From the NCBI GenBank assembly GCA_027366635.1, contig DAHXNE010000012.1, forward strand, positions 1 through 64,000: a DNA stretch of 64,000 bases, given 5' to 3'. Source of the DNA: Gammaproteobacteria bacterium. GTDB lineage: Bacteria > Pseudomonadota > Gammaproteobacteria > Steroidobacterales > Steroidobacteraceae. The position numbers and the translations under genes are program-made. Numbering within the stretch: position 1 is the stretch's first letter; each line of letters starts with the position of its first letter. This document shows, one piece after another, positions 1 to 64,000 of this stretch. A model generated the notes under the pieces. That model saw only the letters and a list, made by a program, of their open reading frames with translations, made no database searches and was not told where the DNA came from.

Positions 1-458
1 CTAACAATCCGCAACGCGTTGCGCCTCCAGATCTGCCTCGCGCGCTCGAGCACGATCAGCATCTTGCCGAGTGGATTCGGCTCACGGAGCAGATCGAAGC
101 GGAGAAGAACGCACCGCCGGTGCTAGAGCTGACGCGGGAACGCGATGCGGAGCCGGCGAAGAAGAAGCGGGGACGGCCGAAGAAAAATGCCGAGGTTTCC
201 GGTCAATCTGACCAAAAACCTACCGAATTACCTAAGTCCAAAGGCGGCCGTCCTGAGGGTGGCGTCAGTCGGGCCGCTCGAGAGCTTCCAATTGCCGGCA
301 ACACGGAAGAAGCGCGGCGGAATACGGCCCGCCGCGCCCTGAAGGTCGCCAGCCTCACGCCTACGGTCCCGGGACGCCCGACTGGAATGCGTGCCACGCA
401 TCGGCGGGGCAGGCAGAGCCGGCGGCCTCGAGCCAGTAGGAGCGCTCCGATTGACTGA
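1..458 (+). CDS. C-terminal fragment of a ParB-like phage/plasmid protein (5' end outside window)
   Basis: The frame is open from the first bases of the window, so the start lies to the left. The visible part begins with a helical segment containing EHDQHLAEWIRLTEQI. A basic AT-hook-like stretch follows (KKKRGRPKK), then SKGGRPEGGVSRAARELPI and ARRALKVASLTP. In ParB/Srx-domain proteins of prophages and integrative elements, this composition follows the nuclease-like domain and forms the DNA-binding region. After about position 360 the frame stops resembling the family and runs as arginine-rich sequence over the 3' end of the convergent gene at 361-678. The natural C-terminus has therefore probably been lost at a junction near 360. 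It lies at the edge of a mobile element abutting a tRNA gene. Function beyond 'ParB-like' is inference. Confidence 0.6.
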   Translation, partial: NNPQRVAPPDLPRALEHDQHLAEWIRLTEQIEAEKNAPPVLELTRERDAEPAKKKRGRPKKNAEVSGQSDQKPTELPKSKGGRPEGGVSRAARELPIAGNTEEARRNTARRALKVASLTPTVPGRPTGMRATHRRGRQSRRPRASRSAPID

Positions 459-678
459 GGCCATTAAACCAGCTCATCCCGACCAGGGCGTCCGCCGGCG
501 ACACACGGACCGCGAGGGCCGGCTCAATGACCAGCACGCCCCGGTCCGCATCGTGGCGTCCGATGAGGCCAGCGCGGGCGAGGGCCTCAGAGAAGCGGAG
601 CAGGTTTACGGATCCGGCGATGACGGCCGGGACTTCAGACAGCGCCTCGGCGGGCGCGGTAATCTTGTGGGTAGCCAT
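361..678 (-). CDS. Small hypothetical phage-type protein (105 aa)
   Basis: The start is taken at the ATG at 678 (MATHKITAPAEAL), because the four codons upstream of it add nothing protein-like. The product is a soluble, compact protein of about 105 residues with no signal peptide or membrane segment and no motif I can name. Its composition is balanced and the codon third positions are GC-rich, as expected for real coding sequence here. It converges on and overlaps the truncated ParB-like frame by about 100 bp, which suggests one of the two has been altered by recombination. It sits between the tRNA-Ala 3' end and the ParB-like fragment, so it probably belongs to the integrated element. The function is unknown. 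Confidence 0.5.
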   Translation of the reverse strand: MATHKITAPAEALSEVPAVIAGSVNLLRFSEALARAGLIGRHDADRGVLVIEPALAVRVSPADALVGMSWFNGLSQSERSYWLEAAGSACPADAWHAFQSGVPGP

Positions 679-785
679 GTGACACCTCATGCGTGTGCGT
701 GGTGAGCCGCTCGGCCGTGGTGATGCACGGCTGGGCGGCGCTTTGGCAGCGGCCGAGCAAGGGAGTCGAGAGAGTATCCGCCAGT

Positions 786-805
786 TGCGTTTACTGTGCG
801 TTTAC
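786..805. repeat. 11-bp-phased direct repeat TGCGTTTAC near the tRNA 3' end
   Basis: TGCGTTTAC occurs at 786-794 and again at 797-805, exactly 11 bp (one helical turn) apart. The repeats lie about 50 bp from the 3' end of tRNA-Ala, on the element side. Phased short repeats at such a place are typical of integrase arm or excisionase binding sites, but they could equally be an operator for the small gene at 361-678. The repeat is directly visible; its role is inferred. Confidence 0.45.
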
Positions 806-851
806 GGTGGCTGAGGTTGTTAGGCGTCCGTGCCCAAGCCTTTGATTTTAT

Positions 852-927
<76 letters not shown>

Positions 928-941
928 GTGCAAGGGCCGCG

Positions 942-970
942 AGTTTAGCTATGATGCCGTAGGAAGCCAA
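942..970 (-). promoter_or_regulatory. Sigma-70 promoter for tRNA-Ala
   Basis: On the minus strand TTGGCT (970-965) and TAAACT (947-942) are separated by exactly 17 bp. A GC-rich discriminator lies between the -10 and the tRNA 5' end 14 bp downstream. This spacing and discriminator are typical of tRNA promoters under stringent control. The element lies just upstream of the Shine-Dalgarno of the divergent bcp gene. Confidence 0.65.
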
Positions 971-992
971 GACCATCCGCAGGAGCCGGCCC

Positions 993-1454
993 ATGCTCGC
1001 CATCGGCACGCGCGCCCCCGACTTCACCCTCCCCGATCAGCAAGACCGGCCGGTCACCCTGCTGCATCTGCTTGGCCCCGGTCCGCTCATCCTCTACTTC
1101 TACCCGGCCGACTTCACGGCCGGCTGCACCCGCGAGGCCTGCCAGATCCGCGATCTGTACCCGCAGATCGAGACCGCCGGGGTGCGGGTAGTGGGGGTGA
1201 GCCCGCAGAATCCGGCGAGCCATCGAGCGTTCAGCGAGAAATACCATCTGCCCTTCACACTGCTCGCGGACGAGGAGCACAGCGTGGCGGACTTGTACGG
1301 AGTCCGCGGTCCGTTTGGGCTCGGCGTGCGCCGGGCGACGTTTCTGATCGATTCCACCGGGATCATCCGGGATGCCGTCCGCGCCGATCTGCGCATCGCG
1401 GCACATGCCCGCTTCGTGCGCAAGGCCTTGGCGAGCCGGCGCACGGCCCAGTGA
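993..1454 (+). CDS. bcp: Peroxiredoxin, Bcp/PrxQ type
   Basis: This is a thiol peroxidase of the AhpC/TSA superfamily that reduces hydrogen peroxide and organic hydroperoxides in the cytoplasm. At 153 aa it has the usual Bcp length. The thioredoxin fold is intact, and the active-site segment FTAGCTREAC holds the peroxidatic Cys45. The resolving Cys50 is five residues later, the CxxxxC spacing of atypical 2-Cys PrxQ enzymes. The start at 993 follows AGGAG with a 7-nt spacer. It is a single gene, divergent from tRNA-Ala and convergent with the phosphatase-like gene at 1472-2047. Confidence 0.93.
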   Translation: MLAIGTRAPDFTLPDQQDRPVTLLHLLGPGPLILYFYPADFTAGCTREACQIRDLYPQIETAGVRVVGVSPQNPASHRAFSEKYHLPFTLLADEEHSVADLYGVRGPFGLGVRRATFLIDSTGIIRDAVRADLRIAAHARFVRKALASRRTAQ

Positions 1455-1471
1455 GTGATCCTGCGCGCCGG

Positions 1472-2047
1472 TCAGTTGCGCATCCGCAGGATCTTCGCCG
1501 CACCGTAACGCGGGATGCTCACGAGGTACATGTCACGCTCGGCCACCGTCGCGATGCGCTTGCCGCTGAGTGCGCGGATCAGAGCGGCGACGATCTGCCG
1601 GTTGCACACGACGAGCAGCGTACCCCCGGCGTCGTGGCCGAGAATCTCCCCGGCCATGTTGCGCGCCCGGCTGCGGACAAGGACGACGGGCTTCAGCCCG
1701 AGCAGTTGCGCCAGGGGCGCAGCAGTCTGCTTGGCGCGGCGCGTATCGCCGACGTAGATCGCATCCAGCCCCTCCCGGCCCGTGGCGGTCGCGAAACGCT
1801 GGGCGATCCGTTGTGCCTGCTGACCCCCCGAGGCCGACAGCGGCGGATTGGCGATCGAGCCGATCTGCCCGAGCGCCGCCGGCACGATGACCACCAGGGT
1901 ATTGCTCGCCGAAGCCCACAGCGCCACTCCCAAAGCGGCCAGCGCGACGGCCGCCAACAGGCCGAGCCACACCGGCGCCAGAAACGGCCGGTGGCGGCGG
2001 GTAATGGCGGGGGGATCGACGGCAGGCACTGTGGTTTGTGACGGCAT
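1472..2047 (-). CDS. Membrane-anchored histidine-phosphatase-like protein, probably catalytically dead
   Basis: The start is taken at the ATG at 2047, preceded by AGAG; a GTG at 2068 is possible. One transmembrane helix (about residues 22-45) precedes a domain with the layout of the histidine phosphatase (phosphoglycerate mutase) superfamily: a beta-strand VVIV, NPPLSASG, the segment IYVGDTRRAKQTAAPLA, and a final strand LLVV. The family's catalytic RH after the first strand is replaced by Pro56-Ala57. The second catalytic histidine, normally in a GH motif after LLVV, is replaced by Cys148-Asn149. The fold assignment is from pattern and the loss of catalysis is inferred from these substitutions. 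It may bind a phosphorylated ligand or protein at the inner membrane. No operon partner is evident. Confidence 0.7.
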   Translation of the reverse strand: MPSQTTVPAVDPPAITRRHRPFLAPVWLGLLAAVALAALGVALWASASNTLVVIVPAALGQIGSIANPPLSASGGQQAQRIAQRFATATGREGLDAIYVGDTRRAKQTAAPLAQLLGLKPVVLVRSRARNMAGEILGHDAGGTLLVVCNRQIVAALIRALSGKRIATVAERDMYLVSIPRYGAAKILRMRN

Positions 2048-2227
2048 CGTCTCTATCTGGATTTGCACCGCAGCACGATCGGTGAGCCGTGAAGTTGATC
2101 ACACTGGGCCCGCATTGTCACCTTTAGATTCACACCTGCAAGCCCGCTCCCGATACCAGAGTCAATTTCACAACGTCGAGTACCGACTGCTGGCGAGGAG
2201 GCGGCCGAGGAGTTAGCGAGGATTTCG

Positions 2228-3298
2228 ATGACTTCCGGTGGACACACAACTGTCATCAAGCGCGTGCTCGAGCGGCGGGTCCACGAGCCGGCGACCCCGG
2301 AAGACACGACCGCGACCGTTGCGGTGATGCTGCGCGTGCTGCCGGCGCCGCACGCCCTGCTCGCGATCCACGCCGACGCCACCCGCGCGCAGCTTGAGCT
2401 GCGCATTCACAAAGAAGTGCTGGATGTGGCGTGCTGCGCCGAGCACGAGGCGATCGCGCGTCTGCGCGAGCAATTCCGTCCACTGGTCATCACCGACAGC
2501 CTGGCGCTGATTCGCAGCATCCGCGCCGAGCATCTGCCGCGCGATCCGTTCATCCTGTACATCGCCCCGCTCGAGGCGCCCGAGGCAATCGAGACCGGGT
2601 TAAACGCCGGCGCCGATGATTGCCTGCCGCGCCACGCGAGCGAACCGCAGCTGACGGCGCGCCTCGGCACCGCGCGGCGCATTGCCGAGCTCGAGGAGGT
2701 GCTGCGCATCACGCTGATCGAGAACCGCGAGATCTCGACCACCGACGAGTTGACGCAGGTGGCGAGCCGGCGATTCTTCAGCAAGCACTTCCCCCGCGAG
2801 ATCGAGCGCGCGGGACGCTACCGGCGACCGCTGTCGCTCATTCTTTGCGACATCGACTTCTTCAAGCACATCAACGATACGCTGGGTCACGCCGGCGGCG
2901 ATGCGATTCTCAAGCAGTTCGGCATCCGCCTGCAGGACTGCCTGCGCCGCGGGGTGGACTGGGTGGCACGCCTCGGGGGGGAGGAGTTCGCCATCATCCT
3001 GCCGGAGAGCGCCTATGATCAGGCCCTCGATGCGGCGCGCCGCCTGCGCGCCGGCATTGCCGATTGTCCCTTTCCGGTCCAGGGCAAGAGGGTCGAGGTC
3101 ACCGCCAGCTTCGGCATGTGCAGCCTCGAGCAGGTGCCGCTCGGGGAGCGCAAGACGGCCGATCACATGCTGCGCGTTGCCGATGCGGCGCTCTATCGCA
3201 GCAAGTATGGCGGACGCAATCGGATCACGGCCGCGCTGCTGCCGATGACCTCCGTTCGCGCCACCCCGGACAGCCTGCACAAGTTCCTCACGCCCTGA
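2228..3298 (+). CDS. Diguanylate cyclase with degenerate receiver-like domain
   Basis: The C-terminal half (about residues 170-340) is a GGDEF domain that makes cyclic di-GMP from two GTP. The signature is GGEEF at 250-254, with CDIDFFKHINDTLGH upstream providing metal and nucleotide contacts. The product-inhibition I-site RxxD is intact (Arg241 to Asp244, five residues before GGEEF). The N-terminal part (about 35-150) resembles a response-regulator receiver, ending GADDCLPRHAS. The usual acidic pair and the conserved lysine of KPF are missing, so phosphorylation control is doubtful. A candidate acceptor, Asp90, remains in VITD. The start follows GAGGA with a short spacer. It is monocistronic. 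Confidence 0.9.
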   Translation: MTSGGHTTVIKRVLERRVHEPATPEDTTATVAVMLRVLPAPHALLAIHADATRAQLELRIHKEVLDVACCAEHEAIARLREQFRPLVITDSLALIRSIRAEHLPRDPFILYIAPLEAPEAIETGLNAGADDCLPRHASEPQLTARLGTARRIAELEEVLRITLIENREISTTDELTQVASRRFFSKHFPREIERAGRYRRPLSLILCDIDFFKHINDTLGHAGGDAILKQFGIRLQDCLRRGVDWVARLGGEEFAIILPESAYDQALDAARRLRAGIADCPFPVQGKRVEVTASFGMCSLEQVPLGERKTADHMLRVADAALYRSKYGGRNRITAALLPMTSVRATPDSLHKFLTP

Positions 3299-3393
3299 GC
3301 GTCGAGCCGCCCTCTACCCGAGGCGGGCCGCGGCGGCTCTGGTACCCTATGCCGTACCACACCGTGCCGTCGCCGGCTCACCGGGGATTCGCC

Positions 3394-4263
3394 GTGAGAA
3401 TTTTGTCGTACCTGCTGCCTTGGCAGTTCTCGCCGCTGGCCTGTGCCGTGTTCACGGTCACGCTCGTGCTGTATGTGCGCGGGCTGGTGGTCCTGCGGCG
3501 CAGCGCAGCGCCGGTGGGCCCCTGGCGCCCACTCGTTTTCTTCCTCGGCCTGGCGCTCAACTACGCGGTGCTGCAGACCTATTTCGATTACTTCGCCCAA
3601 CACATGTTCTGGGTTCACCGGCTGCAGCACTTGATCCTGCATCACGTCGGCCCGGCGCTGCTCGTGTTGTCCGCACCGGTATCCGTGCTGCGCGCCGGGC
3701 TGCCCGGGCCCGTATGGCGCGTTCTCAGCGCGAGCTGGGTACGCCGTCCGATCGGCTTGCTCTGGCGTGTGCTGCAGCATGAGCTGCTCGCCCCGGTCCT
3801 GTTCGTCGGACTCATTTACTTCTGGCTCACCCCCTCGGTCCAGTTCCTTGCGATGCTCAGCCAGCGGCTCTATCTGCTGATGAACTGGAGCATATTCATC
3901 GATGGCATTTTATTCTGGTGGATGATCCTGGCGCCTATCGAGGCCCAGGGCGCCGCGGCGGTGCCATACGGGCGCCGGGTCATCGTCCTGACCGCCGTCG
4001 CCCTCCCCCAGATCGTGCTCGGCGCCTACATCACGCTGTGTTCGAGGCCGCTCTACAGCATCTATGCGGTGTGCGGCCGAGCCTGGCACATCAGCCCGAT
4101 GCTCGATCAGCAGCTCGGGGGCCTGCTCACATGGATTCCGGGGGCCATGATGTCGGCGGTAGGCGTGCTGGTGATCCTGCACCACGTACTGCAGGCCGAC
4201 CGGCGCGCCCTGGTCCAGGCGCGCGCCCAAGCCGCCGATCCCCCGGCGGGAGTACCGGCATGA
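3394..4263 (+). CDS. ctaG: Cytochrome c oxidase assembly factor, Caa3-type CtaG family
   Basis: This polytopic membrane protein of about 289 aa has seven hydrophobic segments. It has the family features HMFWVHRLQHLILHHVGPAL (histidine-rich, probable metal contact) and LYLLMNWSIFIDGILFWWM. Caa3-type CtaG proteins help insert copper into haem-copper oxidases. The GTG at 3394 is chosen because it begins MRILSYLLPW directly at the first membrane helix and has GGGG seven bases upstream; an in-frame ATG at 3349 is the alternative. Its stop overlaps the start of the Sco1 gene by ATGA, so the two are translationally coupled. No oxidase subunit genes are within the window. Confidence 0.82.
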   Translation: MRILSYLLPWQFSPLACAVFTVTLVLYVRGLVVLRRSAAPVGPWRPLVFFLGLALNYAVLQTYFDYFAQHMFWVHRLQHLILHHVGPALLVLSAPVSVLRAGLPGPVWRVLSASWVRRPIGLLWRVLQHELLAPVLFVGLIYFWLTPSVQFLAMLSQRLYLLMNWSIFIDGILFWWMILAPIEAQGAAAVPYGRRVIVLTAVALPQIVLGAYITLCSRPLYSIYAVCGRAWHISPMLDQQLGGLLTWIPGAMMSAVGVLVILHHVLQADRRALVQARAQAADPPAGVPA

Positions 4264-4922
4264 ACCGCGCGCGGCTCGCTCGGGGCGGTGCGGCCCTCGG
4301 GATCGTGCTGGCGGTGATCGGCGGGCTGCTTGGCGCGGTCATCGGCTGCACGCAGCGGCAACTGCCCGGCCGCATGACCAACGTCGCCGGGCTGGTCGCG
4401 CCGCTGAAGTTCCATCTGACCGACCAGAACGGCGTACCGGTCAGCGCCGCCAGCTACCGCGGCGATGCGGTGCTGCTTTACTTCGGGTACACGCACTGCA
4501 CCGACGAATGCCCCACCACGCTCGCCACCCTCGCCAATGCCCTGCAGCGTCTGGGCCCGCAGGCAAATCTCGTGCGCGTGCTGTTCGTGACCGTCGACCC
4601 GCGACGCGACACCGAGCCGGTGCTGCGACGCTACGTGAGCGACTTCGGTCCGCAGTTCGTCGGATTGCGGGGCACCACGGCGCAGCTGACCCACATCATC
4701 AAGCGCTATCGGATCACGTACACCTACCAGAAGCCCTACCCGCATGGTGACTACCAGGTCGGTCACAGCAGCGCCGTATTCATCTTCGGTCCCGACGGTC
4801 GGGCACGACTGCTGGCGCAGAGCGGCGCGCCGGCCGGGATCATCGCGGCCGACCTGCGCGGATTGCTGCCGGCGCGCGCCGCGGTCGCTCGCGCGCACGG
4901 CGGCTCGCCAGCGGGCGCCTGA
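4260..4922 (+). CDS. SCO1/SenC/PrrC family copper chaperone lipoprotein
   Basis: This protein of 220 aa binds copper outside the inner membrane and delivers it to the CuA or CuB site of cytochrome oxidase, or acts as a thiol reductase. A lipoprotein signal ends at VIGC (Cys30). The thioredoxin-like domain carries the Sco metal-binding motif GYTHCTDECP with Cys80 and Cys84, and the third ligand His168 in VGHSS. It overlaps ctaG by 4 bp, which supports a joint role in oxidase copper-site assembly. The last 20 residues are alanine-rich and probably disordered. Confidence 0.9.
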   Translation: MNRARLARGGAALGIVLAVIGGLLGAVIGCTQRQLPGRMTNVAGLVAPLKFHLTDQNGVPVSAASYRGDAVLLYFGYTHCTDECPTTLATLANALQRLGPQANLVRVLFVTVDPRRDTEPVLRRYVSDFGPQFVGLRGTTAQLTHIIKRYRITYTYQKPYPHGDYQVGHSSAVFIFGPDGRARLLAQSGAPAGIIAADLRGLLPARAAVARAHGGSPAGA

Positions 4923-5009
4923 TTGGAGAAAGACTCGACTGCGCGGCGGCCGCGCCCCCGGTCCGGGCAATCCGCCTAACATCGTCACGACACCCATTCA
5001 GCCTTGGGA

Positions 5010-6302
5010 ATGACTCCCGACAGCCCGGCCGCCGTTTCCGACTCCTCCTCGGGCCTCGCCGCCACGTGGCAGTTGCTGCTTGGCATCGGTATCCTGATGC
5101 TCGGGTCGGGATTGCAGAGCACCGAGATCAGCCTGCGCGCCGTGCTCGCGGGCTTCAGCGTCCCGGTCATCGGCGTCGTGATGTCCTGCTACTATGCCGG
5201 CTATCTACTCGGCACCGCGACCGCGCCTCGCCTGGTGCTGCGGGTCGGTCACATCCGGGTGTTCGCCGCCCTGGCCGCCGTGGCCGCCGCGGCGATTCTG
5301 GTCCAGGGCCTGTTCGTTCAGCCGCTCACGTGGGCGCTGTTGCGTGCCGTGTCGGGACTGTGTTTCGCCGGCCTGTACGTCGTCGCCGAAAGCTGGCTGA
5401 ACGATCGGTCGAGCCGAGCCACACGCGGCACGCTGCTCGCGATCTACATGGTCGTGCTGTACATCGGCCTCGGGAGCGCGCAATTCCTGCTCATCGCGGC
5501 CAACCCCGCCACCACCCGGCCCTTCATGCTCGCGGCGGTGATGATTTCCCTCGCGCTGGTGCCGATCGCGCTCTCGGCGAACCGTGCCCCCGAGATCGCC
5601 CTGCCGCGCAAGGTCAGCTACCGCGAGCTCTACCGGAACTCCCCGCTCGGCATGGTGGCGGTGACGATGGCCGGCATGATCACGGCATGCGTCTACACCA
5701 TGGGCCCGGTCTACGCGCAGCGCATCGGACTCGGCACCACCGGGGTCGCCACGTTCATGGGCATCAGCATTCTCGCGGCGGTGGTGGGTCAGTATCCGAT
5801 CGGCCGCCTCTCCGACCGCCTCGACCGGCGGACCGTGATTGCCGCGGTGTGCGTCATCGCGGCGCTCAGCGGCGCGGTGCTCGTGATCGTGCATGATCCG
5901 TCCCGGCTGCTGTTCTACGCCACGACCGCGCTGTTCAGCGCCACGGCCTTCACGCTCTACTCCCTCGGCGTATCACATGTGAATGATCAGCTCGAGCCGA
6001 CACAGATGGTGGCCGCGAGCAGCGCCCTGCTGAGCCTGAATGGGCTCGGAGCGGTGATCAGCCCCATCCTGCTCGGGACCCTCATCGCCCGCTTCGGCCC
6101 GCCGGCTTACTTCGCGACCCTCGCCGGCCTGGCTGTCGTGCTCAGCGCGTTCGCTCTGTGGCGCAAGCGGCGCCGCGAGCCCGTCGACGCCGACATGAAG
6201 GGCGTATATATCGCCGCCGGGCCCCAGGGACTGGTCACCCGGATCGCCGCGAACTCGCTCGTCCCGCCCTCGCCCGACCCATCGGAAAAAGCGCCCGGGT
6301 GA
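5010..6302 (+). CDS. MFS transporter, YcaD-like
   Basis: A 12-helix major facilitator superfamily permease of about 430 aa. Helices 1 and 2 contain the RAVLAGFSVPVIGVVMSCYY region typical of YcaD/CynX-like members. The cytoplasmic loop after helix 8 has the MFS A-like motif GRLSDRLDRR. A hydrophilic tail of about 45 residues follows the last helix. The ATG at 5010 is preferred over the TTG two codons upstream. The substrate cannot be deduced. It stands alone after the ctaG-sco pair. Confidence 0.85.
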   Translation: MTPDSPAAVSDSSSGLAATWQLLLGIGILMLGSGLQSTEISLRAVLAGFSVPVIGVVMSCYYAGYLLGTATAPRLVLRVGHIRVFAALAAVAAAAILVQGLFVQPLTWALLRAVSGLCFAGLYVVAESWLNDRSSRATRGTLLAIYMVVLYIGLGSAQFLLIAANPATTRPFMLAAVMISLALVPIALSANRAPEIALPRKVSYRELYRNSPLGMVAVTMAGMITACVYTMGPVYAQRIGLGTTGVATFMGISILAAVVGQYPIGRLSDRLDRRTVIAAVCVIAALSGAVLVIVHDPSRLLFYATTALFSATAFTLYSLGVSHVNDQLEPTQMVAASSALLSLNGLGAVISPILLGTLIARFGPPAYFATLAGLAVVLSAFALWRKRRREPVDADMKGVYIAAGPQGLVTRIAANSLVPPSPDPSEKAPG

Positions 6303-6408
6303 CAGCCGGCGGCGTGCGGCCGAACCAGCCCGGTCCTGTGCCGAAAGCGGGATACGGTTCGCACCAAATGGCGCGCCGCGCGAGGCCGCAATTGGCTAAC
6401 ATTATCGC

Positions 6409-6921
6409 ATGCCTTCACTGAAATCCCTGCGCAGGCCCGCGGCCCTGCTGTGCGCCGCGCTCGCGCTCTTTACCTTGCCTCGCGCCTCGCACGCCGACAC
6501 GCAGCGCTGGAGCACTCCGGTCGGCCTGTGGGCGCCGATCGACAAGGGCACCGGCAAGCCGCTCGGGCTGATCTCGATCTTCGAGGATCATGGCCTCTAC
6601 TACGGGCGTATCGAGCCGACCTCCGCCCACGATCACAGCGCTGCCCGGTGCACCCGGTGCACGGGCAGCCGGCACGATCAGCCGATCATCGGTCTGATTC
6701 TGATGCGCCATCTGCGCTACAAGGACGGGCATTACGTCGGCGGGGACATCGTCGATCCGAATACCGGGCGCGTGTATGACTGCGAGCTGCGCCTGATCGA
6801 CGGCGGCCGCAAGCTGGTGATGCGGGGGTATATCGGTATCCCGTTGTTCGGCCTCTCACAGGTCTGGCATCGCGTCGAGGGCACTCCCGGCGGGCCCCTG
6901 CGGCTCGCCGGCGGCCCTTAA
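6409..6921 (+). CDS. DUF2147 family exported protein
   Basis: The 170-aa product starts with a clear Sec signal peptide (basic N-terminus, hydrophobic core, cleavage near SHA-DT at residue 29). A DUF2147 domain follows: the opening VGLWAPIDKGTGKPLGLISI, the central YKDGHYVGGDIVDPNTGRVYDCEL and the closing LVMRGYIGIPLFGLSQVWHRV. The domain is found in many proteobacterial periplasmic proteins of unknown biochemical role. A local CTRCTG insertion with two cysteines follows the first strand. No operon partner is evident. Confidence 0.85.
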   Translation: MPSLKSLRRPAALLCAALALFTLPRASHADTQRWSTPVGLWAPIDKGTGKPLGLISIFEDHGLYYGRIEPTSAHDHSAARCTRCTGSRHDQPIIGLILMRHLRYKDGHYVGGDIVDPNTGRVYDCELRLIDGGRKLVMRGYIGIPLFGLSQVWHRVEGTPGGPLRLAGGP

Positions 6922-7201
6922 TAGTTTCCCATCGACCGGCCGGTCGACCCCGAGCCCTGAAGCATCACGAAGGCACAGGGAGGTGCCCCGCCGCCGCAGG
7001 TAGCGGACGTTGCGGCAAAAACCACGCTTTTTGGCGCAACGGCGCTGGGCGGGGCGGCAGACCCAATCCAGCCCTTCTAAGGAGCTCCGTAGGTCGTTTC
7101 GAGGCTTGAGCGTTGCGCTCCGCGCCTGTACTGTGCGGCGCAGCACCCTCGTCCCAGGTTGATCGGCGCGGGCGCACCCTCATCGGCGAGCGGCGCAGAG
7201 C
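6922..7201. other. Intergenic stretch with 16-bp palindrome, no gene seen
   Basis: This 280-bp gap contains the perfect palindrome TCGACCGGCCGGTCGA at 6932-6947, just after the DUF2147 stop. It lacks a following T-run, so it is not a canonical intrinsic terminator. Frames through the gap have no start context or protein-like composition. A promoter for the exonuclease gene is expected here, but I cannot pick one with confidence. Confidence 0.5.
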
Positions 7202-8008
7202 ATGACGACAATCTACTCATGGAACGTCAACGGCATCCGTGCCGTTACCCGCAAAGGCACATTGCAGACCTTCATCCGCGCGCATCAACCCGACATCCTG
7301 TGTCTGCAGGAGACCAAGGCCGAGCGCGGCCAGGCCGATATCGACCTCCACGGGCACGGGTACCATGAGTTCTGGAACTCGGCGCAGAAGAAAGGTTACT
7401 CGGGCACGGCGATCTTCAGCCGCGGCGAGCCGCTGTCGGTGGTCAACGGCTTCCCGGCGGCGATCGCGCAGCAGTACAGCTTCACCGATCAGGACGGGCG
7501 CGACAGCCTGACCGAGGGTCGGGTGATCACCGCCGAGTACGCGAAGTTCTACGTGGTCACCGTGTACACCCCGAACGCCAAGGACGATCTCAGCCGGCTC
7601 GAGCTGCGCCACCGGCACTGGGATCCGGCCTGCCTCGCGCACTGCCGAGCGCTCGCGAAGCACAAGCCGGTCGTCTTTTGCGGCGATCTGAACGTGGCGC
7701 ACACCGAGTTCGATCTGGCCAATCCCGGCCCCAACCGCGGCAAGAAGGGCTTCACGGACGAGGAGCGCGCAGGCTTTCAGAGCTTCATCGACACCGGGTT
7801 CATCGACACCTTTCGCCTGTTCAAGCAGGGCAACGGCTACTACACCTGGTGGAGCCACTTCGCCGACTCGCGCGCCCGCAACGTCGGGTGGAGAATCGAC
7901 TACGTGCTGGTCTCCGGGAGCCTGCGCAAAGCGGTCAAAGCCGCCGCGATCCACCCCGACGTCCTTGGCAGCGATCACTGCCCGGTCAGCATCACCCTCG
8001 CGGCCTGA
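7202..8008 (+). CDS. xth: Exodeoxyribonuclease III / AP endonuclease
   Basis: A 268-aa member of the EEP superfamily. It cleaves DNA 5' of abasic sites and has 3'-5' exonuclease and 3'-phosphodiesterase activity in base excision repair. All motifs are present in order: WNVNGIRA near the N-terminus, LQETK with metal-binding Glu37, GDLNVAH with Asp162 and Asn164, WRIDYVLVS, and the catalytic pair Asp258-His259 in GSDHCPV. Length is normal for XthA/ExoA. It is monocistronic and convergent with the TPR lipoprotein gene. Confidence 0.95.
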   Translation: MTTIYSWNVNGIRAVTRKGTLQTFIRAHQPDILCLQETKAERGQADIDLHGHGYHEFWNSAQKKGYSGTAIFSRGEPLSVVNGFPAAIAQQYSFTDQDGRDSLTEGRVITAEYAKFYVVTVYTPNAKDDLSRLELRHRHWDPACLAHCRALAKHKPVVFCGDLNVAHTEFDLANPGPNRGKKGFTDEERAGFQSFIDTGFIDTFRLFKQGNGYYTWWSHFADSRARNVGWRIDYVLVSGSLRKAVKAAAIHPDVLGSDHCPVSITLAA

Positions 8009-8017
8009 GCGGCCGGC

Positions 8018-8611
8018 TCACTGAACGGAAAGCTCGGCAGCCTTCTGCTCGGCCGCGACAGCCGCCTGGGTTTGGCCCTCGGCGCGCAACGTCGCGGCGA
8101 TAACCCCCCAGGCCGAGGCCTGAACCGACGGATTGCCGGCGGCCAGATACAGTGCCTTGCGCGCCATGCCGTTGGCTTGGGCGGCGTCACCGGCCGCAAG
8201 GCTCTCCTCGGCGAACTCGAGCCATACGCGGGGATTGCGCGGTTCGATCGAGAGCGCGCGCTCGAGCGTCTCGGCGGCCAGCCCGTAATCGCGCCTATGC
8301 TCCTGCTGATGCGCGTCGGCGAGGAGCGCCCGCGCGGCCGGACCGAGGGCGTACTGCGGCAGCGTTTGCGGCGCAGCGCCGAAGGAATCCGCCGAGCCCG
8401 GTTGTTGCGGCGAGGACCCGCCGGAATTGTCCAACGGGTCGATCTGCGGCGCGCCGCTCGAGTGCGGCAGGACACCCCCCCGTGCGCCCGAGTCGATGTT
8501 TGGATGCGTGCTCGCATACGGCGGCCCGACGAGTGCGCAGCTCGACAGCGCCGCCGCGCACAGCAGTGCCGCCAGCCCAGCGCGCGCAAGTCCCGCAGAG
8601 GCGCCGCTCAT
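8018..8611 (-). CDS. TPR-containing outer-membrane lipoprotein paired with PBP1b
   Basis: The ATG at 8611 overlaps the PBP1b stop (ATGA), so translation is coupled. The signal peptide ends in the lipobox LSSC (cysteine about residue 22). A low-complexity linker rich in Pro, Ser and Gly follows to about residue 80, then tetratricopeptide repeats from about 100 to 190 (DYGLAAETLERALSIEPRNP and next units). Length is 197 aa. Lipoproteins that reach through the cell wall to activate class A PBPs (LpoA, LpoB, CpoB-type) have this signal-linker-domain plan, and the coupling to mrcB suggests a similar job. That partner role is inference. Confidence 0.82.
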   Translation of the reverse strand: MSGASAGLARAGLAALLCAAALSSCALVGPPYASTHPNIDSGARGGVLPHSSGAPQIDPLDNSGGSSPQQPGSADSFGAAPQTLPQYALGPAARALLADAHQQEHRRDYGLAAETLERALSIEPRNPRVWLEFAEESLAAGDAAQANGMARKALYLAAGNPSVQASAWGVIAATLRAEGQTQAAVAAEQKAAELSVQ

Positions 8612-10911
8612 TGCATGTCCCCGAACAGTCCGCAACCGGCCATCGGCGCAAGCTGCGCGCTCGATGGCACCGCCACCTCGACCGCATTCGCCCCGTCGCA
8701 CGCGGGCGTGGTCTGAAGACCGGTCGCGAAATCGATCCACACGTCCTCGAGGCCCTGCGGCGGCGGCATATCGAGCGATACGGCGCCGAGCTGCGCCATG
8801 ATGCGCGCCCACACCGGCAGCGCGCCCCGCGCGCCAACCAGACCGGTCGGTTGATCGTGATCGTACCCGACCCAGACGACCGTGAGCAGATTGCTCGAGA
8901 AGCCCGCAAACCAGCTGTCGGCATCATGTTGCGAGGTGCCGGTCTTGCCCGCCACGACCAACCCGGGCGGCAGCCGCGCCAGAGCGGGTTGGCCCGTGCC
9001 GTGTGTGAGCACTTGTTCCATCATTGTGGTCAGCTCATACACCTCCGCCGGCGGCGCCACCGGCGTGACCCGCACCGGGAACGCCTTGAGCGGCGTGCCG
9101 TCCGCGCTCACCACGGCGCGAACGGCGCGCAGCGGCTCGCGAAAGCCGCCGTCGGCGATCCCGTTGTACAACTGAGCCACTTCGAACGGTGTCAGATCGC
9201 TTGCGCCGAGGAGCATCGCCGGCACCTCCTGCGGGGGATGCTTCAGACCGAAGCGCCGCAGCGTATGCATGATGGGGTTCAGCCCGATCGACATCCCCAG
9301 ACGCACCGTGGCGGCGTTCAGGGACTGCGCGAGCGCGTGCACCAGCGGCACCGGTCCGTGGAAGACGCGCGAGTAGTTGCGTGGGCGCCAGTACCGGCCC
9401 GCGCCCAGGCTGACGGCAATCGGCTCGTCCTCGATGATGGAGGCGGGGGTGTATCGCCCCGTCTCGAGCGCCGTGAGATAGATGAACGGCTTGATGATCG
9501 ATCCGATCGAGCGATGGGCGTACAGCGCGCGGTTGAAGCCGTCGTAATTGCCGTCGCGGCCGCCAACGATCGCCCGTACGTCCCCGGTCTGCGGCGAGGT
9601 GACCACCACCGCCCCCTGCAGCAGTTCCTTGCCGTCATGGTGCGTCCGGTCGAGCCGATGCAGCACCGTGTCGAGGGCCTGCTGCGCGAGGGCCTGCACG
9701 TGCGGATCGAGGCTGGTATAGACCCTCAGACCCGCCTCGGTCAGCTCCTTCTCGGGATAGTCGCGGGCGAGCGTACGCCGTACCAGATCGAGGTAGGCCG
9801 GATAATAGGCGCCCACGGGCTCGGGCGTGACGCCAAGGGAGGTACGCATCGCCACGGCGGCGCGTGCGGCGCTGACGACACCCTGGCGCGCCAGGATACC
9901 GAGCACCCGATTGCGCCGCGCCAACACCCGGCGGGGGTACAGGCGCGGATTGTAATAGGTCGGACCGCGCACGATGGCCACCAGCATCGCGATCTGCGGC
10001 AGATCGAGCTCGGCGAGCGGCTCGCCGAAGTAGTACTCGCTGGCGAGCCCGAAGCCGTGCACCGAGAGATTGCCGTCCTGGCCGAGGAAGATCTCGTTGA
10101 TGTAGGCGTTCATGATTTCAGCTTTGCTGAAATGCGCCGTCAGCGCGACGGCCATGATGGCCTCGCGGAGCTTTCGCCACAGCGTCCTGCGGTCATTGAG
10201 AAAATAACTTCGCACCAGCTCCTGAGTGAGCGTGCTGCCGCCCTCGGCATAGCGGCGCTCGCGCAAATCGACCCAGGCGGCCCGCAGGATGCCCTTCGGA
10301 TCGATGCCCCAGTTGGTCTGGAACGTCCGATCCTCGACGGCGATCAGGGCCTTGGGCAGCAAAGGCGGCACCTGCTTCGGACCGACCACGATGCGATCAA
10401 CCCCGTCGCGCGGATAGATGCTCCCGATGAGCAGCGGATCGAGCCGGATGACCGGTACCTCGTGCCCGGCCCCGTCACGCAGATCCACGATTCCGGCCGG
10501 CCCGAACACCACGGTCAGCCGCAGCGCCGGGCGCTCCCGATCGGCGAATCGCACCGGCCGCAGCATCACTTCGACTCGCCCGAGCGTCGCGGTGTACGTG
10601 CCCGGCCCGCGCAGCACGGCCACCGGCCGATAGGCCAGCCGCCGCAAGTCGTGCTCGAGATCGGCCTCGCTCAGGTCCAGACCCGCGTACAGCTGCATCG
10701 GCGCGGCATAGACGCGCGCCGGCAGCGTCCAACGCAGCGCGCTGAACCGGCCGGTCACGAGCCGATCCAGATACAGCGCATAGCCGCCGAAGATCAGCAG
10801 GCCCGCCAGCGCCGCCCCGCCCGCGATCCAGCCCAGCAGCCGCCCGAAGCGGCGGCGGCCGGCTGTGCCACGACCGCGGCGCGCCGCCGCCGACGTGCTC
10901 TTTTTCGTCAC
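8608..10911 (-). CDS. mrcB: Penicillin-binding protein 1B, bifunctional class A
   Basis: This inner-membrane enzyme polymerises lipid II and cross-links the glycan strands. After a basic cytoplasmic tail and one membrane helix (about 24-47), a UB2H-like region precedes the GT51 glycosyltransferase. The catalytic Glu193 is in EDRTF, with GGSTLTQ at 224-230. The transpeptidase domain has SxxK at Ser471-Lys474 (SIIK), SLN at 530-532 and KTGTS at 656-660. Length 767 aa is in the normal range. It is followed with a 4-bp overlap by a TPR lipoprotein, a likely activator. The lysC-lysA fusion lies 20 bp upstream on the same strand, so a shared operon for diaminopimelate and peptidoglycan synthesis is possible. 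Confidence 0.95.
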   Translation of the reverse strand: MTKKSTSAAARRGRGTAGRRRFGRLLGWIAGGAALAGLLIFGGYALYLDRLVTGRFSALRWTLPARVYAAPMQLYAGLDLSEADLEHDLRRLAYRPVAVLRGPGTYTATLGRVEVMLRPVRFADRERPALRLTVVFGPAGIVDLRDGAGHEVPVIRLDPLLIGSIYPRDGVDRIVVGPKQVPPLLPKALIAVEDRTFQTNWGIDPKGILRAAWVDLRERRYAEGGSTLTQELVRSYFLNDRRTLWRKLREAIMAVALTAHFSKAEIMNAYINEIFLGQDGNLSVHGFGLASEYYFGEPLAELDLPQIAMLVAIVRGPTYYNPRLYPRRVLARRNRVLGILARQGVVSAARAAVAMRTSLGVTPEPVGAYYPAYLDLVRRTLARDYPEKELTEAGLRVYTSLDPHVQALAQQALDTVLHRLDRTHHDGKELLQGAVVVTSPQTGDVRAIVGGRDGNYDGFNRALYAHRSIGSIIKPFIYLTALETGRYTPASIIEDEPIAVSLGAGRYWRPRNYSRVFHGPVPLVHALAQSLNAATVRLGMSIGLNPIMHTLRRFGLKHPPQEVPAMLLGASDLTPFEVAQLYNGIADGGFREPLRAVRAVVSADGTPLKAFPVRVTPVAPPAEVYELTTMMEQVLTHGTGQPALARLPPGLVVAGKTGTSQHDADSWFAGFSSNLLTVVWVGYDHDQPTGLVGARGALPVWARIMAQLGAVSLDMPPPQGLEDVWIDFATGLQTTPACDGANAVEVAVPSSAQLAPMAGCGLFGDMQ

Positions 10912-10931
10912 CTTGCGCGTTTTCGGACGGG

Positions 10932-13514
10932 TCAGAGGATCAGCTCCTCGGCCGGCTCACGCAGGTTGTAGCGTGAGCTCATGCAATGGCCGTAGGCGCC
11001 CGTGTTGGCAATGAGCAGAACATCGCCAGCGCGGGTCCTCGGCAGCAGCCGGTCATGTCCCAACACATCGGCGCTCTCGCAGATCGGGCCGACGACATTG
11101 ACCAGCTCCCCGGCCGGCTCCGCGAGCCGCGTGAGGTTGACGATTTCGTGATATGCCCCGTAGAGCGCCGGTCGCAACAGGGAATTCATCCCGGTGGCGA
11201 TACCCACGTAGCGGACACTACCCTTGCTCTTGAGCTGCGTGACCCGGGCCACCAGCGCGCCGGCCGCGGCGGCGAGGTAGCGCCCCGGCTCCATCCAGAT
11301 CTCGAGGCGTGGATGCTCGGCGCGCACGGCCGCGAGCAGCGTATCGAGCTCGTTCAGGTCCGGGCCATGCTGGTCGGCGCGCTCCGGTATGCCCAGACCC
11401 CCGCCGATGTCGATCGCGCGAACCGCCTCGAAGCGCTGCCCGAGCTCGGCCAGCCGGCGGGCGGTTTGCTCCCAGGTCCTCACCGTGAGAATGCCGCTGC
11501 CGACATGGGAATGCAGCCCGACGATACGCGCCCCGCACCGTCGCGTCAGGCGCTCCAGGTCATCCAGATCCGCAATGGGTACGCCGAACTTGGCGTGCGC
11601 GCCGGCAGTGCGCACGTGGTGGTGATGACCCGCGCCGGCGCCGGTGTCGATGCGCACGAAGATCTCCCGCTCACGCCACAGATCCTCCCACTGCTCGAGC
11701 GCGAACAGGTTGTCGACGGTGACCTGCACGCCGCGCTCGAGCGCCCAGGCGTACTCCTCGCGCGAGGCGAAGTTCGGGGTAAAGAGCACGCGGTGCGCAG
11801 CGAGCTGCGGGAACACGGCGAGCACGTGCTCGAGCTCCCCGCGCGAGACGCACTCGAAGTCCACACTCTCGGCGGCGATGGCCCGCAGGATCTGCGGATG
11901 AGGGTTCGCCTTGACCGCGAAGTGCACCCGATCCAGGCTGCGCAGCGCACGCAGCGATCGGGCCGCGGCGCGCACCGTCTCGAGATGATAGACGTAGGCC
12001 GACTCGCGCGTCCCGAGTGCCGCCAGAACCCGCGAGCGCTCCCCGCGCCACCACGGCTCGGGGCGCGCAGCCGAGGTCTGCGGCGCAGCGAACAGCTGCG
12101 CCCAGGTCGGACCGAGCACGCGGTCGCCCGCCACGGGCCGAATCAGCAGCTCGTGCAGCTGATCGACCAGGCGATCGCCCTGGGTCTCATCGACCACAAA
12201 GGTGAAATTCAGGTCGTTGGCCGCCTGCGAGACCAGATAGATCTTCTGCTCCTCGAAGAACTCGAACGCACCGCCGAGTTGGTGAAGGATGGCCCGGATG
12301 TTGCGGCCGACCAGACTCACCGACGCACACGGCCCGATCACCTGCACGCGGCACAGGCGCGACAGATCGCTCACCAGCCCCGCCAGCAGCGCGCTGTCGA
12401 GGGTATTGGCCGCCGGATCGAGCGAGACGGTGACATTGGTCTCGGAGGTCGAGACCAGGTCCACCGACATGCCGTGGGCCTTGAACACCTGGAACACGTC
12501 GGCGAGGAATCCCACTTGGTGCCACATGCCCGGGCTCTCGAGCGACACCAGCGTGATGCCCTTCTTGGTGCACACCGCCTTGACCTGGGCGGTACCGTCG
12601 CCCTCGGCCGAGAGCACCGTACCGGGCATCTGCGGAGCCTGCGTGGCATACACGTGCAACGGGATACCGTACTGGCGCACCGGCAGGATACAGCGCGGGT
12701 GCAGCACCTTGGCGCCGCTCGTGGCGATCTCCTGCGCCTCGTCGTAATGCAGGGCGCGCAGCAGCCGCGCCGTCGGAATCGAGCGCGGATTGGCGCTGAA
12801 CATCCCCGGCACGTCGGTCCAGATCTCCAGCCGCTGGGCGCGCAACTTGGCGGCGAGATAGGCACCCGAGGTGTCCGAGCCGCCGCGGCCGAGCAACACG
12901 GTATTGCCCTCGGCATCGCTCGCGATGAATCCCTGTGTCACGACCACGGGGGCAAGGTCCTCCAGGCGCTCGAGCAGCGCCTGATCGGGCTCGAAGCGGC
13001 ACACGGCCGACAACACGCTCGCCTTGGCCGAAGCGCCGACGCGGTCATCGGCGAGCAGCAGGGTACGCGCGTCGGCCCATCGAGCCTCCAGACCCTGCGC
13101 AGCCAGATAACGGGCCCCGAGGTCGGTGGCCATCAGTTCCCCGGCAGACATCACGCGGGCGCGCGTCCGATCGCTCGCCTCTCCGATCAGAGCCACACCG
13201 GCGGCGATCTGACGCAGCTCGGCGAGCCGCGCCTCGCAGGCCTCCCCGAGCGGGATGCCGAGAGCCGCCGCGAGCTTTCGATGGCGGTCCTCGATCTGCT
13301 GCAGCTCCTCCTCGTACTTCTGGGTGCGCGCCACATCGAGCAGCCGCTCGAGCCGATCCGTCACGCCGCTCAGGGCCGAGTGCACGATCAGGACACGGGC
13401 ACCGTCTGCGCGTCGCTGCGCGGTGACTCGCGCGATGTTCTGCCAATTCGAGAGCGAGGAGACGCTGGTCCCGCCGAACTTCAGGACGATCCACTGGGAG
13501 GCGCTGCGAGTCAA
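10932..13514 (-). CDS. Fused aspartate kinase / diaminopimelate decarboxylase
   Basis: One 860-aa chain carries the first and last enzymes of lysine synthesis. The aspartokinase part (about 1-460) has KFGGTS at 12-17, GRGGSDTS for ATP/aspartate binding and two ACT-type regulatory segments. The PLP-dependent decarboxylase part (about 490-860) has the Schiff-base Lys535 in FAVKANPHP, the cofactor loop HSHVGSGI and active-site Cys812 in GPICESAD. This fusion is known from Xanthomonadales and relatives. I place the start at the TTG at 13514 because AGGAG sits five bases before it. The upstream in-frame GTG at 13532 would put this Shine-Dalgarno inside the gene. Confidence 0.92.
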   Translation of the reverse strand: MTRSASQWIVLKFGGTSVSSLSNWQNIARVTAQRRADGARVLIVHSALSGVTDRLERLLDVARTQKYEEELQQIEDRHRKLAAALGIPLGEACEARLAELRQIAAGVALIGEASDRTRARVMSAGELMATDLGARYLAAQGLEARWADARTLLLADDRVGASAKASVLSAVCRFEPDQALLERLEDLAPVVVTQGFIASDAEGNTVLLGRGGSDTSGAYLAAKLRAQRLEIWTDVPGMFSANPRSIPTARLLRALHYDEAQEIATSGAKVLHPRCILPVRQYGIPLHVYATQAPQMPGTVLSAEGDGTAQVKAVCTKKGITLVSLESPGMWHQVGFLADVFQVFKAHGMSVDLVSTSETNVTVSLDPAANTLDSALLAGLVSDLSRLCRVQVIGPCASVSLVGRNIRAILHQLGGAFEFFEEQKIYLVSQAANDLNFTFVVDETQGDRLVDQLHELLIRPVAGDRVLGPTWAQLFAAPQTSAARPEPWWRGERSRVLAALGTRESAYVYHLETVRAAARSLRALRSLDRVHFAVKANPHPQILRAIAAESVDFECVSRGELEHVLAVFPQLAAHRVLFTPNFASREEYAWALERGVQVTVDNLFALEQWEDLWREREIFVRIDTGAGAGHHHHVRTAGAHAKFGVPIADLDDLERLTRRCGARIVGLHSHVGSGILTVRTWEQTARRLAELGQRFEAVRAIDIGGGLGIPERADQHGPDLNELDTLLAAVRAEHPRLEIWMEPGRYLAAAAGALVARVTQLKSKGSVRYVGIATGMNSLLRPALYGAYHEIVNLTRLAEPAGELVNVVGPICESADVLGHDRLLPRTRAGDVLLIANTGAYGHCMSSRYNLREPAEELIL

Positions 13515-13639
13515 TGCTGCTCCTGAGCACACGGCGGGGCGGGCCGCTTCAAGCCTTCAGGCCGAGCAGGCCCCGGGCGCGGCCGCGTGCCAGCTGCCCT
13601 GCTCGGGTCGATGGAATCGACTTCACCGACGCGCAGCCG

Positions 13640-13855
13640 CTACAGCTCCTCGTCGAAATCGCGCAGGTCCTTCTCGAGCCTCTTGTCCGCCAGGACTTCC
13701 TCGAGCCGGCTCCAGGCGGCCTTGCTGCGCTTGCCGGCCATGGGCCGGCGCTTGTCCACCCGATCGAGCATCCGATCGTAATCCGCGCCTTCCTCGGCGT
13801 GTCCACTCAGGATTTCCTCGTCGAGATCGAAGCTCTCGTTGTCTCGTTCCGACAT
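13640..13855 (-). CDS. Small acidic protein, PA3496-like family
   Basis: A 71-residue hydrophilic protein with an acidic N-terminal half (DNESFDLDEEILSGHAEEGADYD). Its basic C-terminal helix ends SRLEEVLADKRLEKDLRDFDEEL. The pattern RLEE-LADKRL-K-L matches the C-terminal signature of the PA3496 family, annotated as putative envelope-integrity proteins; the biochemical role is unknown. No membrane segment or signal peptide is visible. A good promoter lies 65 bp upstream. The lysC-lysA fusion follows on the same strand. Confidence 0.75.
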   Translation of the reverse strand: MSERDNESFDLDEEILSGHAEEGADYDRMLDRVDKRRPMAGKRSKAAWSRLEEVLADKRLEKDLRDFDEEL

Positions 13856-13919
13856 CTGGCGGTAAAAATCCCAGTTACATCAATTAGGTAGTTCAACTTC
13901 GAGCGGAGCAAGACAGCGA

Positions 13920-13947
13920 ACTATAATGAAAACTCGGCGCGGAGCAA
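13920..13947 (-). promoter_or_regulatory. Candidate sigma-70 promoter for the PA3496-like gene
   Basis: On the minus strand TTGCTC (13947-13942) and TATAGT (13925-13920) are 16 bp apart, about 65 bp before the start codon at 13855. The motif GCGGAGCAAGA around the -35 is repeated 36 bp away (13903-13913 and 13939-13949), which may reflect a duplicated control element. Confidence 0.5.
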
Positions 13948-13960
13948 GAGCCCTCGCGCG

Positions 13961-14785
13961 CTATGCGCTGCGGTCGCGGACCGTCACCGGCGCCCCCCGT
14001 CCCAGGCCGAGGCCTTCCGCCGCGCTCTGCTCGGCCCGGGCGATCTCGAGCACCCCGAAGGAATTGATCAGCGCCAGGTACTGTCCCGGTCGGCGATCGG
14101 CGTAGGTCCGCAGCAGGGGGAAGGCATGATGCCCGGTACGCACCAGCGGCAACCGGAATCGCTCGAGGAGCGCGCCATCGATGTTGGTGATCAAATTGCC
14201 GAAGTGATCGATGGCGATCACCACACCGCTGACGCTTGCGGCATCGGCCGTGGGCTCCTCCACCCACGCCGGCACCAGCGACTCGGCGGGGGCCGTCTCG
14301 CCAAGCTCAGCGGGCCGAGCGCGGCCCGCGGCCAATTCGGCGGCCACGGGAGCAAAGATGTCCCGACCGTGAAACGTTGCGCTGACGCGTGCGATCCCGA
14401 GCCGCGCCAGCCCAGCGGGCCGCAGCCGCACCACCTCGGCGTCCCCATGCCGAGCCACCAGCGGGGCGAGCAGACCGTTGTCCGGCGCGAGAAACACATG
14501 CCCCGCGGCGCAGACCACGACGATGTCGCGCGCAGTACCGACCCCGGGATCGACCACCGCGACGTGCACCGTGCCGGCCGGAAAGTAGGCAAACGCGCGC
14601 TGCAACCAGAAGCCGGCCTCGGCGGGCCAATGCACCAGGATCTGGTGCGTCAGGTCGATGATGCGCGCCGCCGGAAAGCGCCCGAGAATGCGCCCCTTCA
14701 TCACCCCGACGAACGGGCCCTGGTGGCCGAAGTCGGTGGTCAGCGTGATGACTGCGCTCGGGGCCGGGAAGGCCGGTGGGCTCAT
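13961..14785 (-). CDS. SAM hydrolase (DUF62 / SAM hydroxide adenosyltransferase family)
   Basis: A 274-aa protein related to fluorinase and SalL, but of the common bacterial subgroup that hydrolyses S-adenosylmethionine to adenosine and methionine. Visible features are ITLTTDFGHQGPFVGVMKG at the N-terminus, VVDPGVGTARD, the substrate loop HVFLAPDNGLL, and DHFGNLITN plus NSFGVLEIA in the C-terminal domain. The start at 14785 overlaps the stop of the DksA/TraR gene (ATGA), so the two are coupled. The reaction is assigned from the family; the physiological role is unclear. Confidence 0.87.
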   Translation of the reverse strand: MSPPAFPAPSAVITLTTDFGHQGPFVGVMKGRILGRFPAARIIDLTHQILVHWPAEAGFWLQRAFAYFPAGTVHVAVVDPGVGTARDIVVVCAAGHVFLAPDNGLLAPLVARHGDAEVVRLRPAGLARLGIARVSATFHGRDIFAPVAAELAAGRARPAELGETAPAESLVPAWVEEPTADAASVSGVVIAIDHFGNLITNIDGALLERFRLPLVRTGHHAFPLLRTYADRRPGQYLALINSFGVLEIARAEQSAAEGLGLGRGAPVTVRDRSA

Positions 14786-15135
14786 CCGGCTCGCCTCGGT
14801 CCGCCCCGCTGCCCATCGGCGCACGCGCGGCAGCAATCCGCGTAGGGAACCGCCGCGAGCCGCCCCGCCTCGATCGGCTCGCCGCACACGATGCAGATGC
14901 CGTACGTGCCCGCCTCGAGTCGGCGCAAGGCCGCCTGGATTTGACGCAGCTCCTCGCGGGCCGATTCGGTGATCGCCCCGAGCACCTCATCGCTCTCGCG
15001 CTGGGTGACCTGCTCGGCGAAATCCGCGCTCAGCGGATCGGATTCGTGGCGCAGATCGGCGCTCGCGCTGCTCGCGCGACTCTGCAGCTCTTCACGCCGC
15101 CTCAGCAGGCGGGCTCGTACGGCTTGTGTGTCCAC
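14782..15135 (-). CDS. DksA/TraR family zinc-finger protein
   Basis: A 117-aa protein with a long N-terminal coiled-coil region (about 5-75). A C4 zinc finger follows: Cys81, Cys84, Cys102 and Cys105 in GICIVCGEPIEAGRL and CCRAC. DksA-like proteins bind in the secondary channel of RNA polymerase and modulate initiation with ppGpp. The acidic coiled-coil tip of true DksA (DxxDxA) is not clearly present, so this may be a YbiI/TraR-like paralogue. The GTG at 15135 has GGAG six bases upstream and is preferred to the more distal in-frame start at 15174. It is coupled to the DUF62 gene. Confidence 0.85.
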   Translation of the reverse strand: MDTQAVRARLLRRREELQSRASSASADLRHESDPLSADFAEQVTQRESDEVLGAITESAREELRQIQAALRRLEAGTYGICIVCGEPIEAGRLAAVPYADCCRACADGQRGGPRRAG

Positions 15136-15331
15136 AGGAGTCTCCGGCCGGTGCACACGGCGCCTGGTTCTCACGCACCCGGCTGGTGCGCCCAGCGCGG
15201 CGGCATGCGGAAAATACCTAGCGCCCCGGACGCCTTGGCGGCAACATACTCACTCAGTTGCGCAATCATGTCCATTCCCGTCGTGCCGCCGACGAACGCC
15301 AATGTCCCCTCCCCCCGCCGGTGAAAGTCCG

Positions 15332-15952
15332 ATGGAAACAGCCCGCGAATTGAAGCCTGCGGTTTTCGTGGTCGATGATGACGAGGCGGTCCGCGCCTCG
15401 CTGCGACTGCTGCTGAAGTCGGTCGGCCTGCCGGCCACGGTGTATTGCAGCGCCCAGGAGTTCCTCGCCCAGTATGATGTGCGCCAGCCGGGCTGCGTGG
15501 TGCTCGATGTGCGCATGCCGGGCATGAGCGGGCTCGAGCTGCAGCAGCTGCTCAATCTGCGCGGCGCAACCGTGCCGGTGATCTTCATCACCGGCCATGG
15601 TGACATCCCGATGGCGGTCGAAGCGATGCAGCACGGCGCGTTCGACTTCCTGCAAAAGCCCTTCCGTGATCAGGATCTGCTCGATCGCGTCCAGCGCGCG
15701 CTGGAGAAAGATCAGCGAATGCGCCAGGAGCTGAAGGAGCAGGATCGCATCCGCGAGCGCCTCGAATCGCTCACCCCGCGCGAGCGCGAAGTCCTCACCC
15801 TCATCACCCGCGGCAAACCGAACAAAGTGGTGGCGGCCGACCTCGGAGTCAGTCAGCGCACGGTGGAGATCCACCGCGCGCGTGTCATGGAAAAGATGGG
15901 AGCCTCATCCTTCGCGCAGCTCGTCCGCATGGTCCTCGATACCGAGGCTTGA
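15332..15952 (+). CDS. FixJ/NarL-type response regulator
   Basis: A 206-aa two-domain transcription regulator. The receiver (about 9-125) has the acidic cluster VDDDE, phosphoacceptor Asp59 in CVVLDVRMPG and conserved Lys109 in LQKPF. The C-terminal LuxR-type helix-turn-helix begins at LTPREREVL (about 143) and contains GVSQRTVEIHRARVMEKM. This is the FixJ/TtrR/TodT subclass. No histidine kinase lies next to it, so its partner is elsewhere or absent. The ATG at 15332 follows GGTGAAAG; an in-frame ATG at 15302 would add a proline-rich leader. Confidence 0.9.
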   Translation: METARELKPAVFVVDDDEAVRASLRLLLKSVGLPATVYCSAQEFLAQYDVRQPGCVVLDVRMPGMSGLELQQLLNLRGATVPVIFITGHGDIPMAVEAMQHGAFDFLQKPFRDQDLLDRVQRALEKDQRMRQELKEQDRIRERLESLTPREREVLTLITRGKPNKVVAADLGVSQRTVEIHRARVMEKMGASSFAQLVRMVLDTEA

Positions 15953-15963
15953 CCTGAGCCGCG

Positions 15964-16629
15964 ATGGGCCGGACCCGCCTTGCAGGAGTGGCGCGCGCGG
16001 ACGAGGCCGCTGACCGGAGCGCCGCCCGGCCCAGCGGCCGTGACGCTGTAGCCCAACCCGGCCGGCTGGATCGAGCGTTCTATCGCCACCGTACGCTCGC
16101 CGTCGCGCGTGCGCTCATCGGCCTGCACTTGGTGCACCGCGTCGGGGCCGTGCGGCGCATCGGGCGAATCGTCGAGACGGAAGCCTATCTCGGCCCGGCC
16201 GACCGGGCCGCCCACTCCGCGCGCGGGCGGACGGCACGCACCGCGGTGATGTTCGGCCCCCCGGGATACGTCTACGTGTACTTCATCTACGGTATGTGGC
16301 ACTGCCTGAACGTCGTCACGGGGGATGAGGGGGTACCCCACGCCGTGCTGCTGCGAGCCCTCGAGCCGCTGGCCGGCCTCGAGGGAAGCGCTTCAGGCCC
16401 GGGGCTGCTGTGCCGCGCAATGGACATCGACCGCCGGCACAACGGACTCGACCTGTGCGGGAACACACTGTGGATCGAGCGCCCGGCGACTCCTCGCGCC
16501 GTACGCATCGGCCGCAGCGCGCGCATCGGCATCGATCATGCGGGCGAGTGGGCGACCCGCCCCTGGCGCTTCTTCGATCGCGACTCTCCGTTCGTCTCCG
16601 GCCGCCGCTCACGAGCCTCCATGCGCTAG
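15964..16629 (+). CDS. DNA-3-methyladenine glycosylase, AAG/MPG family
   Basis: This glycosylase excises alkylated purines such as 3-methyladenine to start base excision repair. Family landmarks are the catalytic ETEAYLGPADRAAHSARGRT segment, with the glutamate that activates water, and RTAVMFGPPGYVYVYFIYGM, which builds the nucleotide-flipping pocket. GLLCRAMDIDRRHNGLDL follows. The first 35 residues are not conserved-looking and an internal start is possible. It lies 11 bp after the response regulator gene and may be co-transcribed. Confidence 0.92.
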   Translation: MGRTRLAGVARADEAADRSAARPSGRDAVAQPGRLDRAFYRHRTLAVARALIGLHLVHRVGAVRRIGRIVETEAYLGPADRAAHSARGRTARTAVMFGPPGYVYVYFIYGMWHCLNVVTGDEGVPHAVLLRALEPLAGLEGSASGPGLLCRAMDIDRRHNGLDLCGNTLWIERPATPRAVRIGRSARIGIDHAGEWATRPWRFFDRDSPFVSGRRSRASMR

Positions 16630-16732
16630 CGCAGCCTGCGGGGGGCCGCGCAGCTACCGGGCCGAGACGTCCCAGTCGCCCCGCGCGCTCTTCGAATTCC
16701 GACAAGGATATACTGCGCCACCGAGAACCCCC

Positions 16733-19396
16733 ATGCCCACCGCTCACGACCTCAACACACGGCTCGCCCCCCGCGAGACCCGACTGGCCGATTACCAGCC
16801 CCCTGCCTTCCTCGTCGACACGGTGACACTGGATTTCACACTCGATCCGCATGCCACGGTGGTACGTTCCCGCCTGACGCTGCGCGGCAACCCGGCCGCC
16901 CCGCCGGGGCAGCCGCTGCGGCTCGACGGTGCCGGCCAGCCGGTGCGCGCCATCGCGCTCGATGGCACCGGCCTCGATGCCCATCGCTGGCGGCTGGAGG
17001 GCTCGTCGCTGCTGATCGAGGACATTCCGCCCAGCTGTACCCTCGAGCTCGAGACGGTCATCGACCCCGCGGCCAATACCGAGCTCTCGGGCCTCTACCT
17101 CTCCAACGACGCCTTCTTCACCCAGTGCGAGGCCGAAGGCTTCCGCCGCATCACCTATTTCCCCGACCGGCCGGACGTGATGGCGCGCTACACGGTCAGC
17201 CTGACCGCCGATCCGCACGCCTGTCCGGTGATGCTCTCCAACGGCAATCCCGGTCCGCTGGAGCGCCTCCCGGACGGCCGCCACCGCATCACCTGGACGG
17301 ACCCACACCCCAAGCCCTGCTACCTGTTCGCGCTGGTCGCCGGGCGGCTGGTCGCGGTACGTGACCGCTTCACCACCGGCTCGGGGCGCGAAGTGGCGCT
17401 GGCGATCTGGGTGCGCCCCGGCGACGAGGCGCGCTGCGCGCACGCGATGCGCTCGCTGAAGACGGCGATGGCGTGGGACGAGGAGCGCTTCGGTCTGGAA
17501 TACGACCTCGAGGTGTTCAACATTGCCGCCGTGTCCGATTTCAACATGGGGGCGATGGAGAACAAAGGGCTCAACATCTTCAACACCCGATGCGTGCTGG
17601 CGGATCCGCAATCCGCGACCGACACGGACTACCAACAGATCGAGTCGGTCATCGGCCACGAGTATTTCCACAACTGGACCGGCAACCGCGTCACCTGCCG
17701 CGACTGGTTCCAGCTGTCCCTGAAGGAAGGACTCACGGTCTATCGCGAGCAGGAATTCACGATGGATCAGGGCTCGGCGGCGGTGAAACGCATCGCCGAC
17801 GTGCGGGTGCTGCGCGCGACGCAGTTCCGCGAGGATGCCGGGCCGCTCGCCCATCCCGTACAACCCGACCGCTATCAGGCCATCGATAACTTCTACACCG
17901 CGACGGTCTACAATAAAGGCGCCGAAGTCATCCGCATGATGGCCACCATCATCGGCCGCGCGGCGTTCCGGCGCGGTATGGACCTCTATTTCGCCCGCCA
18001 CGACAATCAAGCCGTCACCATCGACGATTTCCTCGCAGCGATGGCGGCTGCCTCCGGTGTCGAGCTGAGCGCCTTCAAGCTCTGGTATCACCAGGCGGGC
18101 ACCCCGGAGCTGAGCATTGCCGAGCAATACGATCCGGCCACCCGCCGCTATGTCCTCACCGTGGCGCAACATACGCCGCCGACCCCCGGCCAGCCGGAAA
18201 AGCAACCGCTGGTGGTGCCGCTGGCAATGGGCCTGTTGGACACCAGGGGCGCGCAGCTGCCCCTGCGGCTCGCCGGCGAGGCCGCGGCCCGAGCCGGCAC
18301 GCGCGTGCTGCTGGTCCAGGCGGCGCAATCGCGCTTCGTGTTCGAGGATGTCCCCGAGCGGCCGGTACCCTCGCTCCTGCGCGGCTTTTCCGCGCCGGTG
18401 CGGCTCAGCGGACTGAGCGGACGGCAGCTGAGCTTCCTGGCCACCCACGACAACGACCCGTTCGCGCGCTGGGACGCCGGCCAGTGCTACGCGACCCACG
18501 CCTTGCTGGCGATGGCGCAATCCTGGCGCCGGGGTGAGACCCCGGCGCTCGACCCTGACATCATCGCCGCGGCCGCCGCAACGCTCGCCGACGCCGAGGC
18601 CGACCCGGCATTCGCGGCCGCAGCGCTGACGCTGCCGAGCGAGGCTTACCTCGCCGACCAGCAGGAACTCGTCGATCCCGACGCGCTCCACGGCGCGCGC
18701 GAGGCGGCCCGCGGCGCCATCGGCCGGGCGCTGTGCGCGCAACTGCGCGCGGCCTATGACCAACTCGCCGATTCAGGGCCGTATCACCCCGACGGCGCGG
18801 CGATCGCGCGCCGCGCGCTGCGCAATACCTGCCTCGCCTATCTGGTCGCCGCCGCTGACAGCGACGGTCTGCGCCTGGCGAAGGCGCAGTTCGACCGCGG
18901 CGCCAACATGACCGACGTCCTGGCCGCTCTGGCGGCGCTGGCCAATGTCGACTGCCCGCAGCGCACCGAGGCGCTGGCGGCATTTCACACCCGTTGGCGC
19001 GCCGACGCACTGGTGCTGGACAAGTGGTTTGCGATCCAAGCGATCGCGACGCTGCCGGATACGCCCCAGGCGGTGCGCGCTCTGGCCGCCCATGCGGATT
19101 TCGATCTACGCAACCCCAACCGCGTACGCGCGCTGGCGGGCAGCTTCTCCGCCGGCAACCCGGTACGGTTCCACACCGCCTCGGGCGAGGGCTACGATTT
19201 CCTGGCGGATATGATCCTCGCGGTCGATCCGCTCAACCCGCAGGTGGCAGCACGGCTGGTCGCCCCGCTCGGCCAATGGCGGCGGATGGACACGGCGCGG
19301 GGAGCGAAGATGCGGGCGGCCTTGCAGCGCATTTGCGCCGCGCCAAGCCTCAGCCGCAACACCGGCGAGATGGCCGGACTCAGCCTCTCGGCGTGA
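16733..19396 (+). CDS. pepN: Aminopeptidase N (M1 zinc metallopeptidase)
   Basis: This cytoplasmic aminopeptidase of 887 aa, close to E. coli PepN in length, removes N-terminal residues from peptides. The exopeptidase motif GAMEN is at 273-277. The zinc site HEYFH is at 309-313, with third ligand Glu332 in LSLKEGLTVY, the exact HExxH-18-E spacing. No signal peptide is present. A TATACT hexamer at 16709-16714 may be the -10 of its own promoter. The long C-terminal helical domain is intact. Confidence 0.95.
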   Translation: MPTAHDLNTRLAPRETRLADYQPPAFLVDTVTLDFTLDPHATVVRSRLTLRGNPAAPPGQPLRLDGAGQPVRAIALDGTGLDAHRWRLEGSSLLIEDIPPSCTLELETVIDPAANTELSGLYLSNDAFFTQCEAEGFRRITYFPDRPDVMARYTVSLTADPHACPVMLSNGNPGPLERLPDGRHRITWTDPHPKPCYLFALVAGRLVAVRDRFTTGSGREVALAIWVRPGDEARCAHAMRSLKTAMAWDEERFGLEYDLEVFNIAAVSDFNMGAMENKGLNIFNTRCVLADPQSATDTDYQQIESVIGHEYFHNWTGNRVTCRDWFQLSLKEGLTVYREQEFTMDQGSAAVKRIADVRVLRATQFREDAGPLAHPVQPDRYQAIDNFYTATVYNKGAEVIRMMATIIGRAAFRRGMDLYFARHDNQAVTIDDFLAAMAAASGVELSAFKLWYHQAGTPELSIAEQYDPATRRYVLTVAQHTPPTPGQPEKQPLVVPLAMGLLDTRGAQLPLRLAGEAAARAGTRVLLVQAAQSRFVFEDVPERPVPSLLRGFSAPVRLSGLSGRQLSFLATHDNDPFARWDAGQCYATHALLAMAQSWRRGETPALDPDIIAAAAATLADAEADPAFAAAALTLPSEAYLADQQELVDPDALHGAREAARGAIGRALCAQLRAAYDQLADSGPYHPDGAAIARRALRNTCLAYLVAAADSDGLRLAKAQFDRGANMTDVLAALAALANVDCPQRTEALAAFHTRWRADALVLDKWFAIQAIATLPDTPQAVRALAAHADFDLRNPNRVRALAGSFSAGNPVRFHTASGEGYDFLADMILAVDPLNPQVAARLVAPLGQWRRMDTARGAKMRAALQRICAAPSLSRNTGEMAGLSLSA

Positions 19397-19414
19397 GCGG
19401 CCGCGCCGGCCGTC

Positions 19415-21409
19415 CTAACCGGAGTCGCCGGCGGGCGTGAGCGAGAGCAACTCGCTGCCCTCGGACACGCGCTCCCCGGGCGCGAAGTGAATCCCCGTCA
19501 CCCGTCCATCGAACGGAGCGGTGATGCCATGCTCCATCTTCATCGCCTCGATGACCATCAGCGTCTCTCCGGCGCGCACCGACTGGCCGACCTCGACGTT
19601 GACCGCGGCCACCACTCCGGGAAGCGGTGTCGTGAGCCCGCCGGTGCCGGCCGAGGCCTCGAACACGCGCGTGCGCGGATCCTCGATCTCGAACTCGTAA
19701 TGGGCCGCCTCGAGCCACAGATGCAGCCGCTGGCCCTCGCGCAGACCGCGCGCGCAATATCGGACCGTCCCGATGCGGGCCGAGAACCACGGCGCCGATG
19801 CGCTCGCCTCGGCGATCGGCACATGCCGCGGTGACTCGCCCGTGCTCGCATCCCCGCCGGCAATCTGCACGCCGCACGGCGCGCCGCCTGCACAGCGCAC
19901 CGCCAGCCGATAGGACATGCCCGCAATTGCGACCGCGAGCTCGAACCCGCCGGCCAGGTTGGGCGTAAAGCCGTCGCGGGCCGACCAGGGGTTGGCGCCG
20001 CATCCGTCCGCGTACACCAGCAGCGCCGCCAGCGCGAGCGCCGCATCGGGAAGCGGCTCGGGAGCGGCAAACTCGCCGCCTCGCTCGGCCAGCAGAGCGA
20101 CGCTGTGGCGCGCCTGCAGAAACACATCCGAGCGCAGAATGCGGCTCAGCCAGCGTTCGTTGGTCCGCACACCGGCCAGGTAGGTGTGCTCGAGCGCCGC
20201 GGCGAGCGAGTGGGCCGCCTGAGTCCGCTCGCTCGCGAAAGAGATCACCTTCGCGAGCAGCGAGTCGTAGACGGCCGGCACGCTGTCGCCAGTGTCGAAT
20301 CCCGCATCGACTCTCAGTCCCGTCCCGCTCGGCCACTCGGCCAGACGGAGCGCGCCGGCGCTCGGCAGGAACTCGCGCCAGGGATCCTCCGCGCACACCC
20401 TCGCCTCGATGGCGTGGCCGCGGATGTGAATCTGATCCTGGGTAAGGGTCAGTGGCTCACCCGCCGCGATGCGCAGCTGCCACTCGACCAGATCGAGCCC
20501 GCTGACCGCTTCGGTGACGGTGTGCTCGACCTGCAGCCGCGTATTCATCTCCAGGAAATAGAACGCGCGACCGTCGAACAGAAACTCCACCGTCCCGGCG
20601 CTGCGGTAACCGATCTCGCGCGCCACCTGCACGGCCGCCGCGCGCAGACTCGCCCGCAGCGGCGCCGGCAGGCCCGGCGCGGGCGCCTCCTCGATGAGCT
20701 TCTGGTGGCGCCGCTGAATCGAGCAGTCGCGATCCCCGAGATGGATGCAGTGACCGTGACAATCCGCGAGCACCTGCACCTCGATGTGGCGCGGCGCGGG
20801 CAGATAACGCTCGATCAGCAGCCTGCCGTCCCCGAAGCTGCTCTCGGCCAACCGGCGCGCGCCCGCGAGCGCCGCGGGCAGTTGCGCGGCCTCGTGCACC
20901 ACGTGCATGCCCTTGCCGCCACCGCCGGCGGCCGGCTTGATCATGAGTGGAAAGCCGGCTTTGCGGGCTTCGGCCTCCAGGTGCTCGAGGTCCTGCCGCT
21001 CGCCCTCGTAGCCCGGCAGGACCGCGATCCCGGCGGCGCGCACCCGCGCCTTGGCGAGGCTCTTGATACCCATCGCCTCGATGGCCTGCGGGCCGGGTCC
21101 GACGAAGATCAGGCCCGCCGCCTCGCATGCGCGCGCGAAGCCGGCGTTCTCCGCCAGAAAGCCATAGCCGGGGTGGATGGCCTCGGCCCCGGTGGCACGC
21201 GCCGCGGCGATGATCGCCGCCCCGTCGAGATAGCTGGCCGCCGCCGGCGGCGGGCCGATTCGCACCGCCCCATCGGCCGCGCGCACGTGCCGGGCCGCAG
21301 CATCGGCGTCGGAGTAAACCGCGACGGTCGCGAGGCCCAGGCGGCGCGCGGTGCGCACGATGCGGCAGGCGATCTCGCCGCGGTTGGCAACCAACAGACG
21401 TCGGAACAT
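19415..21409 (-). CDS. liuD: Biotin carboxylase/biotin carrier subunit, probable methylcrotonyl-CoA carboxylase alpha
   Basis: A 664-aa protein with an N-terminal biotin carboxylase (FRRLLVANRGEIACRIVR, ATP-grasp loop PAAGGGGKGMHVV, MNTRLQVEHTVTE). A C-terminal biotinyl domain carries the modified lysine Lys624 in EAMKMEH, 40 residues from the end. It carboxylates biotin with bicarbonate and ATP for transfer by the beta subunit. Alone it could also belong to propionyl- or geranyl-CoA carboxylase. The neighbours MccB and isovaleryl-CoA dehydrogenase point to 3-methylcrotonyl-CoA in leucine breakdown. It starts 8 bp after the mccB stop, so the two are one operon. Confidence 0.9.
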   Translation of the reverse strand: MFRRLLVANRGEIACRIVRTARRLGLATVAVYSDADAAARHVRAADGAVRIGPPPAAASYLDGAAIIAAARATGAEAIHPGYGFLAENAGFARACEAAGLIFVGPGPQAIEAMGIKSLAKARVRAAGIAVLPGYEGERQDLEHLEAEARKAGFPLMIKPAAGGGGKGMHVVHEAAQLPAALAGARRLAESSFGDGRLLIERYLPAPRHIEVQVLADCHGHCIHLGDRDCSIQRRHQKLIEEAPAPGLPAPLRASLRAAAVQVAREIGYRSAGTVEFLFDGRAFYFLEMNTRLQVEHTVTEAVSGLDLVEWQLRIAAGEPLTLTQDQIHIRGHAIEARVCAEDPWREFLPSAGALRLAEWPSGTGLRVDAGFDTGDSVPAVYDSLLAKVISFASERTQAAHSLAAALEHTYLAGVRTNERWLSRILRSDVFLQARHSVALLAERGGEFAAPEPLPDAALALAALLVYADGCGANPWSARDGFTPNLAGGFELAVAIAGMSYRLAVRCAGGAPCGVQIAGGDASTGESPRHVPIAEASASAPWFSARIGTVRYCARGLREGQRLHLWLEAAHYEFEIEDPRTRVFEASAGTGGLTTPLPGVVAAVNVEVGQSVRAGETLMVIEAMKMEHGITAPFDGRVTGIHFAPGERVSEGSELLSLTPAGDSG

Positions 21410-21417
21410 CGGCGCGC

Positions 21418-23022
<1,605 letters not shown>

Positions 23023-23042
23023 GAGCTTGTCACGTCGCAATA

Positions 23043-23055
23043 ATTGTCGGACAAT
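23043..23055. promoter_or_regulatory. FadR-type GntR operator between liuB and liuA
   Basis: ATTGTC-G-GACAAT is a perfect 6-bp inverted repeat in the short divergent intergenic region. Its core fits the TNGTNNNACNA pattern bound by FadR-subfamily GntR repressors, and such a regulator is encoded two genes away (24258-24986). A TACAAT hexamer at 23058-23063, a possible -10 for the rightward gene, adjoins it. One bound dimer could therefore block both promoters. The inverted repeat is seen; binding is inferred. Confidence 0.75.
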
Positions 23056-23087
23056 CATACAATCGCCTCCCGATGGAAGACAAGCTC

Positions 23088-24251
23088 ATGTCCCTCACCG
23101 ACAACGGCTTTGGCCTCGAGGAGGCCACCGAGGAGATCCGCGCGCAGGTACGCCGCTTCGCCGCCGAGCGCATCGCGCCCCGCGCCGCCGACATCGACCG
23201 CAGCAACGAGTTTCCCCGTGACCTGTGGCCCGAACTCGGCGCCCTCGGCCTGCTCGGCATCACCGTGCCCGAACGTTGGGGCGGCGCCGGCCTGGGTTAT
23301 CTGGCGCATGTCATCGCCATGGAGGAAATCTCCCGCGCCTCGGGATCCGTCGGCCTCTCGTACGGCGCACATTCCAACTTGTGCGTCAACCAGCTGCGCC
23401 TCAACGGCACCGACGCGCAGCGCGATCGCTACTTGCCGAGGCTGCTCAGCGGCGAGCACGTCGGCGCGCTCGCCATGTCCGAGCCGCAGGCCGGATCCGA
23501 CGTGACCGCGATGCAGCTGGGCGCCACGCAGCGTGGCGGGCACTACTTCCTCACGGGACGCAAGATGTGGATTACGAACGGCCCGGACGCCGACGTGCTC
23601 GTCGTTTACGCCAAGACGGACCGCAATGCCGGCAGCCGCGGCATCACGGCATTCATCGTGGAACGTGGCTTCGCCGGCTTCAGCACCGCCCAAAAGCTGG
23701 ACAAGCTCGGCATGCGCGGCTCGAGCACCTGCGAGCTGGTGTTCGAGGAATGCCCCGTGCCGCAAGAGAACCGGCTGGGCGAGGAGAACGACGGGGTACG
23801 CGTGTTGATGAGCGGCCTCGACTACGAGCGCGTGGTGCTCGCCGGCGGCCCGCTCGGCCTGATGGCCGCGGCGCTCGATCTGGTGCTGCCCTACGTGCGC
23901 GAGCGCAAGCAGTTCGGCCAACCCATCGGCACCTTCGAGTTGATGCAGGCGAAAGTCGCCGACATGTACGCCGCCCTCGGCGCCTGCCGCGCCTATGTCT
24001 ACACCGTCGCGCGTGCGTGCGACGCGGGCCGGGTCAAGCGACGGGATGCCGCCGCCTGCATTCTGTTCGCCGCCGAGAAGGCCACCGCCGTGGCGCTCGA
24101 GGCGATTCAGGCTCTGGGCGGCAACGGCTATATCAACGACTACCCGGCCGGCAGACTTCTGCGCGACGCCAAGCTCTATGAAATCGGCGCCGGCACGCAG
24201 GAGATCCGCCGCATGTTGATCGGCCGCGAGCTGTTCGAGCAGGCCGCCTGA
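23088..24251 (+). CDS. liuA: Isovaleryl-CoA dehydrogenase
   Basis: This FAD-dependent acyl-CoA dehydrogenase oxidises isovaleryl-CoA to 3-methylcrotonyl-CoA in leucine degradation. The family segments SEPQAGSDV and [13 protein letters not shown] are present. The catalytic base is the glutamate characteristic of isovaleryl-CoA dehydrogenases (Glu247 in [14 protein letters not shown]). The site used by other family members, near [12 protein letters not shown], carries glycine instead. The ATG at 23088 ([10 protein letters not shown]) matches family N-termini and has GGAAG upstream; an ATG at 23073 is the alternative. It is followed 6 bp later by the GntR regulator gene. Confidence 0.94.
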
Positions 24252-24257
24252 GCCGCA

Positions 24258-24986
24258 ATGAGCGTCGAGTTCGAGCAACTGCCGCTCGCGCCGGCCTATC
24301 GCAAAGTGGCCGCGGCGATCACCGAGCGCATCGTCAGCCGCGCGCTGCGCGAAGGCGAGCGCCTGCCCCCCGAGACCGAGCTCGCCCGTCAGCTCGGCGT
24401 CAACCGCTCGACGGTTCGCGAGGCACTGCGCGAGCTCGAGTGCAGCGGCCTGCTCGAGCGCCGCCCGGGCTCCAAGCGCATGACCGTCAGCCGGCCCACG
24501 CACGGCGAGGTGGCTCGGGAGGTCAGCCGCGCCCTGGCGCTGCACGACGTCACCTTCCTCGAGGTATGGCAGGCGCTGAGCCATTTCGAGCCGCCCATCG
24601 CGGAGGTCGCCGCGCGCGAGCGCAGCGCAGCGGACCTCGAGCGCCTGGCGCGTGCCCACAGTTTGTTCGGCACCGAGAACCGTGCAACCGATCAGGCGGT
24701 GCACCACACCGCGGAGTTCTTCCGCGCCCTGGGCGCGGCCGCCCACAACCAGGTGCTCGCGCTCGTGCACGAGCCACTGATCCAGCTCCTCGAGCCTTCG
24801 CTGCGCGATATGATCGACCAAGTGCCGCAGGCGCGCTCGCGCATCGCGGCGGCCCAACGGCGCATACTCGAGGCGATCGGCGCCCGCGACAGCGAGGCGG
24901 CCCGCGCCTGGATGGCCCGACACATCCGTGATTTCAGGAAGGGCTACGAGCTGGCCGGCATCGAGCTCGGCCACCGCATTGCCTGA
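24258..24986 (+). CDS. GntR-family transcriptional regulator, FadR subfamily
   Basis: A 242-aa repressor-type protein. The winged helix-turn-helix at about 15-80 has LPPETELARQLGVNRSTVREALRELECSGLLERRPGS. An all-helical FCD ligand-binding domain follows, with the late histidines in AEFFRALGAAAHNQ and ARAWMARHIRDF. FCD domains usually sense small carboxylates or acyl-CoAs. Its place in one operon with isovaleryl-CoA dehydrogenase, and the matching operator at 23043-23055, suggest it controls this locus in response to a leucine-pathway intermediate. The inducer is unknown. Confidence 0.9.
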   Translation: MSVEFEQLPLAPAYRKVAAAITERIVSRALREGERLPPETELARQLGVNRSTVREALRELECSGLLERRPGSKRMTVSRPTHGEVAREVSRALALHDVTFLEVWQALSHFEPPIAEVAARERSAADLERLARAHSLFGTENRATDQAVHHTAEFFRALGAAAHNQVLALVHEPLIQLLEPSLRDMIDQVPQARSRIAAAQRRILEAIGARDSEAARAWMARHIRDFRKGYELAGIELGHRIA

Positions 24987-25017
24987 GGGTTCGGGCTCAG
25001 CGCCCGGGTGCGCTCGC

Positions 25018-25857
25018 CTACAGGAACAAATCCGGCAGCAAGTCTGCTTCGCGCACCGACGGATCGCGATACGGCGAGAAGTCGCTGATGCCTTCTTCAC
25101 GCAGCACCTGCTCATCGATGCAGAACTGCCCGGTGAAGGTGCGGCTATCGCGCTTCAGGAGCGCGCAGGCGGCCTCGGCGACGATCTGCGGCGTGCGCAC
25201 GCGGCGCAGCGCCTCGGCGCTCGCGCCGCGCAGCGCCACCTGCAGCGCGGCCGTGCCAATGACGGTGCGCGGCCAGAGCGCGTTCACCGCAATGCCCTGC
25301 GCGGCGAGCTCGCCGGCCAGTCCCAACACGCACAGACTCATGCCGAACTTCGCCAGCGAATAGGGCAGGTGCGGCGCGAACCAGCGTGGCTCGAGCTTCA
25401 GCGGCGGCGCGAGCGCCAGAATATGTGGATTGGCCGCGCGCGCGAGGTGGACCGAGGCGAGCTTGCTGCACAGCAGCGTGCCGCGCGTGTTGACGGCATG
25501 CATCAGATCGAAACGGCGCATGTCGGTGGCGAGTGTCGGCGTCAAGCTGATGGCGCTGGCATTGTTGATCAGGATATCGATGCCGCCGAACACCGCGGCG
25601 GTCCGCTCGATCGCCGCGCCAACCTGCTCGTCATCGCGAATGTCGAGCGGCAGCGCGAGCGCCTTGCCGCCGGCGGCCTCGATCTGCTCGGCGGCCGTGT
25701 AGATCGTGCCCGGCAGCTTCGGGTGCGGCTCGGTGGTCTTGGCCGCCACCGCCACGTTCGCGCCCTCGCGCGCCGCCCGCAGCGCGATAGCGAGCCCGAT
25801 GCCCCGGCTCGCGCCCGTGATGAACAGGGTCCGTCCCCGCAGGTCACCTTGCCCCAT
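25018..25857 (-). CDS. Short-chain dehydrogenase/reductase, HSDL2-like
   Basis: A 279-aa classical SDR. The cofactor motif ITGASRGIG is near residue 15, and RAAREGANVAVAAKTTEPHPK is typical of the HSDL2-like group. The NNAS motif is intact, and the YSLAK catalytic Tyr-Lys pair is present at about 165. The active-site Ser position reads LALAPPLKLEP, the form seen in HSDL2 relatives rather than a standard serine. The substrate is probably a fatty-acyl or branched-chain derivative, which would suit the neighbouring leucine genes, but this is inference. It is convergent with the GntR gene. Confidence 0.85.
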   Translation of the reverse strand: MGQGDLRGRTLFITGASRGIGLAIALRAAREGANVAVAAKTTEPHPKLPGTIYTAAEQIEAAGGKALALPLDIRDDEQVGAAIERTAAVFGGIDILINNASAISLTPTLATDMRRFDLMHAVNTRGTLLCSKLASVHLARAANPHILALAPPLKLEPRWFAPHLPYSLAKFGMSLCVLGLAGELAAQGIAVNALWPRTVIGTAALQVALRGASAEALRRVRTPQIVAEAACALLKRDSRTFTGQFCIDEQVLREEGISDFSPYRDPSVREADLLPDLFL

Positions 25858-26049
25858 GTCCAAATCCCGCCGTCCGGCCGCCCGATGCGGCCGGCTGATC
25901 TTAGCAGCCGCCGCTGCCGTACGGTCCCGGCGCACGGGCATAAATGCCTGGGCGGCATGAGTACATGCCGCAATTTCACCCCAATTCACAGGCTGGCCCA
26001 TTAAAATGCGCGCCGCCGGTGCACGGCCCCGAACACAGAGGTAGCAGAC

Positions 26050-26826
26050 TTGGCGGCGATTGGAACGGAGCGGGTACTGTCGGTCCAGCATTGGACCGAC
26101 ACGCAATTCACTTTCACCACCACCCGCGATGCGGGGCTGCGCTTCGAGAACGGCCAATTCGTCATGGTCGGGCTCGAGGTGGATGAGCGGCCACTGTTGC
26201 GCGCCTACAGCATTGCCAGCGCCAATCACGAGGAGCACCTGGAATTCCTCAGCATCAAGGTGCCCGACGGCCCGCTCACCTCCCGCCTGCAACACATCCG
26301 CGAGGGCGATGAGGTGCTGGTCAGCCGCAAGCCCACCGGCACACTGGTGCTGCACGATCTGCGGCCCGGCAAGCGGCTGTATCTGCTGTCCACGGGCACC
26401 GGAGCGGCGCCCTTCATGAGCGTCATCAAGGACCCGGAAGCCTACGAGCGCTTCGAGAAGGTGATCTTCGTGCACGGCGTGCGCTGGGCACGCGAGACGG
26501 CCGTGCTCAAGCACCGCATCGAGGCCCTCAGCACTCACGAGCTGCTCGGGCAATGGGTGCGCGAGAAGCTCCTGTACTATCCCGCCGTGACGCGCGAGCC
26601 GCACGTCAACCGCGGCCGGCTGACGCACCTCATCGAGTCCGGACGGCTGTCCTATGATCTGGGACTGCCGCCGCTCGATCCCGGCGAGGACCGCGCCATG
26701 GTGTGCGGCAGCCCTGCCATGCTCACTGACACCTGTGCTCTGCTCGACGGCCGCGGTTTTCAGATGTCGCCGCACATCGGCGAGAGCGGCGACTACGTGA
26801 TCGAGCGGGCCTTCGTCGCCAAGTAA
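26050..26826 (+). CDS. fpr: Ferredoxin/flavodoxin-NADP+ reductase
   Basis: A 258-aa FAD enzyme that exchanges electrons between NADPH and ferredoxin or flavodoxin. The flavin-binding RAYSIAS motif is at about 57-63. The NADP-binding STGTGAAPFMSVI is at about 118-130, with VCGSPAML following. The C-terminal GDYVIERAFVAK is the Fpr type of end that shields the flavin. It begins with TTG, supported by GAGG eight bases upstream. It stands alone, with the SDR gene divergent upstream. Confidence 0.93.
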   Translation: MAAIGTERVLSVQHWTDTQFTFTTTRDAGLRFENGQFVMVGLEVDERPLLRAYSIASANHEEHLEFLSIKVPDGPLTSRLQHIREGDEVLVSRKPTGTLVLHDLRPGKRLYLLSTGTGAAPFMSVIKDPEAYERFEKVIFVHGVRWARETAVLKHRIEALSTHELLGQWVREKLLYYPAVTREPHVNRGRLTHLIESGRLSYDLGLPPLDPGEDRAMVCGSPAMLTDTCALLDGRGFQMSPHIGESGDYVIERAFVAK

Positions 26827-26921
26827 GCCCGGACGATCCGCCCGCCAACAGGAGCGCAGCGCGCGCGCCGGGGGCGCACGCCTCGGGGTGAGCGGCCGCG
26901 CTGCGGCGGCGAGCCGTGTTG

Positions 26922-28205
26922 CTACCGGGCGGTGGCGAGTTCGGCCGCAGCCTTGGCGTCGGCCCGGGCGGCCCACAGCCACAACACCCCGCTCACCACC
27001 ACCACGAACGGCACGATCATCACCGCCGCGCCGAGCGAGGTCGCGTCCGACACCCCACCGATGATGGTCGGGGAGATGGCATCCCCCAGCGCGTGGATGA
27101 CGAAGATACTGAGCGCCACCGCGCAAGCCCGCTCCGCGGGACTGACCAGATTGACGATCGCCGTGTTGATCGGCCCGGTCGACATGAACAGCAACAGCTC
27201 GGCCACCACGAGCGCGGCATAGAACACCGCGGGCGAGGGCGAGGCGAGCGCGAGGTACGTCGCCGGCACCGCCAACAGCGTGACCCACCCCGACATCCAC
27301 AGGTAGGCCTGGCGCGAGAACTTCAGCCAGTAATCCCCGAGCCATCCGCCGGCGAAGGTGCCCACGACCCCGGTGATGACCACGATCACCCCGAAGCCCT
27401 CGGTGGCTTGAGCCGTCGACACGCCCCGCACCTGCTCGAGGAACGTCGGCATCCACACCGCCAGGCCCCCGACCGCGAAGGTGTAGGCCGCATAGCCGAG
27501 CACGGTGAGCAGATAGGGGCTCTGGCGCAGGAGGCGCACATAGACGGCCCAGGATCCGGGCTGCGCCCCGAGCGCCATCCCGCCGCTGGCGGCGACCGAG
27601 ACGTCATCGCCGTCGCGAACGCCACGCGGCGGATCGGGCAGGCGCCAGATCCACACCGCCAGCACGATCCCCGGGATGCCCGCGACGTAGAACGCCTCGC
27701 GCCAGCCATAGTGCACCAGGACGAAGCCGCCGACGATGTAGCCGAGCGCCGCGCCCACCGGGATCGCCATGTTGAAAACGGCGAAGGCCCGCCCGCGGGT
27801 GCGGCGCACGAAATAATCGGCCAGGAGCGACGGCGCGATGGTGCCGTAGGCGGCCTCGCCGATTCCCACCACGGCACGCGCGCCAAGCAGCTGCACGTAA
27901 TCGTGCGCAAGCCCCGACAGACCCGTCGCCAGGCTCCAGATCAGCACGCCGATCGCGATCGGCCGGGTTCGCGAACCGCGATCGCCCAGGCGCCCGAAGA
28001 TCGGCGCCGTCAGCAGATACACGATGAGAAAACCGCTCATCAGGGTACCGAGCTGGAAGTCATCGAGCCCCATGGGCGCGCGCTGCAGCGCCGGCAGAAG
28101 CGCCGAGACGACGTAGCGATCCAGATAGTTGAGCAGGTTGACGCCGGTCAGCACCGACAGTGAGACCAACGAAGCGCGCCGCAGCGTGCGGGTCGAATCA
28201 TTCAC
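26922..28205 (-). CDS. MFS transporter, Spinster-like
   Basis: A 427-aa, 12-helix permease. The N-terminal NLLNYLDRYVVSALLPAL and the loop 2-3 motif GRLGDRGSRTRPIA, then GIGEAAYGTIAPSLLADYF in helix 4, are characteristic of Spinster-like MFS proteins. Bacterial members have varied or unknown substrates, often organic acids or lipids. It lies 13 bp downstream of a LytS-type sensor kinase gene on the same strand and is probably co-transcribed, so the kinase may control its own transporter. The substrate is not deducible. Confidence 0.87.
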   Translation of the reverse strand: MNDSTRTLRRASLVSLSVLTGVNLLNYLDRYVVSALLPALQRAPMGLDDFQLGTLMSGFLIVYLLTAPIFGRLGDRGSRTRPIAIGVLIWSLATGLSGLAHDYVQLLGARAVVGIGEAAYGTIAPSLLADYFVRRTRGRAFAVFNMAIPVGAALGYIVGGFVLVHYGWREAFYVAGIPGIVLAVWIWRLPDPPRGVRDGDDVSVAASGGMALGAQPGSWAVYVRLLRQSPYLLTVLGYAAYTFAVGGLAVWMPTFLEQVRGVSTAQATEGFGVIVVITGVVGTFAGGWLGDYWLKFSRQAYLWMSGWVTLLAVPATYLALASPSPAVFYAALVVAELLLFMSTGPINTAIVNLVSPAERACAVALSIFVIHALGDAISPTIIGGVSDATSLGAAVMIVPFVVVVSGVLWLWAARADAKAAAELATAR

Positions 28206-28218
28206 CCGAGCGCGCGCC

Positions 28219-29349
28219 TCAGGCCGCCACCGAGGTCACCACCGGCTCGCTCTCCTCGCGCAGCAGCGGCATGCGGATCTCGGCGACCCACAGCCCGCCG
28301 GGTCGCGCGGCCGAATCGAACACGGCCTGCTCGCCGAACTGGATCGCAAGCCGCTCGCGCACGTTCTTCAGACCGATCCCGTCCCTGCCGGCCGGCTCAT
28401 GCATGCCGATGGTGTTGGTTACACGCAGTATCAGGCGCGCCTCGTCCGCCACCGCCTCGACCCGGACCTGCACCGCACCGAGGTGGCTGGCGAGCCCATG
28501 CACCACCGCATTCTCGATCAGCGGCTGCAGAATCAGGCTCGGCACCCACGAGCGAGGCGCACGCTCGGGCACCGGCACCGACACGGTCAGCCGGTCGGCG
28601 AAGCGTCGCTGCTGCAACCCGAGGTACAACCGCACGAATTGCAGCTCCTCGGCAAGACTCGAGAACTCCCGCTCCCCGGCGTGCAGCAGGCGGCGCAACA
28701 AGTCGGCGAGCTGCACGATCATGGTGCGCGCATCGGCCGGATCGCCGTCGATCTGGCCATGGATGGTGTTGAGCAGATTGAACAGTGAGTGCGGCGAGAG
28801 CTGCCTGCGCAGCGCCGCCAAGTGCGCCGCCGACAGCGCCCGCTCGAGCGCCGCGGCGCGGATATGCGAATCGCGCAGGCGGCGATAGACGTCGAACCCG
28901 GTGGCGAGCGCCAGTCCGAAACCATACGTCAGCAGGAAGCTCGTCGCGCTGGCCACCCAGATCTGGATCAGCGGCAGCAGCTGCAGCGGTCCGGTGTCAT
29001 TGGCCGTGGTGAACTGCAGCAGCGCCCGATGCGCCCCGACCAGGGCCGCATCTCCAAGCCAGAGCGCGGGCTCGGCCAGAATCGCGAACCCCACCGCCAA
29101 GAGCACCTGCAGCGGCAGGCGGCGCAGGATCGGCTGCCATCCCATGCGCAGCGAGGCCCATACGCACCCGAGCAGGACCGGATACAGCAACAGATGCTGC
29201 AGAAGCCGCGCCTGCCACGGTGCGAACAGGTCCACGTGCATCGCCGTGAGGCTCGACTGCAGCTGGTTCGCGTAAAGCACGTCCGAGAGCGCCACGTAAA
29301 TCCAGAACACCGTGACGATCAGCAGAAGCGGCCGGGATCGCGCGCTCAT
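28219..29349 (-). CDS. LytS/YehU-type sensor histidine kinase, orphan
   Basis: A 376-aa membrane kinase. About four hydrophobic segments occupy residues 8-155. A His_kinase domain follows, with [12 protein letters not shown] around His187; the usual family form is QLNPHFLFN, so the Phe after the histidine is replaced by Ser. The C-terminal ATPase domain has [17 protein letters not shown] (N-box) and a G-box near [14 protein letters not shown]. The expected LytTR response regulator is not adjacent; instead an MFS gene follows. Signal and partner are unknown. Confidence 0.88.
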
Positions 29350-29443
29350 CGGACAATGTTACCTCTTCAACGCCCCAGGGTGTATGAGGCGCCGCCGACA
29401 GTCCATCATGACTGCCGGGCCGCTCTCCGGTACAGTCCCGGTC

Positions 29444-29797
29444 ATGGAAATATTCAAGGAATTCCGCCTCGAGGCCGCGCATCGCCTGCCCAATGTTCCG
29501 CCGGGGCACAAATGTGCCCGCCTCCATGGACACTCGTTCCGCATCGGCGTGCACGTGGACGGGCCCCTCGATCCGGTTTCGGGCTGGGTATGCGATTTCT
29601 CGGCCCTGAAAAGCGCCTTTGCTCCCGTGCACGAAGCACTCGACCACCATTACCTCAACGACGTGCCGGGCCTGGAGAACCCGACCAGCGAGCATCTGGC
29701 GATCTGGATCTGGGAGCGGCTGAAACCGGCGCTGCCCGCCCTCAGCCGCATCACGGTCCGCGAGACCTGCACCAGCGGCTGCGAATATCGCGGGTGA
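29444..29797 (+). CDS. queD: 6-carboxytetrahydropterin synthase (QueD/PTPS family)
   Basis: A 117-aa enzyme that converts 7,8-dihydroneopterin triphosphate to 6-carboxy-5,6,7,8-tetrahydropterin, the second step to queuosine. Zinc ligands His13, His28 and His30 are present (EAAHRL and LHGHSF), the catalytic Cys24 is in HKCAR, and [16 protein letters not shown] follows the family pattern. The ATG at 29444 matches QueD N-termini. No other queuosine gene is near. It is divergent from the LytS-type kinase gene. Confidence 0.93.
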
Positions 29798-29846
29798 GCC
29801 CGCAACGACGAGCGCTTCGGCGCCAGGATGGCGCGCGCATGGCGCC

Positions 29847-30425
29847 TCACTGACATCTCCCACCGAGCAACCCCGCCTTCAACGCCTTGCCGGGCGGTCG
29901 GGCCCCGAGCCAGATCCCGAGGAACGCCCGCGCGAAATCCGCGCCGGGGATCGTGCCCTGCTTCACCCCATCGAGCAGGTACTCGATGCCCTGGCCGCTG
30001 GGGTGAACGAAGGTCATGGTCTGCCCGGAGTCGACCCCGTGCATCCAGCCATCGAGCGTGGCGATCCGGGAGCGCAGCGGCGCCAGCCGGCCCTTCGCGC
30101 TGCGGGCGAACCCTTCCCGCCACGCACCGCGCAGCTCATCGGGGGTTACGTGCCACAGAAAGTGCAGCGCGATCTCGCTCGACTCGTCGTGGCTCAAAAT
30201 CGCGGCGGCATCGCTCGAGCGGCGCGCCAGATAAAGCGCGGCAACATAGACTTTGATCCGAAAGAACGTCGCCTTGCGGATGCCGAGGCCGTTGAGCGCC
30301 AGCACCTGACCGCCCACGGTCACGTGATCGGGAAACGACACGCCGTCGCATTGCGCAGCGTGGACCGCGCCGCCCGCCATCGCCAGCGCGGCAGCAAGCG
30401 CCACCCACCACAGCCGGATCCTCAT
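29847..30425 (-). CDS. Exported chalcone-isomerase-like protein
   Basis: A 192-aa protein with a Sec signal peptide (cleavage near VHA-AQ, residue 24). A chalcone isomerase-like domain follows: FPDHVTVGGQVLALNGLGIRK, FRIKVYVAALYL, ALHFLWHVTPDELRGAWREGF and a closing IPGADFARAFLGIWLG. Bacterial members are periplasmic and lack the plant enzyme's flavonoid role; they may bind fatty acids or related ligands. The start at 30425 places the signal peptide at the N-terminus. It is convergent with queD. Confidence 0.88.
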   Translation of the reverse strand: MRIRLWWVALAAALAMAGGAVHAAQCDGVSFPDHVTVGGQVLALNGLGIRKATFFRIKVYVAALYLARRSSDAAAILSHDESSEIALHFLWHVTPDELRGAWREGFARSAKGRLAPLRSRIATLDGWMHGVDSGQTMTFVHPSGQGIEYLLDGVKQGTIPGADFARAFLGIWLGARPPGKALKAGLLGGRCQ

Positions 30426-30670
30426 ACGCCCCCCCTGGCGTCCCGATGCGTGCCGGGACGTCCGAGCAAGCCTATCACGGCGACCCTCAGCCCGGCACCC
30501 AGGGCACAAGCCGCGCAAGCAAGCACCCGATCGGCGCCGCCACCCCCGGCCCATCCGGCAACGGAGCGTGGCGGCGCACGGCAACCGTCAGCGCCTGCAG
30601 ATCCGGGTTCTCCTGGCGCAGCCGCTCGAGTGTCTCGGCGCTGAGGATGGCCGAATCCCCACCGCGGCCC
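30426..30670. other. Intergenic stretch, no supported gene
   Basis: This 245-bp gap lies between the chalcone-isomerase-like gene and the YajR-type gene, all on the minus strand. An 80-codon minus-strand frame (30487-30729) overlaps the end of the YajR-type gene, but it lacks a start context and a family pattern. I see no clear promoter or terminator. Confidence 0.4.
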
Positions 30671-32041
30671 TCACGCGGATGGGGTTTCCGGCGGCGTCCC
30701 GGCCACTTGTGCGGCACGCCGCAGGTCATAGATCTTGGCGTCGACCTTCAGGTACGCCACGCCCTCCTCGGGGACCACCACCGCTTCAGCCACGCCCGCA
30801 ACCGCGCGCAACGCCTCCGCCAGCTGCCGCGCGTCGCCAGTCCCCTCGCCCAAGCGCAACACGCGCGAGGCGAGGTAGGTCGGCTGACGCATCGTGGCCG
30901 CGAGCACCAGCCACAACGCCGCGAGCACCCCGGTCGATTCGAACACCGCGCCCGTGCCGAGGTGCTGCTGCATCCAGCCGCCCACGGCGCCGCCGACGAA
31001 GATGCCGAGGAACTGCGAGCTCGAATAGACGCCGGTGGCCGTGCCCGTGGCGCCGGTCGGCGCGGTCTTGGTCACCAGCGACGGCAGGCTCGCCTCCATC
31101 ACGTTGAAGGCGGCAAAGAACAGCGTGAGCGCCGCGAGCAGCATCACCCGCTCCTGTGCGGCTGCGGCCAGCATGATCTGACTGACCAGGAGCGCCGCGA
31201 CCGCCGCCACCAGCACCCCCTTCATGCGCCGGCGGCGCTCCCCGATGATGATCACGGGCACCATGATGGCCACCGAGATCAGCAGAATCGGCAGATACAC
31301 CCACCAGTCGCTGCGGCTGCCGAGACCGAGGGTGTGGGCGAACAGAACCGGAACGACGAGAAAGCACGCCGTCAGCATCGCATGCAGGGTGAAGATGCCG
31401 AAATCCAGGCGCAACAACTGCGAGTCGCGCAACGCGGCACCGAGCATCGCGGGAACCGGCTCGGCCTCTCGATGCACCCGCCGCCGCCGCGGCGTCGGCA
31501 CCGCGAACAGCGTGACGAGGATACCGACGACCGCCAACACGCTCATCAGCCAAAAAATCCCCGACACACCGATCCACCCGGCGAGCACCGGCCCGAGGAC
31601 GATCGCCACGAGGAAGGACAAGCCGATGGTCATGCCGACCAGCGCCATGGCCTTGGTGCGATTTTCCTCCGCGGTGAGATCGGCCACCAGCGCCAGGATC
31701 ACCGCGCCGACCGCTCCGGCCCCCTGCAGCGCGCGCGCGCCGATCATCGCCTCGATCGAATGCGCCCGCGCCGCCCAGACGCTGCCGGCGCCGAAGAGCA
31801 CCAATCCCGCAACCACCATCACCTTGCGCCCGATGCGGTCGGAAAGCAGCCCAAAGGGCATCTGCAGCAGGCCCTGCGTGAGACCGTAGATGCCGAGCGC
31901 GAGCCCGATGCTCGAGGCCGTCGCGCCGGTGAGGCCGCGCGCGAACAGCGCGAAAACCGGATAGATCATGAACAGGCCCAGCATGCGCAGCGAGAAGACC
32001 GCGGCAAGCGCGCTGGCGGCACGCAGTTCGTGCTTGGGCAT
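30671..32041 (-). CDS. MFS transporter, YajR type with C-terminal YAM domain
   Basis: A 456-aa drug-exporter-like permease. The N-terminal RMLGLFMIYPVFALFARGL and motif A GLLSDRIGRKVM after helix 2 are typical of the DHA1/YajR group. Beyond the twelfth helix is a soluble domain of about 70 residues (from about 385) with two GVAE/GVAYLKVDA strands, matching the ferredoxin-like YAM domain that distinguishes YajR from other MFS exporters. The substrate is unknown. No operon partner is evident. Confidence 0.88.
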   Translation of the reverse strand: MPKHELRAASALAAVFSLRMLGLFMIYPVFALFARGLTGATASSIGLALGIYGLTQGLLQMPFGLLSDRIGRKVMVVAGLVLFGAGSVWAARAHSIEAMIGARALQGAGAVGAVILALVADLTAEENRTKAMALVGMTIGLSFLVAIVLGPVLAGWIGVSGIFWLMSVLAVVGILVTLFAVPTPRRRRVHREAEPVPAMLGAALRDSQLLRLDFGIFTLHAMLTACFLVVPVLFAHTLGLGSRSDWWVYLPILLISVAIMVPVIIIGERRRRMKGVLVAAVAALLVSQIMLAAAAQERVMLLAALTLFFAAFNVMEASLPSLVTKTAPTGATGTATGVYSSSQFLGIFVGGAVGGWMQQHLGTGAVFESTGVLAALWLVLAATMRQPTYLASRVLRLGEGTGDARQLAEALRAVAGVAEAVVVPEEGVAYLKVDAKIYDLRRAAQVAGTPPETPSA

Positions 32042-32154
32042 CTGGGTGTGGTAACTCCGGTGAGTGCTCGGCGCTGGGTGGACTTTAGAGTCTACTGCCG
32101 CTGGCGCGGGTATGCCACCCGGATACAGCGCCCGCGACTGTCAGTACACGGCAA

Positions 32155-32183
32155 TTGAACCGCTCCGCCCGCACGCATAGACT
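32155..32183 (+). promoter_or_regulatory. Sigma-70 promoter for the DUF190 gene
   Basis: TTGAAC (32155-32160) and TAGACT (32178-32183) are separated by 17 bp. The start codon lies 40 bp downstream of the -10, leaving a leader of about 34 bases. Spacing and match are good for a sigma-70 promoter. Confidence 0.6.
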
Positions 32184-32223
32184 CTCGTGCACCAAACTCT
32201 TTTCTCGCTCCCGGACCGAGATC

Positions 32224-32577
32224 ATGCAGGGCTCTTTGTTCCGCTTCTACGTGCACGAGGGACATCGCCACCACGGCAAGCTCGTGTGGGAGTGGCTGCT
32301 CGAGCAGGGCAATCGCCTCGGCATCCGGGGTGGCTCGGCGTTCAAGGCCATGGCCGGTTTCGGCCGGCACCACACCCTGCACGAAGCGCGCTTCCTCGAG
32401 CTCGCCGGCTCCCTCACCGTGGCAGTCGAGTTCATCGCCACCGAGGCGGAGGCGCGCGAACTGCTCGACCTGCTGCACCGCGAGCAGGTGCGGCTGTTCT
32501 ACGCCTACACCCCAGCGCAATTCGGCGTGATCAATCCGGACTCGGCCGACCCACCGGCGGTCGGCGAAGATCCCTGA
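32224..32577 (+). CDS. DUF190 family PII-like protein
   Basis: A 117-aa protein with the DUF190 layout: LFRFYVHEGHRHHGKLVWEWL, GIRGGSAFKAMAGFG and LSLTVAVEFIATEAEARELLDLL-like strands of a ferredoxin fold related to PII signalling proteins. In other bacteria DUF190 genes often accompany fluoride or cation transporters, but no such gene is adjacent here. The ATG at 32224 fits the family N-terminus. The function is unknown. Confidence 0.85.
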   Translation: MQGSLFRFYVHEGHRHHGKLVWEWLLEQGNRLGIRGGSAFKAMAGFGRHHTLHEARFLELAGSLTVAVEFIATEAEARELLDLLHREQVRLFYAYTPAQFGVINPDSADPPAVGEDP

Positions 32578-32712
32578 GAACACCCGAGCGCCGTGCAGCG
32601 CGCGCGCCACGGGGCCCCGGCAGGCGGCCCGCAAGCGCGGCTGCGGGCGGAGGTCGCGAAGATCGAGGCACGGCCCGGCTCCCGCGCCCGGGCCGTGCTG
32701 CACCGCCAACCC

Positions 32713-34629
32713 TCAGTGCTTGGCGTGCGGCGCCATGATCTTCGCCAGCATGTTCACCGTGCCGGGGATGCGCACCAGGTGCGGATAGCGCGGACCGCCG
32801 AAATAGCCGACCTTGATCGCGCGCACCCAGCCGTCCTGCGCGACGGTGAAGGTGGTCGGCTCATGATCGTGCTCGGCCTGGACCAGATAGTACTGCAGCA
32901 CCTTCGGGGTGTAGCTCTGGCCGTTGACCGCCACGAGCTTCATCCCCGGCGCCATCCCGGCCTTCCACGCCGGTGAGCCCTCGCGCACGTCCGCGAGCAC
33001 TCCCGCCTTGCTGTTGAAGCCGTACGTCAGCCACTGAAAGTCCGTGTGATAGGTACGTTCCGCCGCGGTAATGAAAGGATTGGGCTTGGCGGTATACACC
33101 AGACGCCAGCCCGAGCGCCGCAGCTCCCCGGTCGGCGGCAGCTTCGCGACCTCATACACGTGGCGCTGGAAGAACGCGTGCCAGTCGTACGGACACACCT
33201 CGTAGAGCAGGTGCTCGATGTCCGCCCGGGTGTAGGGCTTGGTGATCGGCCCGGTGAGCTTCGGCAGCGAGTACAGGTGCAGGAAATTATCGAGCGACTT
33301 CTTGCCGTGCGTCTTCTCGCGGATGATGGTGTCGACATCGAGCCACAGCAGCTCGCCCTCGGTGTAGAAATCCCCGGCCGAGCGGCGGATCGAGGGATAC
33401 TCCCCGAACCCGGTCATGTAGAAATACGGCGCACCGGTGGTCAGATCGATCAGCGGCTCGGTATTGCGGCCCGGCTCGGTCGCCATCTGGCTGTAGAGCG
33501 TGGCGAGATACTGCGGGTACTCGCTCGGCTTGCGGATGCCGCTGCGGAAGGACAGCAGATCCCCCAGGTACTGATTCATGCCCTCGTACACCCACAACAG
33601 GTCGGTGCGCTGCGGGATCTGATAGTTGTCCGTCTGCAGATCCCACGGCCGGCGATATTTGCCGTTCCAGGAATGCGAGAATTCGTGCGGAATCAGATCA
33701 CCACCGAGAAGCTGCTGCGTCGGGTTCGTCATGAAGTCGGCCGCCGCCCGGTTGTCGCTCGACTGGTGGTGCTCGATCCCCTCGAAGCTGATCTTGTTCG
33801 ACAGCGACAGCAGCGCGTGATAGTTGTACCAGTGGCGTGTGCCGTACAGCGCCAGCGCCTCGCGCGGCAGGTTCTTGTACGCCTCGAGCAGCTTGGCCGG
33901 CACGTCCAGGTCCTGCGGCGCATCGGCGAACATGTCGAGCCACATGTGGGCATTGCCTTTGTGCCAGAGCAGCACCTTCTTGTAGAAGCGGCCCGTGAAC
34001 AGCGGCGAGTCCCCGACATAGGTCAGCGGCTCCTCGGCGAAGTTGACGCGCTGCCCCACCCGGCTCACCGTGGTGAGCGCCGTGCTGTAGCCCCAGCCCT
34101 TGGGCAGAATGACGCTCGCCTTGAGGTAGTAGTGGTGGTAGTTGATGTCGTTCTGATAGAAGAAGGCCCGTGTCCAGGTGATCACCGCGAGATTGGGCGT
34201 CGCCCGCGTGCTCGTCCCCCCGTTCAGCAGCATGGTGAACCGCACCTTGATCGAGTGCACACCCTGGGGCACCACGATGTGGAAGGCGTACATGTCCACC
34301 TTGTCGCGGCGCCAGGGGAGCAGGTGGCCGGCGGCGCTCACCTGCAGCTGCGCGATGTCGGCGAGCGGACCGGCCGGGGAGTGATAACCCGGGATCCACT
34401 CCGGGTACACGAACGTGAACGGGCCCGGCCGCACCGGAATGTGCAGGGTCGAGATCGCGATACCGCGCCCCGCCATGCGCGCATCCAACACCAGAGTCTC
34501 CGGATCGACCTTGGTGGCGTACGGCACCGCATCGGCGTTGGGCTGCGGAATGATGCCGGTCGCGCTCGCCTGCGCGCACAGCCCGAGCGAAGCGAGCGCC
34601 AGTATCGCGCCCATGGATTTGAGCTTCAC
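32713..34629 (-). CDS. Exported M61 family metallopeptidase with PDZ domain
   Basis: A 638-aa periplasmic protein with a signal peptide (about 1-23, cleavage near ASA-TG). An N-terminal beta-domain (about 40-200) precedes the zinc peptidase core with HEFSH at 315-319 and a downstream glutamate in VYEGMNQYLGD. A PDZ-like domain near the C-terminus contains GVLADVREGSPAWKAGMAPGMKLVAVNG. M61 (glycyl aminopeptidase) proteins cleave N-terminal small residues. The GTG at 34629 has GGAGG four bases upstream and gives a basic signal N-region (MKLKSM), so it is preferred to the next ATG. Confidence 0.9.
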   Translation of the reverse strand: MKLKSMGAILALASLGLCAQASATGIIPQPNADAVPYATKVDPETLVLDARMAGRGIAISTLHIPVRPGPFTFVYPEWIPGYHSPAGPLADIAQLQVSAAGHLLPWRRDKVDMYAFHIVVPQGVHSIKVRFTMLLNGGTSTRATPNLAVITWTRAFFYQNDINYHHYYLKASVILPKGWGYSTALTTVSRVGQRVNFAEEPLTYVGDSPLFTGRFYKKVLLWHKGNAHMWLDMFADAPQDLDVPAKLLEAYKNLPREALALYGTRHWYNYHALLSLSNKISFEGIEHHQSSDNRAAADFMTNPTQQLLGGDLIPHEFSHSWNGKYRRPWDLQTDNYQIPQRTDLLWVYEGMNQYLGDLLSFRSGIRKPSEYPQYLATLYSQMATEPGRNTEPLIDLTTGAPYFYMTGFGEYPSIRRSAGDFYTEGELLWLDVDTIIREKTHGKKSLDNFLHLYSLPKLTGPITKPYTRADIEHLLYEVCPYDWHAFFQRHVYEVAKLPPTGELRRSGWRLVYTAKPNPFITAAERTYHTDFQWLTYGFNSKAGVLADVREGSPAWKAGMAPGMKLVAVNGQSYTPKVLQYYLVQAEHDHEPTTFTVAQDGWVRAIKVGYFGGPRYPHLVRIPGTVNMLAKIMAPHAKH

Positions 34630-34825
34630 GATGCCTCCCTTGATTTTCCGTTGTGGTTTTTCCGCCGGCAGCGTCCGACGGTACAAGACGTTACTATGCG
34701 ACCGGTACCGCCGGCCGGCGCGGGCCGCCCGCGGCGGTTGCGATGAGCCGTTTGCCCGGCGCGACGAGGCGTCCGACGCCCACGGCGAGGCCGCCAGCCC
34801 ACCCCGCTCGAGCGCCCGCAACACG

Positions 34826-36289
34826 ATGAACGCAACCACACCCGAGGCTCGACTACACCGCAGGCTCACACCGTTCGAGGCGCTGCTGCTGACACTCTCG
34901 TGTCTCTCCCCGGTGTTCTCGGTGTATGGCCCGGGCGCCGCAGTGCTGCGCCAATGCGGCACCGGCGCGGCGGCACTATTCGCCCTGGGCGTCTTGGTGG
35001 CGGCAGTCTGGGGCATGGTCTACGCCGAGCTCGGCTCGGCGTATCCATACGCTGGCGGGGACTATGTCGGGGTCGGGACCGTGCTCGGGCCTGCGGCCGG
35101 CTTTGCCTGTCTGGCCCTGTGGGCGATCATCATCCTGCCGATGAACGCTTACCTGGCCAAGCTCGTCGCCACGTATGCGCATCAAGTCCTGCCGGCCACC
35201 GACCCGTGGCTGTGGACCTACGGCTCGCTGCTCGCCGCCCTCGCCGTGGCGCTGCTGGCGGTGCGCGCCAGCGCGCTCGTGACCGGCGTCTTTCTCAGCA
35301 TCGAATTCGCCGCGGTCTTGACGCTCTTCGTAGCCGGACTGTTGCATCCGGCCGCGGGCGCATGGATGGCCATCATCCATCCGCAGCTGCCGGCGGCGGG
35401 GCGCTGGGCGCCAGTCGGCGCCGCGGCGCTCGCGCTCGGAGCGGTGAACGCGGCCTTCGCCATCGTCGGCGGCAATCAAGCGATCGCCTTCGGCGAGGAA
35501 CTGATCGACCCGCATCGCAACATGGGTCGGGTGCTCCTGGCAGCCTGCCTCCTTGGCGCGCTAGCCATCGCCCTACCCGTCATCGCGGTGGTAGTGAGTG
35601 CGGCCGATGACCCCACCGTGTTCACGAGCGCCGCGCCCTTCAGCACCTACATCAGCTCGGTGGCCGGCCCTGGGGCCGCCATCGCCCTGAGCGCCGCCGT
35701 CGCGCTCGCGGTATTCAACGCATTGATCGCACAGATCATGTTCGGGGCGCGGCTGTGGTACAGCTTCGCCCGGGATCGGATCTTTCCGAGGCCGATCAGC
35801 GCGGCGCTCGAGAAACTGCACGACCGCAGCGGTGCGCCGCGGATCGCCACATTGACGGTCGGGGTGCTCTCGGCCGCCTGTTGCGTCCTCAGCCAGCGCG
35901 TACTGCTGGTGTTTCTCTCCGGTTTGGTCGTCTACGCCCTCGCGCTGGTCAGCACCGCGGTGCTCGTCGGCCGCATCAAGGGGCTCACCGGCGGCACGGA
36001 TCGCTGGCGCTCACCCCTGTTTCCGCTCGCGCCGCTGCTCGGCATCGCCCTGGCCTGTGTGTTTGCCGCGGCCGACTGGGCCGATGCCTCGATCGGGCGC
36101 CCGAGTCTGCTCGCCCTCGCAGCAGTGCTCGGTGCCGCGCTCCTGTGGTACTGGTTCGTACTCAGGCAACGCCCAGGCGGTTGGACGCCGAAACTCAACG
36201 CCGTGCAACACTCGACACACGACGTGACGCACGGGCCGCCGTCCAGCTCGCCGAGCCCCACCAACGGACCGACGGACTCCCGAGGATGA
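34826..36289 (+). CDS. APC superfamily amino acid permease
   Basis: A 487-aa polytopic permease with about 12 helices. The N-terminal RLTPFEALLLTLSCLSPVFSVYGPG in helix 1 and YAELGSAYPYAGGDYVGVG between helices 2 and 3 are the substrate-site signatures of amino acid-polyamine-organocation transporters. FGEELIDPHRNMGRV is the conserved loop 5-6. The last 40 residues are hydrophilic and proline/serine-rich. The specific substrate cannot be read. The gene is divergent from the M61 peptidase gene. Confidence 0.9.
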   Translation: MNATTPEARLHRRLTPFEALLLTLSCLSPVFSVYGPGAAVLRQCGTGAAALFALGVLVAAVWGMVYAELGSAYPYAGGDYVGVGTVLGPAAGFACLALWAIIILPMNAYLAKLVATYAHQVLPATDPWLWTYGSLLAALAVALLAVRASALVTGVFLSIEFAAVLTLFVAGLLHPAAGAWMAIIHPQLPAAGRWAPVGAAALALGAVNAAFAIVGGNQAIAFGEELIDPHRNMGRVLLAACLLGALAIALPVIAVVVSAADDPTVFTSAAPFSTYISSVAGPGAAIALSAAVALAVFNALIAQIMFGARLWYSFARDRIFPRPISAALEKLHDRSGAPRIATLTVGVLSAACCVLSQRVLLVFLSGLVVYALALVSTAVLVGRIKGLTGGTDRWRSPLFPLAPLLGIALACVFAAADWADASIGRPSLLALAAVLGAALLWYWFVLRQRPGGWTPKLNAVQHSTHDVTHGPPSSSPSPTNGPTDSRG

Positions 36290-36336
36290 TGGCGCCGGCC
36301 TCCCAAGCCGTCGCCCATGACACACTGTCCCGGCGC

Positions 36337-36567
36337 CTAGGGCGGCAACGCCGTGCCGCTTGCCACCGTCCCCAGGCCGCAACCCGAGACGGTCCGATTG
36401 AATTGCGCTACGGCGGTCGGCAGGAACCGATCATAGGTTGCGATTGCGTCGCGATATTCGCGCCTGTAGACCACCTGCCCGTGCAGCGTCGCGGTATCGA
36501 CCGCCTCATCCGAACCCAGCAGCTGCTGCTCCAGCGCTAACCGTTTCTCGTGAGCGAGCCGGTCCTG
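36337..36567 (-). pseudogene. Protein-like open frame without a start codon, possible gene remnant
   Basis: In the 507-bp gap between the permease and the K+ channel, the minus strand has 76 sense codons ending at TAG (36339-36337). It runs QDRLAHEKRLALEQQ, then EAVDTATLHGQVVYRR and AIATYDRFLPTAVAQF. Third codon positions are strongly GC-rich and the composition is that of a soluble helical protein, unlike the neighbouring shadow frames. The frame is bounded upstream by TAG (36570-36568) and contains no ATG and no well-placed GTG or TTG, so it looks like the 3' end of a decayed gene. I do not recognise the family. Confidence 0.4.
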
Positions 36568-36796
36568 CTATAGTGTTGCGACGTTGAAGGCTGAACCGTG
36601 CTCAGCAGTGTCGCCCCCGTGCAGAAACCGCCGACCCGAGGTGTCGCATGATCAGGAGAGCCGGCTGGCCGTTCGCCAGCGGCGGCCGGCGTGCCGCAGC
36701 CGTGGCCGTGGCACGCATATCCAGACCCGGCACGAGCGCCGCGCGGACGTGCGCGCCGACGCCTGAGCGACTAAGGCCGATCGGGACGACGCAGCC
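36568..36796. other. Intergenic stretch upstream of the K+ channel, no gene seen
   Basis: About 230 bp without a protein-like frame. TATAGT at 36569-36574 could be a rightward -10 for the channel gene, but no acceptable -35 lies at 16-18 bp, so I do not call a promoter. Confidence 0.35.
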
Positions 36797-38029
36797 GTGA
36801 GATCCTCGGCTCGCAAATGGCTCGAGACCCAGCGCGCCTGGGTGCGCAAGGAGCAGCGCCATTTCGAGCACAAGTTGCATACCCGGGCATGGTTCCCGCA
36901 CGTGCCGCTCGCCATCCTGGTCGGCTTCCAGGGCGTGCTGCACATTCTGATGGGGCTCGGCTCGCTGCACTCGCTGATGAGGCTGCTCGCCGCCCCTTCT
37001 TTGACCACCCTCGCCGGCGGCGTCGGCATCCTGCGGATCGGCGCCGCCTCGCACCTCGCCATCGGCGTGCTGCTGGTGGTGGTCGCGTTCGGCATGCTCT
37101 GGCGCTCGCGCGTGGCCTGGGTGATGGCGTTTCTGCTCACCCTGGCAATGGTGGCGCTGGTATTCTCGCCCCTGTCGCGCGTCTCCCGCCCGCTGGAGAT
37201 CTTCAGCATCGTGCAGCTGCTGCTGCTGCTGGCCACGCGCCGCTCGTTCGGGCGCACGAGCCTCGCCACCGCCACGCTGTTCGCGCTCACCGCCCTGTTG
37301 TTGACGCTCGGCTACGGCACGTTCGGCTCGATGTTTCTCGGCGACGGATTCCAACCGCATATCAACAGCTATACAGACGCGGTCTATTTCTCGGTCGAAA
37401 CGATGTCGACCGTGGGCTACGGCGACATTACGCCGGTGACACGTGAGGCACGGCTGTTCACGATATCGCTGATCGCGCTCGGCCTCGGCGTGTTCGCCAC
37501 CGCCCTGCCGACCATTGCCGGCCCCTTGATCGACAAGCGGCTGCTCAATTTGATCGAACCGCGGAGGAAAACCAAGATGAAGCGAGTCGCGCATATCATC
37601 GTCGTCGGCGACGGTGCGCTCGCCCAGGACGCGGCCCGGGCGCTCGTGGCGCGCGGTCTGATCGTCACGCAGATCGTGGCGGAAAAGCCGGCCACGGACG
37701 AACAATCGGACATGGATACCCTTGTCGGCGATGGCAGTGACGCGAAGTTACTGATCCGCGCAAACGTCGAGACGGCGCGAGCCGTACTCGCACTTAGCGA
37801 CGATGATTCATACAACGCGTTCGTGGTGCTCGCCGCCAAGGAGATGAATCCCGAGCTGCGCACCGTCGCGGCCGTCAGCGACACCCGCAACACCGGCCGC
37901 GTCGCCCGTACCCGTCCCGATGTGCTCCTGACGCTGCCGCTGCTCGGCGGCGAGTTGCTGGCGATGGCCTTGAGCGGCGAGGAGATCAAGACCGACGCAC
38001 TGATCACCGAGCTGCTGAAGCTCGGCTAG
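36797..38029 (+). CDS. Kch-like potassium channel with RCK/TrkA-N domain
   Basis: A 410-aa inner-membrane channel. Six hydrophobic segments (about 35-235) end with the pore: the selectivity filter TVGYGD is at 205-210, followed by the last helix FTISLIALGLGVFATALPTIAG. A cytoplasmic Rossmann-type domain (about 255-400) regulates gating. It begins HIIVVGDGALAQDAARALVARGL, where the usual GxGxxG is altered (GDGALA), so NAD(H) binding may be weak. Overall size and order match E. coli Kch. It starts with GTG. It is convergent with a TolC-family gene, with 7 bp between stops. Confidence 0.92.
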   Translation: MRSSARKWLETQRAWVRKEQRHFEHKLHTRAWFPHVPLAILVGFQGVLHILMGLGSLHSLMRLLAAPSLTTLAGGVGILRIGAASHLAIGVLLVVVAFGMLWRSRVAWVMAFLLTLAMVALVFSPLSRVSRPLEIFSIVQLLLLLATRRSFGRTSLATATLFALTALLLTLGYGTFGSMFLGDGFQPHINSYTDAVYFSVETMSTVGYGDITPVTREARLFTISLIALGLGVFATALPTIAGPLIDKRLLNLIEPRRKTKMKRVAHIIVVGDGALAQDAARALVARGLIVTQIVAEKPATDEQSDMDTLVGDGSDAKLLIRANVETARAVLALSDDDSYNAFVVLAAKEMNPELRTVAAVSDTRNTGRVARTRPDVLLTLPLLGGELLAMALSGEEIKTDALITELLKLG

Positions 38030-38036
38030 CCGCGCA

Positions 38037-39338
38037 TCACAGCGCGCCGACCGCGTACGCCAGGCGCAACCGGTCGAGCGCCTCATCGAGCGTCGCGTCG
38101 TCATAGTTACGCTCGGCCTCGGCGCGCAGCGACACGGCCTCGAGCACCCGAGTGTTCGAGGCCAGCCCGACCCGGTACAGCTCGCGCGAGATGCGCAGAT
38201 TCTCGGCAGCCTGCGCCGTGGCCGCCCGCGAGGCCTCGATCCGCGCCCGCGCGGCCGCGAGCTGCAGCCAGGCGGCCCGGACAGCGAGTTCGATCCGCGA
38301 GCGCAGGTCCGCGAGCCGCTGCCGCTCGGCGCGACTACGTGCGCGCAGCGCGTCCGCCTCATTCGCCGCCGCACCGCCGTCGAACAGCTTCCAGGTGAAC
38401 CCCAGGCCAACCATCGAGAAATTCTGATGATTGAGAATCTGGTTGTCGAAGTGTGTATAGCCGCCGAACGCGGCAATGTGCGGCAGGCGGCTCGCATTGA
38501 CGACACGCGCACGGGCGGAGAGCGCCGCAGCGCGCGCGCCGAGCGCCCGCAACTCCTGGCGCGAGTGCAGCGCCCGCGCGAGCAATGCCGCAAGCGGTAC
38601 ACTGTCGATGGCCAACACCGGCAGCCTCGGATCCAGGTGCGGCACCCGGTCGAGCGGGGCGCCAATCAGGCGGTCATAGGCGGCTTCGGCGAGCGCGAGC
38701 GCATTGCTCGCCACGACTTGCTGCTCGCGCGCGTTCGCCAGCGCCACGCGTGCGGCCAGCAGATCATTCTTGGCGACCACCTGGCGGGCGTATTTCGCCT
38801 GTACATCGTGCACATGCGCTGCGAGACTGGTGACGCTTGAGCGCGCCACGCCGAGCGCGCGTTGGGCGCGCAATACCGCCACGTAAGCTGCGGCGACCTC
38901 GAGCTTCACGTCGGCACTCACGGCGCGCTCCGTAGCCGACGCACCCTTCAGACCCGCGCGCGCCGCCTCGATGCCGTTGCGAATCGCCCCGCCGCTGTAC
39001 AGTGGCAGGCGCGCCTGCACCGATGCACTGACGTACTGATCGTTCTTGAAGATCGGTCCGGATCGGAAAGCCGACGCCGGCGTCACCAAGTCCAGCTCCG
39101 GTGTCTGCCCCAAGCGCGTGTAGCTCGCCTGGCTCTCGATGCTCGGCCAGCGACCGTCGCGCGCCGCCCTCGCGCTGGAACGCGCCGCTTGCACGTCATC
39201 GGCTGCCGCGGCAAGCGTCCGGTCGTGTGCCGCCGCCAGACGCCACGCCTGCTCGAGCGTCTGGGCCTGCGCCTGCACCGACAGAGCAACCACGGCACCG
39301 AGCACCGCGGCGGCGAGGCGGCCGTGCAGTGCCTTCAT
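38037..39338 (-). CDS. TolC-family outer-membrane efflux protein (pump 1)
   Basis: A 433-aa outer-membrane channel protein with a signal peptide (cleavage near AQA-QT, residue 26) and two long coiled-coil repeats (about 40-220 and 240-430) of the TolC/CusC type. It completes the tripartite pump encoded upstream on the same strand by the adaptor (42845-43924) and RND permease (39609-42848). Its ATG overlaps the stop of the short SQR-remnant frame by ATGA, so its translation is probably coupled to that frame. Confidence 0.9.
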   Translation of the reverse strand: MKALHGRLAAAVLGAVVALSVQAQAQTLEQAWRLAAAHDRTLAAAADDVQAARSSARAARDGRWPSIESQASYTRLGQTPELDLVTPASAFRSGPIFKNDQYVSASVQARLPLYSGGAIRNGIEAARAGLKGASATERAVSADVKLEVAAAYVAVLRAQRALGVARSSVTSLAAHVHDVQAKYARQVVAKNDLLAARVALANAREQQVVASNALALAEAAYDRLIGAPLDRVPHLDPRLPVLAIDSVPLAALLARALHSRQELRALGARAAALSARARVVNASRLPHIAAFGGYTHFDNQILNHQNFSMVGLGFTWKLFDGGAAANEADALRARSRAERQRLADLRSRIELAVRAAWLQLAAARARIEASRAATAQAAENLRISRELYRVGLASNTRVLEAVSLRAEAERNYDDATLDEALDRLRLAYAVGAL

Positions 39339-39538
39339 GACTGCACGTCCTTCAGTGTGTGAATGCCGAGCGTCTTGAGCATGTAGAGCTCATAGGCGGG
39401 CGTGAACGATCCGCTGCGCACCTTGCGCAGGAAGTATTTCTTGAAGGCGACGCGGTGTACCGCGCCGAAGCGCTCGCGCATCTGGCATGCGCACGGCGCT
39501 CCGCCGAGGCCTGCGCCAATGATGACTACGTGGGCCAT
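39335..39538 (-). pseudogene. Internally deleted sulfide:quinone oxidoreductase, in-frame 67-aa remnant
   Basis: The first 30 residues, MAHVVIIGAGLGGAPCACQM then a short linker, are the N-terminal FAD-binding Rossmann start of sulfide:quinone reductases (GAGLGG). From about residue 31 the sequence jumps to the typical SQR C-terminus, AFKKYFLRKVRSG then YELYMLKTLGI. Full-length SQR has about 400-430 residues, so roughly 350 are missing, with the junction near base 39449. The reading frame is preserved and its stop overlaps the downstream tolC start (ATGA). It cannot bind FAD or quinone as an enzyme. It may survive only to keep tolC translation coupled. The assignment is from sequence pattern. 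Confidence 0.72.
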
Positions 39539-39608
39539 GACAAACCTCTGTGGAAAGACTCAACCACGCGAGTGACTGACCATCCCACCGCGAGGCGGCG
39601 CCCGTCAC

Positions 39609-42600
39609 TCACGGGACGCCCACCGCGTTCGCGCGCGCCGCGCGCGCTTCTTTGCGCTTCAGGTAGACGTAGTAAAGAATGGGAATCACGACGAGCGTCA
39701 GCAGCGTCGAGACGAAGATGCCGAACAGAAGCGAGATCGCCAGTCCGTTGAAGATCGGATCGGAGAGGATAAAGAACGCGCCGAGCATGGCGGCCACCGC
39801 CGTGAGCACAATCGGCTTGGCGCGGGTCGCACCGGCGCGCACTACCGCCTGCTCCAGCGGATAGCCCGCGCGCACCGCACCATCGATGAAATCGACCAGC
39901 AGAATGGAGTTGCGCACGATGATGCCGGCCAGCGCGATCATCCCGATCATCGAGGTCGCCGTGAACTGATCGTGAAGCAGCGCGTGTCCGGGCATCACCC
40001 CGATGATGGTGAGCGGGATCGGCGCCATGATGATGAACGGCACGATATACGATCCGAACTGCGCCACGATCAGCAGATAGATCAGCACCAGCCCCGCGGC
40101 ATAGGCGATCCCCATGTCGCGGAAGGTCTCGTAGGTGACCTGCCATTCACCGCTCCACTTCACCGCGAAGCGGTTCGGATTGGTGGGCGCGCTGATGAAA
40201 CGCTGCTCGAGGGTCTGCCCGGCGACCTTCAGATGGCGCAGCCTCGCGGCGATATCGAACATGCCATACAGCGGGCTGTCGAGCGGACCGGCCATATCCC
40301 CCATCACGTAGGTCACCGGCAAGAGATCCTTCTGATAGATCGCGCCGTCCCAGGTGTTCTTGCGGACCCGCACCAGCTCCGAGAGCGGCACGAGCGCCCC
40401 GTCGGCCGCCCGGACCCGCAGGGCGAGCACCTGACCGATCCTTGCCTGGTCGGCCGGAGAGAGTTCGAGCTTCACCGGAATTAAGTGTCGCTCGCGTCCG
40501 ATGTGAACGTATGTGGCGTCATAGCCGGAGAGCGCCATGGAGAGCGTTCGCGCGATCTGTGCCTGGGACACGCCGAGCAGCGCGGCCTTCTGCCGATCGA
40601 CGGCGACGACCAGGCGCCGGGCCTTCGCGTCGACGGTGTCGTAGGTATCGACGATGTGCGGCGTGCTGTCGAACACCTTGCGGATCTGCAGTGCGAGCCG
40701 CTGCTGTACCGCGTAGCTGGGACCGAAGATCTCCGCGACGATGGGCGCCAGCACCGGCGGTCCCGGTGGCACTTCCACCACCTGGATATCCGCCCCGAAT
40801 CGGCGCGCCACCCGCGCCAGCGCCGGACGCACCGCGCGCGCGATCTGATGACTCTGCACACGACGGTCACTCTTCGGCACCAGCTCCACCGCGATTTCCC
40901 CGTAGCGCGGCCCGCGCCGCAGATAGTACTGACGCACCAGACCGTTGAAGTTCACGGGTGCGTGAGTGCCCGCATAGACTTGATAGTCGCTCACCTGCTT
41001 CACCCGCGCGAGCACTTGCGCCAGCTCGTCGAGGACGTGCGCGGTGGTCTCGACGGTGGTGCCGACCGGCATCTCCACCACCACCTCGAACTCCGACGTG
41101 TTGTCGAAGGGAAGCATCTTGAATACCACCGACTCGGTGAGTACCAGACTCAACGCCGCGAGGATCGCCAGGCCGATGGCCGCGTACAGCCAGCGGCGCC
41201 GCCGACGCCCGCGTGAGCCGGCAAGGAAGGGACCGACCACGCGCTGGAACAGGGGCAGCAGCGGCAGCGGCTGGCGCTGCTCGGTGGGCTTAAGATGACG
41301 GTGGCCGAGCAGCTTGCGACACAGCCATGGCGTGAACATGAGCGCCACGCCGAGCGAGATCAGCATCCCCGAGCTGGCATTGATCGGGATAGGGCTCATG
41401 TAAGGACCCATCATGCCGCCGACGAAGGCCATCGGCAGCAGCGCCGCAATCACCGTGAGCGTGGCGAGAATGGTCGGCCCCCCAACCTCATCGACCGCCA
41501 CCGGGATGATGTCGCTCAGCGTTCCGCCGCCGAGACGCATGTGGCGGTGAACGTTCTCCACCACCACGATCGCATCGTCGACCAAAATGCCGATGGAGAA
41601 GATCAACGCGAACAGCGACACCCGGTTGATGGTGAACCCCCACGCCCAGGAGGCGAACAGCGTCGCCATCAACGTGACGCCGACCGCCGCCCCGACCACG
41701 ACCGCCTCGCGCCGGCCCATGGCGAGCATGACGAGCAGGACGACCGACAACGTGGCCTCGATCAGCTTCTCGATGAGCTTCTTCGCCTTCGCATCGGCGC
41801 TGTGCCCGTAATTGCGGGTAACAGTGACGTGCACGCCCGCGGGAATGTATGTGCCGCGCAGCTGGTCCAGGCGGCGGATCACTCCGGCGGCGACGGTGCC
41901 GGCGTTGGTGCCGGTCTTCTTGGCGATGGCGATGGTCACCGCCGGCGCGTAACTGATTTTCGGCAGGTCGCGCCGGGCGGCGCCCGGCCCGGTGCCGAAC
42001 CACACATAGGAATGCGGCGCATCGGGTTGGAAGGCGACGGCGGCGACATCTGCCAGATACACCGGCCGCCCGGCGTGCATGCCGATCACCAGATTGGCCA
42101 CCGCGGCGCGGTCGGCCAGGAACTGTCCGGCCTGGACCGGCACCACCCGGTTGTCGCCAATGAGCGAGCCGGCCTGCAGCGTCAGATTGGCGGCCTGCAG
42201 CGAGCGCATGATCTGGCCGGCGTCGAGCCCGTAGGCGGCGAGCTTTCCGGGCTCCAGACGCACCCGCACGATGCTGCGCGGCGCGCCGATCGTGTGAACT
42301 CTGCGGGTGCCCGGCACCCGCTGCAGCTGAGTCTCGATGGCGTGCGCCACCTGGCCAAGCCGGTAGGAGCCGCGGTTCGGGTCGTTCGCCCAGAGTGTCA
42401 ACGTCATCATGGGCACGTCCGCGATGCCCATCGGCCGCACCAGCGGCCTCAGGATGCCCGAGTTGGCGGGCCACAGGTCGCGATGCGAGTAGATCGCATT
42501 GTAGAGGCGCACGATGGCGGTGGTACGTGGCTGTCCAACCCGGTATTGGACGGTGACGATGGCGAGCCCCGGCCGTGAGACCGCATAGATGTGCTTGATG

Positions 42601-42848
42601 CCACGGATCTCGCCCAGCACCTGCTCCAGGGGCGTGCTGACCTGCCGCTCCACCTGCTGCGAAGATGCGCCCGGGAACGGCACAAACACGTTGGCGAAGG
42701 TGACATTGATGTCGGGATCTTCCTGTCGCGGCGTGACGGCCAGCGCGAACAGCCCCAGGACCACAGCCACGATCGCGATCAGCGGTGTGATCTGATTGTG
42801 CAGGAAACGCCGGGCGATCCGCCCGCTGACACCGAGCTCCGTGCTCAC
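39609..42848 (-). CDS. RND efflux permease (pump 1)
   Basis: A 1079-aa inner-membrane RND transporter that drives export with the proton gradient. It has the family plan of two repeats, each with one helix, a large periplasmic loop and five more helices. FSIGILVDDAIVVVENV in helix 4 holds the proton-relay aspartates, and AGIIVRNSILLVDFID is the matching helix 10 region. Periplasmic porter domains lie at about 45-330 and 570-870. It starts with GTG overlapping the adaptor stop. The neighbouring DUF2892, SQR remnant and YgaV-like regulator suggest a link to sulfide or persulfide stress rather than the usual drug export, by context only. Confidence 0.93.
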   Translation of the reverse strand: MSTELGVSGRIARRFLHNQITPLIAIVAVVLGLFALAVTPRQEDPDINVTFANVFVPFPGASSQQVERQVSTPLEQVLGEIRGIKHIYAVSRPGLAIVTVQYRVGQPRTTAIVRLYNAIYSHRDLWPANSGILRPLVRPMGIADVPMMTLTLWANDPNRGSYRLGQVAHAIETQLQRVPGTRRVHTIGAPRSIVRVRLEPGKLAAYGLDAGQIMRSLQAANLTLQAGSLIGDNRVVPVQAGQFLADRAAVANLVIGMHAGRPVYLADVAAVAFQPDAPHSYVWFGTGPGAARRDLPKISYAPAVTIAIAKKTGTNAGTVAAGVIRRLDQLRGTYIPAGVHVTVTRNYGHSADAKAKKLIEKLIEATLSVVLLVMLAMGRREAVVVGAAVGVTLMATLFASWAWGFTINRVSLFALIFSIGILVDDAIVVVENVHRHMRLGGGTLSDIIPVAVDEVGGPTILATLTVIAALLPMAFVGGMMGPYMSPIPINASSGMLISLGVALMFTPWLCRKLLGHRHLKPTEQRQPLPLLPLFQRVVGPFLAGSRGRRRRRWLYAAIGLAILAALSLVLTESVVFKMLPFDNTSEFEVVVEMPVGTTVETTAHVLDELAQVLARVKQVSDYQVYAGTHAPVNFNGLVRQYYLRRGPRYGEIAVELVPKSDRRVQSHQIARAVRPALARVARRFGADIQVVEVPPGPPVLAPIVAEIFGPSYAVQQRLALQIRKVFDSTPHIVDTYDTVDAKARRLVVAVDRQKAALLGVSQAQIARTLSMALSGYDATYVHIGRERHLIPVKLELSPADQARIGQVLALRVRAADGALVPLSELVRVRKNTWDGAIYQKDLLPVTYVMGDMAGPLDSPLYGMFDIAARLRHLKVAGQTLEQRFISAPTNPNRFAVKWSGEWQVTYETFRDMGIAYAAGLVLIYLLIVAQFGSYIVPFIIMAPIPLTIIGVMPGHALLHDQFTATSMIGMIALAGIIVRNSILLVDFIDGAVRAGYPLEQAVVRAGATRAKPIVLTAVAAMLGAFFILSDPIFNGLAISLLFGIFVSTLLTLVVIPILYYVYLKRKEARAARANAVGVP

Positions 42849-43924
42849 TGCGCGCTCCCGGTGAGCACCGGGAACGGCTCGAGCCGGCGCATGGCCGCGA
42901 GTGGATTGAGCGCGACCCGTTCGCCGGCGGTCAGTCCCGAGAGAACCTCCACCTGGCCGCCGACCCTGCGGCCGAGTCTGACCTGCTGCAGCAACGTGTT
43001 GCCGTTCGGCTCCACCAGGTACACGGCAGTCACCGCGCTGCGGCGCACGACGACGCTCGCCGGCACGAGCAGCTCGGTACGCCGGCCCGTGGGAAAGCGC
43101 ACGCGCACTACCATGCCCGGGAACAGTCCAGGCACCGGCCGCGGCAATGACACATGCACCGGAAAGGCTGCGGAACCGGCCGCGGCCTGCGGGTATACCG
43201 TGACATGAGCCGCTTCGATCGAGCGACCGTCAAAGCTCACCGCGGCCTGGCCCAGCCGCCTGATCGCTTCGGCAACAGACTGCGGCACGCTCGCCACCAC
43301 GCGCAGATGCGTCAACGACGCCACCCCCATCAGCGGCGTCCCCGGAGAAACCGCCTCGCCCACTTGCACGCTGCGCGCGGTCACCACGCTGGCGTACGGA
43401 GCGCGGATCTCGGTGTAAGCAACCCCCTCGATCGCGGCGGCGAGCGCGGCACGCGCCGCGTTGCGCGCCGCAACCGCGACATCGCGCGCGGCGGTCACCT
43501 GATCGAAGTCCGCTTTGGGAACGACCCGCTGCTGGTACAGGGCTCGGATGCGCCGATAACGCTTGTCGGCTTGCGTGGCCCGCGCCCGGGCCGCATGCAG
43601 CGCCGCGCGCGCCTGGCCCAGATCCGCGCGCTGGATGGTGGCGCGCAGCCGGATCAACAGCGCCCCGGCCGGCACGAAATCATCGACGTCGTGGTAGATC
43701 GCTGCGACCCGCCCGCTGGTCTGGGCGGTCAACGTCGCGCGGTCGACCGCCTGCACGATCCCCTCAAAACTACGTTCGGCAACGCTGCTGCGCGGCTCCA
43801 CGCGCAGCGCGGCGAGCGGCGCTCCCGAGGCGCGCACCGCCGGGGCGTGCCGCGCGGCACATCCGCTCAGTCCCCCGGCCAGCGCGCACGCGCCAACCAG
43901 GGCCCAGCATCCGGCTCGGTGCAC
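42845..43924 (-). CDS. RND periplasmic adaptor lipoprotein (pump 1)
   Basis: A 359-aa membrane fusion protein that joins the RND permease to TolC. The signal peptide ends in the lipobox LSGC (about residue 22), so it is a lipoprotein. Lipoyl half-motifs flank a helical hairpin (about 105-170, with QADKRYRRIRALYQQRVVPKAD split around it). A beta-barrel and membrane-proximal domain follow (LPRPVPGLFPGMVVRVRF and VYLVEPNGNTL). Its stop overlaps the permease GTG start, and the DUF2892 gene is 15 bp upstream. Confidence 0.92.
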   Translation of the reverse strand: MHRAGCWALVGACALAGGLSGCAARHAPAVRASGAPLAALRVEPRSSVAERSFEGIVQAVDRATLTAQTSGRVAAIYHDVDDFVPAGALLIRLRATIQRADLGQARAALHAARARATQADKRYRRIRALYQQRVVPKADFDQVTAARDVAVAARNAARAALAAAIEGVAYTEIRAPYASVVTARSVQVGEAVSPGTPLMGVASLTHLRVVASVPQSVAEAIRRLGQAAVSFDGRSIEAAHVTVYPQAAAGSAAFPVHVSLPRPVPGLFPGMVVRVRFPTGRRTELLVPASVVVRRSAVTAVYLVEPNGNTLLQQVRLGRRVGGQVEVLSGLTAGERVALNPLAAMRRLEPFPVLTGSAQ

Positions 43925-43939
43925 GCCCGCCGCCCCGGG

Positions 43940-44140
43940 TCAGAACGCGGCGCCCGGCTTGACGCCGAGTTGCTTGAGGATGCGCGCGAGCGGGCAGAAA
44001 CCACTGAACGCCGCCTGCACCATGTTCACCCCGATGAGCGCCGGCACCAGCAGCCACCATGCACTGACCAGCCAGGCGAGCAGCACACCGAGCAGCACGA
44101 GGGCGCCTGCAAAGGCGAATACGACCCGATCGATTGTCAT
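43940..44140 (-). CDS. DUF2892 membrane protein (YgaP-like transmembrane domain)
   Basis: A 66-aa protein with two closely spaced membrane helices (FAGALVLLGVLLAWLVSAWW and the next segment). The conserved end GFCPLARILKQLG is the hallmark of DUF2892 and of the membrane part of E. coli YgaP, a sulfurtransferase. It is the first gene of the pump-1 operon, just below the operator and the ArsR-type regulator. In E. coli the regulator YgaV and YgaP are likewise neighbours. No rhodanese domain is attached here. Confidence 0.88.
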   Translation of the reverse strand: MTIDRVVFAFAGALVLLGVLLAWLVSAWWLLVPALIGVNMVQAAFSGFCPLARILKQLGVKPGAAF

Positions 44141-44197
44141 GAGATTCTCCCGAGTGCGATCCCGGAGTGCCCCCGGGCAAGCGCGATGGCAGCCAGT

Positions 44198-44217
44198 ATA
44201 TTAGTTTTCCCTAATTT
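44198..44217. promoter_or_regulatory. AT-rich palindromic operator between the ArsR-type gene and pump 1
   Basis: ATATTAG-N6-CTAATTT is an inverted repeat with six of seven positions paired, in an AT-rich island within otherwise GC-rich DNA. It lies in the divergent region between DUF2892 (start 44140) and the regulator (start 44262). AT-rich palindromes overlapping the promoter are the type of site used by BigR/YgaV repressors. The repeat is seen; binding is inferred. Confidence 0.6.
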
Positions 44218-44261
44218 AGCAAATGGCAATTTTGGCAGCGGTGGATTACACTGCCCGCATC

Positions 44262-44624
44262 ATGGCAACCAGACGACCAATCCCGCCGAGAAGCGCCAGC
44301 CGGACGGCACGTCCCACCACCCTCGCACGCGTCGTCCGCGACCTGCAGCCGCACTGCCAGCAGGCGGTCGGCGTCCTGCGGGCACTTGCCAACGAGCAGC
44401 GCCTGATGGTCCTGTGTCATTTGGTGCCGGCGCCTCTGTCTGTCGGTCAACTCAATGAGCGCGTACGGCTCAGTCAGTCCGCGCTCTCCCAGCACCTCGC
44501 GGTGCTGCGCACCGCCGGCATGGTGCGCACCGAGCGCCAGGCGCAGACGGTCTATTACTCCCTGGCCCCGGGCATCGTCACGCGGCTGCTGGCCGTGTTG
44601 CACGATGAATTTTGCGGCATCTGA
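44262..44624 (+). CDS. ArsR-family repressor of the YgaV/BigR/SqrR (persulfide-sensing) type
   Basis: A 120-aa winged-helix protein (HTH at about 60-90, LSQSALSQHLAVLRTAGMV). It contains no metal-site motif of ArsR or SmtB. It has two cysteines at the positions of the redox pair of YgaV, BigR and SqrR: Cys52 in LMVLCHL and Cys118 two residues from the C-terminus (DEFCGI). In that family the pair forms a disulfide or tetrasulfide with reactive sulfur, and the repressor leaves DNA. The ATG at 44262 is preferred because the in-frame ATG at 44223 touches the operator. It is divergent from pump 1. Confidence 0.85.
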   Translation: MATRRPIPPRSASRTARPTTLARVVRDLQPHCQQAVGVLRALANEQRLMVLCHLVPAPLSVGQLNERVRLSQSALSQHLAVLRTAGMVRTERQAQTVYYSLAPGIVTRLLAVLHDEFCGI

Positions 44625-44673
44625 CCCCTCGTGCTTCAATACGTGATTCCCACGTCGGACTTTCGCGAATCCC

Positions 44674-45753
44674 ATGCCTTCATTGTTCGATCCGCTACAG
44701 CTCGGTGAGCTGACCCTCCCCAATCGCATCGTCATGGCGCCCCTGACCCGCAGCCGAGCCGGCGGCGGGCGAGTGCCCAATGGGCTGATGCGCGAGTACT
44801 ACCGGCAGCGCGCCTCGGCCGGCCTGATCATCTCGGAGGCCACCGTGGTGACCCCGCAAGGTATCGGGTACGCCGACACGCCCGGCATCTGGTCCGACGA
44901 GCAGGTCGAAGGCTGGCGGCACGTGACCCGCGCGGTGCACCAGGCAGGGGGGCGCATGTTTCTGCAGCTGTGGCACGTCGGTCGGATTTCGCATCCGCTG
45001 TTCCTCGATGGCGCGCTGCCAGTCGCACCCAGCGCCATCGCTCCCGAAGGCCACGTCAGCCTCGTGACGCCGAAGCAGCCGTACGTGGTGCCACGCGCGC
45101 TCGCGCGCGAGGAAATTCCCGAGGTCATTGCGGCGTTCACCCGCGGCGCCGAGAACGCCCAGCGCGCAGGCTTCGACGGCGTGGAAATACACGGCGCCAA
45201 CGGCTACCTGCTCGACCAATTTCTGCAAGATAGTGCGAACCACCGCAGTGACGACTACGGCGGCTCTGTGGAGAACCGCGCAAGACTGCTGTTGGAGGTC
45301 ACGGACGCAGCAATCTCCATCTGGGGACCCGGACGGGTCGGCGTGCATGTCGCACCGCGAGGTGACACGCATTCCATGGGGGATTCGGACCGTGCCGCGA
45401 CTTTCGGGCATGTGGCGCGCGAGCTCGCACGGCGTCGCGTCGCATTCCTGTTCGCGCGCGAGCACCTGGACGGCGAGCGGATCGGCCCGCAGCTGAAGCG
45501 CTCGTTCAGCGGCGCTTACATCGCCAATGAACGGCTCGACCGCCAGGCCGCCGAGCAACTGCTGCAGCGGGGCGAGGCCGACGCGGTGGCCTTCGGCAGG
45601 CTGTTCATCGCCAATCCGGATCTGGTCGATCGGCTGCGCAGCGCCGCAGCGCTCAACGAGCCGCGCCCGGAATACTTCTATCGGGGCGGCCCGGCCGGCT
45701 ATACCGACTACCCGTCGCTGGCAACCGTGGCGCAATCCGCCCGCAGCGGGTAG
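44674..45753 (+). CDS. Old yellow enzyme family alkene reductase
   Basis: A 359-aa FMN-dependent NADPH:alkene reductase of the NemA/OYE class. The N-terminal LFDPLQLGELTLPNRIVMAPLTRSRA, the substrate-binding GVEIHGANGYLLDQFLQD and FGRLFIANPDLV near the phosphate-binding end are all present. Such enzymes reduce activated double bonds, including quinones, enones and N-ethylmaleimide. It follows the ArsR-type gene by 49 bp on the same strand and could be co-regulated, but it has its own intergenic space. Confidence 0.92.
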   Translation: MPSLFDPLQLGELTLPNRIVMAPLTRSRAGGGRVPNGLMREYYRQRASAGLIISEATVVTPQGIGYADTPGIWSDEQVEGWRHVTRAVHQAGGRMFLQLWHVGRISHPLFLDGALPVAPSAIAPEGHVSLVTPKQPYVVPRALAREEIPEVIAAFTRGAENAQRAGFDGVEIHGANGYLLDQFLQDSANHRSDDYGGSVENRARLLLEVTDAAISIWGPGRVGVHVAPRGDTHSMGDSDRAATFGHVARELARRRVAFLFAREHLDGERIGPQLKRSFSGAYIANERLDRQAAEQLLQRGEADAVAFGRLFIANPDLVDRLRSAAALNEPRPEYFYRGGPAGYTDYPSLATVAQSARSG

Positions 45754-45759
45754 ACGCGC

Positions 45760-46575
45760 CTACACTCCGAAGCGCAAGCAGGAATAGGCCTTGCCACCGA
45801 TCGTGCCGCGGAAGTCGGCGCGTCCCGGCTCGTCACCGGCGGCACCCACAGCCACCATGAGCGGCAGCAGGTGCTCGGCGCGCGGATGGCAGGCGCGCGC
45901 GTTCGGAGCCGAGCGCCAATCGACCAGCCGCGTGCGCCGCACGGCCGGCGCCACCCCCGTCGCCGTCTCGTTGAGCCACTCGTCGAATGCGATCGAGCCG
46001 CCCTCCCCGCCGGCAAAGATCGCGCGCAGGTTGTGATAGCTGCTGCCGCTGCCGATGATGAGCACGTTCTCGGCGCGCAGCGGCGCCAGCGCCGCCCCGA
46101 TGGCCAGATGCCGAGCGGGATCCAGGTCATGCGCCAGCGAGAGTGCCACCACCGGCAGGCGCGCCTCGGGATCGATGATCAGCATCGGCACGAACACGCC
46201 ATGATCGAAGCCGCGGGCCGGGTCGGCGGCGACTGCGCAGCCGGCGGCCCGCAGCAGCGTCACGATGCGCTCGGCCAGCGCCGGAGAGCCCGGCGCACCG
46301 TAGCGCAGCTGATAGGTATGCGGTGGGAATCCGTAGTAGTCGAACAGCATGGCCGGCGTGGCCGCGGCACTGACCGTCGGCACATCGGCCTCCCAATGCG
46401 CCGAGACCATGACGATTGCGCGCGGCGGCGCCGGCAAAGTGGCGAGCAGGCCGGCCAGGTAGGCGCGCAGGCCATCATAGGCGTGCGGTCCCAACGGCTC
46501 GGGGAACTCCATCCAGAAACAGGGGCCGCCACCATGGGTGAGGTAGATCGCCGGTTGGCGCGCGAGGCTCGACAT
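45760..46575 (-). CDS. ygiD: 4,5-DOPA-dioxygenase-type extradiol dioxygenase (YgiD)
   Basis: A 271-aa member of the LigB/DODA superfamily that cleaves catechol rings such as DOPA with a single metal. Metal-ligand candidates are His14 in YLTHGGGP and His60 in VSAHWEAD, with ARGFDHGVFVP and ALSLAHDLDP forming the active site. The start at 46575 has GGAG six bases upstream; a further in-frame ATG at 46602 lacks this. It is convergent with the OYE gene and divergent from the MBL gene. The natural substrate is unknown. Confidence 0.9.
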   Translation of the reverse strand: MSSLARQPAIYLTHGGGPCFWMEFPEPLGPHAYDGLRAYLAGLLATLPAPPRAIVMVSAHWEADVPTVSAAATPAMLFDYYGFPPHTYQLRYGAPGSPALAERIVTLLRAAGCAVAADPARGFDHGVFVPMLIIDPEARLPVVALSLAHDLDPARHLAIGAALAPLRAENVLIIGSGSSYHNLRAIFAGGEGGSIAFDEWLNETATGVAPAVRRTRLVDWRSAPNARACHPRAEHLLPLMVAVGAAGDEPGRADFRGTIGGKAYSCLRFGV

Positions 46576-46620
46576 GGGTTTCTCCGCCGGATCGACCGCC
46601 ATGCTAGCATTGTCGGCCGG

Positions 46621-47490
46621 ATGAGCCACCAGTTCGGCAAGCACATGCCGGCGGCGGATCTGCCGATCCGGCCCGGCGAACCCATGCGGCTCTCGAGGCG
46701 GGTCTGGCGGGTCACCTGCGGCAATGCCGGGATGATGACCGGCCCGGGCACCAACAGCTACCTGATCGCCGGCACGGACGAGTGGACACTGATCGATCCG
46801 GGTCCGGCGCACACGAGCCACCTGCGGGCGCTCCAGGCCCTGTCCGCGGCGCCCATCCGTCGAATCCTCGTCACCCATACCCACCCCGACCACTCGCCCG
46901 GGGCGGCGGCGTTGCAGAACCGGACGGGAGCAGTGCTGCTCGGGCGATCGAATCGGACCGCCTGCGGCCAGGATTGCAGCTTCGTTCCGCAACGCGAGCT
47001 TGCCGATGGCGAGCGGATTACGCTCGGGCCGGAAACGGCGCTGCGCGTCATTCACACCCCGGGGCACGCCTCGAATCATCTGTGTTACTTGCTCGAGCCG
47101 GACCGGCTGTTGTTCACCGGCGATCACATCATTCAGGGCTCGACCGTGCTCATCGATCCGCCCGACGGCGACATGGCGTGCTACATCACCTCGCTCGAGC
47201 GTCTGTTGCGCGAGGACCTGGCGGCGCTGGCGCCCGGTCATGGCACGCTGATCGCTCGCCCCCACGACGCGCTACGCGCGCTCATCGCCCACCGGCTGCG
47301 CCGAGAAGCGCAAGTACTGGCGGCACTGCGCGGCGGGGGACCCGCCGACCTGACGGCCCTGGTCGCGCAGGTGTATACCGACGTGCTTCCCGCACTGCAT
47401 CCTCTCGCCGCGCGCTCGCTGCTCGCGCATCTGCTGAAGCTGCAGGCCGACGGCTTCGCGCACCAGGATCAGGGGTACTGGAGCCCCTGA
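46621..47490 (+). CDS. Metallo-beta-lactamase-fold hydrolase, LACTB2-like
   Basis: A 289-aa hydrolase. The zinc motif VTHTHPDHSPG (HxHxDH) is at about 92-102, HTPGHASNH and FTGDHIIQGST follow, and APGHGTLI supplies another histidine. A C-terminal winged-helix segment (about 215-285, ALIAHRLRREAQVLAAL) is the LACTB2-type addition, found in endoribonuclease and thioesterase relatives. It lacks the features of persulfide dioxygenase (ETHE1), so despite the nearby sulfide-type regulator I do not assign that role. It is divergent from ygiD. Confidence 0.88.
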   Translation: MSHQFGKHMPAADLPIRPGEPMRLSRRVWRVTCGNAGMMTGPGTNSYLIAGTDEWTLIDPGPAHTSHLRALQALSAAPIRRILVTHTHPDHSPGAAALQNRTGAVLLGRSNRTACGQDCSFVPQRELADGERITLGPETALRVIHTPGHASNHLCYLLEPDRLLFTGDHIIQGSTVLIDPPDGDMACYITSLERLLREDLAALAPGHGTLIARPHDALRALIAHRLRREAQVLAALRGGGPADLTALVAQVYTDVLPALHPLAARSLLAHLLKLQADGFAHQDQGYWSP

Positions 47491-47515
47491 GCTCCACCGC
47501 TCGCCGCGCCGACCC

Positions 47516-50500
47516 TCATGCCGCCGCGGTGGCGCGCGAGCGCCCCGAGATCAGCCCGATGATGACCGGCATGACGAGCAGCACCAGGGGCAGCTGCAGC
47601 AACGCGCCGGCGATGATCGCGATGGCGAGCGGCTGCAACATCTGATCACCCGAGCCGCTGATCGCCGCACCGAGCGGCAGGAGCGCCAGGATCATGGCAA
47701 GCGTGCTCATGGTGATCGGCCGCAGGCGGTTGCGGGCCGCCTCGTAGATCGCCTGCTGCGGCGGCATCGTCTTGCACAGCTCCTGATACTCCGAGATCAG
47801 GAAGATCGCCATCTCCGTGGAGATGCCGATGATCATCACCATGCCCATCATGGCCGTGATGTTCAGCTGCACGCCGGCCAGCCACAGACCGATGAACACC
47901 GCGCCGGTAGAGAACAACGCGCTGGCAATGACGACACCGGGCAGCGAGAAGCGCTCGTACAGGAACAGCAACAGAATGAACTCCGCAATGAGCGCCGCGG
48001 TGAACACCTTGATCATCCCGCGCACCGCCGCCTGCTCCTGCTTGTACTGCCCGCCGAGTGTGTAATAGACCCCGCGCGGAATCATCCCCGGGCGCTCGAG
48101 CACATGCTGCACCGCCGTAATCGCCGCTCCGAGGCTGCCGCCATCTCTGATGCGCGCGGTCACAGGCACGATCTGCGCCAGGTTGTTGCGGATGAGACGG
48201 GGCCGTCCGGCGACAAACTTGACCCGCGCCACGGTGGCGAGCCGCATGATCCGCCCGTCCGGCGCGCGAATGAGGAGATTGCCGAGTTCGTTGCGATAGA
48301 TTTTGCCCTGTGGCGGATCGAGCCAGAGCCGCACGCCGACGTTGCGGATGGCGCCCAGATACTGGGTCACGACCGAACCGTACAGATAGTGATGCAGCTG
48401 GCTCGCCACGTCCTGCGCCGTCACGCCCTCCATCGCCGCCGCCGCGCGCTTGACGTGGATCTCCAGCTCGTCTCCCGCAGGCACCAACCCGCTGTCGACC
48501 GACGACGGCTGAATGGCGCGAATCTTGGCGATCGCCGCGGCCACCCGCCGGGCAACCGCCGGCAGCAACGCCGGATTCTTGGCCGTGAGGTTGATCACCA
48601 CCGGCTGCGGACGTCCGACCAGATCGCCGATCATGTCGCTCATCATCTGCGCGGTGTCGAAATGAACCCCGGGCACCTGCAGGGAAATCTTGCGCGAGAT
48701 CTCGTCCATCACCGCCCAGATGTCCGGCCGCATCGTCGCGGGAATGAGCCGCACGAAGAAATCGCCCTCGTACGTCGCGTTCAGGTCGCCCCCGAGCCCG
48801 GCGCCCGTGCGCCGCGAGAAGCTCTCGACGTACGGGTCCTTCTGCAGAATCGACTCGATCTCGAGCAGTTCCCGGTTGGACTCGGGCAGGGAGGTCCCGG
48901 GCTTGGTGTGGTAATTGAGCACGAAGCCGCCTTCATCCATTCTCGGCATGAAGCCGGTGGCCACATGCGTATAGGCGAAAAAACCCATGATCAGGAGCGC
49001 CACGATTCCCGGCACCAGCAACAGCGGCCGATCGAGCAGCTTATTCAGGGTGCGGCGGTGGCCACGCACGAACCAAGTCTCCCGGCCGTGCGCCGGATCC
49101 TTGAACGTCTTGAAGTCGATGAAGCTGCGGGCCAGCAGCGGCACCGTGAAGGCCGTCAGCAGCAGCGAGATGATGAGCGCCGAGGCCACCGTGAGCGAAA
49201 GAAACTTGAAGAACGCACCGGTAACGCCCGAGAGAAAAGCGAGCGGAATGAAGATGATGATGGTCGCCAGACTCGAGCCGAGCAATGGACCGAAGAATTC
49301 CTTGGCGGCCTGCAGCACCGTGGCCTGTGGGTTCACGATATGCGGCAAGCCCGTGCGGCGGGCGATGTGCTCGACCATGACGATCACGTCGTCGATCATC
49401 AGCCCGATCGCCGCGGCAATGCCGCCAAGGGTCATGATGTTCAGCGTCATGCCGAGCAGCGACAGCAGCAGCACCGTGATCAGCACCGACAGTGGCACCA
49501 CGATCATGGCCACCATCGTCACGCGCCAATTGCGCAGGAACGCCAACAGGACCATGCCGGCGAAGACCAGGCCGATCAGGATCGCCTCCTCGAGCGCCGA
49601 CACCGAGGAGCGCACCAGCTGCGTCTGGTCGTACCACTTGTCCAGGTGGATGGCGGGCGGCTGGGTCTTCATGAACGCCGCGAGCTTGCGCTTGACCTCC
49701 TGAGCGAGCTTCAGGGAATCGGCGGAGCTTTGCTGATAGACATTGATGTTGACGCCCGGGTGGCCGTTGTCATCGACAATCAGCCACCTCGGCACCGAGC
49801 CCATGGTGACGGTGGCGATCTGCCCGAGGCGCACGATGCCGTCGGGGCCAACGCGCAGCGCCACGTTGCGCACCGAAGCAATCGAGTGGAAGGCGTTGTC
49901 GCTGATCGCGAGATACAGCAGATCATTGTCTTGCAGCCTGCCGACCCCGCGGATGATGTTGGTCTGCGCAAGCGCCCGGGAGACCTGCGTCAGCGTCAGT
50001 CCATAGGCGGACAGCTCGCGCGGATTGACACGGACTTGTACCTCCGGCGTCGCTCCTCCGAGCACACCCACCTTGCGCACACCGGCGATGCCGGTGAGCA
50101 GGGGCGCGATCTGATACTTCGCCAGGCGCCTCAGCGCCGCGTACGACACCGTGTTCGAGGTCAGCGCGTAGGCGGCGAACGGCATCAGGATAAACGGGCT
50201 CATCCTGATCACGATGTATGTCGTGCCCTTCGGCAGCGCCGGCAGCTCCTGGGCGAAGGCGGCGTCTACCCTGAGCACCGCCTGCTTCATGTTGGAGCCC
50301 CAGGGGAAGTCGACGAAGATCTGCGCCGATCCGCGCGAAGTGGTCGAGCTGACGTCCACGGCGCCCGGCACCGCCCGGGCGACGCGCTCCAGCGGCTCGG
50401 TCACATCGATCAGCATCTGCCGCGGCGGCACGTGTCCGCTGCTCACCTCGACGCGGATACGAGGAAAACTGGTGACCGGAAACAGCCCCACCGGTATGAC

Positions 50501-50590
50501 GATCCACGCGAACACCCCGGCCAGGCCCAGCGCGAACGCGATCGTCAGCAGCGAGCGCCGATGGCGCTCGACCCAATCGATAAAAGTCAC
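47516..50590 (-). CDS. RND efflux permease (pump 2)
   Basis: A 1024-aa RND transporter with the two-repeat plan. Helix 4 contains AAIGLMIDDVIVMVEHI with its aspartate pair; helix 10 contains MVMIIGISTEMAIFLISEY, where the hydrophobic glycine run is interrupted by Thr-Glu, as in heavy-metal (CzcA/CusA) relatives. Periplasmic loops lie at about 35-330 and 560-850. It does not show the methionine-rich copper relay of CusA, so the substrate is uncertain. The ATG overlaps the adaptor stop by ATGA. The operon order is outer-membrane protein, adaptor, permease. Confidence 0.92.
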   Translation of the reverse strand: MTFIDWVERHRRSLLTIAFALGLAGVFAWIVIPVGLFPVTSFPRIRVEVSSGHVPPRQMLIDVTEPLERVARAVPGAVDVSSTTSRGSAQIFVDFPWGSNMKQAVLRVDAAFAQELPALPKGTTYIVIRMSPFILMPFAAYALTSNTVSYAALRRLAKYQIAPLLTGIAGVRKVGVLGGATPEVQVRVNPRELSAYGLTLTQVSRALAQTNIIRGVGRLQDNDLLYLAISDNAFHSIASVRNVALRVGPDGIVRLGQIATVTMGSVPRWLIVDDNGHPGVNINVYQQSSADSLKLAQEVKRKLAAFMKTQPPAIHLDKWYDQTQLVRSSVSALEEAILIGLVFAGMVLLAFLRNWRVTMVAMIVVPLSVLITVLLLSLLGMTLNIMTLGGIAAAIGLMIDDVIVMVEHIARRTGLPHIVNPQATVLQAAKEFFGPLLGSSLATIIIFIPLAFLSGVTGAFFKFLSLTVASALIISLLLTAFTVPLLARSFIDFKTFKDPAHGRETWFVRGHRRTLNKLLDRPLLLVPGIVALLIMGFFAYTHVATGFMPRMDEGGFVLNYHTKPGTSLPESNRELLEIESILQKDPYVESFSRRTGAGLGGDLNATYEGDFFVRLIPATMRPDIWAVMDEISRKISLQVPGVHFDTAQMMSDMIGDLVGRPQPVVINLTAKNPALLPAVARRVAAAIAKIRAIQPSSVDSGLVPAGDELEIHVKRAAAAMEGVTAQDVASQLHHYLYGSVVTQYLGAIRNVGVRLWLDPPQGKIYRNELGNLLIRAPDGRIMRLATVARVKFVAGRPRLIRNNLAQIVPVTARIRDGGSLGAAITAVQHVLERPGMIPRGVYYTLGGQYKQEQAAVRGMIKVFTAALIAEFILLLFLYERFSLPGVVIASALFSTGAVFIGLWLAGVQLNITAMMGMVMIIGISTEMAIFLISEYQELCKTMPPQQAIYEAARNRLRPITMSTLAMILALLPLGAAISGSGDQMLQPLAIAIIAGALLQLPLVLLVMPVIIGLISGRSRATAAA

Positions 50591-51648
50591 CGCCGCGCTC
50601 CGCGCGAACGCGGATCGGCCAGCCGGATTCGCATGCCATTGCTGAGCTGGTGATTTCCCGTCAACACCAGGGGCGCGCGGGCCACGAGCGGCCCGGTGAT
50701 GACATTGCGGTCACCATGGGAATCCACGATGCGCACGCGCACCTGGTGCGCAATCTGATCGACGGCTTGCACGACATACGTCGCGCCACTGCTGTTGACC
50801 AGAATGGCCGCATGGGGCACGACGTAACCGCGCACCTCCCGGGTCGTGATCACCGCCTCGCCCATCTCCCCGGGCATGAATCGCCCCGGCGGCAGCGCGA
50901 TCTCGATCGGCACCAGGCCCGAGCCGGACAGGGTCACCTCCCCGCGCAGCACCACCCGCCCGGCCACCGATCGCTGCCCGCCGATCAGCGTGACGCGCGC
51001 CCGGTCGCCGGCGTTGATTTCCCCCGCCTGGGCGGGAACCACCCCGGCGGTCAGCACCAGGGCGCGCGGCGCGGCCAGATCCAGCAGCGGCGAACCCGGT
51101 GTGACGATCGCACCGGGACTGGCCGTGAGCGCGGTCACGATGGCCGAGAACGGCGCACGGACGATATTTGAGCCGGAGGCTCCGAGCGACTGGAAAGCCC
51201 GCAGTTGGGCGCGCGCATCGGTCATCGACCTCTCGGCGTCGTCCAGCTGCTGCGCGGTCGCCAGATGCTCGGCGACGAGCTTGCGCGTGCTGACCAGCAG
51301 ATGCCGCGCCACGACCAGGGCGGATCGCGCCTGCGCATACGCGGCGGCGGTCTGCGGACTCGGCATCAGGCGCACCAGCGGCGCGCCCCGGGAGACCGCC
51401 TCGCCGAGACGCACATAGACCTCGCCCACGACCGCCGACACCGGCGCCATGATCGTCTTGCGGCCCGCGCTGCTCGGCCCTATGGTGCCGTACGCGATGA
51501 CTTGGTGCGGTAGGACGCCCTCCTTCAGTTGCGCCAGCGTGACCCGCACGCTCGGTTTCACCTGCGCTGCGCCGGCATGCGCCGGTGGCAATCCGGCGAG
51601 CAGACCGAGCGCGACGCAAGCGGCGGGGGCGATAGATCGACGGCTCAT
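50587..51648 (-). CDS. RND periplasmic adaptor (pump 2)
   Basis: A 353-aa membrane fusion protein with a cleavable signal peptide (near AHA-GA, residue 26). The lipoyl segments GTIGPSSAGRKTIMAPVSAVVGEVYVRLG (split by strand turns) and NIVRAPFSAIVTALTASPGAIV flank a short helical hairpin (about 108-155). Beta-barrel and C-terminal domains follow, with RFMPGEMGEAVI and the permissive end VVPHAAILVNSSGATYV. It overlaps the permease by 4 bp and sits 2 bp after the outer-membrane gene. Confidence 0.92.
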   Translation of the reverse strand: MSRRSIAPAACVALGLLAGLPPAHAGAAQVKPSVRVTLAQLKEGVLPHQVIAYGTIGPSSAGRKTIMAPVSAVVGEVYVRLGEAVSRGAPLVRLMPSPQTAAAYAQARSALVVARHLLVSTRKLVAEHLATAQQLDDAERSMTDARAQLRAFQSLGASGSNIVRAPFSAIVTALTASPGAIVTPGSPLLDLAAPRALVLTAGVVPAQAGEINAGDRARVTLIGGQRSVAGRVVLRGEVTLSGSGLVPIEIALPPGRFMPGEMGEAVITTREVRGYVVPHAAILVNSSGATYVVQAVDQIAHQVRVRIVDSHGDRNVITGPLVARAPLVLTGNHQLSNGMRIRLADPRSRGARR

Positions 51649-51650
51649 CG

Positions 51651-53036
51651 TTACAGTGTCCTCGGCTGTGCGGGCAGGGCCATGCGGATCCGCGGCAACC
51701 CGAGCCCCAGATCAACGGTGAGAGCCACGCGCGCCTCGCCCAGTGACAGCTCGAGCGCATTGGCCTCGATCCTGCGCTCCAGAGCGGTCGTCTCGTAGTC
51801 GACCAGGGAGCGCTGATCCAGATTGTCCTCGGCGTAGGCCTTGCGGGCGGCTGCCGACATCGACTCCGCTGCCCGCGCCGCGCGGCGCGCGCGCGCCACA
51901 TCCGCGCTGAGCTGGCCGATCCGCGCCGCCAGCCCTCGCGCCATCCCCACCGCCTGGTCGAGCCGCGATTGATACTGCTCATGCAACAGCCGCCGCGTCG
52001 CGCGCGCCACCGCGATCTGTCCCTGGTTGCGATCGAAGATCGGCACACCGAAGGCGGCGGTGGGACCGGCATTGCGGGTGTTGGTATTGTCCTGATCCCA
52101 CTCGCCGCCCAACATCAGGGCGGGGAACTGGCCGATGATCGCCGTGCGCACGTTCTCGTCCGCCGAGCGGTACCCCAGCCTGAGCGCCACCAGGTCGGGA
52201 CGCCGGTCGGGCAAGTGCTCGATCAGGGACTGCAACGAGGGCGGCACCGGCGGCAGCACCGGCGCGGCGATGGCGAAGCGTACCCCCGGAGCCAGCCCGA
52301 GCAACGCGTCGAGATCCTGCCAGCCTCGCAGTTCGGTGAGATTCGCCGTGTCCAGGAATTGTTCCGCCAAAGCCTGGGCGGCGAGCAGCGGCGCGAGGGC
52401 CGCCAGGCCGAGCATACCGGCCTTGGTGGCCGAACGAACCGCGTGTACCTCCCGGTCCAACAGTCCGATCTCGCGCCGGGCCAGAGTGAGCGAGCGGCCG
52501 CCCCAGTAAAGATTGAGCGCGAGCACTCGCGCCTGCTGCGCGACCCGCCATTCCCGCCAGAGTAGGTCCGCGTCCACCTGACCGAGCGCGAAGTGTGCAG
52601 ACGCCACACGGGTGTGATAGGTCAAGATGGCCCGCACATTCTCGGTCAGAATGGCCGTCCAGGACGGCGAGACACCCGCGGACAGCAGCGGCTCGAAGTT
52701 CAGGCTGGCCGCCGGATTCGGCAGCAGAGAGGCCTGCAGCAGACCAGCCTGGGCGAGACCCTGCTCACCGCGCTGCGAGCGCAGCGCCGGATCGTTGAGC
52801 ACCGCGAGCAGCCCGACATCATCCAACGAGAGGGGCCCGGACAGGTCGATCCGCCTCGGACGAGCGCCCGGGCGCATCGGCGGCACCGTGGCGCGCAACA
52901 GCGACAGGCGCGGTGCAAGATCCGGTCCGCGCGCAAGCGGCAGCGCGTGATAGGTCGCGCAGCCACCGAGAAGCGCCGCGGCGGCCCAGACGGCCGCCCG
53001 GACCAGTGACTTGTGGCCGGCGCGGCCCGGCCGCAT
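51651..53036 (-). CDS. TolC-family outer-membrane lipoprotein (pump 2)
   Basis: A 461-aa outer-membrane efflux protein with lipobox LGGC (about residue 26), suggesting a CusC/OprM-like lipid anchor, and two long coiled-coil repeats. The start at 53036 puts the signal peptide at the N-terminus; an ATG at 53099 would add 21 residues. It is the first gene of the pump-2 operon and faces the two-component genes across about 230 bp. A lone GAGGAGAG lies 11 bases before the alternative start, so the choice is not certain. Confidence 0.88.
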   Translation of the reverse strand: MRPGRAGHKSLVRAAVWAAAALLGGCATYHALPLARGPDLAPRLSLLRATVPPMRPGARPRRIDLSGPLSLDDVGLLAVLNDPALRSQRGEQGLAQAGLLQASLLPNPAASLNFEPLLSAGVSPSWTAILTENVRAILTYHTRVASAHFALGQVDADLLWREWRVAQQARVLALNLYWGGRSLTLARREIGLLDREVHAVRSATKAGMLGLAALAPLLAAQALAEQFLDTANLTELRGWQDLDALLGLAPGVRFAIAAPVLPPVPPSLQSLIEHLPDRRPDLVALRLGYRSADENVRTAIIGQFPALMLGGEWDQDNTNTRNAGPTAAFGVPIFDRNQGQIAVARATRRLLHEQYQSRLDQAVGMARGLAARIGQLSADVARARRAARAAESMSAAARKAYAEDNLDQRSLVDYETTALERRIEANALELSLGEARVALTVDLGLGLPRIRMALPAQPRTL

Positions 53037-53183
53037 CCCGCGTTGCCCGCTCCAGAACCACCGGCCCGTACCGGGACCGCAATCGTCAATCCGAGACATG
53101 GGTCGTCTGTCTCTCCTCAAAATCATGTGTAGCCTTCGGGCACCGGCGACCCTCTGGCGGATACCACACCTTGGCAGGCATTG

Positions 53184-53199
53184 CTGACCAAGTCCTGAC
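53184..53199. promoter_or_regulatory. Direct repeat CTGAC, possible OmpR-type regulator site
   Basis: CTGAC occurs at 53184-53188 and 53195-53199, 11 bp apart, midway between the pump-2 operon and the OmpR-type regulator gene. OmpR/PhoB-class proteins bind such phased direct repeats. A CATAAT hexamer at 53226-53231 may be the rightward -10. Short motifs like this occur by chance, so it is a candidate only. Confidence 0.3.
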
Positions 53200-53267
53200 G
53201 AGCGCCACGGGACCGGAGTACGGATCATAATGGAGAGTGTGCTTCCGGCACAGCATCCGTAAAGGCC

Positions 53268-53948
53268 ATGAGAGTATTGCTGGTCGAAGATCACCAGGCC
53301 ATCCGCGAGATGATCGCCGATCATCTGCGCGAGCGCGGCTTTGCTGTTGACGCGGTCGGCCGCGGCGAACAGGCGATCGCGGCGGCACGCATAGCGCCCA
53401 TCGACGTCGTGGTCTTGGATCTCGGCCTGCCCGACACCGACGGCATTCAACTGCTCACGGCGCTACGTTCCTTGCATGCCGACGTGCCAGCCATCGTCGT
53501 GACGGCGCGTGACGGACTCGATGATCGGCTGTTGGGCCTGAACTCAGGCGCCGACGATTACATCGTCAAGCCGTTCAACCTTCTCGAGCTGGAAGCGCGC
53601 CTGCGCGCCGTGTTGCGCCGCGTCGGCAGCCGGCGCGAAAGCTGCTACGCACTCGGAGGCGTCACGTTCGACACACTCACACGCGAGGCCACCGCGCTCG
53701 GCCGACCGCTCGATCTGACCCGCCGGGAAGCCGCGCTGCTCGAGGAGCTGATGCGGATGGCGGGTCAGGTCATCACCAAGGATCTCCTCGAAGACCGCCT
53801 CTACGCCCTGGAGGACGCCGGCAGCGCCAATGCCCTCGAGGCGGCCGTGTCGCGTCTGCGGCGCAAGCTGGCCGGCGCACAGGTCCCGCTGTCCATTGAG
53901 ACCAAATGGGGCATCGGCTACCGCCTGGTCGAGGCGACCCCACGATGA
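53268..53948 (+). CDS. OmpR-family response regulator
   Basis: A 226-aa two-domain regulator. The receiver has the acidic pair Glu7-Asp8, phosphoacceptor Asp51 in VVVLDLGLPD and Lys101 in IVKPF. The C-terminal winged helix (about 130-222) contains LTRREAALLEELMRMAGQV and ends KWGIGYRLV. Its stop overlaps the start of the kinase gene (ATGA). The divergent pump-2 operon is the obvious target. The signal is unknown. Confidence 0.93.
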   Translation: MRVLLVEDHQAIREMIADHLRERGFAVDAVGRGEQAIAAARIAPIDVVVLDLGLPDTDGIQLLTALRSLHADVPAIVVTARDGLDDRLLGLNSGADDYIVKPFNLLELEARLRAVLRRVGSRRESCYALGGVTFDTLTREATALGRPLDLTRREAALLEELMRMAGQVITKDLLEDRLYALEDAGSANALEAAVSRLRRKLAGAQVPLSIETKWGIGYRLVEATPR

Positions 53949-55414
53949 GCCGCCCGCACAGCCTGAGGCTGCGGCTGCTCGGCGTGATGTTCGCGCTATT
54001 CACACTCGGGCTGGGCGCCTCGTTCGCCGAGTACCGCTTCGAGGTGCACAACATCATCGAGGGCCTGCACGCGCGCACACTGCAGAACCAGGCTCGCGAG
54101 CTCACCGACGCGATCCGCGTCGCGCCCGGCGGCGCGCTCAACCTGCGCATGCGCGCCGACTGGCGGCGCGTGTATGCCAACCCGTCGCGCCAGTTCACCT
54201 TCACCGTGTTCGGCCCGAATCACCGCCCACGCGCGTGGTCGGCGAACCTCGCGCACCCTCTGCCCTACATCCCGGTGGCCGCGCTCGACGGCGTGAGCCC
54301 GGTGGAATTCATCGGGGTGGGCGCCGCCAAGCAACCCATCGTCGCAGCCCGCGCCGCGGCCGGGAACACCGTGGTCGTCGCACGGCGCGGCATGAACCGC
54401 GCCACGTTGGTCGACAGCCTGTTTGCTGAGGACTCGGAGCACCTGTCCGTGCTCATTCCCTTCGCGCTCGCCGCGCTCGGGCTGATCTGGCTGATCAGCG
54501 GCTGGAGCCTGCAACCCATCGAGCGAGCCTCGCGGGAAGCCGCGCGTGTCGGCCCGGGCCAGCCGGACCTGCGCATCTCCGCACAAGAGCTGCCGCGGGA
54601 GATCCAGCCGCTGGTGGAAGCCGTCAACGGCGCGCTCGATCGCCTCTCGCGCGCCTATGCCCTCGAGCGGCGCCTCACGGCCGATGCCGCCCATGAGCTG
54701 CGCACGCCGCTCGCTGTGCTGAATCTGCGCCTGCAGCGCGCGCGCCTGACCGGCACGACGGACTGGCCGGCGCTCGAACGCGAGCTCAGCCAGATGGGCC
54801 GGCTTGTCGATCAACTCATCGACCTGGCGCGCAAGGAATCGCTTTCCCACGAGCACGGCGCGCAGGAGCTGCCGCTCGTCAACCTCTCACGCCTGACCCG
54901 CGAGGCCGCAGCCCAAGTATTACCACTGATGGAAGCGAACGGCCGCCGGCTCGAGGTCGATGTACCCAACACCGCACTGCTGCGCGGCCGGGCGGATGAC
55001 CTGCGCGACATGGTCCGCAATCTGCTCGACAACGCGCTGGTACATGGCCGGGGCTCGGTCCGCGCGCGCATCGTGCCGCCTGCCCCCGGCGGAACCGAAC
55101 TGACGCTGGAGGTGCGCGACGAGGGCTGCGGCGTCCCAGCGGGCCAGGAGGACTCGGTCTTCGAGCGCTTCCACCGGCTGAACGCGCAGACTCCCGGCTC
55201 CGGCCTGGGGCTGGCCATCGTGCGTCAGGTGGCCCGCAGCCACGGCGGCAACGCCCGCTTCGCGCCGGGGGAAGGGCGGATCGTGGTGCAGCTTCCCGGT
55301 GACTCGACGGCGGCGCGCGCCCGGTCGCGATTGAAAAATCCGCCCCCAGCCCCGATCACGAACGACAGCGCATCGGAGACGAATGATGATCGAAGTCAAC
55401 CTGACCACGTTTGA
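53945..55414 (+). CDS. Sensor histidine kinase, OmpR-partner type
   Basis: A 489-aa membrane kinase. A periplasmic sensor (about 35-160) lies between two helices (about 8-28 and 162-185). A HAMP-like linker precedes the dimerisation box with His250 in AAHELRTPLAVL. The ATPase domain has NLLDNALVHG (N-box), VRDEGCGVP (G1) and GSGLGLAIVRQVA (G2). The last 11 codons overlap the start of the CnoX gene, and the tail after the catalytic domain is hydrophilic. It pairs with the regulator upstream. Confidence 0.92.
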   Translation: MSRPHSLRLRLLGVMFALFTLGLGASFAEYRFEVHNIIEGLHARTLQNQARELTDAIRVAPGGALNLRMRADWRRVYANPSRQFTFTVFGPNHRPRAWSANLAHPLPYIPVAALDGVSPVEFIGVGAAKQPIVAARAAAGNTVVVARRGMNRATLVDSLFAEDSEHLSVLIPFALAALGLIWLISGWSLQPIERASREAARVGPGQPDLRISAQELPREIQPLVEAVNGALDRLSRAYALERRLTADAAHELRTPLAVLNLRLQRARLTGTTDWPALERELSQMGRLVDQLIDLARKESLSHEHGAQELPLVNLSRLTREAAAQVLPLMEANGRRLEVDVPNTALLRGRADDLRDMVRNLLDNALVHGRGSVRARIVPPAPGGTELTLEVRDEGCGVPAGQEDSVFERFHRLNAQTPGSGLGLAIVRQVARSHGGNARFAPGEGRIVVQLPGDSTAARARSRLKNPPPAPITNDSASETNDDRSQPDHV

Positions 55415-56255
55415 GCTCGAAGTCCTCGGGGCCTCGCGGAAACTGCCCGTTCTGGTGGACTTCTGGGCCCCGTGGTGCGGGCCGTGCCGCGCCCTGGGAC
55501 CGGTGCTCGAGCGCTTGGAGACGGCCTACGCAGAGCGGTTCAAGCTGGTGAAAGTCAACTCCGACGAGAACCCCGAGCTCTCGCAGCGCTACATGGTGCG
55601 CAGCATTCCGTACGTGCTCGCCTTCATCGACGGCAATCCCGCCGACGGCTTCATCGGCGCGCTGCCGGAGACCCAGGTGCGCGCGTTTCTCGATCGGCTG
55701 CTGCCCGGACCAGCGGAGTCCGAGCGCCGCCGCGCGCAGCAACTGATTGGACAGGGCGACGTCGCTGGCGCCATCGCCGCGCTGCGCGCCGCGCTGCGCA
55801 TCGACCCGGATCACGACGCGGCCAAACTCGACCTCGCCGATGTGCTGCTCAATCGTCTGCCCTGCGCTCCCGATGCGCGGCAGATTGCGGACGCGGACCA
55901 GGCGCTCTCGTCGGTGACCGCGCGCGCGCAGGGAGAAGCCCGTTACGGCTCGCTGACCACGCGCATCGAGACCTTGAGGGAAGCCGCGGCGCTTCCGGAA
56001 CTCGACACGCTCAAGGCAGCGGTGTCCGCGCAGCCCGACGATCTCAAGGCCCGCTCCGCGCTCGCCAGCAAGCACCTTGCCCGAGGCGAACTCGAACTCG
56101 CGCTCGAGCAGCTGATCGAGGTCATCCGGCGCGACCGGAATTACGATCAGGGCGCCGCCCGACGCACGTTCCTGTCCGTTCTGGACCTCGCCGCCGACCG
56201 GCCGGCTCTGGTGAGCGATTACCGCAAGAAGCTCTCGCTGCTGCTCAACCGCTGA
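55383..56255 (+). CDS. cnoX: CnoX/YbbN-type thioredoxin-TPR chaperedoxin
   Basis: A 290-aa protein. The N-terminal thioredoxin domain (about 1-108) has an intact active site WCGPC at 31-35, and the C-terminal part (about 120-290) is tetratricopeptide-like. CnoX proteins hold unfolding substrates during oxidative (hypochlorous) stress and pass them to GroEL/DnaK. E. coli CnoX has lost the CxxC pair, while this one keeps it and may also act as a reductase. Two adjacent ATGs (55383 and 55386) are possible; the GGAG at 55376 favours the second. It overlaps the kinase gene by 32 bp. Confidence 0.9.
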   Translation: MMIEVNLTTFELEVLGASRKLPVLVDFWAPWCGPCRALGPVLERLETAYAERFKLVKVNSDENPELSQRYMVRSIPYVLAFIDGNPADGFIGALPETQVRAFLDRLLPGPAESERRRAQQLIGQGDVAGAIAALRAALRIDPDHDAAKLDLADVLLNRLPCAPDARQIADADQALSSVTARAQGEARYGSLTTRIETLREAAALPELDTLKAAVSAQPDDLKARSALASKHLARGELELALEQLIEVIRRDRNYDQGAARRTFLSVLDLAADRPALVSDYRKKLSLLLNR

Positions 56256-56279
56256 CCCGGGACAGCACGATCGTGCGCG

Positions 56280-56567
56280 CTATTGCGCACGTCCGGGGTG
56301 AGCGGCTCTCAATAGAGCATCGATCTCCGCTTCGGCCCGCAGCCAGTCCTGTGTCTCGTTGCCCGCCGCGAAACCGCGCCGCTCGGCGTGAAAGTACGCC
56401 GCCTCAGCGATCATTGCGCGTCGAGTTTCTTCCGTCACATGCTCGGCCGTGGCCTCTGAGGGCGTCCTGGCCGTGGGTTTGAGTCGCCGCGTCTCGCGGC
56501 GTGAGGGCATTTTTGCCGGTGCAGTAGCCTCGACAGTCGGGGCGGGATCAGATCGACGGTCTGCCAT
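56280..56567 (-). CDS. DUF2934 family small protein
   Basis: A 95-aa hydrophilic protein. The C-terminal part has the DUF2934 pattern: IAEAAYFHAERRGFAAGNETQDWLRAEAEI is recognisable in two halves (AAYFHAERRGF, then DWLRAEAEIDALL). The N-terminal 45 residues are basic and disordered. The start at 56567 has AGGAGG four bases upstream. Such proteins are common in proteobacteria and have no known function. It is convergent with cnoX. Confidence 0.83.
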   Translation of the reverse strand: MADRRSDPAPTVEATAPAKMPSRRETRRLKPTARTPSEATAEHVTEETRRAMIAEAAYFHAERRGFAAGNETQDWLRAEAEIDALLRAAHPGRAQ

Positions 56568-56739
56568 AAATCCTCCTCGTGATGGCTCGTGAGACGGTGC
56601 GGCACTCGCTGTGCCTCGCAAGCGGCGGGCTCCGAACCCGCTCCTGCGCTACCCCCCAAGCATAGAACCGAAAGGCCCGAGACGCCAAATCACCCACCGC
56701 ACGCCCTCGACATGCGTTAGCAATGTCCACAAACTATCC

Positions 56740-56769
56740 GCGGACTGTCCGCTGTCCGCCGGCCGGACA
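56740..56769. promoter_or_regulatory. Paired inverted repeats, candidate enhancer (UAS) of the ABC pump operon
   Basis: Two adjacent inverted repeats share the GTCCG/CGGAC half-site: GCGGAC-T-GTCCGC (56740-56752, perfect) and TGTCCG-CCGGC-CGGACA (56753-56769, perfect arms). They lie roughly 105-135 bp upstream of the predicted sigma-54 start site, the usual distance for NtrC-family enhancer sites. The NtrC-family protein at 63306 is the natural candidate to bind them. Sequence features are seen; binding is inferred. Confidence 0.7.
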
Positions 56770-56817
56770 ATTCGCTCGCCCAAGCACGCGCAAAGGAATA
56801 CACATAATCTTATTTAC

Positions 56818-56830
56818 AATCAAATAGTTA
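56818..56830 (+). promoter_or_regulatory. IHF binding site, perfect consensus
   Basis: AATCAAATAGTTA matches the IHF consensus WATCAANNNNTTR at every defined base. It lies in an AT-rich stretch (about 56790-56835) between the paired inverted repeats and the -24/-12 promoter. There it would bend DNA so that an enhancer-bound activator can touch sigma-54 polymerase. Confidence 0.7.
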
Positions 56831-56847
56831 TCAGACTCACTACGTCA

Positions 56848-56863
56848 TGGCATGCGGCGTGCA
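56848..56863 (+). promoter_or_regulatory. Sigma-54 (-24/-12) promoter of the ABC pump operon
   Basis: TGGCATGCGGCGTGCA has GG at 56849-56850 and GC at 56861-56862 with exactly 10 bp between them. It matches TGGCAyGNNNNTTGCA except for G in place of the first T of TTGC. The predicted start is near 56874, giving a leader of about 26 bases to the ATG at 56900. An NtrC-family activator is encoded at the end of the same cluster. Confidence 0.75.
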
Positions 56864-56899
56864 TCAAGTACGCCGCGCAAGAGTTTTCGTACCCGAATT

Positions 56900-58228
56900 A
56901 TGAGCATTCTCGATCTGAAGCCCTCGCCTCCCGACACCCCTGCAGCGCAGGCCACGGTGCCGATTCGCGGCACCGCGAACCAGGACATTGCCACGGCCAC
57001 GGCACCGCCTTGGTATCGGCGCCGCTGGATCCAAGCGCTCCTCGCCGTGGCGGTGCTGGCAATTGCCGCGACGGCGGGGCTCCTTTACGCCTGGCTGCAA
57101 TCGGCCAACATCGTGTCTCTCTCACGGCTGGAACTGGCAACCGTCCACCGCGGCTCCTTTGTCCAGGACGTCTCGGCGAACGGCACGGTCATTGCGGCAG
57201 TCAGCCCAACGTTGATCGCCACCGCGGCCGGAACGGTCCGCTACAAAGTGCACCCCGGGGACCGCGTCCGGCGGGGTCAGGTCCTCGCCCGGGTCGACAG
57301 CCCGGAGCTGCAAAACGAATATCAGCGTCAGCTCGCCACCCTCAAGAGCATGAACGCCGCCCTCGAACAGGAACGGGTCCAGCTGCGCGAGCAGCTCATC
57401 AACAGCCAACAGCAGGCCAACCTCGCCGCCGTCAGAATGAATGCCCAGCTGCGTGACCTGCAGCGCGCTCAGGCCGCCTGGCGCGTGCACGTCATCAGCG
57501 AGCGCAGCTACGAGGGGGCCTACGATAGCTATTCGGTCGCCCGGCTCGACTTCGAGAACGCGCGCGATGATGCGCATCTCGATCGCCAGCAGATCCTGCT
57601 CAGTCTGCGCCGGCGAACGCTGGCACGTGATGCCCAGGCTCTGCGCGTCGCGGAACTCAAAGCCCGCGTGGACGCCCTCACCGTCCGCTCGCCGGTCACT
57701 GGCCTGGTGGCGCAGACCCTGCAGCCCGATCAGTCATATGTCGCCGAGAACGCCCCGCTGGTGAGAGTCGTCGACTTGAATGCGCTCGCGATCCGGTTCC
57801 AAGTGGCCGAATCGCTGGCCAACGGCATCGTCCCGGGCATGCCCGCCGACATCACCCTCGGCGGACAGACCGTCCCGGGCGTCGTCACGGACATCGCTCC
57901 GGCCGTCGTCGATGGCTGGGTTACCGGACGGGCGCGCTTCAAGGGCGCCGCGCCGCGGGGTCTGCGCCAGAACGAGCAAGCCTCGGTTCGAATCATTCTC
58001 GGCCAGAAAAACCATGTGCTGATGGTGGACCGCGGCGCCTACATCAGGGCCAAAACCCGCTTCGTCTACCTCGTGCGCGGCACCGAAGCGGTACGGGTCC
58101 CGGTCACGCTCGGGGCCGCATCGATCTCCCAAGTCGAAGTCCTTCGGGGACTCACCGTCGGGGACCGGATCGTCATCTCCAATCCCCGCGCGCTGCACGG
58201 TGCGCGCCAAGTCAAAATCATCCGCTGA
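56900..58228 (+). CDS. MacA-like periplasmic adaptor of an ABC-type efflux pump (pump 3)
   Basis: A 442-aa membrane fusion protein anchored by one N-terminal helix (about 48-68) after a cytoplasmic leader. A lipoyl half (VSANGTVIAAVSPTLIATAA) and its partner (LTVRSPVTGLVAQTLQPDQSY) flank a long helical hairpin (about 140-260). A beta-barrel and C-terminal domain follow (VYLVRGTEAVRVPV, VEVLRGLTVGDRIV). It is the first gene after a sigma-54 promoter and precedes ATPase, two permeases and TolC, the layout of MacAB-TolC-like exporters. The substrate is unknown. Confidence 0.92.
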   Translation: MSILDLKPSPPDTPAAQATVPIRGTANQDIATATAPPWYRRRWIQALLAVAVLAIAATAGLLYAWLQSANIVSLSRLELATVHRGSFVQDVSANGTVIAAVSPTLIATAAGTVRYKVHPGDRVRRGQVLARVDSPELQNEYQRQLATLKSMNAALEQERVQLREQLINSQQQANLAAVRMNAQLRDLQRAQAAWRVHVISERSYEGAYDSYSVARLDFENARDDAHLDRQQILLSLRRRTLARDAQALRVAELKARVDALTVRSPVTGLVAQTLQPDQSYVAENAPLVRVVDLNALAIRFQVAESLANGIVPGMPADITLGGQTVPGVVTDIAPAVVDGWVTGRARFKGAAPRGLRQNEQASVRIILGQKNHVLMVDRGAYIRAKTRFVYLVRGTEAVRVPVTLGAASISQVEVLRGLTVGDRIVISNPRALHGARQVKIIR

Positions 58229-58246
58229 GCGCCAGCCGAGGTTGCC

Positions 58247-58978
58247 ATGCTCGAGATGCATAACATCAGTAAAGTCTACCGCACCGACATGATCGAAACG
58301 CATGCGCTGCGCGAGTTCTCCCTGCAGGTCGCGGCCGGAGAATTCGTCGCGGTCAGCGGCCCCTCCGGCTCCGGCAAGACCACCTTCCTCAATGTGGCGG
58401 GACTGCTCGAGACTTTCGACGGCGGCACCTACAGGCTCGACGGCCAGGACGTCAGCGGACTGTCGGACAACGCGCGCGCGCGGATTCGCAACGAGAAGAT
58501 CGGCTTCGTCTTCCAGAGCTTCAACCTCATTGCGGATCTGGACATCTTCGACAACGTCGATGTGCCGCTGCGCTATCGGCGCATGAAGGCCGACGAGCGC
58601 AAGGCGCGCATCACCAACAGCCTCGAGCTCGTCGGCCTGACCTCGCGCATGCGGCATCTACCCTCGCAACTCTCCGGCGGACAGCAGCAACGCGCCGCGA
58701 TCGCCCGCGCCATCGCGGGCGACCCGGCGCTCATACTGGCCGATGAGCCCACCGGCAACCTGGACTCGCTCATGGCCCGTCAGATCATGGGTCTGCTGGA
58801 AAAGATCAACTCGATGGGCACCACTGTGGTGCTGGTTACCCACGATCCGGAGCTCGCCCGGCGCGCCCAGCGCAATATCCACGTCATCGACGGTCTGGTC
58901 GCGGACACCGTTGCCCCTTCGGACCCTGCCGCCCGCGGCCCGCACGGGCAAACACACGCCGAATCGGCGGTGGACTGA
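58247..58978 (+). CDS. ABC transporter ATPase, MacB/LolD type (pump 3)
   Basis: A 243-aa ATP-binding subunit. Walker [10 protein letters not shown] at 38-46, Q-loop FVFQSFNLI, signature LSGGQQQR at 142-149, Walker [14 protein letters not shown] from 162 and the switch histidine near 199 (VTHDPE) are all present. The motifs and length place it with LolD/MacB ATPases that energise mechanotransmission rather than transport through the membrane. It is a separate chain here, whereas in E. coli MacB it is fused to its permease. It lies 18 bp after the adaptor gene. Confidence 0.95.
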
Positions 58979-58991
58979 GGCAGGCGGCGCC

Positions 58992-60335
58992 GTGATCGGT
59001 TACTACCTGCGCCTCGCCCTGCGGAGCTTCCGGCGCGCTCCGGGTCTGACCGCGTTGATGGTGAGCGCCATCGCCATCGGAATCGCCGCCTGCATCGTGA
59101 CCCTGACGGTCTATCACGGCATGGCGAACAATCCGATCTGGTGGAAGAACGGCGAGCTGTATGCGGTGACGGTGAATCCGTCGACCCCGAACCGGACTCG
59201 CGAAGCCGGGTTGCCCGCCTACGGACCCGGCCAACTCGCCTACGACGACGCGACCTACCTGTTCGGCTCCAGCATCCCGAAGCGCAAGGCGCTGCTGACG
59301 TTCCTGTTCGGATCGATCAGCGGCGCACCGGACCAGACCCGTCCGCTGCCGACCATGACGCGGGCAACGACCGCGGGCTTCTTCCGCATGTTCGCTGTGC
59401 CCTTCCGCTACGGCGGCCCCTGGAGCAAGGCCGCCGACCGCGGGCCAGAGCCCGTCATGGTGCTGAGCGGCCGGGAGAACCACAAGCTCTTCGGCGGCGC
59501 CGACAGCGTCGGACGCACGCTGCTGTGGAGCGGGCACCGTTTCCGCGTCGTCGGCGTGCTGGCGCCCTGGCATCCGTTGCCCCGCTTTTACGACCTGTCC
59601 GCGGGCAACGGCGGCGCGTTCGCCCGGCCCGCCGGTGCGTTCATCCCCTTCCAATGGGGACCGGTTCTGGGCGACTGGCCCGCCGGGGACTTAAGCTGTG
59701 ATACGCACGGCTCGTCCACCACGCCCACCACATACCAGGAGCTGCTCGGCTCGAGCTGTACCTGGATCGGCCTGTGGGTCGAGCTGCCCACGCCGGCGGC
59801 CCAGCGACACTTTCTGGCCTTCATGCAGGCCTACGCGGCGAACCAGCGCGCGGCGGGGCGCTTCCAAGCGGTGAACACCCATCTGTGGACAGTCAGTCAA
59901 TGGCTGACACTGCACCACGTGGTCAGCCATCGCAGCGGACTGCTGGTGAACCTCGCCTTTGCGCTGCTCGCGGTATGTCTGATCAACACTCTGGGCATTC
60001 TGCTCGCGAAGTTCCTGCGTGGCGCGCCGGTCGCCGGCGTCCGCCGCGCTCTTGGGGCCAGCCGGCGGCAGATCTTCGCCCAACATCTGGTGGAGGCCGG
60101 CGCCGTGTCGTTGGCCGGGGCCGTGCTCGGTCTCGCGCTCAGCGCCGCCGGCCTTGCCGGCGTGCGCCTGATGTATCGCGGCAGCTCGGCCGCCTACGGA
60201 AAGTTCGCGCACTTCGATGCCATCGGCCTCGCCTGGGCGGTGGCCCTGGCTTTCGTCTCGACGATCGTCGCCGGGCTGTATCCGGCCTGGCGGATCGGCC
60301 GCCGGGCGCCCGCCACCTACCTCAAGAGCCAATAG
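58992..60335 (+). CDS. FtsX/MacB-type ABC permease 1 (pump 3)
   Basis: A 447-aa permease subunit. One N-terminal helix (about 17-40, in RAPGLTALMVSAIAIGIAA) is followed by a large periplasmic domain (about 45-310) and three C-terminal helices with the FtsX loop VRRALGASRRQIFAQHLVEA. The periplasmic domain has a pair of cysteines about 20 residues apart (DLSCDTH and GSSCTWI), a possible disulfide. It starts with GTG, 13 bp after the ATPase gene. Together with permease 2 it would form a heterodimer around one ATPase dimer. Confidence 0.9.
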   Translation: MIGYYLRLALRSFRRAPGLTALMVSAIAIGIAACIVTLTVYHGMANNPIWWKNGELYAVTVNPSTPNRTREAGLPAYGPGQLAYDDATYLFGSSIPKRKALLTFLFGSISGAPDQTRPLPTMTRATTAGFFRMFAVPFRYGGPWSKAADRGPEPVMVLSGRENHKLFGGADSVGRTLLWSGHRFRVVGVLAPWHPLPRFYDLSAGNGGAFARPAGAFIPFQWGPVLGDWPAGDLSCDTHGSSTTPTTYQELLGSSCTWIGLWVELPTPAAQRHFLAFMQAYAANQRAAGRFQAVNTHLWTVSQWLTLHHVVSHRSGLLVNLAFALLAVCLINTLGILLAKFLRGAPVAGVRRALGASRRQIFAQHLVEAGAVSLAGAVLGLALSAAGLAGVRLMYRGSSAAYGKFAHFDAIGLAWAVALAFVSTIVAGLYPAWRIGRRAPATYLKSQ

Positions 60336-60359
60336 TCGCATCGCACCACCGGTATTCTC

Positions 60360-61574
60360 ATGGCACTCACCTCCCATCCGCTGCTCTCCGCGCTGCGGCG
60401 CAATCCGACCGGCGCCGTCCTGATCGCCCTGCAAATCGGCATCACGCTCGCCATCCTGGTCAATGCCGCCGCGATCGTCACCCGGGCGATCCAAAAGATG
60501 AGCCGGCCGTCCGGCGTCGACACCCGCGACACCTTCGTGATGACGATGGTGGGCCTGTCCAAGAACTTCAACGTCTACAGCACCTCGAGCGCGGACCTCG
60601 CCTACTTGAGACATCTTCCGGGCGTAGCGGCCGCCAGTATCGTCTTTGGCACCCCACTGACGGACAACGGTAGCGACACATCCGTCGGACGCTCACCGGG
60701 GTCGCGCGGCCCGACCGTCACCAGCGCCCTCCTGCCGGTGGATCAGCAGGGCCTGCGGACACTCGATGTGGCGCTGATCGCGGGCCGGAATTTCCGCGGC
60801 AGTGAAATCCGCGTGCCCTCGGCCGCCCATCCGGATCCGCGAATCGGCGAGGTGATCGTCACCCAGGCGCTCGCCCACGCCCTGTTTGCGCACCAGAGCG
60901 CCCTCGGACAAACGATTTACGTGGGCAGTCACACACCGTCGACCATCATCGGCATCACGCGGAATTTCATGGGTCCGCAGCTTGGCCAGCATGCATACGA
61001 CACCGTGCTGGCGCCTGAAATCGTCACTCAATACGATATGTATGACCTGCTGGTGCGCACCCGGCCGGGCCAGCGGGCTGCCGTCTTCCGCGCCGCCAAA
61101 CGTCACATCGGCACCGCCGATCCAAACGCTGTGATCGGCCAGGCGGTGACCTTCGCTCACGCCAAACGCCTGCTGTATTCCGGGCTGCGCGATCTGGCGA
61201 TCTTCCTGTCGTTCCTCACCCTGGTGATGCTCGCCCTGTGCTGTCTAGGCATCTTCGGCCTCGGGACGTTCAACGTCGCCACCCGCACCCGGCAGATCGG
61301 CATTCGCCGGGCCCTCGGGGCGCGCCGGCGCGACATCGTGGCACTATTCCTCGCCGAGAACGCCCTCGTCGTGGCGATCGGGGCGATTTTCGGCTGCCTG
61401 CTCGCGCTCGCCATCGGGCAGTGGCTTACGGATCACGATGGGGTCGCCCGCCTCGATCCGTGGTATCTGCTGGTCGGCGTCGCCATCCTCGCGCTCACCA
61501 GCCAACTGGCTGCCTGGCAGCCGGCACGCCGCGCCGCGCGCATCCCGCCATCGGTGGCGACGCGCACGATCTGA
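60360..61574 (+). CDS. FtsX/MacB-type ABC permease 2 (pump 3)
   Basis: A 404-aa permease with the same plan as its upstream partner: a first helix (about 18-42), a periplasmic domain (about 45-275) and three C-terminal helices with TRQIGIRRALGARRRDIVALFLAENALV. The domain lacks the cysteine pair seen in permease 1. The two permeases are clearly diverged copies, so they probably pair as a heterodimer. It lies 24 bp after permease 1. Confidence 0.9.
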   Translation: MALTSHPLLSALRRNPTGAVLIALQIGITLAILVNAAAIVTRAIQKMSRPSGVDTRDTFVMTMVGLSKNFNVYSTSSADLAYLRHLPGVAAASIVFGTPLTDNGSDTSVGRSPGSRGPTVTSALLPVDQQGLRTLDVALIAGRNFRGSEIRVPSAAHPDPRIGEVIVTQALAHALFAHQSALGQTIYVGSHTPSTIIGITRNFMGPQLGQHAYDTVLAPEIVTQYDMYDLLVRTRPGQRAAVFRAAKRHIGTADPNAVIGQAVTFAHAKRLLYSGLRDLAIFLSFLTLVMLALCCLGIFGLGTFNVATRTRQIGIRRALGARRRDIVALFLAENALVVAIGAIFGCLLALAIGQWLTDHDGVARLDPWYLLVGVAILALTSQLAAWQPARRAARIPPSVATRTI

Positions 61575-61701
61575 TCTCGAGGCATGCGCCGCGGCGTACC
61601 GGCGCGCGAGCGCCTTGGCGGTTGCGCCCATCCGGCGTGTCGTCCCCGGTACTGCCGTTCTGCGGTAAGGCTTCATTTATTTGTTTGGATGAGGGAATCC
61701 G

Positions 61702-63153
61702 ATGCGAAAAATCACCCACCACGACCTGCTGGCCCTGCTCGGCGGCGCCCTCGCCCTCGCCTGTGCCACCGCCGCCTCGGCGACCAACTTCCTGCAGGTC
61801 TATCACCAGGCCCTGCTGCACGACCCGGCCTACAGCCAGGCGCGCGCAAACTATCAGGCCGCCCGCGAGGCGCGCCCTGAGGCCTGGGCGGTGTTGCTGC
61901 CGCAGCTGTCCGCCTCGGCCGGCGAGACCTGGGATCACTCCTCGGGGCAAAACGGCCAGATCAACTCCACGTCCACCGGCTCGCTCTACAGCTCGCAACT
62001 GCCGTACGCCGAGAACACCTCCGGCAAGACCTGGAGCGTGAGCCTGAGCGAGAATCTGTTTTCGTGGACCGATTGGATGAACCTCAAGGCCGCCGATCAT
62101 CAGGTGGCCGAAGCGCAGGCAAACTACCAGGCCGCGACCCAAGGTCTGATCCTGACCACGGCCCAAGCCTATTTCAACGTTCTGGCGGCGCTCGATACGC
62201 TGCACGCGCAGCAGTCCTCGCTCAAGGCCCTGACGCTCGAGACCGCCCGAGCCCGCAAGGAATACCAAATCGGCATGATCGCCATCACCGACGTCCAGCA
62301 GGCGCGCGCGGCCCGCGACGCCGCCGCCGCCGAAGTCATCGTCAATGAGCAGGCTCTCTCGGCCGCTGAGGATCAGTTGCAGGCGATCACCGGCCGGCAG
62401 TACCGCACACTGGCCGAACCGGGCCCGGACCTGCCGCTCGCCCTGCCCAATCCAGCCAACCGCCAGGCCTGGGTGCGGGCGGCGCTGCGCCGGAACCTGT
62501 CCCTGATCGCGACCCGGTTCGCCGCCGACGCCGCCCGGGACGGCGTGCGCGCCGCGTACGGCAGCGACATTCCGACGGTAAGCCTGTATGCCAGCCGCTC
62601 CTACACCGACAATGGCACCAATGAGGCGGTATTCGGCCAGCTGTTCCATGGCCTGGGCGGAGCCAACAACGACCGGCAGATCGGCATTGAGTTCACGCTG
62701 CCGATCTTCAGCGGCGGCGGGGACGAGGCCCGCATTCACCAGTCCGAGTACCAGTCGGTCGCAGCCAATGACGCCGTGGAGGTTGCCTCCCGCTCGACCA
62801 TCCAGCAGGCGCGAACTGCCTACCTCGGCGTGATCACCGGGATCGCCGATGTGCGCGCGCTGAGCCAAGCTCTCATCGCGAGCAAAGCCGCCTATGTCGC
62901 CACCGAAGACGGTTACAAGGTCGGCCGGGAGACCGAAGTCGACGTGCTCAACGCCCTGAGCACGCTGGTATCGGCCCAGACCAACTACGCCACCAGCCGC
63001 TACGGCTACATCGACAGCCTGATTCAGCTGCAGTACGCCGCCGGCATGCTCTATCCGACGCAGGTGCGTACCATCAATTCCTGGCTCACCCGTCTCGTAG
63101 CGGTCGCGCACGGCGCCCCAACCCCCGAAGGTATGACCCCGCCAATGCACTGA
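61702..63153 (+). CDS. tolC: TolC-type outer-membrane channel (pump 3)
   Basis: A 483-aa outer-membrane protein close to E. coli TolC in plan. It has a signal peptide (cleavage near ASA-TN, residue 28), LLHDPAYSQARANYQAAREARPEA in the first repeat, SLSENLFSWTDWMNLKAADHQVAEAQ, and a second repeat with TLPIFSGGGDEARI and DGYKVGRETEVDVLNALSTL. It lacks a lipobox, as TolC does. A GAGGGA Shine-Dalgarno precedes the ATG. The 127-bp gap from permease 2 allows a separate promoter, and it could also serve other pumps. Confidence 0.93.
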   Translation: MRKITHHDLLALLGGALALACATAASATNFLQVYHQALLHDPAYSQARANYQAAREARPEAWAVLLPQLSASAGETWDHSSGQNGQINSTSTGSLYSSQLPYAENTSGKTWSVSLSENLFSWTDWMNLKAADHQVAEAQANYQAATQGLILTTAQAYFNVLAALDTLHAQQSSLKALTLETARARKEYQIGMIAITDVQQARAARDAAAAEVIVNEQALSAAEDQLQAITGRQYRTLAEPGPDLPLALPNPANRQAWVRAALRRNLSLIATRFAADAARDGVRAAYGSDIPTVSLYASRSYTDNGTNEAVFGQLFHGLGGANNDRQIGIEFTLPIFSGGGDEARIHQSEYQSVAANDAVEVASRSTIQQARTAYLGVITGIADVRALSQALIASKAAYVATEDGYKVGRETEVDVLNALSTLVSAQTNYATSRYGYIDSLIQLQYAAGMLYPTQVRTINSWLTRLVAVAHGAPTPEGMTPPMH

Positions 63154-63305
63154 GCGCTCCCGGCACGTTCGCATCATGGGCGCATTCGCAGCCTCGCTCA
63201 TGCCGGACAGGCGCCCTGGAGGCCGCAATGGCGTCAGCGTCGTTCACGCCCCGCCCCCGACGGCAGGGCGGACACCGTCCACGCCGATCCGGTACCATGA
63301 TCTCG

Positions 63306-64000
63306 ATGAGTAGTCCGCCCAGCGAGTCGCGCACCAGTCTCGCCCACAGCCGCGTGCTGGTCATCGATGACAACGAGGCGGTGCGGACCGCGCTCGAGGT
63401 GCTGTTCTCCCTGCACGGGGCGCAGGTTCTCGGCGCGGCATCCCCACCCGAAGGTCTCGCGCTATTGCGGCGCGAAGCGGTCGATCTGGTCATCCAGGAC
63501 ATGAACTTCCGTCGCGAGGCCACCGGAGGCGAGGAAGGCGTGGCGCTGTTCCATGCCATCCGCAGGCAGCACCCGGACGTACCCATCGTGCTGCTGACCG
63601 CCTGGACGCGCCTCGAGACAGCCGTCGATCTGGTCAAGGCCGGAGCCGCCGATTACCTCGCGAAGCCTTGGGACGATGAGCGTCTGCTCACCACCGCGCG
63701 CAATCTGCTCGACCTGCGCCGCGCGCGCATCGAAGCCGCCACACTGCGCTCGCGGCGGCGCACGGCGCGCGAGTCGCTCGCCAGCCGCTTCGATCTGCGT
63801 GGGGCGATCTACGACAGCGATGCGATGCACACACTGGTCGCGATGGCCGCCCAGGTCGCGCACGCGGACGTGCCGGTACTGATCACCGGGCCGAATGGCT
63901 CCGGCAAGGAAGTGCTCGCCGACATCATCCAGGCGAACTCCTCCGTCCGCAGCGGTCCCTACGTGAAAGTCAATCTCGGCGCCCTGCCGCATGACCTGGT
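63306..64000 (+). CDS. NtrC-family sigma-54-dependent response regulator (3' end outside window)
   Basis: The frame is open from ATG 63306 to the window end (231 codons visible). The receiver has Asp21-Asp22, phosphoacceptor Asp65 in LVIQDMNF and Lys120 in YLAKPWDD. A short linker leads into the AAA+ domain with Walker A GPNGSGKE at 195-202. The GAFTGA loop and Fis-type HTH lie beyond the window. Such regulators drive sigma-54 promoters, and one with UAS and IHF sites precedes the pump-3 operon just upstream. A cognate kinase gene would be expected to the right. Confidence 0.92.
   Translation, partial: MSSPPSESRTSLAHSRVLVIDDNEAVRTALEVLFSLHGAQVLGAASPPEGLALLRREAVDLVIQDMNFRREATGGEEGVALFHAIRRQHPDVPIVLLTAWTRLETAVDLVKAGAADYLAKPWDDERLLTTARNLLDLRRARIEAATLRSRRRTARESLASRFDLRGAIYDSDAMHTLVAMAAQVAHADVPVLITGPNGSGKEVLADIIQANSSVRSGPYVKVNLGALPHDL

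Follow-up and report, generated by a model that had tools for sequence, protein, structure and literature searches.

Translational coupling by a stop codon that overlaps the next start codon is widespread, and its effect on the loss of genes from operons is seldom visible. In Escherichia coli, reinitiation needs no more than the final 15 nt of the gene upstream, and it is nearly abolished when the two genes are about 20 nt apart (PMC10666635). Strict coupling was found in 13 of the 14 overlapping gene pairs tested (PMC6728339). A literature search on gene remnants kept for coupling found nothing direct. The locus described here lies in a 64,000 nt stretch of a Steroidobacteraceae contig (the window), and combines such an overlap with the remains of a sulfide:quinone oxidoreductase (SQR) gene, in the operon order adaptor, RND permease, SQR stub and tolC. 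A YgaP-like gene lies upstream, and an ArsR-family regulator is divergent:

44223–44624, plus strand: ArsR-family regulator, BigR-related, divergent (NF033788 above cut-off; BigR model E 6.5e-21, below its cut-off)
43940–44140, minus strand: YgaP-like small membrane protein (PF11127)
42845–43924, minus strand: RND periplasmic adaptor (TIGR01730 above cut-off), with a 4-nt overlap with the RND start
39609–42848, minus strand: RND efflux permease, 1079 aa (PF00873)
39539–39608, minus strand: leader of 70 nt from the RND stop to the stub start, equal in length in six aligned genomes
39545–39549, minus strand: AGAGG, Shine-Dalgarno-like sequence of the stub, kept in four of four stubs (as GGAGG in the sister species G004)
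39335–39538, minus strand: SQR stub, a 67-codon in-frame remnant with codons 1–29/30 and about the last 37 of 426
39449–39451, minus strand: deletion junction, GTC, codon 30, from comparison with the sequences of G012 and G011
39348–39353, minus strand: GAAGGA, Shine-Dalgarno-like sequence for tolC, seen within the last codons of the stub
39335–39338, minus strand: ATGA, 4-nt overlap of the stub stop and the tolC start (tolC ATG at 39336–39338)
38037–39338, minus strand: tolC-family outer membrane efflux protein, 433 aa (PF02321)

The enzyme is of the Acidithiobacillus ferrooxidans type (PDB 3sz0 and relatives). The intact gene of a sister species aligns with it over the whole length (E 1e-164), whereas the window keeps only the first 29–30 and about the last 37 residues, and the catalytic region is gone. 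This intact gene, a 426-codon SQR in the genome G012 of the same genus, occupies the operon position of the stub. The stub product, MAHVVIIGAGLGGAPCACQMRERFGAVHRVAFKKYFLRKVRSGSFTPAYELYMLKTLGIHTLKDVQS, matches G012 SQR at both ends, with 72% over residues 1–32 of both proteins and 77% between its C-terminal part and SQR residues 388–426. The sequence-only reading, that the FAD-binding start of SQR is joined directly to its C-terminal segment, is thereby confirmed. The RND stop and the tolC ATG are 270 nt apart in the window, against 1,347 nt in both G012 and G011; therefore, exactly 1,077 nt, or 359 codons, are missing, close to the roughly 350 residues read from the window, and there are no other length changes. 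Alignment with the syntenic full-length genes placed the junction at the GTC of codon 30, with a microhomology of 2–3 nt common to HRV in front and K(V/I)AF at the back. SQR activity was lost in the window lineage through this internal deletion between very short repeats.

The stub retains the dinucleotide-binding motif GxGxxG (GAGLGG, residues 8–13), and only the first 30 residues of the corresponding domain; its Pfam scores are below cut-off. The region holding the three catalytic cysteines (128, 160 and 356 in the A. ferrooxidans numbering) is deleted, while full-length G012 SQR has cysteines at the matching places. The middle of SQR was not found elsewhere in the window's own genome (86.6% complete), and G068 and G072, two further sister species, have only relatives at 27–30% identity, so that a relocation of the middle part was rejected. 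Even chance could produce 67 open codons in sequence as GC-rich as this; it could not make both ends homologous to a single syntenic gene. The same homology rejects an unrelated ancestral short protein, one of the outcomes which had been named as a refutation. With synteny and homology at both ends, a disabling deletion and the loss of purifying selection, the stub is an SQR pseudogene.

Stubs occupy the same operon position in three sister species, with junctions that differ from that of the window; a search for the same deletion in close relatives, as had been suggested, was thus successful for the position and not for the breakpoint. The four stubs (window, G004, G072 and G068) have 67, 88, 88 and 50 codons and three junctions. 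G004 and G072 share a common 88-codon stub, located at:

L044 5603–5869 and L106 7738–8004, plus strand in both: 88-codon stubs of G004 and G072

This stub lost 1,014 nt, and joins the front through VGWR to EKYF, with about 3 nt shared. The 50-codon stub of G068 lost 1,128 nt at an RK repeat with 8 nt shared, where relatives have TGCGCAAG in the front part and it recurs in the back part. Junction homology over the three deletions is therefore 2–8 nt. All three lengths (1,077, 1,014 and 1,128 nt) are multiples of 3, and the ATG, the Shine-Dalgarno sequence, the 70-nt leader and the ATGA were all kept. SQR was lost in four of the five species of the clade, the fifth being G012 with its full-length gene. 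At the other 25 loci of the genus that have this tolC, G012 among them, SQR is either intact or cut by the contig end. No further partial SQRs were found in the loci read in the order, where the genes are full-length or wholly absent.

The species tree was built from RND and tolC, as nucleotides and as proteins. Nucleotides and proteins alike place G012 as sister to G068, with 94–95% support that falls to 70% on third positions, and G004 and G072 form a pair supported at 96–100%. Because the full-length G012 is nested among stubs, a single ancestral deletion was rejected, and the simplest history has three separate losses, which implies three independent SQR deletions in the clade. A common origin of the window and G004/G072 junctions was also rejected, as neither can be derived from the other: in the window stub, VAF is still present in front of KKYF and SQR codons 31–52 are missing, and in G004/G072 it is the reverse. 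Alternatively, G012 could have regained SQR by transfer. The divergence between G012 and G011, with a dS of 1.05 in the SQR ends and 0.85 in tolC, does not suggest this.

Omega was estimated by a small likelihood script on the codons common to the four stubs. The stub gave 0.88, whereas tolC gave 0.18 and RND 0.10 in these four species. The stub value is not different from 1 (2dlnL 0.18), and an omega of 0.2 was rejected (2dlnL 26.5). Pooled over the four stubs, the amino acids evolve neutrally, without the purifying selection that would mark a new small protein. Between G004 and G072, the stub has a dN of 0.159 and a dS of 0.045. Its body differs at 27 of 194 sites, which exceeds the divergence at fourfold sites of tolC and RND (76 of 939), and for this reason it looks unconstrained. 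Between these two stubs, A/T to G/C changes predominate (18 vs. 3), and most changes fall at the first or second position of a codon, a pattern expected once GC-biased substitution is no longer held back by coding constraint. Positive selection, considered for the first- and second-position excess, was rejected because a GC-biased neutral spectrum explains it (third-position deficit P 0.09).

The initiation region (−20 to +15) is slower. Over the four stubs, 6 of 35 sites changed against 75 of 151 elsewhere (p 0.0005), in a test that also spans the period preceding the deletions, in which the enzyme was still under constraint. For the G004/G072 pair, which is wholly post-deletion, the counts are 1 of 35 and 36 of 268 (p 0.10; 0.006–0.22 with other boundaries). 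This points to selection of moderate strength on the start of stub translation.

The overlap of the SQR stop with the tolC start, as ATGA or TGATG, is present in nearly all members of the genus. As read from the window alone, the stub has kept both its frame and the 4-bp overlap, with ATGA at 39335–39338, and it thus has the stop-start overlap, of 4 or 1 nt, expected of a termination-reinitiation pair. Five relatives without SQR were read in the wider order, and in three of them tolC begins directly on the RND stop, with an overlap of 4 or 1 nt. The coupling is not universal, because in G071 the stop of a full-length SQR has no ATG overlap, and in one relative (L124) tolC has its own site after a gap of 80–100 nt. 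In G071 (L101, about 3510–4846), the tolC adjoining the full-length SQR matches in two pieces, and a frameshift, a duplication or an altered coupling is possible at this locus. Independent initiation of tolC in the window is also possible, since tolC keeps the Shine-Dalgarno-like GAAGGA. In predicted mRNA folds, the tolC start and ribosome site were not consistently hidden, and this inconsistent pattern led us to reject occlusion of the site by folding.

The reading that we find most likely, with a probability of about 0.6, is that the stub is a pseudogene kept as a translated leader that feeds tolC by termination-reinitiation. Ribosomes would start at the stub's own Shine-Dalgarno sequence and ATG, read 67 codons, stop at the TGA, and reinitiate on the overlapping tolC ATG. 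We infer from these sequence features both that ribosomes translate the stub and that tolC needs them to do so. Selection would act on the initiation site, the frame and the stop, and leave the amino acids free. After an out-of-frame deletion, translation of the remnant would end away from the overlap, and TolC would be expected to be lower. Selection for tolC translation after enzyme loss, one of two possibilities raised by the sequence-only reading, is thus the best supported, by three in-frame deletions, neutral evolution, a slower start region and a nearly genus-wide overlap. It is not proven, and the frame statistic is weak. At about even odds stands the wider claim that on three parallel occasions an enzyme gene became a translated stub, left with the sole role of delivering ribosomes to the next gene, and that coupling thus dictates which deletions survive in operon reduction.

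Less likely, though well ahead of the other alternatives, is a plain decaying pseudogene, in which the deletions were in frame by luck and the frame has so far escaped a stop; tolC would use its own Shine-Dalgarno sequence, and the stub would be unselected. An omega of about 1 and the GAAGGA kept by tolC agree with this. So does the open frame, which is not improbable in GC-rich sequence: with a neutral spectrum taken from fourfold sites, the probability of a stop is about 0.38, 0.22, 0.30 and 0.19 in the four stub branches, and that of zero stops over all four without selection is about 0.27, because the sequence is GC-rich and the substitution spectrum GC-biased. The chance of three in-frame deletions out of three is 1/27, or 1/9 without the window case, which was left out because it was discovered through its open frame. 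Taken alone, the frame statistics are only suggestive. They nevertheless count against mere decay, as do an 88-codon stub open across a species split and about 31 substitutions, the slower change at the initiation site, and the maintained overlap with tolC.

The other possibility raised from the window, a new small protein with its own function made from the FAD-binding beta-alpha start and the C-terminal segment of the enzyme, is improbable. The open frame, start and binding site are retained in four species, and the stub of the window has diverged somewhat less than the other three. However, amino-acid change is neutral in the C-terminal segment too (omega about 0.9), the stubs of 50, 67 and 88 codons differ in content, dN far exceeds dS between G004 and G072, and the Pfam scores are below cut-off. 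We regard as similarly improbable that the retained ends are untranslated DNA or RNA elements for tolC expression, such as a regulatory leader or an mRNA stability element. The constant leader length and the slower evolution of the 3′ part of the leader would fit, but this slower part coincides with the Shine-Dalgarno sequence and start, RNA structure is not consistent, and such an element would not need a frame. A misassembly of the metagenome contig is the least credible: the window genome is fragmented (127 contigs), but stubs lie at the same place in contigs of three other species, one junction is common to two separately named assemblies, and exact multiples of 3 were lost with intact flanks.

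Overlapping starts seem to make up much of the operon, as the stop of the adaptor gene likewise shares 4 nt (GTGA, 42845–42848) with the RND start. The operon may export a sulfur species, and the divergent regulator, whose cysteines are presumably placed as in the BigR/SqrR persulfide sensors, is possibly its sulfide or persulfide sensor. Within the clade, sister species display the intact gene and three independent in-frame stubs, and further relatives the gene-less state. As all three states are seen, the constraint is testable with a simple reporter. For annotation, the lesson is that a short conserved frame with ATGA at its end can be a stub rather than a new protein. The locus would be a clear natural illustration of a known constraint, and it has parallels in sister species.

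Among described systems, the BigR/SqrR-type sulfide-responsive operons likewise have a divergent BigR-related ArsR-family gene and a YgaP-like membrane gene near SQR. The window operon differs in carrying RND-TolC efflux, in the loss of SQR in most of its clade, and in a regulator that scores below the BigR cut-off. Leader peptides and upstream open reading frames resemble the stub in its proposed role, being translated for the act and not for the product, although no stalling motif was identified in the stub, which originated when an enzyme gene within an operon lost its middle part. Stub and tolC also resemble the 4-nt ATGA termination-reinitiation pairs (Huber et al. 2019, 2023) in the overlap and in the internal Shine-Dalgarno-like motif. 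For those pairs, short upstream 3′ ends were shown to be sufficient in E. coli; in the putative pair of stub and tolC, the upstream partner is a decayed gene without enzyme function.
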